This document shows positions 1 through 64,000 of a DNA stretch of 64,000 nucleotides, in pieces. The notes under the pieces are model-generated. The model was not told where the DNA came from. It ran no database searches and saw only the letters and a list, made by a program, of their open reading frames with translations. The stretch spans positions 78,425 through 142,424 of the forward strand of contig JAFUIN010000001.1 of NCBI GenBank assembly GCA_017468465.1, read 5' to 3'. Made by a program: the position numbers and the translations under genes. Every line of letters starts with the position of its first letter. Position 1 is the first letter of the stretch. This DNA is from Clostridia bacterium. GTDB taxonomy: Bacteria > Bacillota > Clostridia > UMGS1840.

Positions 1-1
1 T

Positions 2-802
2 CACGGTCTTGTGGTTGCCGCAATGATGGGTGTAACCATTTGTTTTACCATTCCGGTAGCATTAAAAATGGTGGATCAGGCATATCATAAGGATATGTTA
101 AGCGGCATTTTATGCGGTGTTGCAACGATTCCATTAGGCTGTGTTGTTGGTGGCTTGGTGATGAAGTTGCCGATTTTGCAAATTGCTTTGAATTTGATTC
201 CTGTCATGATTGTAGCGGTTCTTACTTGTGTTGGCTTGGCACTGAATCCGGATTTATGCTGCCGGATTTTCGGCTTTATCGGAAAACTTGTAATGCTTGT
301 GATTACGGTAGGGTTGGGGGCAGGAATCTTTACACATATTACCGACATTGTGCTCATTCCCGGTATGGCACCTGTAACAGAAGGGTTTTCGGTAGTTTGT
401 GAAATTGCAATGATTTTAGCGGGCGTTTTTCCGTTGATTGCAACCCTGTCAAGACTCTTAAAAAAACCATTTTCCCGTCTGGGTGAAAAAATGGGAATGA
501 ATGAAGCGTCAGTTTTAGGACTTCTTTCCTCACTGGCAAACAGTATCCCCACTTTTACGCTGGTGGAAAAAATGAATTCCAAAGGTATTGTGGTAAATCT
601 TGCCTTTGCCACTTCTGCATCTTTTGTGCTTGGAGACCATCTGGCTTTTACCATGGCATACGACAGCAGTGCTGTATTGGGCATGATTGCCGGAAAACTT
701 GCCGGCGGTTTTTTTGCAGTTTTGTTAGCTTTTGTGTTATACAGAAAGCAAGATGTCGGCAAGGTAGAAAAAAATTGCAAAAAAGCAGTAGAGTTTCAAT
801 GA
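2..802 (+). CDS. eutH: EutH-like ethanolamine permease, 3' part
   Basis: The reading frame is open from the window edge (the frame starts at base 2), so the N-terminus is missing. About 266 residues are visible, with repeated hydrophobic segments and a short basic tail, as expected of a polytopic inner-membrane transporter. The small-residue-rich segments and the phrase FVLGDHLAFTMAYD match the EutH family as I know it; that family is linked to ethanolamine uptake for EutBC ammonia-lyase. No other eut gene is visible downstream, where ald has its own promoter, so the substrate is inferred from family likeness only. Confidence 0.8.
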   Translation, partial: HGLVVAAMMGVTICFTIPVALKMVDQAYHKDMLSGILCGVATIPLGCVVGGLVMKLPILQIALNLIPVMIVAVLTCVGLALNPDLCCRIFGFIGKLVMLVITVGLGAGIFTHITDIVLIPGMAPVTEGFSVVCEIAMILAGVFPLIATLSRLLKKPFSRLGEKMGMNEASVLGLLSSLANSIPTFTLVEKMNSKGIVVNLAFATSASFVLGDHLAFTMAYDSSAVLGMIAGKLAGGFFAVLLAFVLYRKQDVGKVEKNCKKAVEFQ

Positions 803-808
803 TTTTTC

Positions 809-837
809 TTGACAAATTGCAGTTTCAAATTTATAAT
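809..837 (+). promoter_or_regulatory. sigma-A promoter of ald
   Basis: TTGACA at 809-814 and TATAAT at 832-837 with a 17-nt spacer: a perfect vegetative consensus 41 nt before the ald start. It separates ald from the permease upstream. Confidence 0.85.
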
Positions 838-877
838 ATAAGAGAATATACGCTTATTTAAGAAAGGGTGATTAACG

Positions 878-1990
878 ATGGTAATTGGTACCACAAAAGA
901 AATTAAAAATCATGAATATCGTGTAGGGCTTATTCCTGATAATGTCGAAGTATTAGTGAAAGACGGTCATACCGTTTATGTTGAAACAAATGCCGGTGCA
1001 GGCGTCGGTTTTACAGACGAAATGTATGAAGCCGCCGGTGCCGTCATCTTAAAAACCCCTGCTGAAGTTTTTGAAAAATCGGATATGATTATTAAGGTGA
1101 AAGAGCCGGAAGAATGTGAATATCCTTATTTAAGAGAAAATCAGATTTTATATACATATTTGCACATTGCGCCCAATCCTTCTTTGGGGGAAGCGCTGCT
1201 TAAAAGCGGCGTGAAGGCAGTTGCATATGAAACCATTACTGACCAGGAGGGCAACCTTCCTTGTCTTCGTCCCATGAGTCAGATTGCCGGCAGATTGAGC
1301 ATTCAGGAAGGTGCAAAATATCTGGAAAAATCATTTGGCGGACGTGGCATTCTTTTGGGTGGCGTTCCCGGCGTGGAACGTGGTAAAATTGCAATTATCG
1401 GTGGAGGTATTGCAGGCACTTACGCTGCAAAAGCGGCAGTAGGAAGTGATGCGCAGGTTACGCTTTTAGACATCAACTTAAACCGTCTTTCTTATCTGGA
1501 AGATGTGTTTGGTGCTTCTGTTACCACCCTCTACAGCTCCGAAGCAAATATCAGAAAAGTATTGCAGGAAGCAGATTTGGTTATCGGCTCTGTGCTGATT
1601 CCCGGTGGAAAAACACCTAAGCTTGTTCGGAAAGAGCATCTGAAACTGATGAAAAAAGGAGCGGTGATTGTAGACATTGCCATTGACCAGGGCGGCTGCT
1701 GTGAAACCTCACGTACCACCACACATGATGACCCGGTATTTATTGAAGAGGGCGTTGTGCATTACTGTGTAGGTAATATGCCCGGTGCTGTTCCTTATAC
1801 CTCCACTATGGCACTTTCCAATGCGACATTCCCATATGCAAGAAAAATTGCAAATATGGGTCTGGAAGCGGCAATCAAAAAAGATCCGGGCTTGTTAAAC
1901 GGTGTGAATATGTATCAGCATCAATGCACCAACAAGAATGTTGCCAAGAGCCTTGGTTACGACTACGTGGATTTGAAAAAATTGATTTAG
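878..1990 (+). CDS. ald: alanine dehydrogenase
   Basis: This 370-residue protein has the normal length of Ald, which interconverts L-alanine and pyruvate plus ammonia with NAD in the cytoplasm. The N-terminal half carries KVKEP (the substrate-binding lysine of the family) and YLHIAP (the catalytic histidine region). The Rossmann motif IIGGGIAGTYAA lies near residue 175. AAAGGGTGA precedes the ATG. The gene has its own consensus promoter and is followed by a strong terminator, so it is monocistronic. In fermentative or spore-forming Firmicutes it serves alanine catabolism. Confidence 0.97.
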   Translation: MVIGTTKEIKNHEYRVGLIPDNVEVLVKDGHTVYVETNAGAGVGFTDEMYEAAGAVILKTPAEVFEKSDMIIKVKEPEECEYPYLRENQILYTYLHIAPNPSLGEALLKSGVKAVAYETITDQEGNLPCLRPMSQIAGRLSIQEGAKYLEKSFGGRGILLGGVPGVERGKIAIIGGGIAGTYAAKAAVGSDAQVTLLDINLNRLSYLEDVFGASVTTLYSSEANIRKVLQEADLVIGSVLIPGGKTPKLVRKEHLKLMKKGAVIVDIAIDQGGCCETSRTTTHDDPVFIEEGVVHYCVGNMPGAVPYTSTMALSNATFPYARKIANMGLEAAIKKDPGLLNGVNMYQHQCTNKNVAKSLGYDYVDLKKLI

Positions 1991-1998
1991 TCTGATAG

Positions 1999-2036
1999 AA
2001 AAACGGCAATTCCTTTTGGGTGTTGCCGTTTTTTTC
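1999..2036 (+). terminator. rho-independent terminator after ald
   Basis: Stem AAAAACGGCAA / TTGCCGTTTTT followed by a T-run, directly after the ald stop. Confidence 0.9.
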
Positions 2037-2076
2037 ATCATAAAAGTGGAAAACACGGAAGAAAAAAGGAGACAGC

Positions 2077-2631
2077 ATGCAAACGATTTCATTTATTTTA
2101 AGCACCGTGGGGTTGCTTGTTTTAATCGTGGCATCCCTGATGAAAGGGGAAACGATTAAAAAAACACTCTGTTTTGTGCTGCTGGGGAATTTTTTGGTGG
2201 CAACCAGCTATCTGTTTACCGACATCGGCGTGAACGGAGCAATTTCCAGCTATATCGGGTGCGTCCAGGCAACCATCAATTTATGCTTTGAAGCAAAGAA
2301 AAAGCCAATTCCCGTCTGGTTGATGGTGATTTACGGATTATCCTTTGTGGTTGCAAATATTGCGGTGTTAAGTGCACTGGTGGGAATCATTGCCATGCTT
2401 GCAGCATTGTGCTTTGTGGGCTGCGTTTCTGCGAAAAACGGCAAAATTTACCGAATCTGGCAGGCGGCTAACAATCTGCTTTGGATTTTGTATGATATTT
2501 TATCCGGTTCCTATGGTCCGTTATTTACACATACTGTTTTATGCTTGTTTACCATTACAGGCATCTTGATCAACGATTTGAAGAAAACGAAAAAGGCAGT
2601 GACACATTTTCAAGAAAGGAAGCCGCAATGA
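2077..2631 (+). CDS. YgjV-like inner membrane protein
   Basis: The product has 184 residues and about six hydrophobic segments. The pattern (short helices, early LGNFLVATSYL, a later NAANNLLW-like WQAANNLLWIL, a charged C-terminus) resembles the YgjV-type small membrane protein family, whose function is not established. GAAAAAAGGAGACAGC precedes the ATG. The stop overlaps the start of the next gene (ATGA), so the two are probably translationally coupled. Family assignment is from memory of the motif pattern and is moderate. Confidence 0.75.
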   Translation: MQTISFILSTVGLLVLIVASLMKGETIKKTLCFVLLGNFLVATSYLFTDIGVNGAISSYIGCVQATINLCFEAKKKPIPVWLMVIYGLSFVVANIAVLSALVGIIAMLAALCFVGCVSAKNGKIYRIWQAANNLLWILYDILSGSYGPLFTHTVLCLFTITGILINDLKKTKKAVTHFQERKPQ

Positions 2632-3329
2632 AACTGTATATTATTCGCCATGGCGACCCCGATTACTCTATCGATTCGCTTACTGAAAAAGGATGGAGAG
2701 AAGCAGAATTGCTTTCGGAAAGAATGAAAAATATTCCCATTGACGATTTTTACTGTTCGCCGTTGGGACGTGCACAGGACACGCTGAAGCCAACCTTAAA
2801 AAAGCTTGGTAAAGAAGCAGAAACACTGGATTGGCTGCGGGAATTTGAAGGGAGAGTGGAGTCTCCGTTTAGCGGAAAATCCAGAGTGAGCTGGGACATT
2901 CCGCCATCTCGATGGTGTAACGATATGGAATATTACACCTTGAATGGTTGGCACACTCCCCAATGGCTTTCCCAAAGTACAGCGATGGAGCATTACCCCA
3001 AAGTGACAAAAGGGATTGATGAATTGCTTCTTCGCTACGGTTGGAAACGGGACGGCATGGCGTATTACGGCGGGGAAGACAAATCCATCGCCTTGTTCTG
3101 TCATTTTGGATTGGGAATCACGGTGATGGCATATCTTTTGGGGATTTCTCCTGTAGTGGCGCAAAACAATTTCTTTTTGGCACCTACCTCCGTCACGACG
3201 TTGGTAACCGAAACCGATGCAACGGGCTGTTCTCATTTTCGTGCAACGGGAGTGGGAGATATTTCTCATTTATATGTAGGAAACGAGCCTATGTCGGAAT
3301 CCGGCTTGTATCCGAATTTTGAAAAATAA
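2628..3329 (+). CDS. histidine phosphatase family protein
   Basis: The product is 233 residues from the ATG at 2628; the in-frame upstream extension lies inside the previous gene and lacks a ribosome site. The N-terminus has IIRHGDPDY, the phosphohistidine RHG motif of the phosphoglycerate-mutase-like superfamily. YCSPLGRAQDT supplies the conserved arginine, and CHFGLGI supplies the second catalytic histidine. AAGGAAGCC precedes the start. It overlaps the upstream membrane protein by 4 nt. The substrate cannot be told from sequence; sugar phosphates or nucleotides are typical for the family. Confidence 0.9.
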   Translation: MKLYIIRHGDPDYSIDSLTEKGWREAELLSERMKNIPIDDFYCSPLGRAQDTLKPTLKKLGKEAETLDWLREFEGRVESPFSGKSRVSWDIPPSRWCNDMEYYTLNGWHTPQWLSQSTAMEHYPKVTKGIDELLLRYGWKRDGMAYYGGEDKSIALFCHFGLGITVMAYLLGISPVVAQNNFFLAPTSVTTLVTETDATGCSHFRATGVGDISHLYVGNEPMSESGLYPNFEK

Positions 3330-3372
3330 TCATAGCGACACATATGAAATCAATACTATGAGGTGATTTGTT

Positions 3373-4254
3373 ATGCAGAAACAGTTATCGAAAGAAGCAC
3401 TCCAAATTGTGAAAAAAATGCAGCAAAACGAATTGACAGAAAGTGTTATTTATGAAGAAATTGCGCGTTTTGCAAAAGGAAAGGACAATCAGGAAACATT
3501 ATTACGGCTTGCAAAAGAAGAAAAAGCTCACTATGAAATCTGGAAGAAATATACCGGAATCCAAATGAAACCCCAGAAAAGCAAAATTACCCGTTATAAA
3601 TGGATTGCCCGGATTTTTGGGTTTACCTTTGCTGTAAAGTTGATGGAAAAAGGAGAAGCAGGCGCCCAGCAAGAATATGAGCTGCTTACCCATGAGGTAG
3701 AAGAAAGTGTTATGATTCGCCAACAGGAAGAAGAACACGAGCAGGCACTTTTGTCTATGCTGGACGAGGAAAGTTTGCAGTATGTGGGCAGCATGGTCTT
3801 GGGAATGAACGATGCCCTTGTGGAATTGACCGGCTCCCTGGCGGGATTTACCTTTGCAATGCAAAACACACGGCTGATTGCACTGTCCGGACTCATTATG
3901 GGGATTTCCGCAACCTTTTCCATGGCATCCAGCGAATTTTTAGCGGCAAAAAGCGAAGGCAGAACAGATGCCATGAAATCCTGCACTTATACCGGTGTTG
4001 CCTACCTTATTACCGTGGCTTTGCTCATCTTGCCTTATCTTCTTTTAGATAACAGTCAATATTTAACCGCTCTTTTCTGCATGCTTGGCGTTGTGGTATT
4101 GATTATTGCAGGGTTTACCTATTATATTTCTGTTGCCAAGGATGAAAAATTCAAGCCGCGTTTCTGGGAAATGACGTGCATCAGTGTTGGTGTTGCGGTG
4201 ATTTCCTTTGTGGTTGGATTATTGGCAAAGCATTTTTTGGGTGTTGATTTATAA
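3373..4254 (+). CDS. ferritin-like/VIT1-CCC1 fusion, probable Fe/Mn transporter
   Basis: This 293-residue protein has two parts. Residues 1-130 form a helical ferritin/rubrerythrin-like domain with paired glutamates and histidines (YEEIARFAKG, KEEKAHYEIW, EEEHEQALL). Residues 140-293 form a VIT1/CCC1-type membrane domain starting at VLGMNDALVELTGSLAGF with about five helices. In this family the cytosolic diiron-type domain binds metal and the membrane part moves Fe2+ or Mn2+. The start at 3373 follows GAGGTGATTTGTT. It is followed 18 nt later by a hydroxyacid dehydrogenase. Confidence 0.88.
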   Translation: MQKQLSKEALQIVKKMQQNELTESVIYEEIARFAKGKDNQETLLRLAKEEKAHYEIWKKYTGIQMKPQKSKITRYKWIARIFGFTFAVKLMEKGEAGAQQEYELLTHEVEESVMIRQQEEEHEQALLSMLDEESLQYVGSMVLGMNDALVELTGSLAGFTFAMQNTRLIALSGLIMGISATFSMASSEFLAAKSEGRTDAMKSCTYTGVAYLITVALLILPYLLLDNSQYLTALFCMLGVVVLIIAGFTYYISVAKDEKFKPRFWEMTCISVGVAVISFVVGLLAKHFLGVDL

Positions 4255-4272
4255 AAAAGGAGTTGGCATGTT

Positions 4273-5220
4273 ATGAAAATATCGGTGTTGGATGTAAAAA
4301 CCTTGGGAAATGATTTGGATTTTTCCGGGATTCACAAGCTGGGAGAAGTAACGGTTTATGACCTTACCACACAAGAACAGGTGATAGACCGTATCAAAGA
4401 TGCAGAAGTGCTCATCTTAAATAAAGTAAAACTGAATCAGGAAAATCTTCCTTATGCAAAAAAATTGAAGCTCATTTGTATTACTGCTACCGGTTTTGAT
4501 AATGTGAATATTGATTATTGTAAAGCGCATGGCATTGCTGTGTGCAATGTAGTGGGCTATTCCACCGACAGCGTAGTACAGTTGACTGTTTCTATGGCAT
4601 TTTCCCTGGCAACCAATCTGCTGTCTTACGACAGATATGTAAAATCGGGGGATTACACCGAAAGCGGCATTTTCAATCGTGTGGAACCGGTATTTCGGGA
4701 ACTATCTGCATTGACCTGGGGTGTTATCGGACTCGGCACCATCGGTACCAAGGTTGCCCGCATTGCCAACACGATGGGGTGCAGGGTTCTTGCATATAAA
4801 AGGACTCCGGTGAAAGAATTTCAATGTGTGGATTTAGATACCTTATGCCGTGAAAGCGATATTATCACGGTGCATACCCCCTTAAATGACGGAACCTTCC
4901 GACTTATCAATCGGGAACAGCTCGCCAAAATGAAGGAGTCTGCCATTTTAATCAATGTGGCAAGGGGTGCCGTGTTTGATGAAGAGGCTGTGACCGAGGC
5001 TGTATTAAACGGAAAATTAGGAGGCCTGGGTGTAGATGTGTATTCCACCGAGCCGATGCAGCAGGACAGCCCCTATCAGAAGCTTCTGGGTCGTGACAAT
5101 GTGTTGTTTACTCCTCATATGGCTTGGGGGGCATACGATGCACGCCAAAGATGTATCAACGAAATTGAAGAAAACATCAAAAGCTTTTTGTCAGGCGGTG
5201 TAAGAAGCCGTGTTGTATAA
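4273..5220 (+). CDS. D-2-hydroxyacid dehydrogenase, NAD-dependent
   Basis: This 315-residue protein has the usual D-2-hydroxyacid dehydrogenase layout. The substrate half carries ITATGFDNVNIDYC. The NAD-binding domain has GVIGLGTIGTKVARIA. The catalytic arginine is in NVARGAVFDE, a conserved glutamate follows, and the catalytic histidine is in FTPHMAWGA. The family includes glycerate, lactate and phosphoglycerate dehydrogenases; the lack of an ACT domain argues against SerA. AAAAAGGAGTTGGCATGTT precedes the ATG. It lies between the metal transporter and an S-layer-type protein with short gaps. Confidence 0.93.
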   Translation: MKISVLDVKTLGNDLDFSGIHKLGEVTVYDLTTQEQVIDRIKDAEVLILNKVKLNQENLPYAKKLKLICITATGFDNVNIDYCKAHGIAVCNVVGYSTDSVVQLTVSMAFSLATNLLSYDRYVKSGDYTESGIFNRVEPVFRELSALTWGVIGLGTIGTKVARIANTMGCRVLAYKRTPVKEFQCVDLDTLCRESDIITVHTPLNDGTFRLINREQLAKMKESAILINVARGAVFDEEAVTEAVLNGKLGGLGVDVYSTEPMQQDSPYQKLLGRDNVLFTPHMAWGAYDARQRCINEIEENIKSFLSGGVRSRVV

Positions 5221-5241
5221 CGAAGAAACGGAGGGGCTTAC

Positions 5242-6942
5242 ATGAAAAAAATATTGTTATTGATGCTTTGCTTTTGTATGCTGCTTGGGGTTACGGTTCA
5301 TGCAGAAATGGAAATGTGTGAAGGCGTTCCCAAGCCGGAACGGTTTGTTCGCCTGAAAATTCCGTTCCCCGATGAATTAAAAGATAACGATTCCTGGCGT
5401 ACTGTGGCAAGATATCAGGATTCCAAACAGGCAATCCCGTTGTCGGATTGCTTTGACGGTTCTGTTTATGCCATTGTACCTTATGAACATAAAGACAGAG
5501 CCATCGAAGCTTTTGTGCCGGATAAAATTCCGTTTACCGATGTTGATACCTCTGCCTATGAATTTTATGTTATGGACAATTTATCCCGTGTGGGAATTAT
5601 TCTGGGAAATGAAAAAGGAGAAGCCTTACCCTTTGCCAACGTAACCCGTGCAGAAGCGGTTGCAATGGTGATGCGCTTTTTAGGACTTTCTCCTGCGGTG
5701 AATGTGCAGCTTCCTTTTGCGGATGTTTCCCGCAGCGATTGGTTTTACGGAAATGTGGGTGCTCTTTATCAATCAGGCATTGTGAAGGGCGATTCTGACA
5801 CCACCTTTTCACCCCATAGAAATGTCACCAGAGAGGAAATCACGGTCATGACAGTCAGAGCCTTGCAGTATGCGGATTTGCGTTGTCCGTTCCGCAGAGA
5901 AGAAAATATTGCAGATTTGGATAGCGTGTCCGATTGGGCAAAGGCTGCCTATGAATACATCGGCGTAAATTATGTGTCTGACGCGGAGGGCGAAAATACC
6001 GACCGTCCTTACAGAGTGCTTTCTCCCAAAAAAGCTGCTACCCGCTATGACATTGCATATATGTTGGACTGCACCCTGAAAAACTGTCAGCTGTTTGCCA
6101 CCGATTTGGCAGTGGCTTATGGCTTTGATCAAGCAATGCCTGTGATTGACGGCTCCACCTCTACCTATCCTTTCACTGAACAGGTATACAGAGCTTTGTT
6201 TGTAAACGGTAACACGCATCCGCTATATCCAAAAAAGCATTCCAAGAGTCATGCTTCTTATGAACGGTTAATCAATGGGGAAGTGGATATGCTTTTTGCA
6301 TCGGTTTATCCTGCCAGTGACATTTTAGCATTGGCAGCAGAAAAAGGCGTGGAATTAGAGCTGATTCCCATTGCATATGATGCGATGATTTTCTTTACCA
6401 ATCCTGAAAATGCGGTCGAGGGGCTGACCAAGCAGCAAATTACCGATATCTATGTAAACAATCAATATGAGACCTGGAAAGATTTGGGTGGAGACGAGTT
6501 TACCTTGTATCCCTATTGCAGAAATAACGATTCCGGCAGTCACGCGCAAATGGAAAAACATTTCTTAAACGGCAACCAGATTCATCCGGACATCCAGTCG
6601 GAAACCATTTCCACGACAATGTCTAACATTTTAACCGATGTGATGGCTGTTCCCAATCGGGATGCGAAGGGATATGGACTTGGCTACAGCATTTATTATT
6701 ATTTTCATAATATGGATTTATTTTACGACACAAAATCCAATCTGAAGCTGCTTTCCATTGATGGAGTATATCCCACCGACGAGACCATCGCTGACGGAAC
6801 TTATCCGCTTTCCAACAATACTTATGTGGTGCTTCTGAAGGACACTCCGAAGGACCATCCTGCACGGAAAATGGCAGAATTTATGGTAAGTGAAGCGGGG
6901 CAGGAATGTGTGGAGCTTGCCGGATATGGTAAATTACGCTAA
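5242..6942 (+). CDS. SLH-domain protein fused to a PstS-like binding domain
   Basis: The 566-residue product has a signal peptide (MKKILLLMLCFCMLLGVTVHA, cleavage near residue 21) and SLH repeats at about 95-250 (PFADVSRSDWFYGNVGALYQ, the start of a TRAEAV-type repeat, and FSPHRNVTREE). The C-terminal part, about 300-566, resembles a periplasmic phosphate-binding protein: IDGSTSTYPF, LIPIAYDAMIFFTNP, LTKQQITDIY and YCRNNDSGS. It is probably a wall-anchored solute-binding protein. ACGGAGGGGCTTAC precedes the ATG. No transporter genes sit next to it. Confidence 0.88.
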   Translation: MKKILLLMLCFCMLLGVTVHAEMEMCEGVPKPERFVRLKIPFPDELKDNDSWRTVARYQDSKQAIPLSDCFDGSVYAIVPYEHKDRAIEAFVPDKIPFTDVDTSAYEFYVMDNLSRVGIILGNEKGEALPFANVTRAEAVAMVMRFLGLSPAVNVQLPFADVSRSDWFYGNVGALYQSGIVKGDSDTTFSPHRNVTREEITVMTVRALQYADLRCPFRREENIADLDSVSDWAKAAYEYIGVNYVSDAEGENTDRPYRVLSPKKAATRYDIAYMLDCTLKNCQLFATDLAVAYGFDQAMPVIDGSTSTYPFTEQVYRALFVNGNTHPLYPKKHSKSHASYERLINGEVDMLFASVYPASDILALAAEKGVELELIPIAYDAMIFFTNPENAVEGLTKQQITDIYVNNQYETWKDLGGDEFTLYPYCRNNDSGSHAQMEKHFLNGNQIHPDIQSETISTTMSNILTDVMAVPNRDAKGYGLGYSIYYYFHNMDLFYDTKSNLKLLSIDGVYPTDETIADGTYPLSNNTYVVLLKDTPKDHPARKMAEFMVSEAGQECVELAGYGKLR

Positions 6943-6978
6943 AATTCACTTTATTCTAAGGAAAAAAATTGTTTTCTA

Positions 6979-7007
6979 TTGACAAATTATTGAGAAAGTG
7001 ATATCAT
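6979..7007 (+). promoter_or_regulatory. promoter of nifJ
   Basis: TTGACA (6979-6984) and TATCAT (7002-7007) with a 17-nt spacer. The transcript would have a leader of about 130 nt before the nifJ ATG at 7147; I see no known riboswitch in it. Confidence 0.75.
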
Positions 7008-7146
7008 ATTCTGTGGTGCAATGTGGCACTATATTACACGATTAAAAAATATCAAATAGATTTTTGTGTCGGTTTTTCCATTGGGAACAGGCAAGTTTTC
7101 ATAGGGATTTTCCGTGCAAAAACCAACAAAGGAGACAAGTTACACT

Positions 7147-10100
7147 ATGGCAAAAAAAATGATGACCATGGACGGTAACCAAGCAGCTGCATACGCATCC
7201 TATGCGTTTACAGAAGTTGCCGGTATTTATCCTATCACACCGTCCTCCCCCATGGCAGAAAATGTTGACCAGTGGTCTGCAAAAGGTCAGAAAAACATTT
7301 TCGGAAACGAAGTAAAAGTTGTAGAACTCCAGTCTGAAGCAGGTGCTGCAGGTACCGTTCACGGTTCCTTGCAGGCTGGTGCATTAACCACCACCTATAC
7401 CGCTTCTCAGGGTCTTCTTCTGATGATTCCCAATATGTATAAAATCGCTGGGGAACTGTTGCCTTGCGTATTCCACGTTTCTGCAAGAGCATTGGCTTCT
7501 CATGCGCTTTCTATCTTTGGCGACCATTCCGACGTTATGGCTTGCCGTCAGACCGGCTTTGCAATGCTGGCTGCAAACAGCGTTCAGGAAGTTATGGATC
7601 TGGGTTGTGTTGCACATTTAACTACCATTAAATCCAGAGTTCCGTTCCTGCATTTCTTCGATGGTTTCAGAACTTCTCACGAAATTCAGAAAATTGAAGT
7701 AATCGACTACGAAGATTTGAAAAACTTAACCGATCTGGATGCTGTGAAAGCGTTCAAAGAAAGAAGCTTAAATCCGGATGCTCCCGTTCTCCGCGGTACT
7801 GCACAGAATCCGGATATCTTCTTCCAGGCAAGAGAAGCTTGTAACGGTTACTACGATGCAGTTCCTGAAATCTGCCAGAATTATATGAAAGAAATTTCCA
7901 AATTAACCGGCAGAAATTATGACTTATTCAATTACTACGGTGCAGCTGATGCAGAAAGAATCATCATTGCAATGGGTTCTGTTTGTGATGCAGCGGAAGA
8001 AGTTATCGACTATTTAACCCAAAAAGGCGAAAAAGTCGGTATGTTGAAAGTGCGTCTGTATCGTCCTTTCTCTGTAAAACATTTCTTAGGTGCAATTCCG
8101 AAAACTGTTAAGAAAATTGCAGTATTAGACAGAACCAAAGAACCCGGTTCTCTGGGTGAACCCTTATATCTGGATGTTTGCGCTGCATACTCTGGTGTTG
8201 AAAACAAACCCGTAATCGTTGGCGGAAGATATGGTCTCGGTTCCAAAGACACTTATCCCGAACAGATTATTGCTGTTTTAGATAACTTAAACGAAACCGA
8301 ACCCAAAAACAACTTCACCATCGGTATCAACGATGACGTGACTCATCTGTCTCTTGCTGATGCAGCTCCCGTTGATGTTGCTCCGGAAGGCACTATCAGC
8401 TGTAAATTCTGGGGTCTGGGTGCTGACGGTACTGTTGGTGCAAACAAAAACTCCATCAAAATCATTGGTGACCATACCGATATGTATGCACAGGCATACT
8501 TCTCTTACGACTCTAAAAAATCCGGTGGTATCACCGTTTCTCACTTAAGATTCGGTCATACTCCCATTCGTTCCACTTACCTGATCAAGAAAGCTGACTT
8601 CTTGGCTTGTCACAAAGCTTCTTACATCAATCAGTACGATATGCTGGCAGATGTTAAAGAAAACGGTACTTTCTTGTTGAACACTCATTGGACCGATGAA
8701 GAAATTATGGCAAATCTGCCCGCTAATGTGAAGAGACACTTAGCACAGAAGAAGATTAAATTCTACGTTATCGACGCTGTTTCTTTGGCAAAAGAAATCG
8801 GCTTGGGCGGCAGAATCAACACCATCATGCAGGCTGGCTTCTTCAAATTGGCAAATGTTATGAACATTGACGATGCTGTAAAATATATGAAGGAAGCAAT
8901 CAAAAAATCCTACGGCAAAAAAGGTGACGATATCGTTAACATGAACAACGCTGCAGTTGATGCAGGGGTAGAAAAAGTTAGAGAAATCGTTGTTCCTGCT
9001 GATTGGGCAAATGCAGTAGATGCTGATAAAGCAACCAAAGAAAACAACGCGCCTGCATTTGTTAAGAATGTTGTGGAAGTGATCAATAACCAGGAAGGTG
9101 ACAAATTACCCGTTTCTGCATTCAAAGGCATTGAAGACGGTACCTTCCCCCAGGGTACTTCCAAATATGAAAAACGCGGTATTGCAGTGGATGTTCCCCA
9201 GTGGATTCCTGAAAACTGTATCCAGTGTAACCAGTGTTCCTATGTTTGTCCTCATGCAGCAATCAGACCGTTCTTGCTGACTGCAGAAGAAAAAGCAAAC
9301 GCTCCGGAAGGATTTGTTACCAAAAAAGGCTTGAAACCTTACGATAACTACGAATTCAAAATCCAGGTTACCACTTTAGACTGTACCGGTTGCGGCGTTT
9401 GTGCTAAGACTTGTCCGGCAAAAGAAAAAGCACTGGTGATGAAACCCTTGGAAACTCAGGTTCAAGTGGAAGTTCCCAACTGGGAATATGCAATTTCCTT
9501 ACCGGAAAAGAAAAACCCCATGAACAAAGACACCGTAAAAGGTTCTCAGTTCGAAGTGCCTTATCTGGAATTTTCCGGCGCTTGTGCAGGCTGTGGTGAA
9601 ACTCCCTATGCAAAACTGATGACTCAGTTATACGGCGACAGAATGATGATTGCCAATGCTACCGGTTGTTCCTCCATCTGGGCAGGTTCTGCTCCGGCTA
9701 TGCCGTACACCACCAACCAGAAGGGTCAGGGTCCGGCTTGGGCAAACTCTCTGTTTGAAGATAACGCAGAATTTGGTTTTGGTATGTATACCGCTTGCGA
9801 AACTGCAAGAGCTGCTATCTTGGAAAAAGTAAAAGATGTAATCGAAAATGCAAAAGATGAAGCTGTAAAAGCAGCTGCAACTGCTTGGGTAGAAGGCTTT
9901 GACGATGGTGAAAACACCAGAGCATTGTCCGACGCTTTGGTTGCTGCTTTGGAAGCTTGCGATTGCGATTGCGACAACAAAAAATATATTTTGGAAAACA
10001 AACGTGACCTGATTAAGAGATCTCAGTGGATTTTAGGTGGTGACGGTTGGGCATACGATATCGGCTTTGGCGGCTTAGACCACGTGTTAGCTTCCGGCAA

Positions 10101-10665
10101 GGATATCAACGTTTTGGTATTTGATACCGAAGTATATTCCAACACCGGCGGACAGGCTTCCAAATCTACTCCTATCGGTGCAGTTGCACAGTTTGCGGCA
10201 TCCGGTAAGAAAGTGAAGAAAAAAGACCTGGGTATGATTGCAATGAGCTATGGCTATGTGTATGTTGCTCAGGTTGCAATGGGCGCAAACCAGGCACAGA
10301 CCTTAAAAGCCTTCAGAGAAGCTGAAAAGCATAAAGGTCCGTCCATCATCATCGCATATGCTCCTTGTATCAACCATGGTATTAAAGGCGGCTTATCCGG
10401 TGCACAGATGCAGGAAAAGAAAGCTGTTGAATGTGGCTACTGGCACTTGTACAGATTCAATCCGGCATTAAAAGATGAAGGCAAAAATCCCTTCACCTTA
10501 GACTCCAAAGCTCTCACCGCTTCCTTCCAGGAATTCCTCCAGACAGAAGTTCGTTACACTGCCTTGCAGAGAGCATTCCCCGAAGAAGCAAAAGAACTGT
10601 TCGAAGCGGCAGAAGCTGCTGCAAAAGACAGATATCAGTCCTACCTCGACAAGGCTGGCCTGTAA
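7147..10665 (+). CDS. nifJ: pyruvate:ferredoxin (flavodoxin) oxidoreductase
   Basis: This 1172-residue single-chain PFOR oxidises pyruvate with CoA to acetyl-CoA and CO2, reducing ferredoxin. Domains run in the usual order: the N-terminal pyruvate domain (ASYAFTEVAGIYPITPSSPM), the gamma region (FWGLGADGTVGANK), two 4Fe-4S clusters (CIQCNQCSYVCPHAA near 690 and CTGCGVCAKTCPAKE near 745) and the C-terminal TPP domain with CAGCGE and WILGGDGWAYDIG. The ATG at 7147 follows AAAGGAG; an in-frame GTG at 7114 lacks such a site. Codon use is markedly biased, as in highly expressed genes. It is monocistronic. Confidence 0.98.
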   Translation: MAKKMMTMDGNQAAAYASYAFTEVAGIYPITPSSPMAENVDQWSAKGQKNIFGNEVKVVELQSEAGAAGTVHGSLQAGALTTTYTASQGLLLMIPNMYKIAGELLPCVFHVSARALASHALSIFGDHSDVMACRQTGFAMLAANSVQEVMDLGCVAHLTTIKSRVPFLHFFDGFRTSHEIQKIEVIDYEDLKNLTDLDAVKAFKERSLNPDAPVLRGTAQNPDIFFQAREACNGYYDAVPEICQNYMKEISKLTGRNYDLFNYYGAADAERIIIAMGSVCDAAEEVIDYLTQKGEKVGMLKVRLYRPFSVKHFLGAIPKTVKKIAVLDRTKEPGSLGEPLYLDVCAAYSGVENKPVIVGGRYGLGSKDTYPEQIIAVLDNLNETEPKNNFTIGINDDVTHLSLADAAPVDVAPEGTISCKFWGLGADGTVGANKNSIKIIGDHTDMYAQAYFSYDSKKSGGITVSHLRFGHTPIRSTYLIKKADFLACHKASYINQYDMLADVKENGTFLLNTHWTDEEIMANLPANVKRHLAQKKIKFYVIDAVSLAKEIGLGGRINTIMQAGFFKLANVMNIDDAVKYMKEAIKKSYGKKGDDIVNMNNAAVDAGVEKVREIVVPADWANAVDADKATKENNAPAFVKNVVEVINNQEGDKLPVSAFKGIEDGTFPQGTSKYEKRGIAVDVPQWIPENCIQCNQCSYVCPHAAIRPFLLTAEEKANAPEGFVTKKGLKPYDNYEFKIQVTTLDCTGCGVCAKTCPAKEKALVMKPLETQVQVEVPNWEYAISLPEKKNPMNKDTVKGSQFEVPYLEFSGACAGCGETPYAKLMTQLYGDRMMIANATGCSSIWAGSAPAMPYTTNQKGQGPAWANSLFEDNAEFGFGMYTACETARAAILEKVKDVIENAKDEAVKAAATAWVEGFDDGENTRALSDALVAALEACDCDCDNKKYILENKRDLIKRSQWILGGDGWAYDIGFGGLDHVLASGKDINVLVFDTEVYSNTGGQASKSTPIGAVAQFAASGKKVKKKDLGMIAMSYGYVYVAQVAMGANQAQTLKAFREAEKHKGPSIIIAYAPCINHGIKGGLSGAQMQEKKAVECGYWHLYRFNPALKDEGKNPFTLDSKALTASFQEFLQTEVRYTALQRAFPEEAKELFEAAEAAAKDRYQSYLDKAGL

Positions 10666-10700
10666 AATGCAATGCACAGCTTGATAGAATAAAAAACGAG

Positions 10701-10731
10701 AAAAGGAGTAGGATTATCCTACTCCTTTTTC
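10701..10731 (+). terminator. terminator after nifJ
   Basis: Perfect palindrome AAAAGGAGTAGGAT / ATCCTACTCCTTTTT with a T-run, 36 nt after the nifJ stop. The 230-nt gap to the next gene also holds a second terminator; a 23-codon ORF at 10741 has no ribosome site. Confidence 0.92.
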
Positions 10732-10816
10732 GATTGAACAATGAAGCCGATTAGACATATACCGGGTACGCTTCTTGCAGCCTTTGAAATTACCGTAGAA
10801 AGTGAACTTTAATTCA

Positions 10817-10858
10817 GAAAAAAGGAACTGTTCGTTACCGAAACAGCTCCTTTTTTCT
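10817..10858 (-). terminator. bidirectional terminator ending the leftward spoIIIA-side transcripts
   Basis: Stem AAAAAGGAACTGTT / AACAGCTCCTTTTTT with A/T runs on both sides. It lies just past the DUF2508 stop on the minus strand and could also stop residual nifJ readthrough. Confidence 0.8.
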
Positions 10859-10895
10859 TTTAGAGAGGATTTCAAAAAAATGAGAGAATGGCTTG

Positions 10896-11126
10896 CTACA
10901 GATTGACGGCTTTTGTTTCTTTGGATTCCTTGATTGCAACATCCAGCCGTTTTTTTGCAAGGTTTAAGTTCATAATGGCAATGTCAATATAATCGTCGCG
11001 GGTCGCTTCGTTGAATTTGTTCCATGCAATTTCTACCTCCTGCTTTGCCTCCAGCAGTGCATCGGCATCCGGGTTGGTTTCATTTTTTGAAAACAGCATG
11101 GATATTTTTTTTATCAGGGCTTCCAT
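10896..11126 (-). CDS. DUF2508 family protein
   Basis: A 76-residue acidic, helical protein. The core (EARDDYIDIAIMNLNLAKKRL-like, residues about 43-64) matches the DUF2508/YaaL pattern of two helices with a D-x-x-D-x-A-I motif, a family of unknown function common in Firmicutes. AAAGGCGG precedes the ATG at 11126. It follows the portal-like gene on the same strand after 72 nt and precedes a terminator, so it may be the last gene of that leftward run. Confidence 0.75.
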   Translation of the reverse strand: MEALIKKISMLFSKNETNPDADALLEAKQEVEIAWNKFNEATRDDYIDIAIMNLNLAKKRLDVAIKESKETKAVNL

Positions 11127-11198
11127 AAGATAACCGCCTTTCGTTTGGTATAGTTTAGTATATTCTAAAATCAGCTGTTTTATACTTTTTTTGGAAAG

Positions 11199-13073
11199 TT
11201 ATATTGAGGTTGTCTTACAATCAGCTTTTTTTAGAAGGTTTTCGTGCTCCGTAATATGCTGTTCAAACAGCTCATCAATGGCAGGGAATGTTTTTTCCAG
11301 TTCTTCGTATTCACCGGTCAGCATATATTTGGTATGCTCTTCGATGTGAATTTCGTGATGGTCACGCGGCTTTGCAGAGCAGGCAATGCCTTGGCGGAGC
11401 TTCAGGTTTTCTCGGGTGGCTTTTGCAGAGTTCAAAAGCTCCGGTTCTGTATTGGATTCCCAGTCACCCATATTGAGCAGAGATAAAATTTTAGATTTAC
11501 TGCCGGGGGTAATTTTTCCTGTTTTCGGATCGGAAAAAAGCCCCATACCATAAAGCTCTCGCACCAGTTCACGGCGGATTGACAATGAATTTTCAATTTC
11601 ATTCCTTGTGGTAAGCTCCAGACTTTCGGGCAGTAAATTGTGCTGACTCCAACGGACTGCGGCGTTATCCAGCTCGTCTCCGCCCAATTTCAGCATTCGT
11701 TCAAACAATGCAAACTGTTGATACAGTCGCAACCATTGTTTTGCAACCTCTAAAACAGCATTTCGGATGTTTTCTGCACTAAGTGCCAGACGGTTGTCAT
11801 CTTGCTGTGCCAAAATACCCAATGCGGTTCCGGAGGTGATGTTGGAAGGTGCACGGGAATACTGCGACAGCTCAGAAATTCCGGAAATGGAAATAAAGGC
11901 TTCTTCCAAGCGGTCCTGCTTGGATAAAAAGCTGTAGGGCAGGGCAGGAGTATCCAAAAACCGAGGAGGTTCACTGCCTCTTCCGTAAACAATGGGCATG
12001 CCGGGCGGCATTCCGTAGTATTCCAGACTGTCCACATCTACACTGCCGTCTTCTACCACGGGGATTCCCAATGCCGCACGGTTTAAGTATTCGTTGATGC
12101 GGTTCTGAATGGCGTTGTAGTCTCTTTGCACGGGAATTAAACGCTCAATGACACTGATTCCGAAAAAACATCCGGGACGTGCAATGGCCACCTGCTTCAC
12201 AAAGGGGTAGCCTCGTTTCTGATACTTCTGATTGATATATGGAAGAACGCCTTCATAAAGCAAAACCTCGTTGTAGTAGGCAACAATCAAAAGTCTGCCG
12301 TCAGGATACTTTTTGGTGGGCTTTTCATAATATTCCAGCACGATGTCGTAGCCATCTTTGATTTCTTGTCCAACACTTTCTGCAGTGCTTGTCCAGCCCA
12401 GACCGCCGGTAATGTTTGACACATTGGTCAACGAAAAAAGATTCACCCGGTGCGGCTCTACTTCTACACCCCATTTTTCCTTGATTTCATCCACATGGTA
12501 GGGATGGGCATGGATGATGCTTCGCTGTTGGGAAACCAGCTCGGTATACAGGCTTTCCGGATAAATTTCGTAGGGGGAGCAAATGATGGTATCTGTTTCA
12601 CCGGCATTTACGGCACCGCTTTCCCCATTGAAAAGAAGATCTCCGTGTTCTTTGTTCCAAACAATTTTATAAAAGGAAGTTCCGAGAATTTCCGACAGCG
12701 AAACTGCCTGTCCGATTAATTCGGGAAAATTGAGCCTTTTTTGAATGCTTTTTAAGACAGCTGTGGAGATTTTTGCATTGGAGATATCGTCTAAGTCCGT
12801 GCTGTCTGTCATTGCACCGATTTTTGGAATTACGCCGGAAAGCTTTGCAATACGGGTTTCAATAATCGGTGCAATGTTGTTATAAACAGCCCGCTCCTGA
12901 TAGTCGTACAGTTTTTCAATGGAAAAAATCTTTTTGCCGTTATAGTCAGCATCACAATATTGGTTTCCGTTTAAGAAATTCAGGTTCAGGCTCCATTTTA
13001 ATTCCAACGGATTTCGTTTTTGTGCGCGGTCAGAAAATTCACGACACACAAATTTTGCCAAATTTTCAGACAT
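11199..13073 (-). CDS. phage portal-like protein (P22/T7-type), orphan
   Basis: The product is 624 residues from the ATG at 13073; an upstream in-frame extension overlaps the preceding gene and lacks a ribosome site. The start follows GGTGAGGGAAAAGTC. The sequence has the build of large tailed-phage portal proteins: an N-terminal region with LNFLNGNQY and NNIAPIIETRIAKLSG, a middle with CSPYEIYPES and YNAIQNRINEYLNRAALG, then GRGSEPPRFL and SGTALGILAQQDDNRL, and a helical C-terminus. Portals form the ring through which DNA enters the capsid. No terminase, protease or capsid gene is beside it. It overlaps the small upstream gene by 8 nt. Confidence 0.75.
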   Translation of the reverse strand: MSENLAKFVCREFSDRAQKRNPLELKWSLNLNFLNGNQYCDADYNGKKIFSIEKLYDYQERAVYNNIAPIIETRIAKLSGVIPKIGAMTDSTDLDDISNAKISTAVLKSIQKRLNFPELIGQAVSLSEILGTSFYKIVWNKEHGDLLFNGESGAVNAGETDTIICSPYEIYPESLYTELVSQQRSIIHAHPYHVDEIKEKWGVEVEPHRVNLFSLTNVSNITGGLGWTSTAESVGQEIKDGYDIVLEYYEKPTKKYPDGRLLIVAYYNEVLLYEGVLPYINQKYQKRGYPFVKQVAIARPGCFFGISVIERLIPVQRDYNAIQNRINEYLNRAALGIPVVEDGSVDVDSLEYYGMPPGMPIVYGRGSEPPRFLDTPALPYSFLSKQDRLEEAFISISGISELSQYSRAPSNITSGTALGILAQQDDNRLALSAENIRNAVLEVAKQWLRLYQQFALFERMLKLGGDELDNAAVRWSQHNLLPESLELTTRNEIENSLSIRRELVRELYGMGLFSDPKTGKITPGSKSKILSLLNMGDWESNTEPELLNSAKATRENLKLRQGIACSAKPRDHHEIHIEEHTKYMLTGEYEELEKTFPAIDELFEQHITEHENLLKKADCKTTSI

Positions 13074-13314
13074 TGACTTTTCCCTCACCGGCTGTTTTTT
13101 GATAGGGGTTTTGGTTAAACATCCCGCGTTTAATGGCAGATTTTTTTGCAGATTCAAGGTAGGCAAGCAGTTTTTTTCGTTTCTTTTCTGCTTCAGGACT
13201 TTCGGGACGATATTTGGTTGAGGGGGTTCTTCGTGCGCTTTTGTTGTTGGTGCTGGCAACGTTGTAATATCGTTTTTTTTCAAGAAGTTCTTGCTGTTTT
13301 TGTTTGTCAGTCAT
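13066..13314 (-). CDS. small basic protein coupled to the portal-like gene
   Basis: The product is 82 residues from the ATG at 13314, placed 6 nt after GAGGTG; the in-frame GTG at 13323 is part of that ribosome site and is not the start. The protein is strongly basic and lysine/arginine-rich (SARRTPSTKYRPESP, EAEKKRKKLL), mostly helical or disordered, with no signal peptide. I do not recognise a family. The last 8 nt (ATGTCTGA) overlap the portal-like start, which suggests translational coupling. A nucleic-acid-binding role would fit the charge but is only inference. Confidence 0.65.
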   Translation of the reverse strand: MTDKQKQQELLEKKRYYNVASTNNKSARRTPSTKYRPESPEAEKKRKKLLAYLESAKKSAIKRGMFNQNPYQKTAGEGKVNV

Positions 13315-13362
13315 CGTTTTCACCTCGTAAAAAATATGGTTTTTCCGAACTACTCACGATGA

Positions 13363-13390
13363 TTGTATCAGCTGTAAACCAATGATACAA
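13363..13390 (-). promoter_or_regulatory. palindrome between spoIIIAH and the portal-like pair
   Basis: TTGTATCA and TGATACAA are exact 8-bp inverted arms 12 nt apart. No T-run follows, so it is not a standard terminator. On the minus strand it also reads TTGTAT, 17 nt, TACAAT, a weak promoter-like pair. It could be an operator or an intercistronic RNA hairpin. Confidence 0.4.
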
Positions 13391-13395
13391 GTTCA

Positions 13396-13902
13396 TTATT
13401 TTGCTTCAATTATTTTCAGATTTTGCGGTTCAATTTTCGCATCGTTTTTCATAGTATCACGAATTTGTGCCAATTCCTGATTGGTAAGTCCGTTCGATTT
13501 TACCCGCACAGTTGCCTGGGGTGAATTTAAGAATACGCTGACCTCCTGAAAGCCTTTTTCTATGAGGATTTGTTCGGCAAGGGCTTCTTGTTCAATATCT
13601 TTGGCAATTCGAATCAGCTCACCCTGTGCTTCCGCTTTTTTGACAGGATCAGCGTTGACATCTTCCGATACGGTTTGCAAAAGCGAGACTGCTTCGCTGC
13701 GGCTTTTTTCTAAAGATAAATCGCCGGAAACATATTTTGCTTCTCCGTAGTTGGTGTTTTCATCATAGCTTTCGTTTGCCTGGGGCAGGCTGAGAGAAAC
13801 CGATTGTGATTCGCTGTGGTTAATGTAATTCACCACTCCTGCGGTTGCTAAAAGCGCAGTACAGATGACTGCTGCGACCTTTCGTTTTTGCAGTAATAAC
13901 AT
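13396..13902 (-). CDS. spoIIIAH: stage III sporulation protein AH
   Basis: A 168-residue protein with one N-terminal membrane helix (residues about 8-27, AAVICTALLATAGVVNYI) and an extracytoplasmic C-terminal domain. The end (EVSVFLNSPQATVRVKSNGL and a QIRDTM helix) is the ring-building YscJ/FliF-like domain that pairs with SpoIIQ across the intermembrane space. AAAGGATTTTTAGT precedes the ATG. It is the last gene of the canonical operon, 38 nt after spoIIIAG, as in other spore formers. Confidence 0.93.
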   Translation of the reverse strand: MLLLQKRKVAAVICTALLATAGVVNYINHSESQSVSLSLPQANESYDENTNYGEAKYVSGDLSLEKSRSEAVSLLQTVSEDVNADPVKKAEAQGELIRIAKDIEQEALAEQILIEKGFQEVSVFLNSPQATVRVKSNGLTNQELAQIRDTMKNDAKIEPQNLKIIEAK

Positions 13903-13940
13903 ACTAAAAATCCTTTCTTTTATGATAACATTAAATTTTT

Positions 13941-14453
13941 TTATGGGGAAACAACAACTTCAACAGTATGTATCGGTGTTCCCAAAGCATGGGCTGCTGC
14001 ACGAAGCAGAACTTCCTCTGTTGCCTTTTGACAGGTGCCAAAGCAAAACACACAGGCCCCTCTTATTTTTGGCTGGTGTTGGTTCTTTACAATTACGTTT
14101 TTGTTGCCGTCGAAGACGGGTTTTGATTCAATTTGCGCTTGCGTGCCGCTGTCGGTGGTTTGTGTGTTTACGTTTTCTTCCCTGACGATTTCTGTTTTTC
14201 CTGCATCCTCGTAGGTAATAAAGAGCTTCACCTGACAGCCGGCCAGTTTGGAGAGAAGCTTTTCCAGTTCTTTTTGTGTATGAACTTCTTGATTTATCAT
14301 ATTCGGTTGGTTTACAGTTGATGTCTGTTTTTTTTCGTGGGACGGCAAAAGCATCAGCAAGCATCCAACAAGAAATAACAACGCAATCCATTTTGATTTT
14401 TCTGTTTTTTCAGGAATTTTTATGTGATTCTTCAGTTGTTGGAACCACTTCAT
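13941..14453 (-). CDS. spoIIIAG: stage III sporulation protein AG
   Basis: A 170-residue protein with a single membrane helix (WIALLFLVGCLLMLLP, about 22-37) and a ring-forming domain (ELEKLLSKLAGCQVKLFITYE). The C-terminus, from KPKIRGACVFCFG, ends with HTVEVVVSP. SpoIIIAG forms the large ring of the mother-cell to forespore channel. GAAAGGAGAATTTCCCT precedes the ATG. The gene start overlaps the end of spoIIIAF by 44 nt, a tight coupling. Confidence 0.93.
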   Translation of the reverse strand: MKWFQQLKNHIKIPEKTEKSKWIALLFLVGCLLMLLPSHEKKQTSTVNQPNMINQEVHTQKELEKLLSKLAGCQVKLFITYEDAGKTEIVREENVNTQTTDSGTQAQIESKPVFDGNKNVIVKNQHQPKIRGACVFCFGTCQKATEEVLLRAAAHALGTPIHTVEVVVSP

Positions 14454-14850
14454 AGGGAAATTCTCCTTTCAATACTGCATCAATCGTTTCGGGAGACTCA
14501 CAGCTTTTGATTGTGATTTTTTCAATATCATATTGTGGGGAAAGTCGCACCAGAATTTTGCTGTAGGAGACACCTTCGTTGGAAAGTCGGGCGCCGATTT
14601 CAGCTGCGATTTGTGTTTCATATTGTTGTATCAGCAAATTCTCCTCGTTTGTAACGGTGATTTCCTCCGGAAAAGAGGGAAGTGAAAAATCGGTATGAAA
14701 AAAAGAGGTCAGAAAGAAGCCAAATAAAAAAAGGCTGACCGCAAATTGAATGTATTTCCGGAAGGTTTCTCCGATTAACAGCTCCTTTAGAAATTCGCTG
14801 ATTAAAATGACCACCACCACAGCCTTCAGATTTGTAATCCAATGCTCCAT
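14410..14850 (-). CDS. spoIIIAF: stage III sporulation protein AF
   Basis: A 146-residue protein. Two N-terminal membrane helices (LKAVVVVILISEFLKELL and YIQFAVSLFLFGFFLTSFF) precede a soluble extracytoplasmic domain with RLSPQYDIEKITIK, the pattern of SpoIIIAF. The ribosome site AAAAAAGGAGACGTTTT lies 5' of the ATG. It is positioned between spoIIIAE (15 nt gap) and spoIIIAG (overlap), which confirms the identity. Confidence 0.92.
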   Translation of the reverse strand: MEHWITNLKAVVVVILISEFLKELLIGETFRKYIQFAVSLFLFGFFLTSFFHTDFSLPSFPEEITVTNEENLLIQQYETQIAAEIGARLSNEGVSYSKILVRLSPQYDIEKITIKSCESPETIDAVLKGEFPYEVVPTTEESHKNS

Positions 14851-14865
14851 AAAACGTCTCCTTTT

Positions 14866-15939
14866 TTATACGCCCATCAGAATCATCATGCTTAATATCA
14901 CTAAGACAGACATGGTTCCCATAATGCCGGACATCATTCCTGTAGCCGAGCTGATATTTTCGTAGAATGCGGTGGTTTTTGCATCGTTGAAAAAGCCGGC
15001 AAACACACAAAGAAGCTTAAAAAGCAGCAAGCCGGCAAGCACTTTTAAGAGGGGGACTAAAAAGATGTAACACAAAACAAGAATGCCTGCCAGCCCTGCC
15101 TGTGCCTTGATTTGAGAAACGGTCTGAATTAAATATTCTCCCGAATCGGCAAGGACATTTCCCAAAAACGGAATACAGTTTCCCAGCGCCATTTTTGCGG
15201 TTTTTACGGTTAATTCATCAGAAGCCTTGGAAATAGAGGTAATGATGGAAAGCACGGTGGTGAAAATACCGATTAAAAGCGGTAACGCAGTTTTTATCAG
15301 GGAAGCAAGGGTCGATTTTACGGCAGAAAAATAATCCTTTTCCAGCAGTGCGGACACAACCGAAAAAACAAAATATAAAATGATTGCCGGGAAAAAGAGC
15401 TTTTGAATGGCATACACCAAAAGATTGATAAATCCTAAAATAAAATAAGTGCTTTTTGCAGCAGTCAGCACTCTGCCGCCATTTGCAATGAGTCCCGTCA
15501 ATGCCGGAATGGTCAGGTATACAAATTCAGACAAATGGGTAATCAGCTCGTCGGCACCCTGGGATAACTCGGTAAAAATTTTTCCTGCCGTCAAAGCGGT
15601 TACAGAAAAACACCCCAGTGAAACGGTCCGGTCCAGACTTAAGGGAAAGTCCATACAGCTTTTGATTCCGTAAAATATCAGCACCAGAAACAGCACAGGA
15701 AATCCCTTCGACATGGTTTTTATTTCTTTTAAAAACAGCTCAAAAATATTTTTCATGATTTTGCCAAACGAAAAGCCCTCTGCAAGCGTTTCTTCAATTT
15801 GTTCTTTGCTTTGAGATTGCTCCAAAATTTGTTCGGTGGGATTTACCACCTGATTGCCATAGCAAAGGGGACTTTTTCCAAAGGATACAAGAATAGCCAG
15901 CAACACCAGCAGGCAGCTGCGTCTTAAAAGAGTGTCCAT
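14866..15939 (-). CDS. spoIIIAE: stage III sporulation protein AE
   Basis: The product is 357 residues from the ATG at 15939; the longer open frame upstream is a shadow of spoIIIAD. A signal-like N-terminus (LLVLLAILVSFGKSPLCYG) is followed by a short soluble part and about eight membrane helices with the family motifs FVYLTIPALTGLIANGGR and ALPLLIGIFTTVLSII. SpoIIIAE is the large permease-like subunit of the channel. It overlaps the spoIIIAD stop by 16 nt. Confidence 0.94.
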   Translation of the reverse strand: MDTLLRRSCLLVLLAILVSFGKSPLCYGNQVVNPTEQILEQSQSKEQIEETLAEGFSFGKIMKNIFELFLKEIKTMSKGFPVLFLVLIFYGIKSCMDFPLSLDRTVSLGCFSVTALTAGKIFTELSQGADELITHLSEFVYLTIPALTGLIANGGRVLTAAKSTYFILGFINLLVYAIQKLFFPAIILYFVFSVVSALLEKDYFSAVKSTLASLIKTALPLLIGIFTTVLSIITSISKASDELTVKTAKMALGNCIPFLGNVLADSGEYLIQTVSQIKAQAGLAGILVLCYIFLVPLLKVLAGLLLFKLLCVFAGFFNDAKTTAFYENISSATGMMSGIMGTMSVLVILSMMILMGV

Positions 15940-16310
15940 ACGGTGTCCACCACCTTCCCCAAAAGCGGTAAAATCATGACAAAGATAACAATTTTTGCTG
16001 CAAATTCTGCTTTTTTTGCAATCGCGGCTTCTCCTGCATCCGAAATCACGTTGGTAAAATATTCCGCCACAATGCCAATCCCGCAAATTTTTAAGACCAA
16101 TGTAACAGAATCTTTGTCCATTCCTGCAGAGGAAACCATATTTTTCAAATGAAGAATGACTTCCTTGATGTCCTGTCCTACCAGTAACAAAATGACTATT
16201 CCGGTTGCCAGAGAAATTATCATGGAAAATTGAGGCGTTTTTTCTTTCAAAAATACCGAAATCACAGCTCCTGAAAAGGCAATCCCCATAATTTTTGCAA
16301 TCAGCTCCAT
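15924..16310 (-). CDS. spoIIIAD: stage III sporulation protein AD
   Basis: A 128-residue protein with about four membrane helices (for example FSMIISLATGIVILLLVG) and the conserved KICGIGIVAEYFTNVISDAGE, which is typical of SpoIIIAD. GAGTCTTTTT... context is weak, but AGGAAGGAGTC lies upstream of the ATG. It follows spoIIIAC by 17 nt and overlaps spoIIIAE. Confidence 0.93.
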   Translation of the reverse strand: MELIAKIMGIAFSGAVISVFLKEKTPQFSMIISLATGIVILLLVGQDIKEVILHLKNMVSSAGMDKDSVTLVLKICGIGIVAEYFTNVISDAGEAAIAKKAEFAAKIVIFVMILPLLGKVVDTVWTLF

Positions 16311-16327
16311 AAAAAGACTCCTTCCTC

Positions 16328-16522
16328 TTAAAAGCCAAACAGACTTTTTATGGTGTCAAACAGGTAAGCGATTTCTCTGACAATCACAATCAAAACAACG
16401 ACCAGTCCGGCAAGGGTTACCATGGTGGCTTGCTCGTCCCGTCCCGATTTGGTAAGCAGCTGATTAAGAATTGCCACGATGATTCCGATTGCGGCAATCT
16501 TGAAAATAAGTTCTACATTCAT
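16328..16522 (-). CDS. spoIIIAC: stage III sporulation protein AC
   Basis: The product is 64 residues from the ATG at 16522 (the open frame continues upstream into spoIIIAB, but length and ribosome site AGAGGGATGTATCA point to this start). It has two membrane helices, IAAIGIIVAILNQLL and VTLAGLVVVLIVIVREI, joined by KSGRDEQA, the signature of the SpoIIIAC family. Confidence 0.92.
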   Translation of the reverse strand: MNVELIFKIAAIGIIVAILNQLLTKSGRDEQATMVTLAGLVVVLIVIVREIAYLFDTIKSLFGF

Positions 16523-16535
16523 TGATACATCCCTC

Positions 16536-17033
16536 TTATAATAATAAAATGGTAATGACAGCACAGCTTCCGCCAACAATGCCGGAGGTCAGGCGGTAAT
16601 AGTTTTTTGCTTCTGCTTTTTGGGCTTCATAATATTGCATCAGTTCCGTTTGGGTTCTGCGATACAGTTCTGTTGCAGGAGCTTCTTTTTCAGTGCCAAG
16701 CTTTGACAGGTAGTAAAGCACTGTTTTTTTGGGGGCAGGGGGTAGAAAAAGCTTTTTTTCTGCGGCAGATAACAGGGCCTTTCGAACGCTGCATTGCTCT
16801 TTTTCTGTCAAAAACTGTTCCCATAAAGGCACAAGAAAAGCGTAGTCCTTGGTGCTTTGTGATATGGCTTCCTCCAGTGGTAACTTCCAGCTATTGACAG
16901 CAGAAGTTAACCGCCGCAAAAAATCTATGGTTTCTGAAAGAAGGGATAGCTGCAATTTCTTTTCATGGTTCAACCGGAGTGTTAAGAAAATTCCTCCCGA
17001 AAGAAACAAACAGGCTCCCAAAAGCTTTAGCAT
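16536..17033 (-). CDS. spoIIIAB: stage III sporulation protein AB
   Basis: A 165-residue protein with a helix at each end (LLGACLFLSGGIFLTL and LTSGIVGGSCAVITILLL) around a helical middle (LSETIDFLRRLTSAVNSW), like the T2SS-F-type SpoIIIAB. The ATG at 17033 overlaps the spoIIIAA stop by 7 nt. The extracytoplasmic or cytoplasmic helical bundle probably contacts the SpoIIIAA ATPase. Confidence 0.92.
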   Translation of the reverse strand: MLKLLGACLFLSGGIFLTLRLNHEKKLQLSLLSETIDFLRRLTSAVNSWKLPLEEAISQSTKDYAFLVPLWEQFLTEKEQCSVRKALLSAAEKKLFLPPAPKKTVLYYLSKLGTEKEAPATELYRRTQTELMQYYEAQKAEAKNYYRLTSGIVGGSCAVITILLL

Positions 17034-17908
17034 AGGGGGTTCTCCTTTACTTTTTCAATGTGGCAAATTCGGTCAGAGTGGTTTTCGCCGGATAAATAAA
17101 TGTAATATCCAAACACGTTTTCTTTTATGAGACGTGCAATGTTTTTCCGGAATGCGCCCCGTTCATCTCCGTGGATGGTTGCAAATATCTGAACGCCTGA
17201 ATAGGTGGCAAAAAGCAAGCTTTCTTCGTCTTCTGCCGAGCCGATTTCATCCACAGCAATGAGCGTAGGAGAAAGGCTGGCAACAGCTCTTTTGATGCCG
17301 TCCGGTTTGGTATATCCGCATAAAATATCGGTGCGTTTTCCTAAATCGTTTTGGGCGATTCCAAACGCTGTACCGCTCAGTTCATTTCGTTGGTCAACTA
17401 CGGCAACCTTCCATTTTGACATCTTGTCGGAAACCTGCCGTATCAGGTCACGAAGCAATGTGGTTTTTCCGCATCCCGGAGGGGAAATAATCAGAACGCC
17501 CGGCAAGGTTTCTTCTTGCTGCAGCAGCTCAAAAACACGATTGGCACAGCCCTTTTTTTCCCGTGCAATGCGAAAATTGAGAGAAGAGATATCTCTTACA
17601 TCGGTTAATTTTCCACGTTGATAAACCCCTGTTCCACACACGCCTACACGATGTCCACCCTCTAAAGTGAGAAAGCCGTTTGCGATATCTTCAAAGTAGG
17701 TGTATAAAGAGCTTTTTGTGAGTCTGTCCATCAAATCATCCAAAAAAGCTTTATCCGCAATCACAGGAGAAATGAGTTCTTTTTCAGACGATAAAAACAT
17801 CACTTCCCGATTTCTTCTGAAGCGGATTTCTTCTGTGTTATCCGAGAGATAGGGGTGTAATATCTGTGGTAAAAACAATTTGACAGTTTGTAATTTTTTT
17901 TGGTTCAT
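17027..17908 (-). CDS. spoIIIAA: stage III sporulation protein AA, ATPase
   Basis: The product is 293 residues from the ATG at 17908, 8 nt after AAGGA; an ATG at 17914 is too close to that site. The Walker A motif ISPPGCGKTTLLRDLI lies near residue 145, Walker B TLIAVDEIG near 215, and RVGVCGTGVYQ and RDISSLNFRIARE precede them, as in secretion-type AAA ATPases. It powers assembly of the SpoIIIA channel. It is the first gene of the eight-gene operon. Confidence 0.95.
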   Translation of the reverse strand: MNQKKLQTVKLFLPQILHPYLSDNTEEIRFRRNREVMFLSSEKELISPVIADKAFLDDLMDRLTKSSLYTYFEDIANGFLTLEGGHRVGVCGTGVYQRGKLTDVRDISSLNFRIAREKKGCANRVFELLQQEETLPGVLIISPPGCGKTTLLRDLIRQVSDKMSKWKVAVVDQRNELSGTAFGIAQNDLGKRTDILCGYTKPDGIKRAVASLSPTLIAVDEIGSAEDEESLLFATYSGVQIFATIHGDERGAFRKNIARLIKENVFGYYIYLSGENHSDRICHIEKVKENPLC

Positions 17909-17927
17909 AGGCATCTTCCTTTTTAAC

Positions 17928-17957
17928 ACTATATGTGAGGCTGTCCCTTGGTATGAC
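17928..17957 (-). promoter_or_regulatory. putative sigma-E promoter of the spoIIIA operon
   Basis: On the minus strand GTCATACC, a 14-nt gap, then CATATAGT, 20 nt before spoIIIAA. This resembles the sigma-E pattern (ATA-containing -35 and CATAnnnT -10) known to drive spoIIIA in Bacillus. No sigma-A pair is seen here. Confidence 0.45.
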
Positions 17958-17983
17958 ACTTTGTCCCGCATTTCTTTTTTATG

Positions 17984-18012
17984 AAAAAAGTCAACAGGAA
18001 TTGACTTTTTTT
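17984..18012. repeat. A/T-flanked palindrome between divergent transcripts
   Basis: AAAAAAGTCAA, 6-nt loop, TTGACTTTTTT. Its right arm contains the -35 box (TTGACT) of the rightward promoter. It has terminator form in both directions, yet no gene ends here. Confidence 0.6.
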
Positions 18013-18029
18013 ACAAATTATAGTATACT
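18001..18029 (+). promoter_or_regulatory. promoter of the hydrolase-maf-araC genes
   Basis: TTGACT (18001-18006), 17-nt spacer, TATACT (18024-18029). Confidence 0.7.
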
Positions 18030-18102
18030 GTGAAACAGAAACAACTGTTTGAAATGATATATGTGGCATTTGATTGCTTTGAAGAAGAAAGGGGAGCTAA
18101 AG

Positions 18103-19116
18103 TTGAACTATCAGGAAGCAAAAGAACTCAGCCGTCAATATAAACAGCAATATGTAGCGGGGTTGGAGGCAGTGATAGAGGAACGGGAACAGCATTGCGA
18201 AAGCGTTCGCCGAGAATACGCCAAGCATATCTTTCAAAATCCCGAAGGCTATCGCGATGAGTTGCGAAAGATGTTAGGATGGCCGTTGGTGGATTACCAG
18301 ACCAATGGCGTAGTGATTCCCAAAACTGAAAAGCTTTCGGAAGAAGATGGCTATTCGGTTTATCGTATGCAGTTTGAAATTCTGAAAGGACTGACATTGA
18401 CAGGTCTTTTTTTCAAAGCAGACGGCGGCAAAAAACCTTTGGTCATTGTCCAGCACGGAGGTGCGGGGACACCGGAGTTTGTTGCAGGAATGTACGGTTC
18501 CTCTGAATACTATTATGATGTGATTCAAAACTTAATCAAAGAAGGTGCGCACGTTTTTGCACCGCAACTTCTTTTGTGGGACGATACCTATTCGGTAGAC
18601 TATGACCGAAAAGCCATTGATGCAAGATTAAAACGAGTGGGTTCTTCCATTACTGCGGTAGAAATTCACGGGATCATCGAAATTTTGAATTATTTTGAAC
18701 AGGAAGATTCTGTAGCATCCTTTGGCATGGTAGGGCTATCTTACGGTGGGTTTTATACCTTGTATACCGCTGCTTTGGATACCAGAATCAAAGCGGCTGT
18801 TTCCTGTGCGTTTTTGAATGAAAGAAAGCGATATGCTTACAGCGATTGGACATGGTTTCAATCTGCAAAGAGGATGGATGATGAAGAAATTGCCTGCTTG
18901 ATTTACCCCAGAAAATTATGGATAGAGCTTGGTAACCGTGACGATTTGTTTGACATAAAATCAGGGTTGTCTGCTTATGGAAAATTAGAGAAACTATGCG
19001 AAACGGTAGGGCATGAGTGGCTGAAGTTGGTTGTGTTTGACGGAATTCACGAGTTTTGTCAAGATACTGAGCCGTTAAAACAACTGGTAAATCGTCTTCA
19101 AACACAAAATTCATAA
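18103..19116 (+). CDS. alpha/beta hydrolase, acetyl-xylan-esterase or dienelactone-hydrolase type
   Basis: The product is 337 residues from a TTG at 18103, which sits 6 nt after AGGGGAG; the in-frame ATG at 18061 has no ribosome site. It is a cytoplasmic alpha/beta hydrolase: PLVIVQHGGAGTPEF gives the oxyanion-hole HGG, GLSYGGFYTLY gives the nucleophile serine, and ELGNRDDLFD and DGIHEF supply the acid and histidine. The N-terminal helical part and overall form fit putative acetyl xylan or prolyl-peptidase-like esterases. It starts a run with maf and an AraC regulator. Confidence 0.82.
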   Translation: MNYQEAKELSRQYKQQYVAGLEAVIEEREQHCESVRREYAKHIFQNPEGYRDELRKMLGWPLVDYQTNGVVIPKTEKLSEEDGYSVYRMQFEILKGLTLTGLFFKADGGKKPLVIVQHGGAGTPEFVAGMYGSSEYYYDVIQNLIKEGAHVFAPQLLLWDDTYSVDYDRKAIDARLKRVGSSITAVEIHGIIEILNYFEQEDSVASFGMVGLSYGGFYTLYTAALDTRIKAAVSCAFLNERKRYAYSDWTWFQSAKRMDDEEIACLIYPRKLWIELGNRDDLFDIKSGLSAYGKLEKLCETVGHEWLKLVVFDGIHEFCQDTEPLKQLVNRLQTQNS

Positions 19117-19140
19117 AAAGGAAAAACGGAGAAGAATTTT

Positions 19141-19728
19141 ATGAAACCATTTGAAATTATTTTAGCATCCCAGTCTCCCAGAAGAAAAGAATTACTGCAG
19201 AAAAACGGGGTTGATTTCCGCGTTTTTGTCACCGATGCAGATGAAACCGTCACGGAACCCATGTTGCCGGACAAGCTGGTGGAGGAATTGTCTTATCGCA
19301 AGGCGAAAAGCTGTGCGGAGCAGTTTTTGGATGACAATGTTTTCATTATTGCAGCGGATACGGTTGTAGCACTCGGGACTGAAATTTTCGGCAAACCAAA
19401 AGACGAAGAAGATGCCCATTTTATGCTCTCCAAATTAAGCGGGAACCCCCATAGTGTGTTTACCGGTGTCACATTGGCAAGGGTTTGTGGCAATGCGGTA
19501 AATTACCGAAAAATTGTTTGCGAAACCAAAGTGTATTTTAAGCCGTTGACCGATGCGGAAATCCTGGAATATATCGCTACCAAAGAGCCCTTTGACAAGG
19601 CAGGAAGTTATGCAATTCAAGGCATTGCTTCCAAATTTGTAGAAAAAATTGAGGGCGACTTTGACAATGTGGTGGGGCTGCCTGTAAAAGCCATTCTGCC
19701 CATGATCAAAGAAGAAACAACGCTGTAA
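19141..19728 (+). CDS. maf: Maf family nucleoside triphosphate pyrophosphatase
   Basis: A 195-residue protein of normal Maf length. It starts with the motif LASQSPRRKELL (substrate-binding serine and arginines), has IIAADTVVAL with the catalytic aspartate region, GNPHSVFTGV, and the C-terminal FDKAGSYAIQGIASKFVEKI. Maf enzymes hydrolyse dTTP, UTP or modified nucleotides to monophosphates and restrain septum formation. GGAGAAGAATTTT precedes the ATG. It lies 24 nt after the hydrolase and 15 nt before the regulator. Confidence 0.96.
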   Translation: MKPFEIILASQSPRRKELLQKNGVDFRVFVTDADETVTEPMLPDKLVEELSYRKAKSCAEQFLDDNVFIIAADTVVALGTEIFGKPKDEEDAHFMLSKLSGNPHSVFTGVTLARVCGNAVNYRKIVCETKVYFKPLTDAEILEYIATKEPFDKAGSYAIQGIASKFVEKIEGDFDNVVGLPVKAILPMIKEETTL

Positions 19729-19743
19729 AGGAGGCTGTTTCAG

Positions 19744-20640
19744 ATGGAGTCGATTTCCTATTGTAAAACAAAATTAAAAGAAGAATTTATCATCAAAAAC
19801 ATTTTCACCATACATTATCTGGAGTACACCAAGGATTTTAAGTTTACGGGAGAACAGCACGATTTTTGGGAGTTTTTATATGTAGACAAGGGCGAAATCA
19901 ACGTAATTGCAGGAGACACTACCCACCGTTTGCAGAAAGGGGAGGTCATTTTTCATCAGCCAAACGAATATCACAACGTGTTTTCCAACGGTGTGATTGC
20001 TCCCAACATTGCCATTGTATCGTTTGAGTGTAAATCTAAGGCGATGAGCTTTTTTAAGAACAAAGTGTTTCATGTGACCAAAGAAGAAAAAAACATTTTA
20101 TCCTCCATTATCAAGGAGGGGTCAAAAGCATTTTCCACTTCTTTGAACGACCCCTACATCGGGGGACTGGAGCGAAAAGAGGAGCAGTCATTCGGTGCAG
20201 AACAAATGATTCTATTGGGGCTTTTGCAGTTTTTGCTGTCATTATACCGCAACAACGCCATTTCCGGAGCAAAGCGTGACTCTCTTTCTGTTCTGAAGGA
20301 ACGTATGGACAATGATATTGTAGAGGATGTCATAGAATTTCTTCACGAAAACATCGGAAACCCTTTGTCTTTTCCCGATGTTTTGAAATATTCCAAAACC
20401 AGCAGCACCGGCTTAAAAATGCTGTTTAAGGCAAAAACCGGAATGGGCGTTATGCAGTATTTTAACTTGTTAAAAATTGATCGTGCAAAAATGCTCATTC
20501 GGGAGGATAATTACAATTTTACGCAAATTGCGAGCATTTTGGGATACGACAGTATACACTATTTTTCCAAGCAATTCAAAAAGATTACCAAAATGACACC
20601 GTCGGAATATGCCTCCTCGGTGAAAATTGTGCTGCAATAA
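19744..20640 (+). CDS. AraC family transcriptional regulator
   Basis: The 298-residue product has an N-terminal cupin-like sensor (KGEINVIAGDTTHRLQKGEV, HQPNEYHNV) and a C-terminal AraC double helix-turn-helix with LSFPDVLKYSKTSSTGLK and the signature FTQIASILGYDSIHYFSKQF followed by KMTPSEY. AAAGGAGG lies 9 nt before the ATG. Position after maf suggests co-transcription; the target is unknown. The ABC importer downstream has its own promoter and could be a target, but no operator is evident. Confidence 0.93.
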   Translation: MESISYCKTKLKEEFIIKNIFTIHYLEYTKDFKFTGEQHDFWEFLYVDKGEINVIAGDTTHRLQKGEVIFHQPNEYHNVFSNGVIAPNIAIVSFECKSKAMSFFKNKVFHVTKEEKNILSSIIKEGSKAFSTSLNDPYIGGLERKEEQSFGAEQMILLGLLQFLLSLYRNNAISGAKRDSLSVLKERMDNDIVEDVIEFLHENIGNPLSFPDVLKYSKTSSTGLKMLFKAKTGMGVMQYFNLLKIDRAKMLIREDNYNFTQIASILGYDSIHYFSKQFKKITKMTPSEYASSVKIVLQ

Positions 20641-20705
20641 TTGTTTGTGGGCACAAGAGTTCGTCATTCAAACATAAAAAAGAAGAATAAATTTTTAGAA
20701 ATCTA

Positions 20706-20734
20706 TTGAAAAATCTTTGCATATATAGTATAAT
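20706..20734 (+). promoter_or_regulatory. promoter of the amino-acid ABC operon
   Basis: TTGAAA (20706-20711), 17 nt, TATAAT (20729-20734), 46 nt before the binding-protein start. Confidence 0.85.
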
Positions 20735-20780
20735 ATTACAGAATACATATCAATGCACCTTGGTGCAAGGAGGAATTATT

Positions 20781-21539
20781 ATGAAAAAGACATTACTGTT
20801 TGCATTGGCAGCATTGCTGGTGCTGACTCTGTTCGCAGGCTGTAACGGCGGCGAAAGCAATACGCTTACCATGGCAACCAACGCCGAATTTCCGCCCTAT
20901 GAATTTATGGAAGACGGTAAAATCGTTGGTATCGACGCAGAAATTGCACAGGCAATCGCAACCAAGCTGGGCAAAGAATTAAAAATTGAAAATGTTGATT
21001 TTGATTCTTTGATTCCCGGTGTTCAGACCGGTAAATATGACTTTGTTATGGCTGGTATGACCGTAACTGAAGACAGAAAAGAACAGGTTGACTTTACTCA
21101 GACCTATGCAACCGGCGTTCAGGTAATCATCGTAAAAGAAGGTTCCAAAATTACCACTGCTGATGACTTGTTCAAAGAAGGGGCAAACACCAAAATCGGT
21201 GTTCAGCTGGCTACCACCGGTGACCTGTACTGCACATGGGATATTGAAGACGAAGGCTTAGGCACCGTGGAAAGATACAATAAAGGCGCAGATGCTGTTA
21301 TGGCATTGAATACCGATAAGGTTGACTGCGTAGTTATTGATAACGAACCTGCAAAAGTGTTTGTTCAGAACAACCCCGGCTTAAAAATCTTAGACACCGA
21401 ATACATTACCGAAGATTATGCTGCAGCAGTTTCCAAAGATCAGCCCGAATTAAAAGCTGATATCGACAAAGCACTGGGCGAACTGATTGCTGACGGTACT
21501 GTAAAAACCATTATTGAAAAATATATTCCTGCTGAATAA
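20781..21539 (+). CDS. amino-acid ABC transporter, substrate-binding lipoprotein
   Basis: The product is 252 residues from the ATG at 20781, 8 nt after AAGGAGG. The lipobox LTLFAGC (cysteine near residue 22) marks lipid anchoring. The mature part is a family 3 solute-binding protein: TNAEFPPYEFMEDGKIVGID, a conserved FDSLIPGVQTGKYDFVMAGM, and a second lobe with IGVQLATTGDLY. The substrate is a polar amino acid, not resolved further. It is the first gene of the importer operon; the hairpin after it may set a higher level for the binding protein. Confidence 0.95.
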   Translation: MKKTLLFALAALLVLTLFAGCNGGESNTLTMATNAEFPPYEFMEDGKIVGIDAEIAQAIATKLGKELKIENVDFDSLIPGVQTGKYDFVMAGMTVTEDRKEQVDFTQTYATGVQVIIVKEGSKITTADDLFKEGANTKIGVQLATTGDLYCTWDIEDEGLGTVERYNKGADAVMALNTDKVDCVVIDNEPAKVFVQNNPGLKILDTEYITEDYAAAVSKDQPELKADIDKALGELIADGTVKTIIEKYIPAE

Positions 21540-21583
21540 TTTTCGGCACAGCGATTACTTAAAAAGCATTTATATTCTGACAA

Positions 21584-21613
21584 TGTCAACCGGGGCGATT
21601 GCCCTGGTTGACA
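21584..21613 (+). promoter_or_regulatory. intercistronic hairpin after the binding-protein gene
   Basis: TGTCAACCGGGGC, loop GATT, GCCCTGGTTGACA: a 13-bp stem with one mismatch and no clean T-run. It probably acts as a partial terminator or stabilises the upstream mRNA. Confidence 0.7.
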
Positions 21614-21643
21614 TCTGTCCTTTTCTTGAAAGGAATTTTTAGT

Positions 21644-22372
21644 ATGCCGGAATGGATTGTAAAACTGCAAAAAGATTTTGTCACTGCATTTATTGAAGAC
21701 AACCGATGGAAATATCTGGTGGAAGGGATTCAGAACACCATTATTCTGACCTTTTTTGCCTTGATTTTAGGGGTTGTTTTAGGAGTTATCATTGCGGCTG
21801 TCAGAACTACATATGATAAACAGTATGAAGAAATCAAAAACCCTGTGGGAAAAATTTTCTTAGCGATTGGGAACTGGATTTGCAAAGTGTATCTCACGGT
21901 TATCCGCGGCACACCTGCCATGGTTCAGATTTTGATTATCTTTTTTGTCATTATGGCAAGCTCTGACAATAAGATGCTGTGCGGAATTATCGCATTTGGT
22001 ATCAACTCCGGTGCTTACGTTGCAGAAATCATTCGCGGCGGCATTATGAGTATAGACGGCGGGCAGACCGAAGCCGGTCGTTCGCTGGGGCTTAACTACG
22101 TACAAACTATGTGGTTTATCGTGCTTCCTCAAACTTTTAAGAATATTCTGCCTGCCTTGGCAAACGAATTTATCGTATTGCTTAAGGAAACTGCAATCGC
22201 AGGTTATGTTGGTGTAACCGACCTGACCCGTGGTGCTAACATCATCCGCGGCATTACCTATCAGAGCTTATTTCCCTTGCTTGCCATTGCGGCAATTTAT
22301 CTGGTGATGGTAATGTTCTTCACCTGGCTGGTAGAGCTTTTGGAAAGGAGATTGAGAAAGAGTGAACGATAA
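21644..22372 (+). CDS. amino-acid ABC transporter, permease
   Basis: The product is 242 residues from the ATG at 21644 (GAAAGGAATTTTTAGT upstream). It is a HisM/GlnP-type permease with about five helices: [37 protein letters not shown], and the EAA loop [20 protein letters not shown], which docks the ATPase. It works with the flanking binding protein and ATPase. Confidence 0.96.
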
Positions 22373-23105
22373 AAAACTGATTCGTGTTTCCGGTCTTAAG
22401 AAACATTATAAAGACGGAGCAATCAAAGCGTTGAACGGGGTTGACATGGAAGTATCCAAAGGCGAGGTAATTGTTATTATCGGCCCCTCCGGATGCGGAA
22501 AATCCACCTTTCTTCGCTCCTTGAATTTATTGGAGGTTCCCACAGAGGGACAGATTTATTTATCCGATGTTGACATTACAGACCGTAAAGTAAACATTAA
22601 CATTCACAGACAAAAGGTTGGAATGGTATTCCAGCACTTCAATTTATTCCCCAATATGACCATATTGAAAAATATGACGTTGGCACCTGTTCAGCTCAAA
22701 AAAGCAACCAAAGAGGCTGCTGAAAAAAAAGCATTGGAAATGCTTCGGGTGGTTGGCTTGGAAGACAGAGCCGAAGCCTATCCCAATCAGCTTTCCGGCG
22801 GTCAGAAGCAGCGTGTTGCCATTGTTAGAGCGTTGTGTATGGAGCCGGAGGTTATGCTGTTTGACGAACCCACCTCTGCGCTGGACCCTGAAATGGTAGG
22901 CGAAGTTTTGGATGTTATGAAAAAGCTGGCAGCCGAAGGGATGACCATGCTTGTAGTCACACACGAAATGGGCTTTGCCAGAGAAGTTGCGGATAGAGTC
23001 ATCTTTATGGATGAGGGTGTCATTATGGAACAGGGCACACCGGAAGAAATCTTTAACAATCCGCAAAATGAAAGAACCAAAGCATTTCTCAATAAAGTTT
23101 TATAA
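22362..23105 (+). CDS. amino-acid ABC transporter, ATPase
   Basis: A 247-residue GlnQ-type ATPase. Walker [13 protein letters not shown]-loop [12 protein letters not shown], signature [11 protein letters not shown], Walker [15 protein letters not shown] and H-loop VVTHEMGFA are all intact. The likely start is GTG at 22362, which overlaps the permease stop by 11 nt; the GGAG site lies 11 nt away, slightly long. Confidence 0.96.
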
Positions 23106-23189
23106 ATTTGCATATTCTAAAACTGATGCCTGCTACATTTGGAGGATATCAGTTGTTCGATAAAAAAACATTCAGAAAGGATGGTTTCT

Positions 23190-23546
23190 ATGCCGTTAAA
23201 AAAATTGACCGATGTAGGCGAAATCACAATCACCGAAAAAGCCATTGAAGAAATTGCCGGCTATGCTGCAACTCACTGTTATGGCGTGGTAGGTATGTGC
23301 GAAAAAAGCAAAGCCGAAGTCTTAAAAAGAATGTTCGGCGGTGAAAGTTTAAGAAAAGGCATCAAGGTGGTATGCCGCGAAGGTGCTGTGAGCATTGAAA
23401 TTCACATTAAAGTGAGCTATGGGGTAAACATCAAAGCAATTTCGGAAAATGTAAAAGCTGATATTACCTATGCAGTCGAAAATATGACACAGACAAAAGT
23501 GAAAGATGTTACGGTTTGTGTTGACGATATTGTTGTCAACAAATAA
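23190..23546 (+). CDS. Asp23/Gls24 family protein
   Basis: The product is 118 residues from the ATG at 23190; AGAAAGG directly precedes an earlier ATG at 23181, so the later start has the better spacing. Asp23/Gls24 features are GEITITEKAIEEIAGYAATH, YGVVGMC and VKDVTVCVDDIVVN. These small proteins are found beside fatty-acid-kinase-like genes and may associate with the envelope. It is followed by the DAK2-domain gene after 38 nt, the common Firmicute order. Confidence 0.92.
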   Translation: MPLKKLTDVGEITITEKAIEEIAGYAATHCYGVVGMCEKSKAEVLKRMFGGESLRKGIKVVCREGAVSIEIHIKVSYGVNIKAISENVKADITYAVENMTQTKVKDVTVCVDDIVVNK

Positions 23547-23584
23547 CAGCCGGCACCAAACTGAAAAAGAGGGAGAAACATTTC

Positions 23585-25180
23585 ATGGATAAAAAAATTG
23601 GTGGAGAATTGCTTGCTAACATGCTTGTGGCAGCAAAAATCCATTTATGCAATAATAAAGAAGAATTAAATGCATTGAATGTGTTTCCGGTGCCGGATGG
23701 TGATACCGGGACAAATATGTCAATGACCTTTACTTCTGCAGCTTCTGCAGCACATAGCCGGAAGGAATCTGCAGGCAACGTGCTGGACGGTGTTTCCATG
23801 GCTGCACTTCGTGGTGCAAGAGGGAACTCCGGTGTAATTTTGTCGCAGATTCTGCGTGGTATGTCAAAAGCAGCAAAAGGAAAAGATGAACTGGATGTTT
23901 CAGATATGGTAAATGCCTTCCGCTTGGGTTCCAAAACAGCTTATGAAGCAATTATGAAACCCACCGAGGGTACCATTTTAACAGTTATCCGTATGACAGC
24001 AGAGCATCTGGAACAAAAACAGGATGAAATTACCGATTTGGATATGCTCTTTACCGAAGCAGTAGCAGCAGCTTACGACGCCCTGGCGCAAACCCCCGAA
24101 ATGCTGCCCAAATTGAAACAGGCGGGGGTAGTGGACTCCGGCGGAAAAGGTATCTGCTATATTATTGAAGGTATGGCAAATTACTATAAAACCGGTGTAC
24201 TGCCCGAAGAAACCGTGGTAGAAGTGGAAAAGAAATCAGAAGTTTTTGTGGACAATCACGAAAATGTAAACTTCCAGTACTGCACAGAGTTTATCATTCA
24301 AAATCCGGAACGGAAGAAAAATGAGCTGACCAAGCGTTACGAAGGTTTGGGCGACAGCATTGTTGTGGTTGCCATGGAGGATATCATCAAAGTGCATATC
24401 CACACCAATGACCCCGGCATTGTGATTTCCGAAGCACTGAAAATCGGCAGCCTCATTGACATTAAAATTGATAATATGAAATATCAGAACGATAACATCC
24501 AGAATGCCATTCCCAAAGAACGTCAGCCTTTTGCGTTTGTAGCAGTTGCAGCAGGTGAAGGCTTTCACAATATCTACAATGAGCTTGGCATTGAACATAT
24601 CGTGTCCGGTGGTCAGTCTATGAATCCGTCCTCCGATGACATTTTGAATGCAGCAAACCGCACCAATGCAGATGTGGTGTATGTGTTCCCCAATAATAAA
24701 AACATCATCTTAGCTGCAGAACAGGCAGCAGAGCTGTATGACGGCAAAATGGTGGTAATTCCCACCAAGAATATGTCAGACGTGCTGCCTTGCATGGTTG
24801 GCTTTGATGAAAGTGCTTCTCCGGAAGAAAATCTTTCTGCCATGAAAAGCATTATCGCTTCTTTGAAATCAGCACAGATTACCTATGCAGTCAGAGATTC
24901 TGTGTTTGACAGCATCGAAATCAAAGAAGGCGAAATTATGGGCTTAAGCGGCAGCGCCATTCTTACCAAAGGCAAGGATGCGAACAAGGTTTGCGCTTCT
25001 GTGGTGGAAAAGCTTTGTGACGACAGCGTTTCTATGGTAACAATTTATGCCGGTGCAGACATCAATGGAGACGAAATGGATGAGCTGGAAAAATTGCTGA
25101 CCAAAAAATATAAAAATATCGACTTCTCCTTCTATCGTGGAGATCAGCCGGTATATTATTACTTCGTATCATTAGAATAA
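23585..25180 (+). CDS. DAK2-domain protein, FakA/YloV-like
   Basis: A 531-residue protein with an N-terminal DAK2 domain (NVFPVPDGDTGTNMSMTF, SGVILSQILRG) that binds Mg-ATP, and a C-terminal DegV-like or linker region (VDSGGKGICYIIEGM, HIHTNDPGIVISEAL, TIYAGADINGDEM). In Staphylococcus FakA, with a FakB partner, phosphorylates fatty acids; no fakB is near here. GAGGGAGAAACATTTC precedes the ATG. Asp23, this gene and recG form the usual cluster. Confidence 0.93.
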   Translation: MDKKIGGELLANMLVAAKIHLCNNKEELNALNVFPVPDGDTGTNMSMTFTSAASAAHSRKESAGNVLDGVSMAALRGARGNSGVILSQILRGMSKAAKGKDELDVSDMVNAFRLGSKTAYEAIMKPTEGTILTVIRMTAEHLEQKQDEITDLDMLFTEAVAAAYDALAQTPEMLPKLKQAGVVDSGGKGICYIIEGMANYYKTGVLPEETVVEVEKKSEVFVDNHENVNFQYCTEFIIQNPERKKNELTKRYEGLGDSIVVVAMEDIIKVHIHTNDPGIVISEALKIGSLIDIKIDNMKYQNDNIQNAIPKERQPFAFVAVAAGEGFHNIYNELGIEHIVSGGQSMNPSSDDILNAANRTNADVVYVFPNNKNIILAAEQAAELYDGKMVVIPTKNMSDVLPCMVGFDESASPEENLSAMKSIIASLKSAQITYAVRDSVFDSIEIKEGEIMGLSGSAILTKGKDANKVCASVVEKLCDDSVSMVTIYAGADINGDEMDELEKLLTKKYKNIDFSFYRGDQPVYYYFVSLE

Positions 25181-25236
25181 TATCATTTTTTTGAAAACTT
25201 TTTTAGAATTTGAAAAAAAGCATAAAAGGTGACACA

Positions 25237-27285
25237 ATGGATTTGTTTCAAATGCCGATTTCTAATCTATCAGGAGTTTCCAATGCCAGGCTTATGTATT
25301 TTCAAAAGCTTGGCATTTTTTCGGTTGGTGATTTGTTATATTTTTTTCCGAAATCCTATGAAAACCGCATGAACCAAAAATATGTGGCAGAGCTTTCAGA
25401 CGAAGAATCGGCAACACTTACGGTTCGCATTCTGGACGTGGCTTCCCGCAGAGTCCGCCAGAATTTGACACTTGTTCAGGTTATGGCAGAGGATGATACC
25501 GGCACTCTGAAACTCACGTTTTTTAATCAGAAATATCTGTTAACCAGCCTGAAGGCAGGGCAGGAAATCACTGTTTTTGGAAAAGTCAACCGTCGCATCG
25601 GCTACTTTGAAATGACAAATCCGTCTATCCAGAAGGCGTCAAAGGGAGGCAACTTTTCGGAGAATTTTATTCCCAAATATCCCTTGACGAAAGGCTTAAC
25701 ACAAGGAGTAATGCAAAAAATTGTTGCCGACGGATTGGTACAAGCAAAAGAACATATCGAAGAAACACTTTCTATGGATATCAGACAGCGCTATTGCTTG
25801 TGTGAGCTGTTGTATGCACTGGAAAACATTCATTTTCCAACAGGTGAAGAAGAGCTTCAGGCTGCAAAAAAAAGACTTGCCTTTGAAGAACTGTTTTATT
25901 TGATGCTGGGGCTTAAAAAACTGAAACTACAGCAAAAAAAGATGGCTGGGCCCAAGCTTGTAAATTATAAAATTGCAGAAGAATTTGCAAAAAAACTTCC
26001 CTTTGGTCTGACCAATGCACAAAAAAGGGTTACCCGAGAAATCTGCAACGATTTTAAGCAGGGGTATCAAATGAATCGACTGGTGCAGGGCGATGTGGGA
26101 AGCGGAAAAACCATGGTTGCAGCAATGGCGATGCTCATTTGTGCAAAAAGCGGATATCAGGCAGTTTTGATGGCACCCACGGAAATTCTTGCCCGCCAGC
26201 ATTTTGAAGGGCTGAAGACATATTTTGAAGAATTCGGCGTGTCGGTGGAATTGTTGGTTTCCTCTATGAAAAAGAAAGAAAAAACGTCGGTTTTAACCGG
26301 CTTATCAGAGGGAAACGTGTCACTTGTTATCGGCACACATGCCCTTATTTATGATACCGTTCAATTTCAAAAATTAGGGCTGGTGATTACAGACGAGCAA
26401 CACCGCTTTGGGGTAAAAGCCCGTTCCCGTTTAACAGAAAAAGGGGAAAATCCTCATTGTCTGGTTATGACAGCAACCCCTATTCCAAGAACTCTGGCAC
26501 TGATTATTTACGGCGATTTGGACGTTTCTGTTATCGATGAATTGCCCGCAGGCAGAATTCCGGTTGCAACCCGCATTGCAGATGAAACCAAACGGGAAAA
26601 AGTGTATGAATTTGTGGCGAAGGAGCTTGCCAAGGGCAATCAGGCTTTCGTGGTTTGTCCGCTGATTGAAGAAAGCGAAGCCTTAGATGCAGAAAACGCC
26701 ATCCGTTTGCAGGAAGAACTGCAAAAAACATATCTTCGGGACTATCGCATCGGTCTGCTTCACGGAAAAATGAAGGCAGATGAAAAAGACAGTGTAATGA
26801 ATCAGTTTGCCAATGGAGATTATGATGTGTTGGTTTCAACTACAGTCGTGGAAGTGGGTGTAAATGTGCCCAATGCTACTGTTATGGTTATCGAAAATGC
26901 CGAGCGGTTTGGATTGGCAAGCTTACATCAGCTCCGCGGCAGGGTTGGCAGAGGTCAGAAAAAATCTTACTGTTTTTTGAACCTTGCAGATGAAAAGGCT
27001 CGAAAACGATTGGAAATTATGGAAAAAACCATCGACGGTTTCCAAATCAGCGAATTTGATTTGAAGCATCGGGGACCGGGCGAATTTTTCGGAACCCGTC
27101 AGCATGGGTTGCCGTCTATGAAGCTTTCCAATCTTTCCTACACAATGGAAACAGTTCGTCTTGCCAAGGAGGCAACCGAGCAGGTGCTCTCGGAGGATTC
27201 AGAATTGGAGCTTCCCAAAAACAAACGACTCCGGAAAGCTGTTCAAAAAATGTTTTCGGAGCATTCCTATGTAAATCAGTTATAG
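25237..27285 (+). CDS. recG: ATP-dependent DNA helicase RecG
   Basis: The product is 682 residues from the ATG at 25237 (AAAAGGTGACACA upstream); an in-frame TTG at 25210 is less likely. The wedge/OB domain is followed by helicase motifs: GDVGSGKTMVAAMAM (I), LMAPTEILARQHFE (Ia), VITDEQHRFGV (II), MTATPIPRTLALI (III), and LHQLRGRVGRG (VI), with the C-terminal RecG element GPGEFFGTRQHGLPSMKL. RecG remodels stalled replication forks and Holliday junctions. It is the third gene of the asp23 cluster. Confidence 0.97.
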   Translation: MDLFQMPISNLSGVSNARLMYFQKLGIFSVGDLLYFFPKSYENRMNQKYVAELSDEESATLTVRILDVASRRVRQNLTLVQVMAEDDTGTLKLTFFNQKYLLTSLKAGQEITVFGKVNRRIGYFEMTNPSIQKASKGGNFSENFIPKYPLTKGLTQGVMQKIVADGLVQAKEHIEETLSMDIRQRYCLCELLYALENIHFPTGEEELQAAKKRLAFEELFYLMLGLKKLKLQQKKMAGPKLVNYKIAEEFAKKLPFGLTNAQKRVTREICNDFKQGYQMNRLVQGDVGSGKTMVAAMAMLICAKSGYQAVLMAPTEILARQHFEGLKTYFEEFGVSVELLVSSMKKKEKTSVLTGLSEGNVSLVIGTHALIYDTVQFQKLGLVITDEQHRFGVKARSRLTEKGENPHCLVMTATPIPRTLALIIYGDLDVSVIDELPAGRIPVATRIADETKREKVYEFVAKELAKGNQAFVVCPLIEESEALDAENAIRLQEELQKTYLRDYRIGLLHGKMKADEKDSVMNQFANGDYDVLVSTTVVEVGVNVPNATVMVIENAERFGLASLHQLRGRVGRGQKKSYCFLNLADEKARKRLEIMEKTIDGFQISEFDLKHRGPGEFFGTRQHGLPSMKLSNLSYTMETVRLAKEATEQVLSEDSELELPKNKRLRKAVQKMFSEHSYVNQL

Positions 27286-27333
27286 AAATGATAATGCAAG
27301 GGAGAAAAAATCGGTCAACATCTTTCAAAAACA

Positions 27334-27362
27334 TTGACTTTTTTGCGATTATCATATACAAT
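27334..27362 (+). promoter_or_regulatory. promoter of the GT39-cysE-cysS genes
   Basis: TTGACT (27334-27339), 17 nt, TACAAT (27357-27362). Confidence 0.7.
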
Positions 27363-27399
27363 ATAAAGGATAATAAAACATCAGAAGGATGATGATTTT

Positions 27400-28866
27400 T
27401 TGAAAAATAAGCTGCAAGAACGATCTGCTCTTTTTTTTCATTGTGTTTTTTTGATATTCTGTAGTTGTACTGCTACAGCAACTGTTTCGGTTTGTCGTTT
27501 GACCGCTTTGTGTGACCCTGGTCTTTCCTTTTTCAAAACGATAGGCTTTGCACTTCTTTTTGCGGTTATTTCCGCATGTTATTTGCGCTTTTTTTGCAGC
27601 CGCTTCGGCGTTGCAGGATGCCTGGCAGTCTGCTTTATCATCCGTTTCATATTTGTAAGCTGCGTTCAGGTAGAGCCGTTTTCCGATTTTCGGTTGTATC
27701 ATACCATGGCAGAAGCAATGGCAAAAGGGGAACCTCTTTTTTCTCAGTATGGTTCTGTTTTTCCCCATACCATTGGATTTTCCTGGTTATTAAGTCTTGT
27801 TTATCGGGTTTTTGGAGCCAATGTTTTCATCGTTCAGCTTATTCATGTTTTTTTAGAAACGCTGACAGCATACCTTTTGTATTTATGCACAATTCATTTG
27901 TTTGACAAAACAATCGGTATTTTAGCCGCATTTATCTATACGATTTCGCCGGCTTTTCTGTTTTATTCCGAGCTCTTGGCAACCGAAATTATATTCACCT
28001 TGCTTGTTTTTGTGCTATTGTATCTTGCAATTCGATATGCCGAACAGAACAAATTAAGACATGCACTTTTGTTTGGCGCATTGTCAGCACTTTCCAATGG
28101 CATTCGTCCGATGGGAATGGTGCTGATGCTGGCATTTGGCATCTGTACGGTATGCTTTTTGAAACACAAACGATGCCTGATTGCATTGGGGTTGGCGTTG
28201 ATATGCTATTTTGGTGTGTGGTTTGGTGTTGGTTATGGACTTTCTTCGATAAACGGTCAGGAAATCGCAAAAGCTCCGCTTGGCTATAATCTTTACATCG
28301 GCTCCAATTATCACACCTTGGGAAAATGGAATCCGGAGGATTACCGTTATGCCAATGAACTGATCTATCAAAAAAATCTTTCTGCTTCAGAATTTCATAA
28401 ACAGCTGCAACAAGAGGGAATTGCGCGATACCGCGAAAACGGCATTCGTAAGAATACAGAGCTGTTTGTGCAGAAATTTGCAGTACTTTGGGGAAGTGAA
28501 ATGCTTCCTTGCGATTATTTGAACCGCTCAAAGCTTTTTTCAGAGCTTGATGGTATACTTCATTTCAAAAACATATCTAATGGATTTCATTTGTTTTTGA
28601 TGGTGAGTGTGCTTTTGGGCGCTGTTTTTTGGAACAAGAAATCAAAACACATGGGTGTGTTTTTTATCTTATTATTTGTGTTTGGCGTAACTTGCCAGCA
28701 TTTGATTGCCGAAGTGCAGGAGCGGTATTCTTATACGGCTTTGGCACTTTTGATGCCCATTGCGGCATACGGCGTGAAACGATGTTACAAAAAGGGGGCG
28801 AAGCTCTTTGTTCAAGCGACTTCGGGAAGATATCAGAGCGGTGATGGAAAAAGACCCCGCCGCTAA
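27400..28866 (+). CDS. GT39-like polytopic glycosyltransferase
   Basis: A 488-residue protein with about ten membrane helices. The first loop has FSDFRLYHTMAEAM, an acidic motif like the catalytic loop of protein-mannosyl/ArnT-type lipid-linked transferases, and NGIRPMGMVLML follows a conserved basic turn. It probably uses a polyprenyl-phosphate sugar at the outer face. It starts at a TTG (27400) with AGAAGGA about 10 nt upstream. Its 3' end overlaps the cysE start by 59 nt in another frame. Family is clear, substrate unknown. Confidence 0.78.
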   Translation: MKNKLQERSALFFHCVFLIFCSCTATATVSVCRLTALCDPGLSFFKTIGFALLFAVISACYLRFFCSRFGVAGCLAVCFIIRFIFVSCVQVEPFSDFRLYHTMAEAMAKGEPLFSQYGSVFPHTIGFSWLLSLVYRVFGANVFIVQLIHVFLETLTAYLLYLCTIHLFDKTIGILAAFIYTISPAFLFYSELLATEIIFTLLVFVLLYLAIRYAEQNKLRHALLFGALSALSNGIRPMGMVLMLAFGICTVCFLKHKRCLIALGLALICYFGVWFGVGYGLSSINGQEIAKAPLGYNLYIGSNYHTLGKWNPEDYRYANELIYQKNLSASEFHKQLQQEGIARYRENGIRKNTELFVQKFAVLWGSEMLPCDYLNRSKLFSELDGILHFKNISNGFHLFLMVSVLLGAVFWNKKSKHMGVFFILLFVFGVTCQHLIAEVQERYSYTALALLMPIAAYGVKRCYKKGAKLFVQATSGRYQSGDGKRPRR

Positions 28867-29455
28867 AAATGTAATAGAAGTATTTTTTCTTTGTCCGGGA
28901 ATTCACGCGCTTTTCTGGCATCGCAGAGCCCATCGGCTCTATCAGTGGAGGCTGTTCTTTTTAGCCCGCTGGATTTCTCAGACGGTGCGGATGTTTACAG
29001 GCATTGAGATTCATCCCGGTGCAAAAATCGGACACGGTGTGATGATTGACCATGGAATGGGTGTTGTCATCGGAGAAACTGCTGAAGTGGGAGACGGCTG
29101 TACCATTTATCAGAACGTAACCTTAGGCGGTACCGGCAAAGACACGGGCAAGCGTCACCCCACCATCGGAAAAAATGTTATGATTGGAAGCGGTGCGAAG
29201 GTGCTTGGACCCTTTACCGTTGGAGATAATTCCAAAATTGCTGCCAATGCCGTTGTGCTGCGGGAGGTTCCCGAAAACAGCACTTGTGTGGGGGTTCCGG
29301 CAAGAATTGTGGTTCGGAATAATAAGAAGGTCTCTGCAACCGATTGGCAGATGGACCAGACGCACATTCCCGACCCGGTTTCACAGGAACTTTGCAGAAT
29401 GCTTGCACGTATCGAAAAAATTGAAGCGGCACAGGAAGCACAGAAAGGAGAATAA
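28808..29455 (+). CDS. cysE: serine O-acetyltransferase
   Basis: The product is 215 residues from a TTG at 28808, about 9 nt after AAGGGGG. The N-terminal helical part (ALFWHRRAHRLYQW) is followed by a left-handed beta-helix of hexapeptide repeats: IHPGAKIGHGVMIDHGMGVV, then the catalytic histidine and the GGTGKDTGKRHPTIG loop. The enzyme makes O-acetylserine for cysteine synthesis. It overlaps the upstream membrane protein and sits 3 nt before cysS, so amino-acid supply and charging are co-transcribed. The short N-terminus marks the small SAT class. Confidence 0.95.
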   Translation: MFKRLREDIRAVMEKDPAAKNVIEVFFLCPGIHALFWHRRAHRLYQWRLFFLARWISQTVRMFTGIEIHPGAKIGHGVMIDHGMGVVIGETAEVGDGCTIYQNVTLGGTGKDTGKRHPTIGKNVMIGSGAKVLGPFTVGDNSKIAANAVVLREVPENSTCVGVPARIVVRNNKKVSATDWQMDQTHIPDPVSQELCRMLARIEKIEAAQEAQKGE

Positions 29456-29458
29456 GTT

Positions 29459-30853
29459 ATGAAAATTTTTAATACGTTAACCATGCAAAAAGAGGAGTTT
29501 CGTCCTTTAGAAGAAAATAAAGTAAAAATTTATGCCTGCGGACCCACAGTGTATAATTATTTCCATTTGGGAAATGCTCGCCCCTTTATTATTTTTGATA
29601 CCTTGCGCCGTTATTTTGAATACCGTGGCTATGAAGTGAAATTTGTGCAGAATTTCACTGATATTGATGATAAAATGATTAAACGTGCCAACGAAGAGGG
29701 CATTACCGTTCGGGAATTGGCAGACCGGTTCATCAAAGAATATTATACCGATGCAAAAGGACTTGGTGTAAAAGAGGCCGATGTTCACCCCCGTGCAACC
29801 GATGTGATTCCTCAGATTATCAAAATGTGTGAAACACTGATTGATAAGGGCTTTGCCTATGAAAAAAACGGCGACGTATATTTTGAAACCAAAAAATTCA
29901 AATCCTACGGGAAGCTGTCTCATCAGCCTTTGGAGGATTTGGAGGCAGGTGCCCGCATCAATGTGAATGAAGACAAAAAAGACCCCATGGATTTTGCTGT
30001 TTGGAAAGCAAAAAAAGAAGGGGAGCCTGCCTGGGAATCTCCTTGGGGAGAAGGTCGTCCGGGATGGCATATTGAATGTAGCGCCATGGTCAATGAATAT
30101 TTGGGCAAAACCATTGATATTCACTGCGGTGGGAAAGATTTATCCTTCCCCCATCACGAAAACGAAATTGCACAGTCCGAAGCGGCAAACGGCGTGCCCT
30201 TTGCCAATTACTGGATGCACAATGGCTACATTAACATTGATAACCGTAAAATGTCAAAATCCTTGGGCAATTTCTTCACCGTTCGTGATTTGGCAGAAAA
30301 ATTCCCCTATGATGTGCTTCGTTTTTTTATGCTTTCTGCTCATTACAGAAGCCCCATCAACTTTTCCGATGAGCTTTTGGAACAGGCAAAAACCGGCTTG
30401 GGCAGAATTGTAAATTGCATCAAAAATCTGGAGTTTTTACAGGACAAGGTGGAAGATGCTCCCATTCGCGCAGAACAGCAGAGCGCTTTGGATGGCTACC
30501 GCGAAAAATTCATCGGTGCAATGGATGACGATTTGAACACAGCAGAAGCCATTGGGATTATTTTTGAGCTGGTTCGCGATGTTAATACCGAAACCAAGGA
30601 AAACGCCACCAAAGGCTATGTGGATGCAGCCTACAGTCTGTTAAAAGAGTTAACCGGCGTGCTTAACATTGCCCGGGAAGAAGAAGCTTCGGATGTGGAT
30701 GTTTCGTTGATTGAAGCAAAAATCGAAGAGCGTAGACAGGCAAAAAAAGAGAAAAATTTTGCACGTGCCGATGAAATCCGTGCAGAACTGCTTGCTATGG
30801 GAATTGTGATTGAAGACACCAGAGAAGGTGTAAAATGGCACAAAGCAGATTGA
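29459..30853 (+). CDS. cysS: cysteinyl-tRNA synthetase
   Basis: A 464-residue class I synthetase. The HIGH-type motif is in [17 protein letters not shown], the zinc ligands in CGPT, ECSAM and [10 protein letters not shown], and the KMSKS loop in KMSKSLGN. The C-terminal region is the DALR-type anticodon domain. It charges tRNA-Cys with cysteine. AGAAAGGAGAATAAGTT precedes the ATG. Confidence 0.98.
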
Positions 30854-30900
30854 TTGTGGAATAATTTTTTCGGAAAATGAAAATAATTTTTTGAAACCAC

Positions 30901-30929
30901 TTGAAAAGTGTAGGGAAATAGTGTATAAT
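30901..30929 (+). promoter_or_regulatory. promoter of yajC
   Basis: TTGAAA (30901-30906), 17 nt, TATAAT (30924-30929). Confidence 0.85.
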
Positions 30930-30975
30930 ATTTTGTGATAAAAGAAACTTTATAAGCCGAAAGTGGGTGAATAGA

Positions 30976-31266
30976 ATGCCGGCTCAGGATATGGGAGCAA
31001 TGCTCAGCTCTTTTTTACCGCTGATTATTATGATCGTGGTTTTCTATTTTCTGATCATTATGCCTCAGAAAAAGAAAGATAAAAAATTCAAAGAAATGGT
31101 TGCCGCTTTAGAAAAAGGGGACACCGTTATCACCATTGGAGGAATCGAAGGAAAGGTGGCACAGATTAAAGACACCACCATCACTTTGGAGGTTGGTGCA
31201 GACAACACCAAAATCGTATTCCACAAATGGGCGATTAAAGACGTTATGCAAAAAGAAAAGGCATAA
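30976..31266 (+). CDS. yajC: preprotein translocase subunit YajC
   Basis: The product is 96 residues from the ATG at 30976 (GTGGGTGA lies just upstream; the in-frame GTG at 30967 is part of it). One N-terminal membrane helix (LPLIIMIVVFYFLIIMP) is followed by the family motif KKKDKKFKEMVAALEKGD and GGIEGKV. YajC associates with SecDF-YidC in protein export. It leads the yajC, TIGR04086, SCIFF run, a common arrangement in Clostridia. Confidence 0.95.
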   Translation: MPAQDMGAMLSSFLPLIIMIVVFYFLIIMPQKKKDKKFKEMVAALEKGDTVITIGGIEGKVAQIKDTTITLEVGADNTKIVFHKWAIKDVMQKEKA

Positions 31267-31322
31267 AAATTTCTCTTCGTTCCTATAATGGTAGTAAACT
31301 ACTGTTTTAGGGAGTGAGTAAA

Positions 31323-31733
31323 ATGAATCAACCCGAAAAAGAAGGTGTGCAAACGGTGAGTAAACGAATTATTGGCGCAGCTGTAGTTGGCTGGTTGTTT
31401 TTGCTTGCCGGAGTTCTTCTGTCGGCATTTGTGTTTCATATTTTTTCGTTGCCTGAGGGGGCAATCCCTTGGGTGAGCGCCATTCTCAGTTACATAGCAG
31501 CATTTCTTTGCGGCTTTCTTGCTGCAAAGGGAGTCAAGAGAAAAGGCTTTTTGAAAGGCTTTTGGGCAGGTGTGCTGTTTGTTGTGATTGATTTAATTGT
31601 GGTGTTAACCGTTCAGGCGCAGTTTAGAATCTGGAATGCAATTATCCTGCTTGTGCTGTCTGTTTTTGGCGGCATTGTGGGAATCAACAAAAAAACAAAA
31701 GGAAAAACCAAGAAAGGAATTTTAAGACCATGA
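31323..31733 (+). CDS. TIGR04086 family membrane protein
   Basis: The product is 136 residues from the ATG at 31323 (GGAGTGAG upstream). It has four predicted membrane helices (VVGWLFLLAGVLLSAFVF, AILSYIAAFLCGFLAA, GVLFVVIDLIVVLTV, AIILLVLSVFGGIVG) and a lysine-rich C-terminus. The small membrane family TIGR04086 occurs beside SCIFF in Clostridia. Its last base pairs overlap the SCIFF start (ATGA). Function unknown. Confidence 0.82.
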   Translation: MNQPEKEGVQTVSKRIIGAAVVGWLFLLAGVLLSAFVFHIFSLPEGAIPWVSAILSYIAAFLCGFLAAKGVKRKGFLKGFWAGVLFVVIDLIVVLTVQAQFRIWNAIILLVLSVFGGIVGINKKTKGKTKKGILRP

Positions 31734-31870
31734 AACAGATTAAAACCTTAACTACCAAAAATTTAGCAGAAAACTTAGCAAAAAAAGGCTGTGGCGAATG
31801 CCAGACCTCTTGCCAGTCTGCTTGTAAGACTTCTTGCACCGTTGCAAACCAGAAATGCGAACAGAAATAA
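31730..31870 (+). CDS. scfA: SCIFF ranthipeptide precursor
   Basis: A 46-residue peptide with six cysteines at 21, 24, 28, 32, 36 and 43, with the core CGECQTSCQSACKTSC. This is the six-cysteines-in-forty-five (SCIFF) peptide conserved across Clostridia, which a radical-SAM enzyme (ScfB) crosslinks through thioether bonds. The ATG overlaps the stop of the preceding membrane gene by 4 nt. The usual maturase gene does not follow: a terminator and a formyl-THF cyclo-ligase come next. Confidence 0.93.
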   Translation: MKQIKTLTTKNLAENLAKKGCGECQTSCQSACKTSCTVANQKCEQK

Positions 31871-31885
31871 TTGAACAATTATGAT

Positions 31886-31913
31886 AAAAAGACGGGTTTT
31901 GCCCGTCTTTTTT
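31886..31913 (+). terminator. terminator after scfA
   Basis: GACGGG, loop TTTTG, CCCGTC then a run of T, 21 nt after the peptide stop. Confidence 0.9.
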
Positions 31914-31935
31914 CATAAAATCGGGAGAATGGCTT

Positions 31936-32475
31936 ATGACGAAGGAACAGCTAAGAAAAGAATTGCACAGCATAAGAAACGGGTTAAAAGATACCATCAG
32001 TGCCTCTCACCAAATTGCAAAGCTGATTGCGAGGGAACCTTTTTTTCAAAATGCCGGCACAGTCATGCTTTATTATGCAATAAAAAGCGAAATTGTCACC
32101 GATTTTTTATGGGAAAAATGTGTGGATGAGGGGAAAATATGCCTCTTTCCGAAATGTATTTCAAAAACAGAAATGATTGCTGTAAGAGCAGAAAGCAAAA
32201 CCGAGTTTCAAACGGGTGCTTACGGCATTATGGAGCCGATTTCTTCCACGGCATATCCCAAAGAAAAAATTGACTTGATCATTGTGCCTGGCTTGGGATT
32301 TGACAAAGAAAAATTCCGCATCGGGTACGGTGCAGGCTACTATGACCGCTATCTTTCCGATTACACCGGTATTTCTGTTGGATTGTGTCGGGAAGCGCTG
32401 CTGAAGGAAAGCGTGTTTCCGGCTTCACACGATGTGAAGCTCTCTTATATCGCAACCGAGAAGCAAATATTTTAA
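31936..32475 (+). CDS. 5-formyltetrahydrofolate cyclo-ligase
   Basis: The 179-residue product has the normal length of the family, which converts 5-formyl-THF and ATP to 5,10-methenyl-THF. The folate/ATP site motif RIGYGAGYYDRYLSDY and IIVPGLGFDKEKFR are intact, and the N-terminal KEQLRKELHSIRNGL is typical. CGGGAGAATGGCTT precedes the ATG. It follows the SCIFF terminator with no clear promoter of its own. Confidence 0.95.
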   Translation: MTKEQLRKELHSIRNGLKDTISASHQIAKLIAREPFFQNAGTVMLYYAIKSEIVTDFLWEKCVDEGKICLFPKCISKTEMIAVRAESKTEFQTGAYGIMEPISSTAYPKEKIDLIIVPGLGFDKEKFRIGYGAGYYDRYLSDYTGISVGLCREALLKESVFPASHDVKLSYIATEKQIF

Positions 32476-32564
32476 TTCTCCGAAAAAGATATTGGTAAAT
32501 TTAATAATAGAAAATACAATTTTTTGTTAAAAGTGACAATTTGTAAAGAATTAACAACAAACTA

Positions 32565-32593
32565 TTGAAAAAAATACATATTTTTTGTATAAT
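32565..32593 (+). promoter_or_regulatory. promoter of the purine permease operon
   Basis: TTGAAA (32565-32570), 17 nt, TATAAT (32588-32593). The 157-nt upstream gap holds no purine-riboswitch core that I can see. Confidence 0.85.
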
Positions 32594-32632
32594 ATTATTG
32601 AAAATTTTTCTTGAAAAGGAGAGCATTCAAAA

Positions 32633-33985
32633 ATGGAAAAACTGTTTAAGCTCAAAGAACATGGCACGAATGTCAAAACAGAAATCCTTGCAGGGATTAC
32701 CACATTCCTGGCAATGGCTTACATTTTGGCAGTCAACCCCAATTATCTGGGTGGCATCCCGGGTGCGTCCCCGGCAGCAATCTTTATGGCAACTGCAATT
32801 TCTGCAGCAATCGCAACTATTTGTATGGCGTTTTTTGCAAACTATCCGGTAGCATTGGCATCCGGTATGGGTTTGAATGCCTTTTTCGCATTCACTGTTT
32901 GCGGCGCTATGGGTTGTTCCTATCAGGTAGCCTTAACCGCAGTTTTTGTTGAAGGTATTATCTTCATCATTTTGTCTCTGTTCAAGTTTAGAGAAGCACT
33001 GGTAAACAAAATTCCTGCCAACTTAAAATTTGGTATCACTGCAGGTATTGGTCTGTTTATCACCATTATTGCATTGATTAACTCCAAAGTAATCGTTTCT
33101 GACCCGGCTACTACCGTTGCACTGGGCGATTTGTCTTCTGTTCCGGTTATTTTATCTATTGTTGGTTTACTTATTATCGGCGTGCTTCAGTATAAAAAAG
33201 TTCCCGGCGGTATCTTGCTTGGTATCATCGCTACCTGGATTTTAGGAATTATTTTTGAACTGGTTGGCTGGTACGTTCCGGACCCGTCAAACGGTGTATT
33301 TTCTGTAATTCCGTCTTTATCCTGGGATGCAATCAAAGCAAACTTTGCTGCACCTGCACTGTTCCAGTTCGATTTTGGATATGTTGTGAAGAATTTCGCT
33401 TCCTTTGCAATTGTTGTATTTACATTCTTATATACCGATATTTTTGACACTGTTGGAACCTTAATCGGTGTAACCCAGAAAGCCGGTCTCATCAAAGAAG
33501 ACGGCACTCTGCCTAACGCAGGCGGTGCTTTAATGGCAGACGCTGTTGGTACTGTTGTAGGTGCTTGTCTTGGTACTTCCACCGTTACCAGCTATGTAGA
33601 ATCTTCTGCAGGGGTTGCAGCAGGCGGTAAAACCGGTTTAACTGCATTAACCACCGGTATTATGTTTATCATTGCAATCATCTTTGCACCGGTATTTTTG
33701 GCAATCCCCAGCTTTGCTACTACTCCGGCAATGCTTTACGTTGGTATCCTGATGCTGTCTGCAATTAAAAACATGGATTTTGAAGGCGACATTGCTGACG
33801 TTATCGGCGGTTTCTTAGCAGTTGTTATGATGCCTTTTGCGTACTCCATTGCAACCGGTATTATGTTTGGTATCGTTTCTTGGGTTATCTTAAAGGTATG
33901 TATCGGCAAAATCAAAGACATCAGTGCAATTATGTGGATTTCCTTTGCACTGTTTGCTTTGTATATCGCAACGCTTGTAATGTAA
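32633..33985 (+). CDS. NCS2 family purine permease (adenine/guanine/hypoxanthine)
   Basis: A 450-residue transporter with 12-14 membrane helices. N-terminal EILAGITTFLAMAYILAVNP, then ASGMGLNAFFAFTVC, GITAGIGLFITIIALIN, and the late DIFDTVGTLIGVTQ and STVTSYVESSAGVAAGGKTG mark the AzgA/PbuG-type NCS2 group that imports purine bases with protons. AAAAGGAGAGCATTC precedes the ATG. It is followed 21 nt later by a phosphoribosyltransferase, so the pair forms a purine-salvage operon. Confidence 0.95.
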   Translation: MEKLFKLKEHGTNVKTEILAGITTFLAMAYILAVNPNYLGGIPGASPAAIFMATAISAAIATICMAFFANYPVALASGMGLNAFFAFTVCGAMGCSYQVALTAVFVEGIIFIILSLFKFREALVNKIPANLKFGITAGIGLFITIIALINSKVIVSDPATTVALGDLSSVPVILSIVGLLIIGVLQYKKVPGGILLGIIATWILGIIFELVGWYVPDPSNGVFSVIPSLSWDAIKANFAAPALFQFDFGYVVKNFASFAIVVFTFLYTDIFDTVGTLIGVTQKAGLIKEDGTLPNAGGALMADAVGTVVGACLGTSTVTSYVESSAGVAAGGKTGLTALTTGIMFIIAIIFAPVFLAIPSFATTPAMLYVGILMLSAIKNMDFEGDIADVIGGFLAVVMMPFAYSIATGIMFGIVSWVILKVCIGKIKDISAIMWISFALFALYIATLVM

Positions 33986-34006
33986 GATTGAGAGGTTGAA
34001 TATTTT

Positions 34007-34567
34007 ATGGCATCTCATTACGAGATGGAAATTGCCGGTGTAAAACGGCAGCTTCCGCTTTGTCCCATCGGAGAAGATTTGTATATCGGTGCTTTCATCA
34101 TGTTTGGTGATGTAGAGCTAACCGAATGCTGTGCAAGAGAGCTTTTGAAAAAAGCACCCGAGCATGATGTTTTAATTACAGCAGAAGCAAAGGGCATTCC
34201 GCTGGTTTGCGAAATGGCACGTCAGGAAGGGGTCAATCACTATGTGGTTGCCAGAAAAGGCCCGAAGCTTTATATGAAAAATCTCATTACTACAGATGTG
34301 GACTCTATTACCACAGCAAAAACACAGACCTTGTGCATCGGAGAACGGGAAACCGAAATGCTCCGTGGCAAGCGGGTTCTGATTGTGGATGATGTCATCA
34401 GCACAGGCGAGTCTCTTCTGGCACTGGAAAAGCTGGTGAACCTGGCTGGCGGTAACATTGTTGGAAAAATGGCAGTTCTTGCTGAAGGTGATGCAGTTGG
34501 CAGAGAGGATTTAATCTATCTGGAGCCGCTTCCCTTATTTCATAAAGACGGAACTGTAATTTCCTGA
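34007..34567 (+). CDS. phosphoribosyltransferase, adenine-type
   Basis: The 186-residue product has the PRPP-binding motif VLIVDDVISTGESLLAL near residue 125 and the flexible-loop region before it. VITAEAKGIPLVCEMARQ and the C-terminal LEPLPLFHKDG resemble adenine phosphoribosyltransferases, which make AMP from adenine and PRPP. Operon with the permease supports a purine-base substrate. The residues that discriminate adenine from xanthine cannot be judged by eye, so no symbol is given. Confidence 0.85.
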   Translation: MASHYEMEIAGVKRQLPLCPIGEDLYIGAFIMFGDVELTECCARELLKKAPEHDVLITAEAKGIPLVCEMARQEGVNHYVVARKGPKLYMKNLITTDVDSITTAKTQTLCIGERETEMLRGKRVLIVDDVISTGESLLALEKLVNLAGGNIVGKMAVLAEGDAVGREDLIYLEPLPLFHKDGTVIS

Positions 34568-34579
34568 TTGTTTATGAAA

Positions 34580-34618
34580 AAAGCATTGATTTCAAAATGG
34601 AAATCAATGCTTTTTTTA
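34580..34618 (+). terminator. terminator of the purine operon
   Basis: AAAGCATTGATTTC, 6-nt loop, GAAATCAATGCTTT and a T-run: a 14-bp stem. Confidence 0.93.
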
Positions 34619-34633
34619 TATAAAAATAATTGT

Positions 34634-34744
34634 TTATTTTTCTTGGGATAAATCTTGCTGGCGAAGGGTCTGCTTCCACAGAAGATAGGCATCTATGCTC
34701 CCTGTTTTGAAAAATAAATTCCGAAAAAAATCATGGTTTTGCAT
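34634..34744 (-). CDS. YqzL-like small protein
   Basis: A 36-codon ORF on the minus strand. It has a good ribosome site (AAGGAG, 9 nt before the ATG) and reads NHDFFRNLFFKTGSIDAYL, the pattern of the YqzL family (a short FW-x-x-F-K-x-T-G-x-x-x-x-Y-L peptide of unknown role found near era/recO in Bacillus). Here it stands alone between the purine operon terminator and the small-protein cluster. Confidence 0.7.
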   Translation of the reverse strand: MQNHDFFRNLFFKTGSIDAYLLWKQTLRQQDLSQEK

Positions 34745-34862
34745 ATCCTCTGTCTCCTTATGGTTTTGTTTTTTATTTCGGTAATATTGTAACCTGCTTT
34801 CGTGAAATTTATAACCAAAATGAGATTCTTACATATATTGTTAATGAAAGAGGTGATACGAG

Positions 34863-34922
34863 ATGAAAGGCGATTCTTCTTTATTATTTTTTATCTTAAT
34901 TTTCTTATTATTATTTTATTAA
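34863..34922 (+). CDS. 19-residue hydrophobic peptide
   Basis: A 20-codon ORF beginning MKGDSS and continuing as an uninterrupted hydrophobic run (LLFFILIFLLLFY). AAAGAGGTGATACGAG upstream gives a strong ribosome site. Upstream ATAA and CATATATT, about 17 nt apart, could form a sporulation-sigma promoter. The form resembles small membrane peptides of spores, but the family is not recognised; its start and coding status are inferred. Confidence 0.5.
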   Translation: MKGDSSLLFFILIFLLLFY

Positions 34923-34934
34923 AAACATAAAAAA

Positions 34935-34988
34935 GGGGATTGCTGCATAAGATAACCAGTGAAACAGCCGCTTATGTCTGCAATCCCC
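34935..34988 (+). promoter_or_regulatory. long hairpin ahead of the 35009 gene
   Basis: GGGGATTGC and CATAAG pair with CTTATG and GCAATCCCC across a 19-nt apical loop. No T-run follows, so it is more likely an mRNA-stabilising or regulatory hairpin 10 nt before the next ribosome site. Confidence 0.6.
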
Positions 34989-35008
34989 CAACGATATAAA
35001 GGAGACAT

Positions 35009-35251
35009 ATGATGGCGGGATTAGAAGATTTTTTCAAAGGTTATGACAAAGCACGGGTAGAAAGTGCAATGAACCGTGCAAAATTGCTTGCAGAACATCC
35101 GAAAGTGCAGGAGGCTCTTTCCAGAGTAGACAAAAAAGAAATTACACAGATGCTTCGCACCTTGTCCGAGGAAGACAAAAACCGTTTAATGAAATCTTTT
35201 TTGGAAATGGAAGGCCGAGAATTTTCAGAGTTGCTCAAGAAGATGAAGTAA
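35009..35251 (+). CDS. uncharacterised 80-residue helical protein
   Basis: The sequence is charged and helical with no cysteine and no membrane segment (DDFFKGYDK-like start GLEDFFKGYDKARVESA, then MLRTLSEEDKNRLMKSFLEM). AAAGGAG precedes the ATG at 35009; an ATG three bases later is an equal alternative. It is the first of three consecutive small genes with strong ribosome sites. I do not recognise the family. Confidence 0.7.
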   Translation: MMAGLEDFFKGYDKARVESAMNRAKLLAEHPKVQEALSRVDKKEITQMLRTLSEEDKNRLMKSFLEMEGREFSELLKKMK

Positions 35252-35272
35252 AACCGTTTAGGAGGTGGTAAA

Positions 35273-35638
35273 ATGGCAGAAATGGATAAGAACGCCATTT
35301 TCAATTTACTGGAAGGGGTGTTAGGTCAGGAAAAAGCAAAGGAAGCCGGTTCATTGCTGGATGCTTTGCCTATCGGGAAGGAGGAAACGACGCCTGTTTC
35401 GTCAACGCTTTCCCAGTCAGGCAATGATGATTTGATTGATACTGCCCAAATGATGCAGCAGGTTTCCGGACTGATGAATCGGTTCCGGGAAGCAAAAAAT
35501 ACCAAGGAGGTGCACTTGCTTTCTGCGCTGAAGCCTTATCTTCGTGCCTCCCGACAGCCAAAGGTGGATTCCTGCCTGAAGATTTTACAAGCCTACGAGG
35601 TATTTCATACCATGAAGAAATCCGGAAAAATTCCGTAA
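35273..35638 (+). CDS. uncharacterised 121-residue protein of Clostridia
   Basis: The protein has a poorly structured N-terminal half and a C-terminal helical segment HLLSALKPYLRASRQPKVDSC. That LLxALKPYLxxxRQxKVD pattern recurs in small Firmicute proteins that I remember as uncharacterised. GGAGGTGGTAAA precedes the ATG. It follows the 80-residue gene by 21 nt; the two and the next gene probably share a transcript. Confidence 0.7.
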   Translation: MAEMDKNAIFNLLEGVLGQEKAKEAGSLLDALPIGKEETTPVSSTLSQSGNDDLIDTAQMMQQVSGLMNRFREAKNTKEVHLLSALKPYLRASRQPKVDSCLKILQAYEVFHTMKKSGKIP

Positions 35639-35665
35639 TATACATAGAGATGGGAGCGTTTCATC

Positions 35666-35890
35666 ATGTATCAGTCTTTTCCGCAAACAGTATACACAAA
35701 AAAAGAAAATGCCATGCCCAAATTATCCGGGCAGAATTATCCGGTTAAGAAAAAATCCGTGACCGATTCTTTATTTTCAGGGCTGGAGATTGATGACATC
35801 ATTTTAATTGGAATTTTGCTCATTCTTCTCAGCGAAGATAAAGATGATTGGATATTGATTGGGGTCATTATTTTTTTGTTATTTTTTTAA
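35666..35890 (+). CDS. small membrane protein with acidic hydrophobic tail
   Basis: The 74-residue product has a hydrophilic N-terminus (QTVYTKKENAMPKLSGQNY) followed by two hydrophobic segments (DDIILIGILLILLS and WILIGVIIFLLFF) separated by EDKDD. GGGAG precedes the ATG. It resembles small spore-associated membrane peptides of Clostridia, which are defined more by composition than by function. Third gene of the cluster. Confidence 0.65.
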   Translation: MYQSFPQTVYTKKENAMPKLSGQNYPVKKKSVTDSLFSGLEIDDIILIGILLILLSEDKDDWILIGVIIFLLFF

Positions 35891-35982
35891 GAAACAGGTA
35901 TAATTGGATGAAAAACTGTTCATACTGAAAACGAGAAAAGAAATTCATCTTTTCCGATTATTAAAAGAGGAGGCATTTTCGT

Positions 35983-36147
35983 ATGAACAATCAGGCAAAC
36001 CATTCCATTAAATGTACTGTTCAGCAGTGTAGACACCATTGCAATTCAGAAAACTACTGCACTCTGGATTGTGTAAGCATTGGAACTCACGAAGCTGATC
36101 CCACTATGGATCAATGCACCGACTGTAAATCCTTTGCAAAAAAATAA
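35983..36147 (+). CDS. DUF1540 domain protein
   Basis: A 54-residue cysteine-rich protein. CTVQQCRHHC, YCTLDCVSIGTHEA and QCTDCKSF give the eight cysteines of the DUF1540 family, which likely bind a metal. Function unknown; such genes often sit with sporulation or stress genes. AAGAGGAGGCATTTTCGT precedes the ATG. Confidence 0.88.
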   Translation: MNNQANHSIKCTVQQCRHHCNSENYCTLDCVSIGTHEADPTMDQCTDCKSFAKK

Positions 36148-36257
36148 CTGTTTCGTGTCATTTGAAAGAGCTATCGTAACCGATATCTTTCCTTACTTCA
36201 AATCCGTTTTTTCTACTTTTCTTACGGATACATTTTGTCCGTAACAATTCATTCCCC

Positions 36258-36303
36258 AAAAAAAGAACAGTTCTTCATTCAGACAAGAGCTGTTCTTTTT
36301 TTT
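36258..36303 (+). terminator. terminator after the small-protein cluster
   Basis: AAAAAGAACAG, 19-nt loop, CTGTTCTTTTT with a T-run. The 236-nt gap to the next gene also holds TTACGGA/TCCGTAA near 36220. Confidence 0.85.
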
Positions 36304-36383
36304 AATTTTCTTAAAAAACAGTATACAAATACAAATATATATGTTATACTGATAAAAAGATGATGAAATGAGTTTATAGGATT

Positions 36384-37049
36384 ATGAAAATAATAAAACG
36401 AATAAAAAAAATTACAAAGCTGTTGTTGCTTTTTATTTTGATAGGTGCAATCAGTATTGTTGGCATCAACGTATATGTACACAAGGTTGGAAATACATTT
36501 TTAACCCAGACGCCAAGACATGTTGATGCTGTGATTGTTCCCGGTGCATCGGTAAGAGGAAACACGGTTTCTGCTGTTTTGGCAGACAGACTGAATGAGG
36601 CGTATCGGCTTTATGCGGAAGGCTATGCCGGCAGCATCATTGTATCGGGTGATCACGGCACCAAAGATTATAACGAAGTGAGAGCTATGCGGGATTATCT
36701 GGTCAATAAGGGGGTTCCCGCAGAACGTATTTTTATGGACCATGCCGGTTTTTCCACTTATGATACCATTTATCGTGCCAAAGAAATTTTTCAGGTGGGA
36801 ACAGCCATATTTGTGAGTCAGAAGCTACACGTGATTCGGGCATTGTATATCGCAAAACAGTTAAATCTTACAACCTGGGGAATCTCCTGCGGAGAATATC
36901 CGGAGCCGGAAAATACCATTCAGAAGGGACGGGAAGCGGTTGCCCGGGTCAAAGCGTTTATGCAATGCGAAATTTTGCATCCGGAGCCTAAGTTTTTAGG
37001 AGAACCCATTCCGGTAGCAATTACTAACGGTCTGGCAACGGAGGATTAA
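36384..37049 (+). CDS. YdcF/SanA family (DUF218) protein
   Basis: The 221-residue product has an N-terminal signal anchor (KLLLLFILIGAISIVGINVYV) and a DUF218 domain with VIVPGASVRGNTVSAVLADR, SIIVSGDHGTKDYNE, and MDHAGFSTYDTIYRAKEIF. SanA/YdcF proteins affect envelope integrity and bind S-adenosylmethionine-like ligands in E. coli; a precise reaction is not settled. It is followed by a CPBP protease after 5 nt, so the two form an operon. Confidence 0.9.
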   Translation: MKIIKRIKKITKLLLLFILIGAISIVGINVYVHKVGNTFLTQTPRHVDAVIVPGASVRGNTVSAVLADRLNEAYRLYAEGYAGSIIVSGDHGTKDYNEVRAMRDYLVNKGVPAERIFMDHAGFSTYDTIYRAKEIFQVGTAIFVSQKLHVIRALYIAKQLNLTTWGISCGEYPEPENTIQKGREAVARVKAFMQCEILHPEPKFLGEPIPVAITNGLATED

Positions 37050-37054
37050 AATAT

Positions 37055-37705
37055 ATGGTAAGTTTCCTTGCAATCATAGCTTGTGTGTTATACACTCTGA
37101 GTCAGTATTCCGCCTTTAACGGCTACTGGACGACCTCGCTTTTGAAGCTGGTGCTGTTTTTCGGCGTTCCAATGCTGTATTTTCTGAAGAGACGGGAAAC
37201 GCTCTCTCTTGTGATGCAGATTGGCAATAAGAAAACATTGAAAATTCCGGCAGTGCTTGGTATTTTTTGTGCAGTGTTTATCCTTGCGGGATATACGTTA
37301 TTGTTTTCGATGTTTGACTCTCAGAAGATTCTGGCAGGGCTTCATGCTCAAGAGATTACAAAAACGGTCTATCCCTTTGTGTTTTTACATATTGTTTTGG
37401 TCAACAGCTTTCTGGAAGAATTTTTCTTCCGGGGATTTGTGTTTCGGAATTTGTTTCTTATGGGAAAAAAACGGTATGCCTATTTCTTTTCTTCCATATT
37501 GTTTGCGCTTTATCATATCGGTATTTTCGGAAGCTGGTTTTCACCGGTTATGGTGGTGTTTTGCATCGCAGGGTTAGTGGTTGCAGGGCTGTTCTTTTGC
37601 GAAGTGGACCGCCGGTGCGACAATATCTATGGCGGCTGGCTCATTCATTTGGGCGCCAATGTGGGCATCAATCTGATTGGTGCGTATTTATTTTATGTAA
37701 GCTAA
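37055..37705 (+). CDS. CPBP family intramembrane metalloprotease
   Basis: The 216-residue product has about seven membrane helices. The motif FLEEFFFRGFVFRNLF near residue 120 gives the paired glutamates and arginine of the CAAX-processing (Abi/CPBP) family, followed by LYHIGIFGSWF with a metal-ligand histidine and LIHLGANVGINL with the third site. Role: probable membrane-embedded protease; substrate unknown. Confidence 0.9.
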   Translation: MVSFLAIIACVLYTLSQYSAFNGYWTTSLLKLVLFFGVPMLYFLKRRETLSLVMQIGNKKTLKIPAVLGIFCAVFILAGYTLLFSMFDSQKILAGLHAQEITKTVYPFVFLHIVLVNSFLEEFFFRGFVFRNLFLMGKKRYAYFFSSILFALYHIGIFGSWFSPVMVVFCIAGLVVAGLFFCEVDRRCDNIYGGWLIHLGANVGINLIGAYLFYVS

Positions 37706-37723
37706 AAAAGGAGAAACCTTGTT

Positions 37724-38470
37724 ATGAAATTGATATCTTGGAATGTGAATGGACTCCGTGCTTGTTTAACCAAAGGATTTCTGGATTTTTTCAAAGAAAC
37801 CGATGCTGACATTTTCTGCATTCAGGAAACCAAAATGCAGGAAGGGCAGGCAGAGATTGAAACAGCCGGGTATTATCAGGTTTGGCATAGTGCACAAAAG
37901 AAAGGCTATAGCGGAACAGCTGTATTTACCAAAAAAAAGCCACTCAGCGTTCAGTATGGAATCAATGGAAAGCATGACGATGAGGGCAGAGTCATTACCT
38001 TGGAATTTGAAGAATTTTATCTGGTGAATTGTTATACCCCCAATGCGCAGCAGGAGCTTGCAAGACTATCCTATCGTATGGAATTTGAAGATGATTTCAG
38101 AGCATATCTTTGCAGTTTGCCAAAACCGGTTATTTTATGTGGCGATTTGAATGTGGCACATCAGGAAATTGATTTGAAAAACCCAAAAACAAACCGCGGT
38201 AATGCAGGCTTTTCCGATGAGGAAAGAGAAAAAATGACAGAGCTTTTGTCGGCGGGCTTTTCCGATACGTTCCGCAAATTATATCCGGAGAAAGTGGATG
38301 CCTACAGTTGGTGGTCCTATCGGTTTCAGGCAAGAGCAAAGAATGTAGGCTGGCGGATTGATTATTTCATTGTGTCTGATGTGCTGATGCCGCAGGTTTC
38401 GGATAGCTTCATTTGTCCCGAGGTGATGGGCAGCGACCATTGTCCGGTTGGATTGGAAATAAATTTTTAG
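37724..38470 (+). CDS. exoA: exodeoxyribonuclease III
   Basis: The 248-residue product matches Exo III/ExoA. Catalytic motifs are present in order: ISWNVNGLRA (Asn), IFCIQETKMQ (metal Glu), CGDLNVAHQEIDL (Asp and Asn) and GSDHCPVGLE (Asp-His). It cleaves abasic sites and removes nucleotides 3' to 5' in base-excision repair. AAAGGAGAAACCTTGTT precedes the ATG. Confidence 0.97.
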   Translation: MKLISWNVNGLRACLTKGFLDFFKETDADIFCIQETKMQEGQAEIETAGYYQVWHSAQKKGYSGTAVFTKKKPLSVQYGINGKHDDEGRVITLEFEEFYLVNCYTPNAQQELARLSYRMEFEDDFRAYLCSLPKPVILCGDLNVAHQEIDLKNPKTNRGNAGFSDEEREKMTELLSAGFSDTFRKLYPEKVDAYSWWSYRFQARAKNVGWRIDYFIVSDVLMPQVSDSFICPEVMGSDHCPVGLEINF

Positions 38471-38498
38471 AGAAAAACGAAAAAAATTAAAAAAACTA

Positions 38499-38527
38499 TT
38501 GAAATTTCAAAAAAAATGTAGTAAGAT
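38499..38527 (+). promoter_or_regulatory. promoter of the ferredoxin gene
   Basis: TTGAAA (38499-38504), 17 nt, TAAGAT (38522-38527). Confidence 0.7.
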
Positions 38528-38559
38528 ATAAAAAGAAAATTTTAGGAGGTGTATTTCCA

Positions 38560-38730
38560 ATGGCTTTCAAAATTAATGACGATTGCATCAGCTGTGGCGC
38601 TTGCGAAGCGGAATGCCCCGTAAGCTGTATCACTGCAGGTGACAGCAAATATGAAATCGACGCTGACGCTTGTATCGATTGCGGTACTTGTGCAGGTGTT
38701 TGTCCGGTAGGTGCTCCTGTTCAGGACTAA
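38560..38730 (+). CDS. 2[4Fe-4S] ferredoxin
   Basis: A 56-residue clostridial-type ferredoxin. CISCGACEAECP and CIDCGTCAGVCP are the two CxxCxxCxxxCP cluster motifs. It accepts electrons from the PFOR and serves hydrogenase or other partners. GGAGGTGTATTTCC precedes the ATG, and a strong terminator follows. The acidic composition (Asp/Glu and few basic residues) fits a small soluble carrier. Confidence 0.97.
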   Translation: MAFKINDDCISCGACEAECPVSCITAGDSKYEIDADACIDCGTCAGVCPVGAPVQD

Positions 38731-38744
38731 TTCGGATTGTATCA

Positions 38745-38785
38745 AAAAAAACCGTAAGAACTGTTTGGTTCTTACGGTTTTTTAT
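38745..38785 (+). terminator. bidirectional terminator between ferredoxin and GNAT genes
   Basis: AAACCGTAAGAAC, 6-nt loop, GTTCTTACGGTTT with A/T runs at both ends. It ends the ferredoxin transcript and the convergent leftward run. Confidence 0.92.
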
Positions 38786-38790
38786 TTTAC

Positions 38791-39237
38791 TTAAAATTCT
38801 TCCAACGTCATCTGGCGATAGTTGAGGTCAGAAAATCCGATTTTTTCGTATAATTTTTTTGCAGCCTTGTTTTCGTCGGTCACTTCCAGACGAAACCGTT
38901 TCACAGAGCTTTTGTAGGTGTCGATAATCCATTTGAGAACTTCTTTTCCATATCCTTTGTGGCGATGCGCTTCTTGAATAAAGATTTCTTCAATCCACAC
39001 CACCATTCCGCCCACCTCGTTCGAGTAAGTAAAGGACAACAGTAAATAACCAATCACTTCTTTTTCTTTGGTAATTATCAATCCTCGCATATAGGGGGAG
39101 GTTGCCAACGCTGTCTGAAAAGTTTTCTCCATTGCCTCACGGCTGATTGGGTGACAAACAGCGGGGGAGGAGAAAAAATCGCTGCACATCTTAAAAAAAC
39201 TTTCTTTATGCTCCGGTAAAAAATCAATTAACTTCAT
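38791..39237 (-). CDS. GNAT family N-acetyltransferase
   Basis: The 148-residue product has the acetyl-CoA core VVWIEEIFIQEAHRHKGYGK (the R/Q-x-x-G-x-G/A loop as HRHKGYGKEV) and the C-terminal NKAAKKLYEKIGF. Substrate not predictable. Its ATG overlaps the stop of the SDR gene by 4 nt, so the two are coupled. Confidence 0.9.
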   Translation of the reverse strand: MKLIDFLPEHKESFFKMCSDFFSSPAVCHPISREAMEKTFQTALATSPYMRGLIITKEKEVIGYLLLSFTYSNEVGGMVVWIEEIFIQEAHRHKGYGKEVLKWIIDTYKSSVKRFRLEVTDENKAAKKLYEKIGFSDLNYRQMTLEEF

Positions 39238-39938
39238 ATCACAAAGCCTCCGTTCGGGCTTAAAATCTGCCCAGTAATGAAATCGGACTGATTGCTTGCA
39301 AAATAGCTGACGGCTGCTGCAATATCATCAGGGTTGCCGATTTTTCCCAAAGGGGTTTCTTCTGTTAAGGCGTCTAAATCCTCTTTGGAGAATGTGTTTA
39401 GCATATCGGTTTGAATCACCCCGGGAGCAACGCAGTTTACTGTGATATTGCTGGGACCAACCTCTTTTGCAAGGGCCTTTGTAAAGCCGATAACACCCGC
39501 CTTTGCGGCAGAATAATGTACTTCACAGGAAGCCCCTGTGATGCCCCAGATGGAAGAGATGTTTACAATTTTTCCTTGCTTTTGGTGAATCATATGGGGA
39601 AGCACGGCTTTGGTTACCAAAAACATACTTTTTAAGTTGTGGTTCATCATATTGTCCCAGTCGGAAAGGGTGATGTCGGTGAACAGCTTTTGTTCTGCAA
39701 TTCCTGCATTATTTACCAGCACATCAATTTGACCAAAGCGCTTGATAACAGCTTCAACCATAGCATTTACAGCGGTTTCATCTGTAATGTCGGCATAGTG
39801 TCCGATTAAGCTTTCTGTTTCTTCTATGGGTGTTTTCTTAGTGTTCGCAATGACTGTGAAGCCCTCTTTCATAAGGCGTGCTGCAATCGCTCTGCCGATT
39901 CCACGACCGGCACCGGTAACAAGTGCAATTTTTTTCAT
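39234..39938 (-). CDS. short-chain dehydrogenase, FabG-like
   Basis: The 234-residue product has TGAGRGIGRAIA (NADP-binding), NNAGIAEQ, the catalytic serine in VNISSIWGITG, the YxxxK pair in HYSAAKAGVIG, and the C-terminal SDFITGQILSPNGG. 3-oxoacyl-ACP reductase is the closest activity, but an isolated copy without fab genes could act on another carbonyl compound. Confidence 0.92.
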   Translation of the reverse strand: MKKIALVTGAGRGIGRAIAARLMKEGFTVIANTKKTPIEETESLIGHYADITDETAVNAMVEAVIKRFGQIDVLVNNAGIAEQKLFTDITLSDWDNMMNHNLKSMFLVTKAVLPHMIHQKQGKIVNISSIWGITGASCEVHYSAAKAGVIGFTKALAKEVGPSNITVNCVAPGVIQTDMLNTFSKEDLDALTEETPLGKIGNPDDIAAAVSYFASNQSDFITGQILSPNGGFVI

Positions 39939-39998
39939 AGTTTTGCCCCGATTCTTTTTATAATCATATTGTTATGATACCATATCTGACAGTTCTTG

Positions 39999-40529
39999 TC
40001 AAGAAGCCGCCAGCAATAGATTCACAAAAGCAACCGCCAACAGAATCACAATAAAATCGGTTAAAAGTCCTATGAGAAGGGGAAATTTTGTGTTTTTTAC
40101 ACGAGTCACTCCAAAATATATCATCACAGTATAAAGCGTGGTTTCAGTGGATGCACAGATAACGGAAGCGAGAAGGCCTTCATAACTGTCAGCACCAAAG
40201 GCTTCATAAATTTGCGATAACAAAACCATTGCACCGCTTCCCGACACCGGTCGCAGTAAAATCAGTTCTGCAATTCCTTTGGGAATATAGAAAAACCGAA
40301 AAACCGGTGTCAAATAATGCAGAAAAAAATCCATTGCCCCGGATTTACGAAAGATTGCAGAGGCTACCATAATCGCAAGAATATTGGGGGTAACAGAACA
40401 AATGGCGCTGAAGCCTTGCTTTGCACCGGTGCAAAAGGAAGACACAGCATCTTTTTTCTTTATTACAGATGAAATGATGATGAATCCCAAAAACAGGGGA
40501 AATGCCCATTCTGAAATCAGCTTCAGCAT
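39999..40529 (-). CDS. spmB: spore maturation protein B
   Basis: The product is 176 residues from the ATG at 40529 (GAGGAAACCACT upstream); the longer frame upstream is inside spmA. About five membrane helices with nucleoside-recognition-type motifs: PNILAIMVASAIFRKSGAMD, RPVSGSGAMVLLSQ and VICASTETTLYTVMIYFG. SpmA and SpmB act together in spore-core dehydration and heat resistance. It overlaps spmA by 7 nt. Confidence 0.93.
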   Translation of the reverse strand: MLKLISEWAFPLFLGFIIISSVIKKKDAVSSFCTGAKQGFSAICSVTPNILAIMVASAIFRKSGAMDFFLHYLTPVFRFFYIPKGIAELILLRPVSGSGAMVLLSQIYEAFGADSYEGLLASVICASTETTLYTVMIYFGVTRVKNTKFPLLIGLLTDFIVILLAVAFVNLLLAAS

Positions 40530-41110
40530 AGTGGTTTCCTCTTTTTGTTCAGTCTCAGAAGGAGGTTGCAAATCAGTAGTCCTGTCATAAGACTGAAGAA
40601 GCTGACCATGATGACCGGCAACACAATGACAGCCGGATTTTTTGAGCCTGCCATTGCACGAAGTCCCATAATGGTAGTGGGAATCAGTTGAATGGAACAG
40701 GTGTTAAACAAAACAAAACGGCACATATCATCGCTGGGGTGAGGGCTTTGATTGTTTTCTTCGTCCAGCACTTCCATAGCCGCTAATCCGGAAGGGGTTG
40801 CCGCATTTCCGATGCCTAACAGGTTCGCACTGATATTGATGGATATTTTCTTTAGAATTTTTGGATTGTTTGTCTCAAATATCCGTTTGAGCAAGGGTTG
40901 TAAAAAACTGGATATTTTTTGCATCAGTCCCGCATCCTCTCCCATTTGAATCACACCGGAGAAAAAGGAGGTCAGAAAAAGAAGTTTCAAAACAAAGCTG
41001 CCGCAATTTCCGGTTGCCTCTGTGATGACCGGCAGCATTTGACTGATGTTTCCCTGCATTGCAAAAAAGAGGATTCCTGACAGCAGAAAAAAAGAGAAAA
41101 TGTAATTCAT
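40523..41110 (-). CDS. spmA: spore maturation protein A
   Basis: The 195-residue product has about five helices with GNIGNAATPSGLAA-type motif LLGIGNAATPSGLAAMEVL and FVLFNTCSIQLIPTTIMGLR, typical of SpmA. Its ribosome site GGTGA lies inside the 3' arm of the hairpin described at 41111-41165, so expression is tied to that structure. It forms an operon with spmB. Confidence 0.93.
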   Translation of the reverse strand: MNYIFSFFLLSGILFFAMQGNISQMLPVITEATGNCGSFVLKLLFLTSFFSGVIQMGEDAGLMQKISSFLQPLLKRIFETNNPKILKKISINISANLLGIGNAATPSGLAAMEVLDEENNQSPHPSDDMCRFVLFNTCSIQLIPTTIMGLRAMAGSKNPAVIVLPVIMVSFFSLMTGLLICNLLLRLNKKRKPLC

Positions 41111-41165
41111 AAAAAATCACCGAAAAGCCTTTTTCTTTCAGTTTATGAAAAAGCTCTTCGGTGAT
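41111..41165 (-). terminator. terminator/attenuator between mnmE and spmA
   Basis: On the minus strand ATCACCGAAGAGC pairs with GCTTTTCGGTGAT (one mismatch), then a T-run, then the spmA ATG. The Shine-Dalgarno GGTGA of spmA is in the stem. Confidence 0.75.
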
Positions 41166-41182
41166 ATGTATTTTTTATAGAA

Positions 41183-42526
41183 TTATTTTCCGATACAGAA
41201 GTTTTTGAAGATGCTATCAATGACCTCATCGTTTACCGTGGTGCCTGTAATTTCACCCATATGGGCTGCAGCATCTTCCAAATCAATGGAGCAAAGGTCT
41301 GCCTCCAGATTCATTTCCAAGGTGGAAATGGCGCGTGTCAGGCATTCTTCAGCCTGCACCAAAGCGGCGTAGTGACGTTCGGAAAAGAGGGTTTCTTCAC
41401 TTTCCGAGTGGGAAAGCCGGCTTTCAATTTCTTCTTTGATGCTGTCTAACAGTTCTCCGATACCAAGCTTGTTTTTGGCGCTGATGCAACAGGTCTTTTT
41501 GCCAAAGGTTTCTTTGCTTCCACAGGCCAGGTCGGTTTTATTATACACCACCATGGTGTGAGAGGGCAGAGAACGAATGTAAGACGCTTCTTCTTCGGAG
41601 ATTTCTTTTGTGCTGTCTAACAGATATAAAATGTAGTCAACGCGTTCAATATACTGATAGGACTTTTTGATGCCTGCCTGTTCCACAATGTCATTACTTT
41701 CACGAAGTCCTGCAGTGTCAGCCAGATTCATCATATAACCGCCGATGTCAATCCGTTCGGTAATGACGTCGCGGGTTGTGCCTGCAATTTCGGTAACAAT
41801 GGCACGGTCTTCTTCTAAAATGGCATTTAAGAGAGAAGATTTTCCCACATTTGGCTTTCCGCAGATCGCACAGGTGAAGCCGTCTTTTACAATTTTTCCT
41901 TTATCATAGCTTGTGAGCAACTGACGGGTATCGCTTTGAATGACAGAAAGGGTTTCTTTTATTGCAGAGTTGTCGTTTCCACCGGTTTCGTCAGGGAAAT
42001 CGTTTCCTGCCATAATATTCATAATAACGGTCATAATGCGGCTTCTTAATCCGTCGATTTTATGACGGAGCTTTCCGTCTAAATTTTCCTGTGCCATAAA
42101 GAGAGCAGACTTTGTTTCCGCAGTAATGGCATCAATTACGGCTTCTGCCTGGGTTAAGTCCATTTTTCCGTTTAGAAATGCCCGCTTGGTAAATTCACCT
42201 TTTTCGGCAAGCCGTGCACCTTTTGATATCAGCTCCCGCATGACACATTCGGTTACGGTTTTTCCGCCATGGCAGTAAAATTCCACAGTATCTTCGCCGG
42301 TGTAAGATTTAGGGGCAAGCATTTTTACAGCAAGGCAGTCGTCCAAAATTCGTCCGTCGGCATCTTTGATTTTTCCGTAAATCATGGTTCGGTCCGTTGC
42401 ATCAGAGAGCTTTTTGGAGAAAATGCGATCTGCAATCGAAACAGCATCCTCACCGCTTAAGCGGATCACAGAAACGGCATTTTGCACATTTTTGGTTGCC
42501 GGTGCGGCAATGGTATCGTAAAACAT
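41183..42526 (-). CDS. mnmE: tRNA modification GTPase MnmE
   Basis: A 447-residue protein. N-terminal folate-binding domain with DTIAAPATKNVQNAVSVIRLSG and EFYCHGGKTV, then the GTPase: GKPNVGKSSLLNAILEE (G1), TRDVITE (G2), DTAGLRE (G3) and NKTD (G4). The C-terminal CIGK carries the conserved cysteine. With MnmG it places carboxymethylaminomethyl on wobble uridine of tRNAs. No mnmG, jag or rnpA sits beside it, so the usual origin-proximal cluster is split in this genome. Confidence 0.97.
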   Translation of the reverse strand: MFYDTIAAPATKNVQNAVSVIRLSGEDAVSIADRIFSKKLSDATDRTMIYGKIKDADGRILDDCLAVKMLAPKSYTGEDTVEFYCHGGKTVTECVMRELISKGARLAEKGEFTKRAFLNGKMDLTQAEAVIDAITAETKSALFMAQENLDGKLRHKIDGLRSRIMTVIMNIMAGNDFPDETGGNDNSAIKETLSVIQSDTRQLLTSYDKGKIVKDGFTCAICGKPNVGKSSLLNAILEEDRAIVTEIAGTTRDVITERIDIGGYMMNLADTAGLRESNDIVEQAGIKKSYQYIERVDYILYLLDSTKEISEEEASYIRSLPSHTMVVYNKTDLACGSKETFGKKTCCISAKNKLGIGELLDSIKEEIESRLSHSESEETLFSERHYAALVQAEECLTRAISTLEMNLEADLCSIDLEDAAAHMGEITGTTVNDEVIDSIFKNFCIGK

Positions 42527-42603
42527 AAAGGAAATGCACCTTCCTCACTTAAATTCAAGATATATTATAGCAGATTCTGAAAAAAAGTCAAGAAAAGAGC
42601 GTA

Positions 42604-42648
42604 TAAAAAAGAGCTGAAGCAAAACGAACTTCATTTTGCCACAGCTCT
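42604..42648 (-). terminator. terminator after the holin/amidase pair
   Basis: Read on the minus strand: AGAGCTG, inner GGCAAAA/TTTTGC, CAGCTCT, then a run of T. Confidence 0.88.
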
Positions 42649-42660
42649 AAAAACGATCGG

Positions 42661-42879
42661 CTATGGAATGTTTTTGTTTTTTACTGCTTGAAAATCATCG
42701 GCAATTTTTTCCAATGTAACAGAAATTTTTTCCAGCCGTTCCCCTTGGGAATCAACAATTTTCATCAGGCGTTCTTCCCGCTCTCTGGATTCTTTTTGAT
42801 ACGTAAAAAACAGCCAGATAAACAGTGCAGCAAAAACACCTTGCCCCATAACCAGTTCAAAGATTGCATTTGCATCCAT
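42661..42879 (-). CDS. BhlA/UviB-like holin
   Basis: A 72-residue protein with one N-terminal membrane helix (GVFAALFIWLFFTYQ) and a charged coiled-coil tail (SREREERLMKIVDSQGERLE). That is the BhlA/UviB group of small holin-like proteins linked to phage or bacteriocin release. AAAAGGAGTTTCCT precedes the ATG. It lies 12 nt downstream of an amidase gene, so the pair looks like a lysis cassette. Confidence 0.85.
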   Translation of the reverse strand: MDANAIFELVMGQGVFAALFIWLFFTYQKESREREERLMKIVDSQGERLEKISVTLEKIADDFQAVKNKNIP

Positions 42880-42891
42880 AGGAAACTCCTT

Positions 42892-43572
42892 TTAATAGCT
42901 TTCGTATATTTTTTGGTACAGTGTATCCCGGTAAGGGTGTGTATCTAACAGGCGGAACACTTCCTCCGGATGAGAAAGATTCCACTTTTCTGCCAGAAAT
43001 GTTTTGATATCATCAGTTGGTGGTGTAAACGGAATGTTTGCATATTCCAAAATTCCCCGAAAAACAGCATTGGCAAATACGTCTTCTTTCTGCTGTAGTA
43101 AGGCGGCATCTGCCGGATGATCCAAAAAGGCTGTTTCCACCAGCACGGCAGGGCAGTCCGTGTCTCTTAAAACACCCAGATTTGCCTCCTTGATACCGCG
43201 GTTCTGAAGCGGAAGCAGAGTGGTTAAAGAAGTGAGAATTTTTTCTGCCAGTTGTGTGGCTTTTCCGCCTTTTTTGTAAACAAGAACTTCTGTTCCGGTG
43301 CCACCTCCGGCGTTACAGTGGAGAGAAACAAAGTAATCACAGTTGTTTTTGTTGGAGATTGCCACTCTTCTGGCAATGCTTGTTGAGACGGAGCTGCCCA
43401 GGTTTTCAGTATTTGTTTTTCGTGTCATCACGGTGTTTACACCTGCTTTTTCCAGCTTTTCCTGTAACAGCAAGGCAATTCGGAAGGTAATATCCTGCTC
43501 TTTTAAGCCGTTTGCTGTTGCTCCGGTGTCAAAGCCGGAGTGGTTATGACCTGCATCAATGCAAATTTTCAT
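42892..43572 (-). CDS. N-acetylmuramoyl-L-alanine amidase (Amidase_3)
   Basis: The 226-residue product has the zinc-amidase fold: ICIDAGHNHSGFD (His), the glutamate in a TGATANGLKEQDI context, FVSLHCNAGGG (second His) and VETAFLDHP (catalytic Glu). It cleaves the stem-peptide amide in peptidoglycan. No signal peptide is visible, which fits holin-dependent export. The ribosome site GAGGTGATAGT precedes the ATG. A C-terminal helical tail follows the catalytic domain. Confidence 0.93.
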   Translation of the reverse strand: MKICIDAGHNHSGFDTGATANGLKEQDITFRIALLLQEKLEKAGVNTVMTRKTNTENLGSSVSTSIARRVAISNKNNCDYFVSLHCNAGGGTGTEVLVYKKGGKATQLAEKILTSLTTLLPLQNRGIKEANLGVLRDTDCPAVLVETAFLDHPADAALLQQKEDVFANAVFRGILEYANIPFTPPTDDIKTFLAEKWNLSHPEEVFRLLDTHPYRDTLYQKIYESY

Positions 43573-43708
43573 ACTATCACCTCAGTGTTTTTTATAAATG
43601 ACCTTATCACTATCCTATGAAATTATCAGTAAAAAGGCTCCAAAAGTCAAGGGAATTGATGGAAATTAAAAAGAAGTTGATGTTTTCTCTAAAAAATCGA
43701 AATAATAG

Positions 43709-43737
43709 TTGCAATTTCTGAAAAAAAATGTTACAAT
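43709..43737 (+). promoter_or_regulatory. promoter of the 43787 gene
   Basis: TTGCAA (43709-43714), 17 nt, TACAAT (43732-43737). The 214-nt gap separates divergent genes and holds no other clear feature. Confidence 0.7.
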
Positions 43738-43786
43738 ATAGAATAGAGTTTTTGTATGATTCAAAACATCATCAGGGGGTAAAAAA

Positions 43787-44512
43787 ATGTTTGAAAAGGT
43801 GACTGTGCTGGGTGCACAAATTTCCAACGGAACCATTGAAGAAATTGCCGATTTTCTGGCTGAACGGGTTCGTCAGAAAAAAAACACCGTGGTTTATACT
43901 CCCAACTCTGAAATTATAGAACAATTTCGCAAGGATACTTCTTTAATGGAGCTTCTCAATTCTGCCGATGTGCTGACTGCCGACGGCATTGGCGTGGTGT
44001 ACGGCGCAAAAATATTGGGAACGCCTCTCAAAGGGCGTGCTGCCGGTTATGACATTGCGTGCAAGCTTTTGGAAATTGGAAATCGGGAAGGGTTTCGCTT
44101 TTTCTTGTATGGCTCCAAGGAAGAGGTTTGCCAACTGGCAAAAGAAAATCTTTTGAAACAGTATCCCGGCATTCAAATTGTAGGCACACAAAACGGCTAT
44201 ACCAAAGAACCGGTGGGCGAAAAAATTGCACAGACCAATCCGGATGTTTTGTTTGTGTGTTTAGGGGCAAAAAAGCAGGAAGAATGGATATATCACAATA
44301 AACATTTGTTTTCCGGCACTGTGTTTTTGGGCATCGGCGGCAGCATGGATGTGTTTGCCGGGGTGGTCAAACGTGCTCCCAAAATTTTCATCAAGCTCAA
44401 TCTGGAGTGGCTTTACCGTCTTCTGAAACAGCCTTCCCGTTTTGTAAGAATGCTTGCGTTGCCGCGGTTTTTGTGGCAGGTTATCCTGGAAAAATTTAAA
44501 TCCAAAAGATAG
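43787..44512 (+). CDS. WecG/TagA/CpsF family glycosyltransferase
   Basis: The 241-residue product has the TagA hallmark VLTADGIGVVYGAKILGTPL, the catalytic aspartate region RAAGYDIACKLL, and FVCLGAKKQEEWIYHNKH plus IGGSMDVFAGVVKRAP. TagA enzymes transfer N-acetylmannosamine to undecaprenyl-linked GlcNAc in wall teichoic acid synthesis. No other tag gene is beside it, so the pathway is unproven. CAGGGGGTAAAAAA precedes the ATG. Confidence 0.94.
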   Translation: MFEKVTVLGAQISNGTIEEIADFLAERVRQKKNTVVYTPNSEIIEQFRKDTSLMELLNSADVLTADGIGVVYGAKILGTPLKGRAAGYDIACKLLEIGNREGFRFFLYGSKEEVCQLAKENLLKQYPGIQIVGTQNGYTKEPVGEKIAQTNPDVLFVCLGAKKQEEWIYHNKHLFSGTVFLGIGGSMDVFAGVVKRAPKIFIKLNLEWLYRLLKQPSRFVRMLALPRFLWQVILEKFKSKR

Positions 44513-44540
44513 ATTTTTTTTTAGAAAAGGAGAATAAATT

Positions 44541-45287
44541 ATGTTGAAAGTAATGATGATTTCCCATAGTCCCAATCCTGAAAAGGTAGTTGCTGCAGCA
44601 GCAAAAATGTGTTATTCCAACAGCGGTGCGGAAAATATTCTGGACAAGCTGGACGACGAAAAAACTGCAAAGTTTTTGGAACATTTAACACAAATGGGGC
44701 ATGAAAGCCCACTGGAGCATATCAGCTTTACATTTGCGGTGGAAGGGGTTTCCCGTGCACTTCTGGCACAGCTTACCCGTCACAGACTGGCGTCTTACAG
44801 CGTAAAATCTCAGCGTTATGTTGAAGAAGCCGGCTATACATACATTACGCCTCCTGAAATTCTGGCAAATCCCGACGCAAAAGCATTGTATGATCAAACA
44901 ATGGCAGATATCGGAAAGGCATATGAAGAGCTGACCAAGGTTCTGTTTGAAAAACACAAAGCAACCATGGATGAAAAAGCTGCAAAGAAAAAAGCCATTG
45001 AGGATGCCCGTTTTGTGCTTCCCAATGCTTGCGAAACCAAACTGATTATGACCTTTAATGCCAGAAGCTTACTCAATTTGTTCAAAATGAGATGCTGTAA
45101 CCGTGCACAGTGGGAAATTCAGGCATTGGCAGACGAAATTTTACGACAAGTGAAAGAAGTTGCACCGGTTATTTTCCGCTATGCCGGCCCCGAATGTGTA
45201 CGCGGTGTATGCCCTGAAGGAAGTATGAGCTGCGGCAAACGCAGTGAAATGCGCGAAAAATATTTGGGCAACAATAAAGGAGAATAA
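44541..45287 (+). CDS. thyX: flavin-dependent thymidylate synthase
   Basis: The 248-residue product carries the ThyX signature as LTRHRLASYSVKSQRY, with FAD/dUMP residues in EHISFTFAVEGVSRA and the C-terminal RMRCCNRAQWEIQA motif. It makes dTMP with methylene-THF and FAD, without the dihydrofolate output of ThyA. AAAAGGAGAATAAATT precedes the ATG, and a uppP-like gene follows by 3 nt. Confidence 0.97.
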   Translation: MLKVMMISHSPNPEKVVAAAAKMCYSNSGAENILDKLDDEKTAKFLEHLTQMGHESPLEHISFTFAVEGVSRALLAQLTRHRLASYSVKSQRYVEEAGYTYITPPEILANPDAKALYDQTMADIGKAYEELTKVLFEKHKATMDEKAAKKKAIEDARFVLPNACETKLIMTFNARSLLNLFKMRCCNRAQWEIQALADEILRQVKEVAPVIFRYAGPECVRGVCPEGSMSCGKRSEMREKYLGNNKGE

Positions 45288-45290
45288 TTC

Positions 45291-46175
45291 ATGGAGTTAC
45301 TGATTGCTCTGTTTTTCGGAGTGGTGCAGGGAGCCACGGAGTTTTTACCCATATCCGGCGGGGCTCATCTTGCCATGATTCAAAATTTTAATCAGACCAT
45401 TTTTGGAGAGGCTCTTTTTTCTCCTACACTGACCTTTGATATTTTGTTACGCTTAGGAACTCTTCTGGCAATTATATTTGTGTTTTTTTCAGACATCAAA
45501 CTGCTTTGGAACGAGTTTTTATGTATCATTTCTGAACTATGGAAGCGGCAGTTTTCTTTTCACACAGACCGTCCGTACCGAAAGCTTTTTTATATGCTTT
45601 TTGTTACGACATTGTTTTTGATTCCGGCAGTCATCCTTTCGGAATATACCGGTGCATATTTGAACACATTACCGGTGATTGCAGGCACAATGATGGTGAC
45701 GGGTGTGGTGAATTTTTTCATTGATAAGATTGATAAATTTCCAAAAAAATTGTGGTTTTCGGGGTTACATACAACAGAATTTTCAGAGTTGTCCGGCGGA
45801 AGCTATCTGAAAAAGGCAGTCACAGTCGGCGTGTTTCAGCTTGCAAGTGTGATTCCGGGCTTGTCCCGTTGTGCGATGAATATTCTGGGCGGTCTTTATG
45901 CCGGATTCCGACGGGATGCGACTGTGAGATATGCGTTTTTATCAGCAATCCCTGTTTTAGCTGCAAAAATTTTGTTGCAAGCTGTCACGGTGCTGCAAGA
46001 CGGTATTCGTATGAATTGGGTGCCGTACCTTCTGGGGATGATTGCCGCTTTTTTCAGCGGTGTTGTTTCCATTGAAATCATCCGTACTGCAGTTCGCAAA
46101 GGGTATTGCAAACGGTTTGGAGTTTATTGTTTGGTAATAGGAATCATTATTTTGGTGATTCAAATGAGAGGATAG
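45291..46175 (+). CDS. undecaprenyl-diphosphatase-like protein (UppP/BacA), diverged
   Basis: The 294-residue product has eight or so helices and the UppP motif position GVVQGATEFLPISGGAHLAM, where the usual EFLPISSxGHL is altered to ISGGAHL. The second motif is IPGLSRCAMNILGGLYAGFR where most family members have PGxSRSGxT. It would recycle undecaprenyl pyrophosphate for wall synthesis if active. The substitutions mark a divergent paralogue, so function is inferred with caution. The start lies 3 nt after thyX. Confidence 0.82.
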   Translation: MELLIALFFGVVQGATEFLPISGGAHLAMIQNFNQTIFGEALFSPTLTFDILLRLGTLLAIIFVFFSDIKLLWNEFLCIISELWKRQFSFHTDRPYRKLFYMLFVTTLFLIPAVILSEYTGAYLNTLPVIAGTMMVTGVVNFFIDKIDKFPKKLWFSGLHTTEFSELSGGSYLKKAVTVGVFQLASVIPGLSRCAMNILGGLYAGFRRDATVRYAFLSAIPVLAAKILLQAVTVLQDGIRMNWVPYLLGMIAAFFSGVVSIEIIRTAVRKGYCKRFGVYCLVIGIIILVIQMRG

Positions 46176-46191
46176 AAAGGATCGTACATAT

Positions 46192-48549
46192 ATGGCGGCA
46201 AAAAAAACAGCAAGAAGAAAATCCACAGGGAAGAAGTCGGTGCAGCTTTCCAAAAAACGTGATTTTCAAATGAAGATGGATCCCGCATTGGCGTTGATAC
46301 TGAAAATTTTGGGTGGTTGCGCAGTTTTAATATATATGTTTTTAAGTGTGTATACCAATGTTGCGGGAGTGCTTGGCGTAGGCTTCAAATGGCTTCTGGC
46401 AGCCCTGTTTGGAGACGGGTTGTATTATGTGCCGTTTATCAGCGTTTACATTTTGGTAATCAGCTTATTGATTATGCGAAATAAAGACGGGATGGGCAAA
46501 ATTATTGCTGCAGGCGCATTGATGCTTTGCGTGGCAGCAGGAAGCCATCTTTTGAGTGATGCGTATGTAGACAGTCTTTCCCTGAAAAATTTAGGCGAGT
46601 TGGTCAAAAATGCGCAAAACAGCTTAAATGGCGGTATCTTCGGCACTTATTTAGGCGAGGGGATTCGCGCCCTTTTGGGTGACATCGGCGCCAATATTTT
46701 TATTATCCTGGCAAATCTGTTCTGCTTGTTTGTGATGTTTAATGAAGCCATTGCATTTGTGGTTGTGAAGCTGGCGGAGTGGGTGAAAAAAACCTTCTGC
46801 CAGGAAAAAACCTCCAAGGTTTTTCGTGTGCCCGGTGTAAAAGCTGACCCGGTTCGTTCCGATGAAGTGATTCAGAAGGAGCGGAAAAAACAGATTCTGG
46901 AAGTTCCCATCGAAATGGAAGAAAAATTGCCGGCAGATGTGATTATCGAAAAATTTGCAACCAATGAGGATCGTGGAAAAGCCCCTGAAATCACAGCAGA
47001 GGCTACGCCCCAACAGGAAGTGAGAAAACAGCCTGCCTTAAGCGTTCAGGAGCTGGAGTCTGTATCTCAGGAATTAAATGAAGCAAAAGAGCAGGAAATC
47101 AAGGAATATGTATATCCTCCGGTCGAGTTCTTGAACGAAGGGGTGAACCGTCCTACCGGTTTATCCAAGGAAGAATTGAATCAAAATGCAATTAAGCTGG
47201 TGTCCACACTGCGCGAATTCGGGGTTGAGGCAGAGGTTGTCAGTGTGCAGGAGGGCCCCGCTGTTACACGATATGAAATCCGTCCTCAGATCGGTGTGAA
47301 AATTTCTAAAATATTAGGATTGAGTGAAGATATCGCACTTCGTATGGCAGCAAAAGGTATCCGTATTGCTCCGGTTCCCGGCAAAAGCGTGATGGGTGTG
47401 GAAATTGCCAATCAAAAGGTAATGCCTGTTTTTGTGCGCGACGTTATCACATCAAAAGAATTTCAGAATCATTCTTCTAAAATTGCATTTGCTTTGGGGA
47501 AGGATATTGCCGGCACAACCGTAGTGGGGGATATTGCTAAAATGCCACACTGTCTGATTGCCGGTTCCACCGGCTCCGGTAAAAGTGTGTGCATCAACTC
47601 GCTGATTACCTCTATTTTGTATAAAGCAAGCCCGGAAGAAGTAAAAATGATTATGATTGACCCGAAGGTGGTAGAGCTTTCGGTTTACAATGGTATACCA
47701 CACTTGCTCATTCCGGTTGTGACAGACCCCAGAAAAGCAGCAGGAGCATTGAACTGGGCAATGATGGAAATGACCAACCGTTATCATTTGTTTGAAAAAG
47801 CCAATGTGCGAGATTTAGAAAGCTATAACGAGCACCAGATTGCCAACGGTGAGCAGCCTCTTCCCAAAATTGTAATTATTGTGGATGAGCTTGCCGATTT
47901 GATGATGGCATCTCCCAAAGAAGTAGAAGAATATATCTGCCGTCTGGCACAGCTCGCAAGAGCAGCCGGAATGCACTTGATCATTGCAACCCAGCGTCCG
48001 TCTGTAGATGTTATTACAGGGTTGATTAAAGCAAATATGCCTTCCCGTATTGCCTTTGCAGTGTCTTCTCAGATTGACAGCCGCACCATTTTAGATATGG
48101 GCGGTGCAGAAAAGCTGCTTGGAAAAGGGGATATGCTGTACGCTCCCATCGGAGAATCCAAGCCCATTCGTGTGCAGGGTGCATTGGTGACTGACGGAGA
48201 AGTTGAAAAAATCGTATCCTTCTTAAGAGAAACCTCTCAGGCAACCTATGATGATGATATTATGTCTCACGTAGAAACCAGCAGCACCAAGGATGGTCCG
48301 TCTCCCACCAGCGATGCCGGAGATGCAGACCAGATGTTGCCTGAATGTATTGAATTTGTGGTAGAACTGGGAGAAGCCTCTGTTTCTAAGCTTCAGCGTC
48401 GTTTCAAACTGGGATATTCCAGAGCAGCACGCATTGTAGACCAGATGGAAGAGCGTGGCATTGTGGGACCTTCTGAAGGAAGTAAGCCCCGCCAGGTATT
48501 GATTACAAAAGAACAGTATTACGAAATGAAAGTAAATGAAGGAATCTGA
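46192..48549 (+). CDS. ftsK: DNA translocase FtsK/SpoIIIE
   Basis: A 785-residue protein. A lysine-rich N-terminus (AAKKTARRKSTGKK) is followed by four membrane helices (from KILGGCAVLIYMFLSVYTNV), an acidic linker, and the motor domain with Walker A AGSTGSGKSVCINSLI and Walker B IVIIVDELADLMMA. The C-terminal winged-helix gamma domain (EASVSKLQRRFKLGYSRAAR) reads the orienting sequences. In spore formers it pumps DNA through the septum. Single copy in the window. Confidence 0.96.
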   Translation: MAAKKTARRKSTGKKSVQLSKKRDFQMKMDPALALILKILGGCAVLIYMFLSVYTNVAGVLGVGFKWLLAALFGDGLYYVPFISVYILVISLLIMRNKDGMGKIIAAGALMLCVAAGSHLLSDAYVDSLSLKNLGELVKNAQNSLNGGIFGTYLGEGIRALLGDIGANIFIILANLFCLFVMFNEAIAFVVVKLAEWVKKTFCQEKTSKVFRVPGVKADPVRSDEVIQKERKKQILEVPIEMEEKLPADVIIEKFATNEDRGKAPEITAEATPQQEVRKQPALSVQELESVSQELNEAKEQEIKEYVYPPVEFLNEGVNRPTGLSKEELNQNAIKLVSTLREFGVEAEVVSVQEGPAVTRYEIRPQIGVKISKILGLSEDIALRMAAKGIRIAPVPGKSVMGVEIANQKVMPVFVRDVITSKEFQNHSSKIAFALGKDIAGTTVVGDIAKMPHCLIAGSTGSGKSVCINSLITSILYKASPEEVKMIMIDPKVVELSVYNGIPHLLIPVVTDPRKAAGALNWAMMEMTNRYHLFEKANVRDLESYNEHQIANGEQPLPKIVIIVDELADLMMASPKEVEEYICRLAQLARAAGMHLIIATQRPSVDVITGLIKANMPSRIAFAVSSQIDSRTILDMGGAEKLLGKGDMLYAPIGESKPIRVQGALVTDGEVEKIVSFLRETSQATYDDDIMSHVETSSTKDGPSPTSDAGDADQMLPECIEFVVELGEASVSKLQRRFKLGYSRAARIVDQMEERGIVGPSEGSKPRQVLITKEQYYEMKVNEGI

Positions 48550-48571
48550 TTGCGCAAAGAGGGAATTGGTA

Positions 48572-50284
48572 TTGAAACCGTTTTATTTTGATGGTGCCTT
48601 TGGCACTTACTACAATGAAATGTTTACCTCCGGCGAGCCGTGTGAGCTCGCCAATTTGCGTTACAGTAAAAGAGTACTGCAAATTCATAAAGCATACATA
48701 GAAGCCGGTGTCCATGCCATTAAAACCAACACCTTTGGTGCAAATCACACCTTAAGCCCGGAGGAGTCTGTAATTCGTGATGTGCTTACACAAGGCTACC
48801 AGATTGCTTGTGAGGCAGCTTTGGGAACCAATGTTTCGGTGTATTGCGACATCGGTTATATCGACGGGGAGCAGCAGTTAGAGGAATACAAAAGAAATGT
48901 AGATGTCTTTCTTTCCTTAGGGGCGAAAAATTTCATTTTTGAAACCCTGCAGGAATACGAACCGCTTCCGGAAGTGATTTCCTACTTGCGGAGAAAAGAG
49001 CCGTCGGCAAATATCATTGTATCTTTTAGCGTATCTCAAGATGGCTACACCAAAAAAGGTTACTTTTATAAAACGTTGTTAACACAGGCGGCAAAAGATG
49101 CCGATATCGTCGGCTTAAACTGTCAGTGCGGACCGGCTCATCTGTATCAGTTGATTGCAAAGTTAGACCTTTCCGAATATCCCCGATTTTCTGCTATGCC
49201 AAACGCAGGTTATCCGCAGGCGGTGAACGGCAGAACGGTGTATTCCAATAATTTGGATTATTATGCACAAAAACTGCTTCAGATTGCCGCTCTCGGTGTG
49301 AATGTGATTGGAGGATGCTGTGGCACTACGCCAGAACACTTAAAAAAAGTGATTGAGGGAGAAATCCCTCTGGCAGAAGTGATGCCGCAAGCTTCGGAAC
49401 CGAGGGGCGAAACTGTAACAAACAAACTGTTGGAATTGTTAAAATCAGGAAAGAAGCTGTTAGCGGTAGAGATTGATCCGCCGGCTGATACCGACATTTC
49501 GTTTTTACTGCATGGGGCACAGATGGCAAAAAATGCCGGTGCCGATGCGATTACCGTTGCCGATTCTCCTTTGTCACGCAGTCGTGCCGACAGTATGATG
49601 CTTGCAGCAAAAGTAAAACGTGACGTCGATATCGAAGTGATTCCGCATTTGTCCTGCCGTGACAGAAATGACATTGCAATCCGCAGTGCCTTGCTGGGCG
49701 GTAATATTGAACATGTGAATAATATTCTGGTCATTACCGGTGACCCGTTGCCTTGCGGACACACAGGTGTGTTCTCTTTTAATTCGTTTACCTTGATGAA
49801 TTTCATTCAAACATTGAATCAAGAGGTTTTCAGCGGAAATCCATACACTGTTTGCGGTGCCTTGAATGTGAATGCACAAAATTTTGATGCTGAACTGAAG
49901 CGGGCTGAGAAAAAAATTGCTTCCGGTGCAAAGGCGCTGTTTACACAACCGATTTTTTCCATGGAGGCAGCAGAACATTTCCGGAAAGCAAAAGAAGTGC
50001 TTAATTGTTATCTTTTTGCCGGAATTTTACCCATTGCCGGATGGAAAAATGCACTGTTTTTGAATAATGAAGTGTCTGGAATTGATATCCCGGCAGAATT
50101 GATTGAGCGCTTAAAAGAAATGAAGCCGGAGGATGTCAAACGGGAAGTGGTGGCTTACAGTATGAGCTTTGTCCGCTCGGTATACAGCGAGGCAGACGGA
50201 TTTTATATTATGACGCCCTTAAAAAAGATAGACTTTGTTGCCGAATTACTTTCGGAAATCAGGAAACTGGAGAAAGAAGGATAA
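48572..50284 (+). CDS. homocysteine S-methyltransferase / MTHFR bifunctional protein
   Basis: The product is 570 residues from a TTG at 48572, 7 nt after AAAGAGGGA; the ATG at 48536 is an alternative but has a weaker site. The N-terminal Hcy domain has FDGAFGTYYNEM and the zinc cysteines in GLNCQCGPAHLYQ and GGCCGTTPEH. The C-terminal methylenetetrahydrofolate reductase (MetF-like) region has EIDPPADTDISFLLHGA, TVADSPLSRSRADS and GDPLPCGHTGVF. This is the YitJ-type fusion. The next gene encodes a separate pterin-binding methyltransferase. Confidence 0.93.
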   Translation: MKPFYFDGAFGTYYNEMFTSGEPCELANLRYSKRVLQIHKAYIEAGVHAIKTNTFGANHTLSPEESVIRDVLTQGYQIACEAALGTNVSVYCDIGYIDGEQQLEEYKRNVDVFLSLGAKNFIFETLQEYEPLPEVISYLRRKEPSANIIVSFSVSQDGYTKKGYFYKTLLTQAAKDADIVGLNCQCGPAHLYQLIAKLDLSEYPRFSAMPNAGYPQAVNGRTVYSNNLDYYAQKLLQIAALGVNVIGGCCGTTPEHLKKVIEGEIPLAEVMPQASEPRGETVTNKLLELLKSGKKLLAVEIDPPADTDISFLLHGAQMAKNAGADAITVADSPLSRSRADSMMLAAKVKRDVDIEVIPHLSCRDRNDIAIRSALLGGNIEHVNNILVITGDPLPCGHTGVFSFNSFTLMNFIQTLNQEVFSGNPYTVCGALNVNAQNFDAELKRAEKKIASGAKALFTQPIFSMEAAEHFRKAKEVLNCYLFAGILPIAGWKNALFLNNEVSGIDIPAELIERLKEMKPEDVKREVVAYSMSFVRSVYSEADGFYIMTPLKKIDFVAELLSEIRKLEKEG

Positions 50285-50288
50285 GAAA

Positions 50289-51083
50289 ATGCTGATTATT
50301 TCAGAAAAACTCAATAGTTCCATTCCATCTGTTTTGGAAGCCTTTCAAGCCAATGATGATGCTTTTCTTACGGCATTGATTCAGGCCCAGCAGCAGGCGG
50401 GAGCAACTTATATTGATATCAATACTGCTTTAATGCAGGAACAAGAGCTTCAAACTATGCTTTATGCCATTGATTTGGTGAAAAAGCACTCCACCATGGA
50501 CATTATGATAGATTCTCCAAATGTCACGGTAATTATGGAGGCGCTAAAAGCGGTGGGAGACAGAAATGTCATTATTAACTCTGTCACCTTAACCGACCGC
50601 ATTCAAGAACTTCTTCCGGTGCTAAGGGAAAATCCGTCTCTTTGTGTGGTAGGGCTTCCTATTGGAGAGAGCGGTATTCCGAAAACAGCGGAAGAACGGG
50701 TAAAGAATGCAGGGCAGCTGATTGAAACATTAAAAGAAAACGGCATTGGCGAAGACCGTATTTATCTGGACGTGTTGGTTGAGGCATTGGCTGTTGGCGA
50801 TGAAAACGGTAAAGTGGTTCTGGAAACCATTCGCCTGATGAAAGAAAAATATCCTGCTGTGAAAACAACCGGCGGTTTTTCCAACATTTCTTTCGGGCTT
50901 CCCAAACGAATGATATTAAATACCGCATTTTTAGCCATGGCAATGTGCCAGGGGCTTGACAGTGCCATTATGGACCCGGCGCCCGACGGAATGAAAAAAA
51001 GCTACCGTGCCATCAATGCACTGTTGGGTAAAGATGAATATTGTATGGATTATATTGATGAAATCCGCGGAGATTCCATGTAA
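50289..51083 (+). CDS. pterin-binding methyltransferase (MetH/AcsE-like domain)
   Basis: The product is 264 residues from the ATG at 50289 (GAAAGAAGGATAAGAA upstream). It has the DHPS-like pterin fold of the methyl-THF:corrinoid methyltransferases: LIISEKLNSSIPSVLEAF, GATYIDINTAL, MIDSPN, and the later KTTGGFSNISFGLPKR with MDPAPDGMKK. It would move the methyl group from methyl-THF to a corrinoid protein. No B12-binding gene is visible in the window. It begins 4 nt after the fusion gene, so the two act in one operon. Confidence 0.9.
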   Translation: MLIISEKLNSSIPSVLEAFQANDDAFLTALIQAQQQAGATYIDINTALMQEQELQTMLYAIDLVKKHSTMDIMIDSPNVTVIMEALKAVGDRNVIINSVTLTDRIQELLPVLRENPSLCVVGLPIGESGIPKTAEERVKNAGQLIETLKENGIGEDRIYLDVLVEALAVGDENGKVVLETIRLMKEKYPAVKTTGGFSNISFGLPKRMILNTAFLAMAMCQGLDSAIMDPAPDGMKKSYRAINALLGKDEYCMDYIDEIRGDSM

Positions 51084-51087
51084 AAAT

Positions 51088-51130
51088 GAAAGATTTTCTG
51101 CTTGATGCAAGGCGGAAAATCTTTTCTTTT
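51088..51130 (+). terminator. terminator after the methyltransferase operon
   Basis: GAAAGATTTTC, 16-nt loop, GAAAATCTTTTC followed by a T-rich tract. Confidence 0.8.
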
Positions 51131-51181
51131 TTTGATTCTTTTGAGGGGTGTAAAAAAAATAAAAAAATTTTCAAAAAAAGG

Positions 51182-51210
51182 TTGACAATTAGAAACAGTG
51201 GTGATATAAT
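51182..51210 (+). promoter_or_regulatory. promoter of tRNA-Gln
   Basis: TTGACA (51182-51187), 17 nt, TATAAT (51205-51210): a perfect consensus 30 nt before the tRNA. Confidence 0.9.
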
Positions 51211-51240
51211 ATCACAAGTGAAAAACATTGGAATATTTTT

Positions 51241-51314
51241 AGCGGGATTGTGTAAGGGTAGCACGACAGACTCTGACTCTGTTTGTGAGGGTTCGAATCC
51301 TTCTCCCGCTGCCA
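51241..51314 (+). tRNA. tRNA-Gln (anticodon CTG)
   Basis: The cloverleaf closes fully: acceptor AGCGGGA/TCCCGCT, D-stem GTGT/GCAC, anticodon stem ACAGA/TCTGT with loop CTCTGAC (anticodon CTG at 51273-51275), T-stem GAGGG/CCTTC around TTCGAAT (one G-T pair), discriminator G and encoded CCA. It reads CAG glutamine codons. It has its own promoter and a terminator hairpin just after. Confidence 0.97.
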
Positions 51315-51347
51315 GAAAAAGCGGCTTGTTTCGACAAGTCGCTTTTC
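51315..51347 (+). terminator. terminator of tRNA-Gln
   Basis: AAAAGCGGCTTGT, loop TTCG, ACAAGTCGCTTTT, directly after the CCA end. Confidence 0.85.
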
Positions 51348-51386
51348 CAATGAAAAAGTATTTTATCCAAAAAGGAGAAATGAAAC

Positions 51387-52694
51387 ATGAGTACATTGTT
51401 GTCGGTTTCTGTAGCACTTTTGGTCGGTCTTATGATGACCAGAGCTTTCAAACCGCTGAAATTACCGTCTGTTACCGCATATTTAATTGCCGGCATTTTA
51501 ATCGGTCCTTATTGTATGGGGCAATTGGGAATCGACGGGCTTGGATTTCGTGATCACAGTGCAGTGGAAGCTTTGGGGCTGATTTCTAAAGTTGCGCTAG
51601 GCTTTATTGCTTTTTCCATTGGGAACGAGTTTCGTGTAGACGAATTGAAAAAAACCGGGAAGCAGGCTTTGGTAATCGGGATTGTGCAGGCACTTTTTGC
51701 AGCACTCTTAGTAGATGTGGCACTGTATATTATGCACCTGATTATGCCGGATAAGCTGTCTGTTTCTCAGGCGATTACTTTAGGTGCGATTGCAACAGCG
51801 ACAGCACCTGCCGCAACCCTGATGGTTGTTCGTCAGTATAAGGCAAAAGGGCCTTTGACCGATTTGCTGTTACCCATCGTTGCATTGGACGATGCCGTTG
51901 GGCTGATTGTGTTTGCGGTTTCCTTTGGCATTGCAAAAAGCTTGATTGTTGGTGCGGTTGATTATGTTTCCATCATTATCAATCCGCTTTTGGAAATCAT
52001 CTGCTCTTTGGGACTGGGTGCATTGATGGGTTGGGTGTTAACACAGCTGGAAAAAATGTTCAACTCCAATACCAACCGTTTGAACATGACCATCACCTTT
52101 GTGTTCCTGACAGTTGCACTTTCTATGCTTGAGTTTCATATCGGGCCTGTACATATCGCATTTTCTTCTCTTTTGGTATGTATGATGCTGGGCACCGTGT
52201 TCTGTAATATCTGTCCGTTATCTCACGACTTAATGGAAAAATCAGATAAATGGACTTCACCTCTGTTTGCTCTCTTTTTCGTCATCAGCGGAGCGGAGCT
52301 GGAGCTGGGAGTGTTTACCGATTGGGCGATTGTGGTAATTGGCGTTGTATACATCCTGTTCCGTTGCCTCGGCAAGTATTACGGTGCATGTATCAGTGCC
52401 AAAGCAACCCATTGTTCTCCGGCTATTCAGAAATATCTAGGTGTCACCTTGTTCCCGCAGGCAGGAGTTGCACTTGGTATGTGTGCCATTGTTGCTGCAG
52501 AGCCGGTGTTTGGTGCTGCAGGCAATCTGGTTCGCAACATTACGCTTTTTGCAGTGCTGGTGTATGAATTGGTTGGTCCTTTGATGACACGTCAGGCACT
52601 GTTATCCGCAGGCGATATTCAGCCGATGTCGGAAGAAGTAAAAATGCGTCGTCAACACAAACTGAACGAAGCTGTAAGCAAAGTATCGAAATAA
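51387..52694 (+). CDS. cation:proton antiporter (KefB/NhaP-type)
   Basis: A 435-residue protein with about 12 helices: VTAYLIAGILIGPYCMG, a helix with VALGFIAFSIGNEFRVDELK, the ion-binding region AIATATAPAATLMVVRQY and PIVALDDAVGLIVFAVSFG with the conserved aspartates. This is the Na+/H+ or K+/H+ exchanger superfamily (CPA2). No TrkA-N domain follows. AAAAAGGAGAAATGAAAC precedes the ATG. Confidence 0.93.
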   Translation: MSTLLSVSVALLVGLMMTRAFKPLKLPSVTAYLIAGILIGPYCMGQLGIDGLGFRDHSAVEALGLISKVALGFIAFSIGNEFRVDELKKTGKQALVIGIVQALFAALLVDVALYIMHLIMPDKLSVSQAITLGAIATATAPAATLMVVRQYKAKGPLTDLLLPIVALDDAVGLIVFAVSFGIAKSLIVGAVDYVSIIINPLLEIICSLGLGALMGWVLTQLEKMFNSNTNRLNMTITFVFLTVALSMLEFHIGPVHIAFSSLLVCMMLGTVFCNICPLSHDLMEKSDKWTSPLFALFFVISGAELELGVFTDWAIVVIGVVYILFRCLGKYYGACISAKATHCSPAIQKYLGVTLFPQAGVALGMCAIVAAEPVFGAAGNLVRNITLFAVLVYELVGPLMTRQALLSAGDIQPMSEEVKMRRQHKLNEAVSKVSK

Positions 52695-52696
52695 CG

Positions 52697-52740
52697 AAAA
52701 AAGCTGTGATTCCTAAAAACGGTTGTCACAGCTTTTTTTA
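52697..52740 (+). terminator. terminator after the antiporter
   Basis: AAAAAAGCTGTGA, 16-nt loop, TCACAGCTTTTTT with a T-run. Confidence 0.92.
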
Positions 52741-52772
52741 GGAAAAAAGTTCAAAAAACTATTCAAATTTAC

Positions 52773-52801
52773 TTGCATTTATTATGATAATATTGTATAA
52801 T
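52773..52801 (+). promoter_or_regulatory. promoter of the DUF1846 gene
   Basis: TTGCAT (52773-52778), 17 nt, TATAAT (52796-52801). Confidence 0.75.
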
Positions 52802-52842
52802 AATTCTGTTGTGTATCAATGCTTTTGAGGAGGAGGTAACCT

Positions 52843-54312
52843 ATGAACAGACAAATTGGCTTCGATAATGAAAAATATATTGAAATGCAGTCCAAATATA
52901 TTGGCGAGCGTGTGCTGAAGTTTGGCGATAAATTGTATTTAGAGCTCGGTGGAAAACTGTTTGATGATTACCATGCCTCCAGAGTGTTGCCCGGTTTTGA
53001 GCCGGACAGTAAAATCAAGATGCTGATGAATATGGCAGAGAAGCTGGAAATTGTTATTGTCATCAGCGCCATTGATATTGTGAAAAATAAAGTCAGAAGC
53101 GACTATAATCTGACCTATGACCTGGATACCATTCGCTTAATCAAAGCCTTTCAGGATTTAGGGCTTTTGGTGGGTAGTGTGGTAATTACCAAATACAGTG
53201 GACAAGAAGCGGTGGATATGTTCAAAAAACGGCTGGAAAATATGGGCATCCGCGTGTTCATTCATTATCCCATTCCGGGTTATCCCTCCAATGTGGAATA
53301 CATTGTAAGTGATGCCGGCTTCGGCAAAAATGAATATATTGAAACCAGTCGTCCCATTGTGGTGGTCACTGCTCCGGGTCCCGGCAGCGGAAAAATGGCT
53401 ACTTGTCTGTCGCAGCTTTATCATGAAAATAAGCGTGGAGTCAAAGCCGGATATGCAAAATTTGAAACCTTCCCAGTTTGGAATCTGCCCTTGAAACATC
53501 ACGTTAATTTGGCGTACGAGGCTGCAACTGTGGATTTGAACGACGTGAATATGATTGACCCCTTCCATTTGGATGCTTATGGGGAAACCACCGTGAATTA
53601 CAATCGTGATATTGAAGTCTTTCCGGTTCTCAATGCGATATTTCAAAAGATTTTGGGAGAAAGCCCCTATAAATCACCAACCGATATGGGTGTAAATATG
53701 GCAGGGAACTGCATCGTGAACGATGAAGTGGTGTGCCGTGCTTCAAAGGATGAAATTATCCGTCGTTATTATCAGGTTCAAAAAGACCGCATCAACGGCA
53801 AAGTGGATGATGATGTCTTATATAAAATGGAAATCATTATGAAACAGGCGGAAGTTACCGTTGAGGACCGTCCTGTTGTGGGTGCAGCCCTGAAAAAAGC
53901 CGAAGAAACAGAAGCACCCGCCTGTGCGATTGCGCTTCCCGACGGACGTATTGTGACCGGTAAAACCTCGGCACTTCTTGGTGCATCCAGTGCTGCACTT
54001 CTGAATGCCTTAAAAGAAATTCAAGGCATTGACGAAGCAGCGCATCTTATATCTCCCGAGGTTATCGAACCGCTGCAAAGCTTAAAAACAAATCATTTCG
54101 GCAGCAAAAACCCTCGTCTTCATACCGATGAAACCTTAATTGCGCTTTCTATTTGTGCAGCAAGTGACCCCATGGCAAAAAAAGTGCTGGAAGGGCTTAA
54201 CTTTATTAAGGGTTCAGAAGCTCATTCATCTGTGCTGCTTGCACCGGTGGACGAAAGTGTCTTCAAAAAATTGGGAATCAATTTGACTTGTGAAGCAGTA
54301 TATAATAAATAA
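52843..54312 (+). CDS. DUF1846 domain protein
   Basis: The 489-residue product matches DUF1846 over its length: RVLPGFEPDSKIKML, SAIDIVKNKVRSDYNLTYD, IVVVTAPGPGSGKMATCLSQ (a P-loop-like GPGSGK) and HLDAYGETTVNYNRD, with the C-terminal IVTGKTSALLGASSAA. The family is widespread in anaerobic Firmicutes; its role is not established. GAGGAGGTAACCT precedes the ATG. Own promoter and a terminator shared with mrp. Confidence 0.92.
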   Translation: MNRQIGFDNEKYIEMQSKYIGERVLKFGDKLYLELGGKLFDDYHASRVLPGFEPDSKIKMLMNMAEKLEIVIVISAIDIVKNKVRSDYNLTYDLDTIRLIKAFQDLGLLVGSVVITKYSGQEAVDMFKKRLENMGIRVFIHYPIPGYPSNVEYIVSDAGFGKNEYIETSRPIVVVTAPGPGSGKMATCLSQLYHENKRGVKAGYAKFETFPVWNLPLKHHVNLAYEAATVDLNDVNMIDPFHLDAYGETTVNYNRDIEVFPVLNAIFQKILGESPYKSPTDMGVNMAGNCIVNDEVVCRASKDEIIRRYYQVQKDRINGKVDDDVLYKMEIIMKQAEVTVEDRPVVGAALKKAEETEAPACAIALPDGRIVTGKTSALLGASSAALLNALKEIQGIDEAAHLISPEVIEPLQSLKTNHFGSKNPRLHTDETLIALSICAASDPMAKKVLEGLNFIKGSEAHSSVLLAPVDESVFKKLGINLTCEAVYNK

Positions 54313-54313
54313 A

Positions 54314-54354
54314 AAAATCCCAATGGGTTCACTTCATACCCGTTGGGATTTTTC
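54314..54354 (+). terminator. bidirectional terminator between DUF1846 and mrp
   Basis: AAAAATCCCAATGGG, 11-nt loop, CCCGTTGGGATTTTT, between the two convergent genes. Confidence 0.9.
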
Positions 54355-54358
54355 CATA

Positions 54359-55189
54359 TTAGCCATTCATTTTATCTAATAAAGGTTTGATTTCATCAAA
54401 GAATGCCATGTCTGCCGATTCTAATTCACCCTTGTCGCAAAGAGATGCGATTTCAGGCTTAATGGGCAGTTTAGCTAGCACCTCCAAATCAAACTCCTTA
54501 GCGATGGAATCAAGGTGGCTTTCACCAAATACAGAAATCTTTTTGCCGCAATCCGGACATTCCAGATAGCTGTAGTTTTCCACTAAACCTAAAATGGGAA
54601 TGTTCATCATTTGTGCCATTTTGACCGCTTTGGTCACAATCATGGAAACCAAATCCTGCGGAGAGGTTACAATGATGATACCATCTACGGGAATAGACTG
54701 GAATACCGTTAAGGGAACATCACCTGTTCCGGGAGGCATATCAATAAACATAAAGTCTACTTCTTTCCAGATCACGTCGGTCCAGAATTGCTTTACAGCG
54801 CCGCCGATTACAGGTCCACGCCATACAACAGGCTCGGTTTCATCGGGCAACAAGGAGTTGACAGAAATGGTTTTGATGCCGGTTTTGGTTGTTACAGGAT
54901 ACATCCCTGTATCGTCTCCATAGGCTTTTTCGGTGAGGCCGAAAACCTTTGGAATTGAGGGGCCGGTAATATCAGCATCCAAAACTGCTGCCTGATATCC
55001 GCTCTTTTGTGCGGCAATCGCCATCAGAGACGTCACCAGGGATTTTCCAACGCCACCTTTCCCACTGACAACACCAATTACTTTTTTTATTTTTGACAGC
55101 GGATGCGGATTTTCCAGAAAACTTTTGGGGTCTCTCTGGGCACAATTTTCCTGACAACTGCTGCAATCGTGATTACAAGATTCGCTCAT
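54359..55189 (-). CDS. Mrp/NBP35-type P-loop ATPase (Fe-S carrier)
   Basis: The product is 276 residues from the ATG at 55189; an in-frame extension upstream lacks a site. An N-terminal cysteine motif (CNHDCSSCQENC) resembles the cluster region of Nbp35-like proteins. The P-loop is VVSGKGGVGKSLVTS, followed by DADITGPSIPKVFG and FMFIDMPPGTGD-type DFMFIDMPPGTGDVPLTV. The C-terminal CPDCGKK binds a second metal or cluster. It functions in Fe-S cluster transfer. It has its own leftward sigma-A promoter. Confidence 0.94.
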   Translation of the reverse strand: MSESCNHDCSSCQENCAQRDPKSFLENPHPLSKIKKVIGVVSGKGGVGKSLVTSLMAIAAQKSGYQAAVLDADITGPSIPKVFGLTEKAYGDDTGMYPVTTKTGIKTISVNSLLPDETEPVVWRGPVIGGAVKQFWTDVIWKEVDFMFIDMPPGTGDVPLTVFQSIPVDGIIIVTSPQDLVSMIVTKAVKMAQMMNIPILGLVENYSYLECPDCGKKISVFGESHLDSIAKEFDLEVLAKLPIKPEIASLCDKGELESADMAFFDEIKPLLDKMNG

Positions 55190-55236
55190 TTTGAATGAAA
55201 CATCCTTTCCAGTGTAAAATATTATATCTATCCAGT

Positions 55237-55265
55237 AGTATAGCACTATTTTGAAAGCTTGTCAA
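55237..55265 (-). promoter_or_regulatory. leftward promoter of mrp
   Basis: On the minus strand TTGACA, 17 nt, TATACT, 48 nt before the mrp start. Confidence 0.8.
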
Positions 55266-55293
55266 ATCATTTCCGTGAAAAGAGCGTTTTTTC

Positions 55294-55322
55294 TTGAAAA
55301 AACAAGAGAGATATGATATAAT
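55294..55322 (+). promoter_or_regulatory. rightward promoter at the left edge of the comb element
   Basis: TTGAAA (55294-55299), 17 nt, TATAAT (55317-55322). The first hairpin of the element begins at the next base, so the element is the first thing transcribed. Confidence 0.75.
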
Positions 55323-55624
55323 GAGTTCAAGTGAAACTTGAACTCAGCGATATAAATTCCTGACGGAATTTGCGATATACCTTGCGGTGCGATATATTAC
55401 TTCGCAATGCGATATGTCCCTTCGGGACGAGATAAAGGAATTTATATCATATCGCAACCGAATGAAACGAGGTTATATCGCATTTGTGAAACAAATATAT
55501 CGCACGAGCGTGAGCGAGTATATCGCTGAAAATATTTGGCCTCTAAATCGTTCACTGATTTTATAATAAATTACCAAACAAGTTCTCATTTTTGAAGATA
55601 TAATTTGGAAAAGAGGCTTTTTTT
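55323..55624 (+). ncRNA. comb-like palindromic element, candidate structured RNA
   Basis: The left arm has GCGATAT at 55347, 55372, 55389 and 55409; the right arm has ATATCGC at 55449, 55475, 55497 and 55520. They pair in nested order. Every spacer is itself a hairpin, such as 55354-55371, 55379-55388, 55416-55428 and 55482-55496. A 10-bp hairpin (55323-55345) precedes the array. After it GCCTCT (55539) and AGAGGC (55612) close two inner hairpins before seven T, like a terminator. With the promoter upstream, this looks like a free-standing RNA of about 300 nt, or a repeat element with that shape. This 676-nt gap (55190-55865) holds no convincing gene. Confidence 0.65.
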
Positions 55625-55692
55625 CATACTGACTTGACACAATTATATAAAAAATGTCGAATGTAGTTAAAAAGGAAGGTTGCCTACGAAGC

Positions 55693-55729
55693 AACAACAT
55701 AAAAAGAAATAACTTGTATGTTGTTTTTT
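55693..55729 (+). terminator. terminator-like hairpin in the AKR leader
   Basis: AACAACATA, 15-nt loop, TATGTTGTT then a T-run, 140 nt before the aldo/keto reductase. A small hairpin GTTGC/GCAAC lies just before it. Confidence 0.6.
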
Positions 55730-55865
55730 CCAAAAAAGAATACGGTTTGGGAGTATGGCAATTTGTTTATACTTATGAAGAGGGACTGTGTTCAAGTTTA
55801 ACGTCATACATGGGGCGTATTCGTAAAAATAACCCACCCACAGATTACAAAAAAGGAGATATGAT

Positions 55866-56780
55866 ATGAAAACAATCAAAATAGGCGGCAAAATGGAAGC
55901 TTCAGCCATTTCATTGGGCTGTATGCGAATGAGTGAACTGGATGAAAGATGCGTGGATGCTGTGATGGATACCGCCATTGCAAATGGAATCAATTTTTTT
56001 GACCACGCAGATATCTATGGCGGTGGAAAGGCGGAACAGGTATTTGGAGAGTATCTGAAACGTCATCGCGGTCAAAGAGAACACATCATCATCCAGACGA
56101 AATGTGCCATTCATGACGGTCAGTTCGATTTTTCCAAGGAACATATCTTAAAATCGGTAGATGGCAGTCTGTCCCGACTGGGTGTGGATTATCTGGATGT
56201 TTTGTTGCTGCATCGTCCGGATACGCTGATGATTCCGGAGGAGGTTGCAGAAGCCTTTGATAGCTTGGAACAGTCCGGAAAGGTGAAATATTTTGGCGTT
56301 TCCAATCAGAATATGATGCAGATGGAGCTTTTGAAAACTGCAGTGAAGCAACCTTTGATGATCAATCAGTTGCAATTTTCTGTCACCGAGGCGGGAATGG
56401 TTACTTCGGGGATGAATGTAAATATGAAAAATGCCGAGTCGGTGATGCACGATGGTTCCTTCTTGGAATACAGCAGAATCAAAAACATTACCATTCAGAC
56501 TTGGTCTCCGTTCCAGCACGGCTTCTTTGGTGGAAGCTTTGTGGATAATGACAAATTTCCAAAGCTAAATCAAGTGCTTGCCGAAATTGGGGAGGCGCAC
56601 GGTCTTACGAAAACAGGAGTTGCAGCTGCCTGGATCTTACGTCATCCGGCAAATATGCAAATTGTTGCCGGCACAATGAATCCGAAGCGGTTGGAAGAAA
56701 TTTGCAAAGCAGGCGACGTGGAGCTGTCCCGTTCGGAATGGTATGAAATTTACCGTGCGGCAGGGCATACGCTTCCGTAA
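55866..56780 (+). CDS. aldo/keto reductase
   Basis: The 304-residue product has the AKR catalytic set: FFDHADIYGGGKAEQVFGEY (Asp and Tyr), IIIQTKCAIHDG (Lys) and VLLLHRPDTLM (His), with GVSNQNMMQME in the barrel and a C-terminal GTMNPKRLEEICKAGDVELS. It reduces a carbonyl with NADPH; substrate unknown. AAAAAAGGAGATATGAT precedes the ATG. A terminator-like hairpin lies in its leader. Confidence 0.94.
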   Translation: MKTIKIGGKMEASAISLGCMRMSELDERCVDAVMDTAIANGINFFDHADIYGGGKAEQVFGEYLKRHRGQREHIIIQTKCAIHDGQFDFSKEHILKSVDGSLSRLGVDYLDVLLLHRPDTLMIPEEVAEAFDSLEQSGKVKYFGVSNQNMMQMELLKTAVKQPLMINQLQFSVTEAGMVTSGMNVNMKNAESVMHDGSFLEYSRIKNITIQTWSPFQHGFFGGSFVDNDKFPKLNQVLAEIGEAHGLTKTGVAAAWILRHPANMQIVAGTMNPKRLEEICKAGDVELSRSEWYEIYRAAGHTLP

Positions 56781-56810
56781 TTTAAGGCAAAGAGACGGAG
56801 TGCTGAAACA

Positions 56811-56879
56811 ATGTTAACAAAGAAAGCATTTGTTATGGAAAGCTTGACAGCCGGAAACGTAAAATCTCTTATCAAATAA
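56811..56879 (+). CDS. 22-residue ORF after the aldo/keto reductase
   Basis: A short frame with GGAG about 10 nt upstream, encoding MLTKKAFVMESLTAGNVKSL and two more residues. It ends just before a terminator. Coding status is unproven; it may be a truncated remnant of an enzyme N-terminus. Confidence 0.25.
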   Translation: MLTKKAFVMESLTAGNVKSLIK

Positions 56880-56880
56880 A

Positions 56881-56909
56881 AAAAGGAACTGTACACAGTT
56901 CCTTTTTTT
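56881..56909 (+). terminator. terminator after the aldo/keto reductase
   Basis: GGAACTG, loop TACA, CAGTTCC, A-run before and T-run after, so it can serve the convergent sulP gene too. Confidence 0.9.
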
Positions 56910-56920
56910 GTTTACTTGTT

Positions 56921-58405
56921 TTATTTTGCAGCTGCAGCTTCTATAGAATCATATAAGAAATCCTGGCTGTGTTTTAATTTTTCAAACACTTTGGTGATTT
57001 CTTCATTTGCACCGTAAAGAATCAGCTTTTGACCTTTTTTCTCAAAATTATTTTTCAGGGCGATTAAGCTTTCTACGGCAGTTTCATCCACAAAAGAGAA
57101 TTTGCTCATATCAAAATATACCCCTGCTTCTGTTTCCTGTTCCAGCTGTTCACAGATTTTTTTCACGTTGCCAAAGAATAAAGAAGCTGTTTTTTCATCC
57201 GGTTGTGCTTTCTTTTTGGCATTCATCATGCGAATGACCGTGAACACCAATGCAAGCACAGTACCGCAGGCAACCCCCACGATTAAATCTTCCAAAACAG
57301 TAACAATCATAGTGACAAGCATTACAAGTGAATCTGCCACAGGCACCTTTCCGATTTTTAAGAAGCTGTCAAATTCCATCATTTTGAATGCAGTTACCAT
57401 CAAAATACCTGCCAGTGCCGCCATGGGAATATAGGCAGTAATCCAGGCAAAGCACACCACAATCAGCAAGATAATGAGGGCGTGAATGATACCGGAAAGT
57501 TTTGTTTTTCCGCCGTTGTTTACATTTACGGCACTTCTTACAATGGCACCGGTACCAATCAGACCGCCAAATAAGGGGGCAATCATGTTACCAATACCTT
57601 GTCCCACAAGTTCACGGTTGGGATTACTCTTCTGGTCCAGCATATCGTCTACAATCACAGCACTTAAAAGAGATTCAATGCTTGCCAGTAAGCACAGAGA
57701 AACTGAGCTGGAAAGAATTACGCTCCAGTTAAGATTGGTGAATACAGGCATCAGAAATTTTGGAAAACCGGTGGGAATCACCGCTCTGTCAGTAATTACT
57801 TCGGCACCGGGAATTAAGAAAATTGCAACTGCAACTGCTGCAATCAGTCCAATTAAAGAGGCGGGAATCACTTTGAAGAAGCCTTTGATTTTGTCGCAAG
57901 TTTTGTTGGTTTTGAAGTGGTTGACCCATTCTGCAATAATGGGGATAAACATAATGCTGATGACCACCAGTGCCAGAATGGGCGAGGTGGAAAAATCGGT
58001 AAATTGACCGGTAAAGATGGTAATGGCAATCCCGTTGGTGAAGCCCACTACCACAGGTTTTGGAATGTAATGCACATATTTTCCGAGCTTCAAAAGTCCC
58101 AAGAGTATCTGCAACGCACCAGCCAGCAGCATGGACATAATAAAGCCATGATAGCCGGCATTGTTGTAAGCATTGGCAAGCACCACAATCATCGCAGCGG
58201 TAGGACCATTGATCAAACCATGTGTTGCACCAAATAAGGTGGCAAAGATACCACAGAAAATTGCACCGTACAGACCTGCTGCAGCAGCGTTTGGGTCACC
58301 GGGCATAGATTGCATCCCGAAAGCAAGGGCTAAGGGCAGGGCAACAATGGCAACGGTAATTCCACCGATGATGTCGCCGCGAAGCGTTTGTTTGTTCAGT
58401 CGCAT
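56921..58405 (-). CDS. SulP family anion transporter with STAS domain
   Basis: A 494-residue protein. Membrane part with about 12 helices: GGITVAIVALPLALAFGM, FGATHGLINGPTAAMIVVL, and FGGLIGTGAIVRSAVNVNNG. A cytosolic STAS domain follows (VYFDMSKFSFVDETAVESL). The family exchanges sulfate, bicarbonate or carboxylates across the inner membrane. AAAAAGGAGGTTCCTT precedes the ATG. It lies 84 nt after frr on the same strand. Confidence 0.95.
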   Translation of the reverse strand: MRLNKQTLRGDIIGGITVAIVALPLALAFGMQSMPGDPNAAAAGLYGAIFCGIFATLFGATHGLINGPTAAMIVVLANAYNNAGYHGFIMSMLLAGALQILLGLLKLGKYVHYIPKPVVVGFTNGIAITIFTGQFTDFSTSPILALVVISIMFIPIIAEWVNHFKTNKTCDKIKGFFKVIPASLIGLIAAVAVAIFLIPGAEVITDRAVIPTGFPKFLMPVFTNLNWSVILSSSVSLCLLASIESLLSAVIVDDMLDQKSNPNRELVGQGIGNMIAPLFGGLIGTGAIVRSAVNVNNGGKTKLSGIIHALIILLIVVCFAWITAYIPMAALAGILMVTAFKMMEFDSFLKIGKVPVADSLVMLVTMIVTVLEDLIVGVACGTVLALVFTVIRMMNAKKKAQPDEKTASLFFGNVKKICEQLEQETEAGVYFDMSKFSFVDETAVESLIALKNNFEKKGQKLILYGANEEITKVFEKLKHSQDFLYDSIEAAAAK

Positions 58406-58441
58406 AAGGAACCTCCTTTTTCCTGATAAGCAAAGAGAGAG

Positions 58442-58464
58442 GGTAACTGTGTTTGGCAGTTACC
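58442..58464 (-). terminator. hairpin after frr
   Basis: GGTAACTG, 7-nt loop, CAGTTACC; a CT-rich tract rather than a pure T-run follows on the minus strand, so termination may be partial. Confidence 0.55.
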
Positions 58465-58489
58465 CTGATTTATCACACAATATAATGGA

Positions 58490-59044
58490 TTATACGGTCA
58501 TAATTTCTTTTTCTTTTGCCTGGGTGTGAGTGTCGATTTCTTTGATGAATTTATCGGTTAAGTCCTGCATATCTTTTTCACAGGCTTTGAGATCGTCTTC
58601 GGTGATTTCCGATTTTTTCTTCATATCTTTATATTTGTCCATACCGTCACGTCTGATGTTACGGATGGCAACTTTTGCATTTTCGCTGATTTTGTGAATT
58701 TCTTTTGCCAGATCTTTTCTTCTTTCTTCGGTTAAAGAGGGGAAAATCAAGCGAATAACTTTCCCGTCGTTGGTAGGATTGATGCCAATGTCTGCTTTTA
58801 AGATTGCTTTTTCAATGTCTCCCAAAATAGAAGCATCCCAGGGCTGAATCACCAGGGTTCTTGCTTCCGGAACAGACACAGAGCCAATCTGCGGAATGGG
58901 AGTGGCAGTGCCGTAATATTCTACGGTGATTTTATCCAGAATAGCGGGGTTTGCACGGCCTGCTTTTAACTGACCGAATTCGTGGAGCATAGAGTCCACA
59001 GATTTTTTCATTTTGTCCTGACAATCGTTGAATACTTGTTTCAT
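58490..59044 (-). CDS. frr: ribosome recycling factor
   Basis: The 184-residue product has the normal RRF length; the start at 59044 follows TGAAGGAGTTAACAAT. Family motifs: ELGQLKAGRANPA-type HEFGQLKAGRANPAIL, VEYYGTATPIPQIGSVSVPE, and LTEERRKDLAKEIHK. RRF splits post-termination ribosomes with EF-G. The usual pyrH-frr-uppS order is absent here; a lipoprotein gene precedes it by 41 nt. Confidence 0.97.
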   Translation of the reverse strand: MKQVFNDCQDKMKKSVDSMLHEFGQLKAGRANPAILDKITVEYYGTATPIPQIGSVSVPEARTLVIQPWDASILGDIEKAILKADIGINPTNDGKVIRLIFPSLTEERRKDLAKEIHKISENAKVAIRNIRRDGMDKYKDMKKKSEITEDDLKACEKDMQDLTDKFIKEIDTHTQAKEKEIMTV

Positions 59045-59085
59045 ATTGTTAACTCCTTCATATAAAATACTGATAATTGAGAACC

Positions 59086-59847
59086 TTATTTTTGAATATA
59101 ATCGTTTAAGTACCATTTCAGACAGATGTCTGTTGCTGTGCCGTCTGCCTTGATTTTTGCCATGATTTTTTCCACTTCGGAGGCCACTGTCGTATTATTA
59201 TGCTCAAATGCGACCACCAAATCATAGGGTGCTTCCTTGACAATGTGGCAAAAATCCTTTTTTGTTTGCATATTTTCAAAGGAAGCGTTGTCATATAATA
59301 TGCAGTCAACCAATTTTTGCGACAACGCGTAAAACAGCTCATCCCGGCTGTTATACACGGTGACAGATTCAAAATAGTGTTCTGCCATAAACTGTCCGGC
59401 AGAATGCTTCAGTACACCCACAGGTGTGCTTTGTGTTACCGAAAGCTCTTCTGTGTGAGAAAGGTACAGCATGGTGCTGTGAAAATACGGATTGGACAAC
59501 CGGAACATGGTGCTGGAATCGGAGGTTGCGGGGAGCTGCCCCCAAAGCATATCAACACTGCCGTTTTGCACAGCCTCCTGTAACGAGCTGTCCCAGGGGA
59601 GCACCACTTTGGTAACAGTCAGCTGCGATTCCTTTTCAAATGCGTCAATCAGACGGTTGTCCATTGTGTCATCCAGCGTAGGAACACCAATTCGGATTTC
59701 ATTCTTTTGTATAATTTTATCCCATTGGGTTGCACCCATTTTGGGAACGAATGCAGGCAGAGCGTTGTCGTTTTCGCTGTATTTTCCGCATCCGCAGGTG
59801 AGAAGTATCAGTAAGCAAATGGATATTACGAATCTTATTTTCTTCAT
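59086..59847 (-). CDS. family 3-type solute-binding lipoprotein
   Basis: The 253-residue product has a lipoprotein signal (ICLLILLTCGC, cysteine near 20). The mature part resembles family 3 binding proteins: EIRIGVPTLDDTMDNRLIDA, GSVDMLWGQLPATSDSS, SNPYFHSTMLYL and VGVLKHSAGQFMAEHYF. No permease or ATPase is beside it, so it may work with a distant transporter or as a sensor. A weak leader precedes it. Confidence 0.85.
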   Translation of the reverse strand: MKKIRFVISICLLILLTCGCGKYSENDNALPAFVPKMGATQWDKIIQKNEIRIGVPTLDDTMDNRLIDAFEKESQLTVTKVVLPWDSSLQEAVQNGSVDMLWGQLPATSDSSTMFRLSNPYFHSTMLYLSHTEELSVTQSTPVGVLKHSAGQFMAEHYFESVTVYNSRDELFYALSQKLVDCILYDNASFENMQTKKDFCHIVKEAPYDLVVAFEHNNTTVASEVEKIMAKIKADGTATDICLKWYLNDYIQK

Positions 59848-59980
59848 TCCATCACACCTTTCTTGTCTATTTTAACATATTTGGCAGATGAATGCAAGTT
59901 TTTTTTCAAAATCCTATAACTTTATTTTCTGTGGGATAATTTTTTCGTTGAGATTTCGCAGAAAAATGCATTTGAAAGAG

Positions 59981-60012
59981 TAACACCGCCTACCATTTGA
60001 TAAGCGGTGTTA
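59981..60012 (-). terminator. hairpin after the 60061 lipoprotein gene
   Basis: TAACACCGC, 14-nt loop, GCGGTGTTA, 48 nt past the lipoprotein stop on the minus strand. The T-run is weak. Confidence 0.55.
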
Positions 60013-60060
60013 TTGTGTCCTACAAAATACATTAAAGTTTTTTGAGAATTCCGTTCAATT

Positions 60061-60528
60061 TTAATCAATTTCGTCAATATCTACGCCAGCAAAACTTTTC
60101 ATTTCAACACAGTCAAAATCATCATTTCCGTGATTAGTGGCCGCTTGAAGTGTAGGGTCACTAAAATTATATGTATCGACATAATGGTATAGATGCAGCA
60201 CAAAAGGTGGACTAATTTCTACTCCCATTGGATTTATATATGTCATATTTCCGATAACTTTATATACCCTACAGGCAAATTCTTTTCCGGGATACTTATC
60301 ATATGTGATGATTTCATCATGTGAGTAAGTAACACTTTCTCCGTCAATGTAGGGCGAACATTCAATGTTCGATTTCAAAATATCTGACTCATTGGCTAAC
60401 CAATTTGTAGCCCAATCACAAGACGCATCATACATAAGTTCTAAGTTGCTTTTTGTGCTTGCACAACCCGAAAAACTTACTACTACTAAAAATAAGCAAA
60501 GAAATGTTTTTAATAATTTCTGTTTCAT
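60061..60528 (-). CDS. uncharacterised lipoprotein
   Basis: The product is 155 residues from the ATG at 60528 (GGAGGTTTCATCT upstream); the frame extending to 60588 crosses the attenuator hairpin and is not the start. The lipobox VVSFSGCAS places the cysteine near 22. The mature part has EYSPYIDGESVTYSH-like CSPYIDGESVTYSHDE and GNMTYINPMGVEISPPFVLH with no recognised domain. Its transcript begins with the structured leader at 60553-60716. Confidence 0.75.
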   Translation of the reverse strand: MKQKLLKTFLCLFLVVVSFSGCASTKSNLELMYDASCDWATNWLANESDILKSNIECSPYIDGESVTYSHDEIITYDKYPGKEFACRVYKVIGNMTYINPMGVEISPPFVLHLYHYVDTYNFSDPTLQAATNHGNDDFDCVEMKSFAGVDIDEID

Positions 60529-60552
60529 AGATGAAACCTCCTTGAAAATGAT

Positions 60553-60716
60553 AAAAAAAGTGTGCCCCAATCTTTGGAACACACCCAAAAAGTGCAGTCC
60601 CTCGATTGTTGCTACACAATGCTCTACCTATTTTTCACAGGAATGAGTAAGAGAGAAAACACCTTTTTACAAAGGTTATTTTCCCTATGAAAAGTAGTTT
60701 TATGCATTTGTGTAGC
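60553..60716 (-). promoter_or_regulatory. structured 5' leader with attenuator
   Basis: The RNA would begin near 60716. Its first bases, complementary to GCTACACA-ATGC at 60611-60622, close a 12-bp helix with 60704-60716. Inside lie CTAC/GTAG with TTTTCA/TGAAAA pairing and a 6-bp hairpin at 60661-60676. Then comes a terminator: GTGTG and CCAA paired with TTGG and CACAC (60560-60584), followed by seven T on the minus strand. It reads like an aptamer plus expression platform, but I do not recognise a known riboswitch or T-box. Confidence 0.6.
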
Positions 60717-60722
60717 ATACAC

Positions 60723-60751
60723 AGTATATCACAGTTGGTGTGATTTGACAA
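60723..60751 (-). promoter_or_regulatory. promoter of the 60061 lipoprotein transcript
   Basis: On the minus strand TTGTCA, 17 nt, TATACT, placing the start near 60716. Confidence 0.7.
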
Positions 60752-60932
60752 GCCTTTTTCGACATTTTCAGCAAAGTGCCCTTTTGTGGTTATCTCCTTC
60801 TGGTGGATATCCCCGAAAGAGGTAAAAACCGACACTTTTATATATCTGCCTATTAATTTTCTAAAAAACTATGGCTTTTAAGCAGTAAAATCAATAAAAA
60901 AATTCCGGTCGGAAAATCTTCCGGGAAAAGCC

Positions 60933-60957
60933 GACACTTATAAATGACACTTATAAA
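60933..60957. repeat. tandem 12-bp direct repeat beside the DUF559 element
   Basis: GACACTTATAAA occurs twice, one base apart (60933-60944 and 60946-60957); a third, imperfect copy is at 60831. It abuts the left end of the element. The gap between the lipoprotein leader and this point holds no gene. Confidence 0.6.
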
Positions 60958-61008
60958 AAAGGCTCCCTTGTGTAAAGGGAGCTGTCAACGAAGTTGACTG
61001 AGGGATTG
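60955..61008. repeat. left inverted terminal repeat
   Basis: Two hairpins (60962-60982 and 60984-60998) followed by TGAGGGATTG. It encodes the last seven codons and stop of the DUF559 gene. Confidence 0.8.
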
Positions 61009-61353
61009 TTTGATTTCATTATCAATAAATATACACACTCCCTCAAAGTTTTTGTTTATATCAAGATTTGATACTCTTATAACTTTTAATCCATATTGTT
61101 CTAGAAACTCCGTTCGCAAAGCATCTTTTTCTATTCCTTTATTATCATAATGTTGCGAACCATCCAATTCAATAATAAGCTTTGCTTTGGCACAGTAAAA
61201 ATCAACAATATATTTTCCTATAATTTTCTGTCTTATAAACCTGATAGGATATTCTCTTAAGTAATCATACCAAAGGTGCTTTTCTTCTTTTGTCATATTC
61301 TTTCGGAGTGTTTTCGCAAGTGGTACAATTTCTTTATTGTGTTTATAGTCCAT
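60985..61353 (-). CDS. DUF559 (Vsr-like) endonuclease-domain protein
   Basis: The 122-residue product begins at the ATG at 61353, with GGAGGGATTGTA upstream. It is the DUF559 domain: AKTLRKNMTKEEKHLWYDYL, IRFIRQKIIGKYIVDFYC, and the PD-(D/E)XK-type LIIELDGSQHYD, then YGLKVIRVSN. It is a probable single-strand or mismatch nuclease. The Shine-Dalgarno lies in the right inverted repeat and the stop codon in the left one, so gene and repeat are inseparable. Confidence 0.85.
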   Translation of the reverse strand: MDYKHNKEIVPLAKTLRKNMTKEEKHLWYDYLREYPIRFIRQKIIGKYIVDFYCAKAKLIIELDGSQHYDNKGIEKDALRTEFLEQYGLKVIRVSNLDINKNFEGVCIFIDNEIKQSLSQLR

Positions 61354-61355
61354 TA

Positions 61356-61410
61356 CAATCCCTCCGAGTTGCTTCGCAACCCACCTCCCTTTACACAAGG
61401 GAGGCTTTTT
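61356..61410. repeat. right inverted terminal repeat
   Basis: CAATCCCTCC, then GTTGC/GCAAC hairpin (61368-61380) and CCTCCCTT/AAGGGAGG (61384-61404), ending in T-run. It supplies the DUF559 ribosome site on the minus strand. The following 260 nt (61411-61670) hold no gene, only the hairpin at 61611-61643. Confidence 0.8.
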
Positions 61411-61610
61411 GATAGTGTTTTCTTGTAGATTATATTATCATTTCTAATGCTTTTAGTCAACACCATCAACTTTTAGCAAATGATTACATATAAACCTTAA
61501 AATCTTTTTGATATTTCAACAAAAAGTCCGTTTCACAGAAAATCGAGTTATAGGTTCAAAATCTTTCTAAAAAGTGTGGTGAGCCAGTGCGTTTTTGCTG
61601 CAAAATAAGT

Positions 61611-61643
61611 GCAGCAGCAAAATGAATTGCACTTTGCTGCTGC
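61611..61643 (-). terminator. hairpin after the HPr-like gene
   Basis: GCAGCAGCAAA and TTTGCTGCTGC form an 11-bp stem just downstream of the HPr-like stop on the minus strand; the T-run is interrupted, so it may be a partial terminator. Confidence 0.5.
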
Positions 61644-61670
61644 CTCTTTGGATTCTTCGGTTGTGAAAGA

Positions 61671-61898
61671 TTACACAGTAAAAGGCTCCAGCTCTTTTAC
61701 CAGACTGTCGCAATTATCCTCAAAAATTTCAATTTTAATGGGCTTTGCCAAATCTAAACTGAAAATGCCCATGATGGATTTTGCGTCAACAACGTATCTG
61801 CCGGATGTAAGGTCAATATCAAAGCTATACTTATTTACAGTGTTGACAAACACTTTTACATCGTTAATGGAGTTGAGCTGAATGTTAAAAGATTTCAT
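61671..61898 (-). CDS. HPr-like protein lacking the phospho-histidine
   Basis: The 75-residue product aligns with HPr in the second half (DAKSIMGIFSLDLAKPIKIE, with Ser41 at the HprK-type serine site). In the first half the usual AGLHARPA is replaced by SINDVKVFVN, so His15 is absent. A role in sugar transport by phosphorelay is therefore not possible by the normal route; regulation like Crh is one alternative. AAAAGGAGAATTGATATT precedes the ATG. Confidence 0.8.
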   Translation of the reverse strand: MKSFNIQLNSINDVKVFVNTVNKYSFDIDLTSGRYVVDAKSIMGIFSLDLAKPIKIEIFEDNCDSLVKELEPFTV

Positions 61899-61949
61899 AA
61901 TATCAATTCTCCTTTTTTAGAAAAAATATAGGTATCAATACCTGCAATT

Positions 61950-61978
61950 ATTATACAACATCCCTTTGGAAAAATCAA
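61950..61978 (-). promoter_or_regulatory. promoter of the HPr-like gene
   Basis: On the minus strand TTGATT, 17 nt, TATAAT, about 52 nt before the start. Confidence 0.75.
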
Positions 61979-62099
61979 GAGACAATTAACAAATTCAGGA
62001 AAAAATGAGAAATTTGTGAATATGTAATAAAAAAGTGATGAATCACCTCACGAAAATGTGATGAAATTTGTTTTTTTTGTGAATTTTATCGGGTTTTTC

Positions 62100-62128
62100 T
62101 TTACAAGTTTTTGAAGTTGTGGTATAAT
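62100..62128 (+). promoter_or_regulatory. promoter of the 62161 gene
   Basis: TTTACA (62100-62105), 17 nt, TATAAT (62123-62128). Confidence 0.7.
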
Positions 62129-62160
62129 TATAAACGTGAAAGATTTGATATGAGAGGCAG

Positions 62161-62670
62161 ATGTTTTTTGTGGAGCAGATTTATTTTGACGAAATGCACA
62201 AAAGAGGTGTAGACGGCAAAAGCGTTTTCTTAAAAACCCTGATTGTTACAGCGTGCGTCATTTTGTGTCCTGTCGTATTTCTTCTGGGCGGGTCTTTTGG
62301 CTTGTTGCTGGCTGCCGGGGTGATATACGGAGCGTATTTTTTGTTTCAGCGCTTGAATAAAGAATTTGAATACATTTACACCAATGGCGAGGTGGATATC
62401 GACGTCATTTTCGGAAAATCCTTCCGCAAACGTTTAATTACCCTAAAGGCAAGCCAGATTGAACGAATGGCACCGTGTGGAGAAGCTTTTGAAGCCTACC
62501 GGAAACAGCAGGGGATTCAAGTAGTTGATTTTTCTGACGGAGACAAACAGGCAGCACATTATGTTTTGTTAAACAAAGACCCCAAAAAACTGGTGTTGTT
62601 TTCACCCAGTGAGCGTTTGGTGGAAAGTTTGAAGCCCTACCTTCGGGAGCGTTATTATGTTCAAGATTAA
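62161..62670 (+). CDS. DUF6106-like membrane protein
   Basis: The 169-residue product has two adjacent membrane helices (TLIVTACVILCPVVFLLGG and GLLLAAGVIYGAYFLFQ) followed by a cytosolic part with FEYIYTNGEVDIDVIFGKSF-type motif, which resembles DUF6106. GAGAGGCAG precedes the ATG. Function unknown; neighbours are unlinked. Confidence 0.7.
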   Translation: MFFVEQIYFDEMHKRGVDGKSVFLKTLIVTACVILCPVVFLLGGSFGLLLAAGVIYGAYFLFQRLNKEFEYIYTNGEVDIDVIFGKSFRKRLITLKASQIERMAPCGEAFEAYRKQQGIQVVDFSDGDKQAAHYVLLNKDPKKLVLFSPSERLVESLKPYLRERYYVQD

Positions 62671-62729
62671 CCATTTGGTTTGTAATGAATTTGCAATGTT
62701 TTTTTAAGAAAAATGTTATGCGTATTTTC

Positions 62730-62758
62730 TTGATTTGAAAAGACAGATATGATACAAT
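62730..62758 (+). promoter_or_regulatory. promoter of the 62795 gene
   Basis: TTGATT (62730-62735), 17 nt, TACAAT (62753-62758). Confidence 0.7.
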
Positions 62759-62794
62759 ATAAACGGCAAAAAGTGCGGAAAGCAGGTGGAGAAA

Positions 62795-63238
62795 ATGAGT
62801 GAGCGTTCAGAGCGTGCAAAAGAATTGTTTTTGGAAGGCTACAACTGTTCGCAGGCAGTTGTGGGAGCGTTTGCAGACCGTCTTCCCGTGGAATTTGATT
62901 TGCTGATGAAAATGGCCTCCTCTATGGGCGGAGGAATGGGCAGACTTCGTGAGGTTTGCGGAGCAGTCAGCGGAATGTTTTTAGTTGCCGGCTTCCTGAA
63001 GGGCTATTCTGATCCGAAAGCCAAGGAAGAAAAAGCGGAACATTATCGGTTGATTCAGGCTTTGGCTGAATCATTCAAAAGCAAAAACGGCTCCATCATT
63101 TGCCGGGAGCTGTTGGGGGAAACAAAGACACCCGTAACACATATTCCGCAAGAGAGAACCGAAACTTACTATCAAAAACGCCCCTGTAAAGAATTGGTTG
63201 CGGATGCAGTGGAAATATTAGAACAATTTTTACCGTAA
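62795..63238 (+). CDS. C_GCAxxG_C_C family protein
   Basis: The product is 147 residues from the ATG at 62795, after AGGTGGAG; the in-frame GTG at 62786 is in that site. The family pattern is present as FLEGYNCSQAVVGAF, GGGMGRLREVCGAVSGM, and a later CRELLG and CKELV, cysteines placed for a metal or cluster. The family is widespread in anaerobes and often described as a putative redox or split-soret-like protein; role not established. Confidence 0.88.
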   Translation: MSERSERAKELFLEGYNCSQAVVGAFADRLPVEFDLLMKMASSMGGGMGRLREVCGAVSGMFLVAGFLKGYSDPKAKEEKAEHYRLIQALAESFKSKNGSIICRELLGETKTPVTHIPQERTETYYQKRPCKELVADAVEILEQFLP

Positions 63239-63266
63239 TTTTACGAAAAAGGTTTGTATGGAATAC

Positions 63267-63295
63267 TTGACAAGCCGGGTTACTCGTGATATAAT
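63267..63295 (+). promoter_or_regulatory. promoter of the SRP RNA
   Basis: TTGACA (63267-63272), 17 nt, TATAAT (63290-63295): full consensus, as expected for a stable RNA. Confidence 0.9.
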
Positions 63296-63318
63296 ATCCA
63301 AGTTCAGAAAAACATAAG

Positions 63319-63456
63319 TAATCCGGTATTTTTATGGCTTGTGTTTAGCCTACGATTTTTCTTTTGTGAACCTCGTCAGGACGGAAACGGAGCAGCGATA
63401 AGCAACAAGAAATCTGTGTGGTGTCTAAGCACAAGTCATAAAAGTATCGGATTTTT
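63319..63456 (+). ncRNA. ffs: signal recognition particle RNA, small type
   Basis: ATCCGG (63322) closes with CGGAT (63448) through a long helix (TTTTATG/CATAAAA, CTTGTG/CACAAG). The tip 63375-63396 is GTCAGG, ACGGAAACGG, AGCAGC, the Ffh-binding S domain: the usual C-G pair at the tip is flipped to G-C and the loop reads GAAA, still a GNRA loop. Length is about 135 nt with no Alu domain. It sits directly before dnaX, a common position. Confidence 0.9.
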
Positions 63457-63480
63457 ATATCAAAAAAAGGAGGGAAGTTT

Positions 63481-64000
63481 ATGTATCAGGCATTGTATCG
63501 GAAATGGCGTCCTAAAGTTTTTGAAGATGTTTTGGGGCAAAGCCACATTACAGATACCCTGAAAAATCAGATTGTCAGCCATAAGCTTTCCCATGCCTAT
63601 TTGTTTTCCGGCTCCCGTGGGACCGGTAAAACCTCAACCGCAAAGATTTTATCCCGTGCTGTCAACTGTGAGAATCCGGTGAATGGCAATCCCTGTAACG
63701 AATGTCACGCTTGTCAGACTGCTTTGAACGGGAGCGCTGTGGATATCATAGAAATTGACGCTGCTTCCAACAACCGTGTGGATGATGTTCGTATTATTCG
63801 TGATGAGGTTGTATATACACCGGCAGATTTGAAATATAAGGTTTACATTATTGATGAAGCACATATGCTGACCAATCAGGCATTCAATGCACTGCTTAAA
63901 ACCTTGGAGGAGCCGCCGGCACACGTTATTTTTATTTTTGCCACAACCGAACCGCATAAATTTCCGGCAACCATTCTTTCTCGTTGCCAGCGGTTTGATT
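63481..64000 (+). CDS. dnaX: DNA polymerase III subunit gamma/tau, 5' part
   Basis: The frame runs from the ATG at 63481 (AAAGGAGGGAAGTTT upstream) to the window edge; 173 residues are visible. MYQALYRKWRPKVFEDVLGQ, Walker A SGSRGTGKTSTAKIL, the zinc module CENPVNGNPCNECHAC and Walker B VYIIDEAHML, followed by ALLKTLEEPP and sensor-1 TTEPHKFPATILSRCQRF, mark the clamp-loader ATPase. It loads the beta clamp. The C-terminus is outside the window. Confidence 0.97.
   Translation, partial: MYQALYRKWRPKVFEDVLGQSHITDTLKNQIVSHKLSHAYLFSGSRGTGKTSTAKILSRAVNCENPVNGNPCNECHACQTALNGSAVDIIEIDAASNNRVDDVRIIRDEVVYTPADLKYKVYIIDEAHMLTNQAFNALLKTLEEPPAHVIFIFATTEPHKFPATILSRCQRFD

Follow-up and report, generated by a model that had tools for sequence, protein, structure and literature searches.

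A nested palindromic comb beside mrp in a Clostridia bacterium is probably a gene-less copy of a small mobile element that encodes a four-helix-bundle protein

The window analysed here, a 64,000-nt stretch of a Clostridia bacterium genome, carries beside the mrp gene a comb-like nested palindrome, in which small hairpins alternate with a repeated 7-mer linker word. The comparisons below make it probable that this feature derives from a small mobile element and is a copy without the gene. The full element is about 540 bp long and consists of a comb and a single open reading frame (ORF) for a four-helix-bundle protein (4HB).

Architecture of the comb

The left arm contains GCGATAT four times (55347, 55372, 55389 and 55409) and the right arm ATATCGC four times (55449, 55475, 55497 and 55520), in the nested order given in the original prediction, and GCGATAT otherwise occurs in the window only as single occurrences. 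The spacer hairpins of differing sequence between the words and the 10-bp hairpin at the left end (55323-55345) were likewise found as described, and the apex holds a fifth right word, TATATC, together with a degenerate fifth left word, GAGATA. The features, all on the + strand, are as follows.

55294..55322 (+): host promoter TTGAAA-N17-TATAAT, divergent from mrp; insertion site, outside the element (relatives G003, G002 and G004)
55323..55345 (+): left hairpin, GAGTTCAAGT-GAA-ACTTGAACTC (from the sequence; compare L133 and L259)
55347..55526 (+): comb, with four GCGATAT, hairpins h1-h4, the apex, and four ATATCGC with hairpins h5-h7 (from the sequence and homologues)
55347..55416 (+): left linker words, GCGATATA/G, at 55347-55354, 55372-55379, 55389-55396 and 55409-55416
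55355-55370, 55380-55387 and 55397-55407 (+): hairpins h1, h2 and h3, between the left linker words
55416..55428 (+): hairpin h4, GTCCCTTCGGGAC, followed by the degenerate fifth left word at 55429-55434
55437..55448 (+): apex segment, GGAATTTATATC, complement of GATATAAATTCC (55349-55360), which is the first linker plus the h1 5' strand
55448..55526 (+): right linker words, (C/T)ATATCGC, at 55448-55455, 55474-55481, 55496-55503 and 55519-55526
55456-55474, 55482-55496 and 55503-55518 (+): hairpins h5, h6 and h7, among the right linker words
55538..55567 (+): right module, GGCCTCTAAATCGTTCACTGATTTTATAAT; in the full element L263 the same module stands behind the 4HB gene
55345..55420 (+): match to RF01706 (Gut-1), full-length and sub-threshold (34.7 bits, gathering score 50, E 2e-5)

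A GCCTCT/AGAGGC stem with a T-run had been proposed to close the structure on the right but was not confirmed. Its loop would span about 65 nt, and GGCATCT stands at that spot in most other copies; the stem is therefore no common part of the combs and is peculiar to the window copy.

Between combs and downstream genes we also observed a recurrent module in which GCATCTAAAyC precedes one or two TGTCGAA words (Spo0A-box-like) and a GGAG ribosome-binding site. It occurs at 55538-55567 of the window, at about 1185-1235 of L106, which has no comb, and at L019, L105, L108 and L251. A 71-aa ORF (55654-55869, +) lies between the comb and the aldo/keto reductase gene, overlaps the start of the latter and gave no PADLOC match. 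A 12-bp direct repeat (GAGATATGATAT) is found left of the comb (55306-55317) and over the ribosome-binding site and start of the reductase gene (55856-55867); these copies, some 550 bp apart, could be due to chance or be an old target duplication.

Folding and covariation

RNA folding of the window comb gave z scores of -6.2 (+) and -7.1 (-), with none of 100 shuffled sequences folding equally well, and the pattern TGCGATAT-N6-30-TGCGATAT occurred 10 times genome-wide, while the reversed control pattern did not occur. The two arms had been drawn as a single long helix. The nesting is real, but a shifted register is predicted to be optimal (-66.3 kcal/mol, against -61.2 kcal/mol for the nesting as drawn); the registers are interchangeable because every linker is one and the same word.

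Among 33 distinct combs, each of six hairpins matched its own partner strand better than it matched swapped strands (none of 500 shuffles in each case), and this preference also held inside the CGATAT class alone. The bases flanking the linker word covary as well, from G-C to T-A. Because the hairpins are of unequal length, MAFFT columns place the third linker out of register, and covariation was therefore scored segment by segment, with the strands swapped for comparison. The apex matched the first linker plus the h1 5' strand of its own comb over 6.42 nt, compared with 4.26 nt after swapping (0 of 2000 permutations), and this complementarity was seen in every comb class. Such conserved pairing of the apex indicates that two mutually exclusive folds of the comb are maintained.

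Two signs of an inert repeat had been named beforehand, namely a lack of covariation and copies at many unrelated loci. Covariation proved strong, with the whole linker word and every hairpin changing together, yet copies do lie at dispersed loci. The comb is therefore structured and mobile and not an inert repeat.

Dispersal of combs

The suggestion of a palindromic repeat family was borne out, as copies were present at unrelated loci, in other bacterial families and in phages. The genome that contains the window (1.5 Mb) holds five copies of the GCGATAT comb; copies were found in 12 of 60 relatives, patchily and across several Clostridia families, and reached 89% identity with a copy in the genome of another family. 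Combs occupy sites behind tRNA genes, behind terminators, at promoters and at gene 3' ends, for example that of a RumA-like methyltransferase gene.

A search of phage and plasmid record collections returned no DNA similar to the window comb, and a search of IMG/VR returned one phage copy. Combs are carried by three related gut phages (L133, 4322-4560; L367, about 1161-1470; L416, 2560-2730). In two of these three, the comb lies in the gap between the scaffold and major capsid genes, where many relatives carry other small repeats, and this gap seems to be an insertion hot spot of these phages. PADLOC gave no match, which leaves a defence-system reading of the element unsupported.

Linkage of combs to a four-helix-bundle gene

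The genes adjoining combs encode a four-helix-bundle protein of PF05635/TIGR02436, with 2rld as the closest solved structure; the proteins of the full elements scored 80.7 and 78.3 bits against PF05635 (cut-off 33.8). We searched the 420 nt upstream of 4HB family genes with a comb detector that requires at least eight words. Combs were detected directly upstream of 48 of 89 close 4HB genes, 0 of 13 distant PF05635 genes and 6 of 1,359 control windows, the controls being unselected DNA around mrp genes rather than matched intergenic regions. The other 41 close 4HB genes scored no comb, and some of them carry degenerate or other repeats.

The words upstream of 4HB genes comprise GCGATAT/TCGATAT, GTGAAAT, GCTAAAT, ATGATGT, ATGATAT, CTTCAC, ATGAATT and ATTCATT. 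On a tree of 85 4HB proteins, which rests on a short alignment and leaves many forks unresolved, eight linker words required seven changes, the minimum possible; when all labels were included, 24 changes were required compared with 43.7 after shuffling (0 of 200 shuffles). The gene is under strong purifying selection (median dN/dS 0.07 over 76 pairs). In the GCGATAT elements that were read, the comb ends about 15-20 nt before the 4HB start codon, directly before the ribosome-binding site, and so forms the leader of the 4HB message. These results show that comb and 4HB gene constitute one unit and that each linker word belongs to one protein clade. In part, these clades may stem from the common descent of whole units and not from recognition; the hosts of a single linker word span many bacterial families. 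We found no report in the open-access literature that links PF05635 to palindromic repeats.

The genome of the window (G000) also contains two intact 4HB elements behind tRNA genes, L167 (G000:C1:21902) and L189 (G000:C9:39366), with the words ATGATGT and ATGATAT. In the same genome, a Gut-1-type 4HB gene (L244, G000:C10:4153) is interrupted by TAA.

Insertion with duplication of the target

In G130 (L259/L335), the 3' end of a flavoprotein gene carries an inserted GCGATAT comb and 4HB ORF, bounded by two copies of TTGCAGGCAAGAGTGC that form a 16-bp direct repeat and stand 558 bp apart. The 542-bp insert has 4HB as its sole gene, and the 4HB frame ends in host codons. The same-genus genome G235 (L336) contains the empty site, with one copy of the target and with flanks collinear on both sides (75% and 77% identity). 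In phage L133, a gene-less comb lies between 18-bp repeats (CCCGGCTAAGCGAGCCGC) of the end of the scaffold gene. Target duplications of 12 bp were found at L282 and at L016. Direct repeats of at least 10 bp surrounded 8 of 33 combs (3% expected), and their lengths vary (16, 18 and 55 bp). These comparisons of genome sequences, drawn from drafts and metagenome assemblies and including one empty site matched on both sides (G130 versus G235), show that the comb, with or without its gene, is mobile and inserts at new sites with 16-18 bp direct repeats. Among 80 loci of L133 phage relatives no exact empty site was found; the IYPG-stop end of the scaffold gene is conserved, and the intergenic DNA is too variable to align.

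The left end of the insertions has a characteristic composition. The L259 insert begins with CTGCAAGAAAAC, the reverse complement of the target DNA, and at L133 the left end is GCGGCTCGC, an exact complement of the target that follows two extra bases. In both cases, this inverted target copy at the start of the insert gives rise to the left hairpin, and in copies with a defined target duplication the left hairpin thus consists of one host strand and an inverted copy of host DNA. A similar chimeric hairpin was present at insertions in RumA-like genes, which end normally in relatives without the comb. The inverted target copy is a distinctive clue to the mechanism.

At L288, L289, L257 and L310, the comb at the 3' end of the RumA-like methyltransferase gene replaces the last codons, and in at least L288 and L257 the stop codon is supplied by the first linker (GATATAA). 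For L222 (G134:C20), a 4HB element with ATTCATT-type repeats behind a tRNA-Arg gene, the flanking direct repeat (605-659 and 1145-1199) is perfect over 55 bp, far more than the 16-18 bp of other elements, and takes in the tRNA terminator; a search for a sister genome with both flanks of L222 found none.

Origin of the window copy

The -10 box of a promoter that is divergent from mrp immediately precedes the window comb. A sigma-A-type promoter (TTGAAA-17-TATAAT) had been predicted to abut the left end, and it is present there, but it is the host's and not the element's, because relatives have it without a comb: G003 and G002, of the same genus, carry the same promoter and no comb. In G004, a GCTAAAT comb is found at the same TATAAT; it shares the right module of the window copy and has a 12-bp direct repeat (TATAATGAATTC). 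Around the window copy only TATAAT is common to both sides, and its own target duplication has decayed to these six bases. Its empty site could be matched on one side only, because the right-hand gene differs between species. L025, whose mrp is 83% identical, was considered as an empty site and was unusable owing to its differing gene order. Relatives with the same mrp-side promoter carry quite different genes on the other side, and the comb is absent from them or different. The proposal that the feature is a leader of the aldo/keto reductase gene was therefore abandoned, since that gene is not common to these relatives.

The position of the right module behind the 4HB gene in L263 indicates that the window copy is an internal deletion without the gene. 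Partial deletions were found as well: L278, in the genome of the window, has a comb and a 4HB gene cut after about 57 codons, followed by the right end and flanked on both sides by TACAATGA, and L332 has a comb and an internally deleted 4HB gene. The window feature is probably a gene-less, MITE-like derivative of the comb and 4HB element. Like a MITE, the window copy is short and non-coding, has terminal inverted words and derives from a larger element by internal deletion; a target duplication is clear in its relatives. The parents of MITEs encode a transposase, whereas the comb parent (542 bp) has only the four-helix-bundle ORF and no recognisable transposase. None of the five GCGATAT copies in its genome has an intact 4HB gene, so the window copy is probably immobile now.

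Relation to the Gut-1 RNA family

The original prediction did not recognise the structure as a named RNA, which was nearly right. At the gathering threshold, Rfam placed no family at the element; the left arm is nevertheless a full-length match to Gut-1 (RF01706) that covers positions 1-77 of the 77 in the model, untruncated and with the whole model architecture present. Its score (34.7 bits) and that of the best GCGATAT copy (42.5 bits) fall below the gathering cut-off (50 bits). Matches to StyR-143 and CRISPR-DR38 scored far under the gathering scores of those families and were taken as chance. The Gut-1 consensus corresponds to the same arm as that of the window comb, built on GTGAAAT where the window has GCGATAT. 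Weinberg et al. (2010, PMC2864571) published Gut-1 as a free RNA from the human gut only and judged it to be an RNA with certainty, without a cis-regulatory role. In our search, by contrast with that description, Gut-1 matches occurred in 43 of 245 Clostridia genomes (29 with matches above the gathering score), often in many copies. The complementary arm was present at 21 of the 30 Gut-1 loci examined, and some Gut-1 loci lie upstream of 4HB genes. True Gut-1 matches are thus mostly one arm of a nested comb built on GTGAAAT, which recasts this Rfam family as an arm of a mobile-element structure.

These data bear on the view that the window feature is expressed from the promoter next to it as a structured non-coding RNA that serves the cell, which is what has been assumed for Gut-1. 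The full-length Gut-1 match, the published grading of that family, the strong covariation in all hairpins, and a promoter at the left end whose -10 box is followed immediately by the left hairpin would all agree with it. However, the copies are patchy and dispersed, occur in phages and are flanked by target duplications; the promoter is the host's and exists without the comb; most of the Gut-1 loci examined possess the complementary arm; and a fold that a protein has to recognise would be expected to covary just as much. We therefore regard a cellular RNA as decidedly improbable.

Proposed mechanism and alternative drivers of movement

We infer that the 4HB protein drives the movement of these elements. 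The comb, either as RNA (the 5' leader of 4HB) or as single-stranded DNA, would be the cis-acting part; the 4HB protein would recognise its own linker word in the comb, recruit host enzymes and act in trans on gene-less copies. A 3' end at the target, as the inverted copy suggests, may snap back, be extended by about 9-15 nt and then switch to the element as template, and the window copy would have entered at the -10 box of the promoter beside mrp. An element-borne guide complementary to the target was also considered as the source of the inverted copy; this is the less economical idea, since each site would require a guide of its own although the combs are nearly identical. We put at even chances the wider proposal that these elements form a new class without a transposase, recombinase or reverse transcriptase of their own, in which 4HB binds the comb, with five words in each arm, and guides enzymes of host replication or repair to copy it into new sites by snap-back and template switching, and in which PF05635 proteins, including those of 23S rRNA intervening sequence (IVS) elements, serve as a mobility factor. 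By analogy with the homopentameric relative S23p, and as speculation, five words per arm would fit a five-fold 4HB binder.

Alternatively, a reverse transcriptase could act in trans and copy comb RNA into the target, with 4HB as an Avd-like partner. The 4HB protein shares its four-helix-bundle fold with Avd of diversity-generating retroelements, the leader of its gene contains the comb, the inverted copy of the target resembles the product of snap-back priming and template switching, and the direct repeats vary in length. In the full elements that were read, however, no reverse transcriptase gene stands beside the comb-linked 4HB gene, which distinguishes them from diversity-generating retroelements. 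No RVT_1 was detected in seven comb-bearing drafts (G000, G006, G007, G050, G130, G199 and G224), and among these G130 holds the very insertion whose empty site is in the sister genome; in drafts an enzyme may be missed, and one could also act from outside. We consider a retroelement unlikely. Weak PF05635 matches beside RVT_1 at G003:C19:19023-20505 and G004:C7:4283-5765 have the look of a diversity-generating retroelement with Avd and are unrelated to combs.

Another candidate driver is a Y1 (HUH) transposase, either RAYT or of the IS200/IS605 kind, acting on a REP/BIME-like palindrome, with 4HB as a passenger. In lying near gene ends and tRNA genes the palindromes are REP-like, they likewise are dispersed and outnumber a small linked protein gene, and Y1_Tnp genes were present in 15 of 18 genomes tested. 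They were equally common in genomes without combs, however, and absent from the comb-rich genomes G006 (98% complete) and G235; moreover, the full 542-bp element has 4HB only, and a passenger role misfits both the low dN/dS and the agreement of words with clades. The comb also differs from REP/BIME sequences in its size and form (nested, about 180 bp, versus palindromes of 20-40 bp) and in its partner, which is PF05635 and not a Y1 transposase. A Y1-driven palindrome is accordingly a very remote prospect. Given the absence of RVT_1 from seven comb-bearing drafts and of Y1 from two comb-rich genomes, neither enzyme looks like a universal resident partner, and movement driven by 4HB remains our preferred reading.

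Comparison with IVS elements and significance

The comb elements and IVS elements are alike in being short, with structured RNA and a single PF05635-family ORF; we take the Coxiella S23p-family ORF to belong to PF05635. The Coxiella 23S rRNA IVS is a 428-nt element, termed selfish, with structured RNA, one S23p-family ORF and tandem 7-mers upstream of it (Warrier et al. 2016, PMC4990558). IVS mobility was proposed long ago but not shown, and S23p is described, by citation, as a homopentamer (PMC4990558). IVS elements sit in 23S rRNA, whereas comb elements lie elsewhere, form a nested comb and have target duplications at many kinds of site; no LSU match was obtained in the window or around the full elements L251 and L259. 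The full comb elements, like IVS elements, encode a PF05635 (S23p) protein, and the window copy has no such ORF.

We know of no established mobile element defined by a comb and a four-helix-bundle protein alone, and for this reason rate the class as new; the comb and 4HB element is apparently previously undescribed. On a cautious view, the class could be a dispersed variant of the IVS kind. The four-helix-bundle/S23 family had, to our knowledge, no known function, and is here tied to an insertion event by an empty site, a target duplication and a single gene under selection. The PF05635 family thereby gains a first concrete role to test, in a system of about 540 bp that is small enough for direct tests, and is linked to insertion where IVS mobility had been an open question. 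If the proposal is true, PF05635 proteins, including those of IVS elements, would be the mobility factor proposed decades ago. The element would also explain dispersed palindromes of gut Clostridia at tRNA genes, promoters and gene ends.

The distant PF05635 genes differ from the close ones in having no comb, and they include L207 (G222:C1), a classical IVS in which the PF05635 gene lies inside a 23S rRNA gene, with an LSU match across the locus. The complete genome G222 contains three further genes identical to that of L207, giving four PF05635 matches of equal score.
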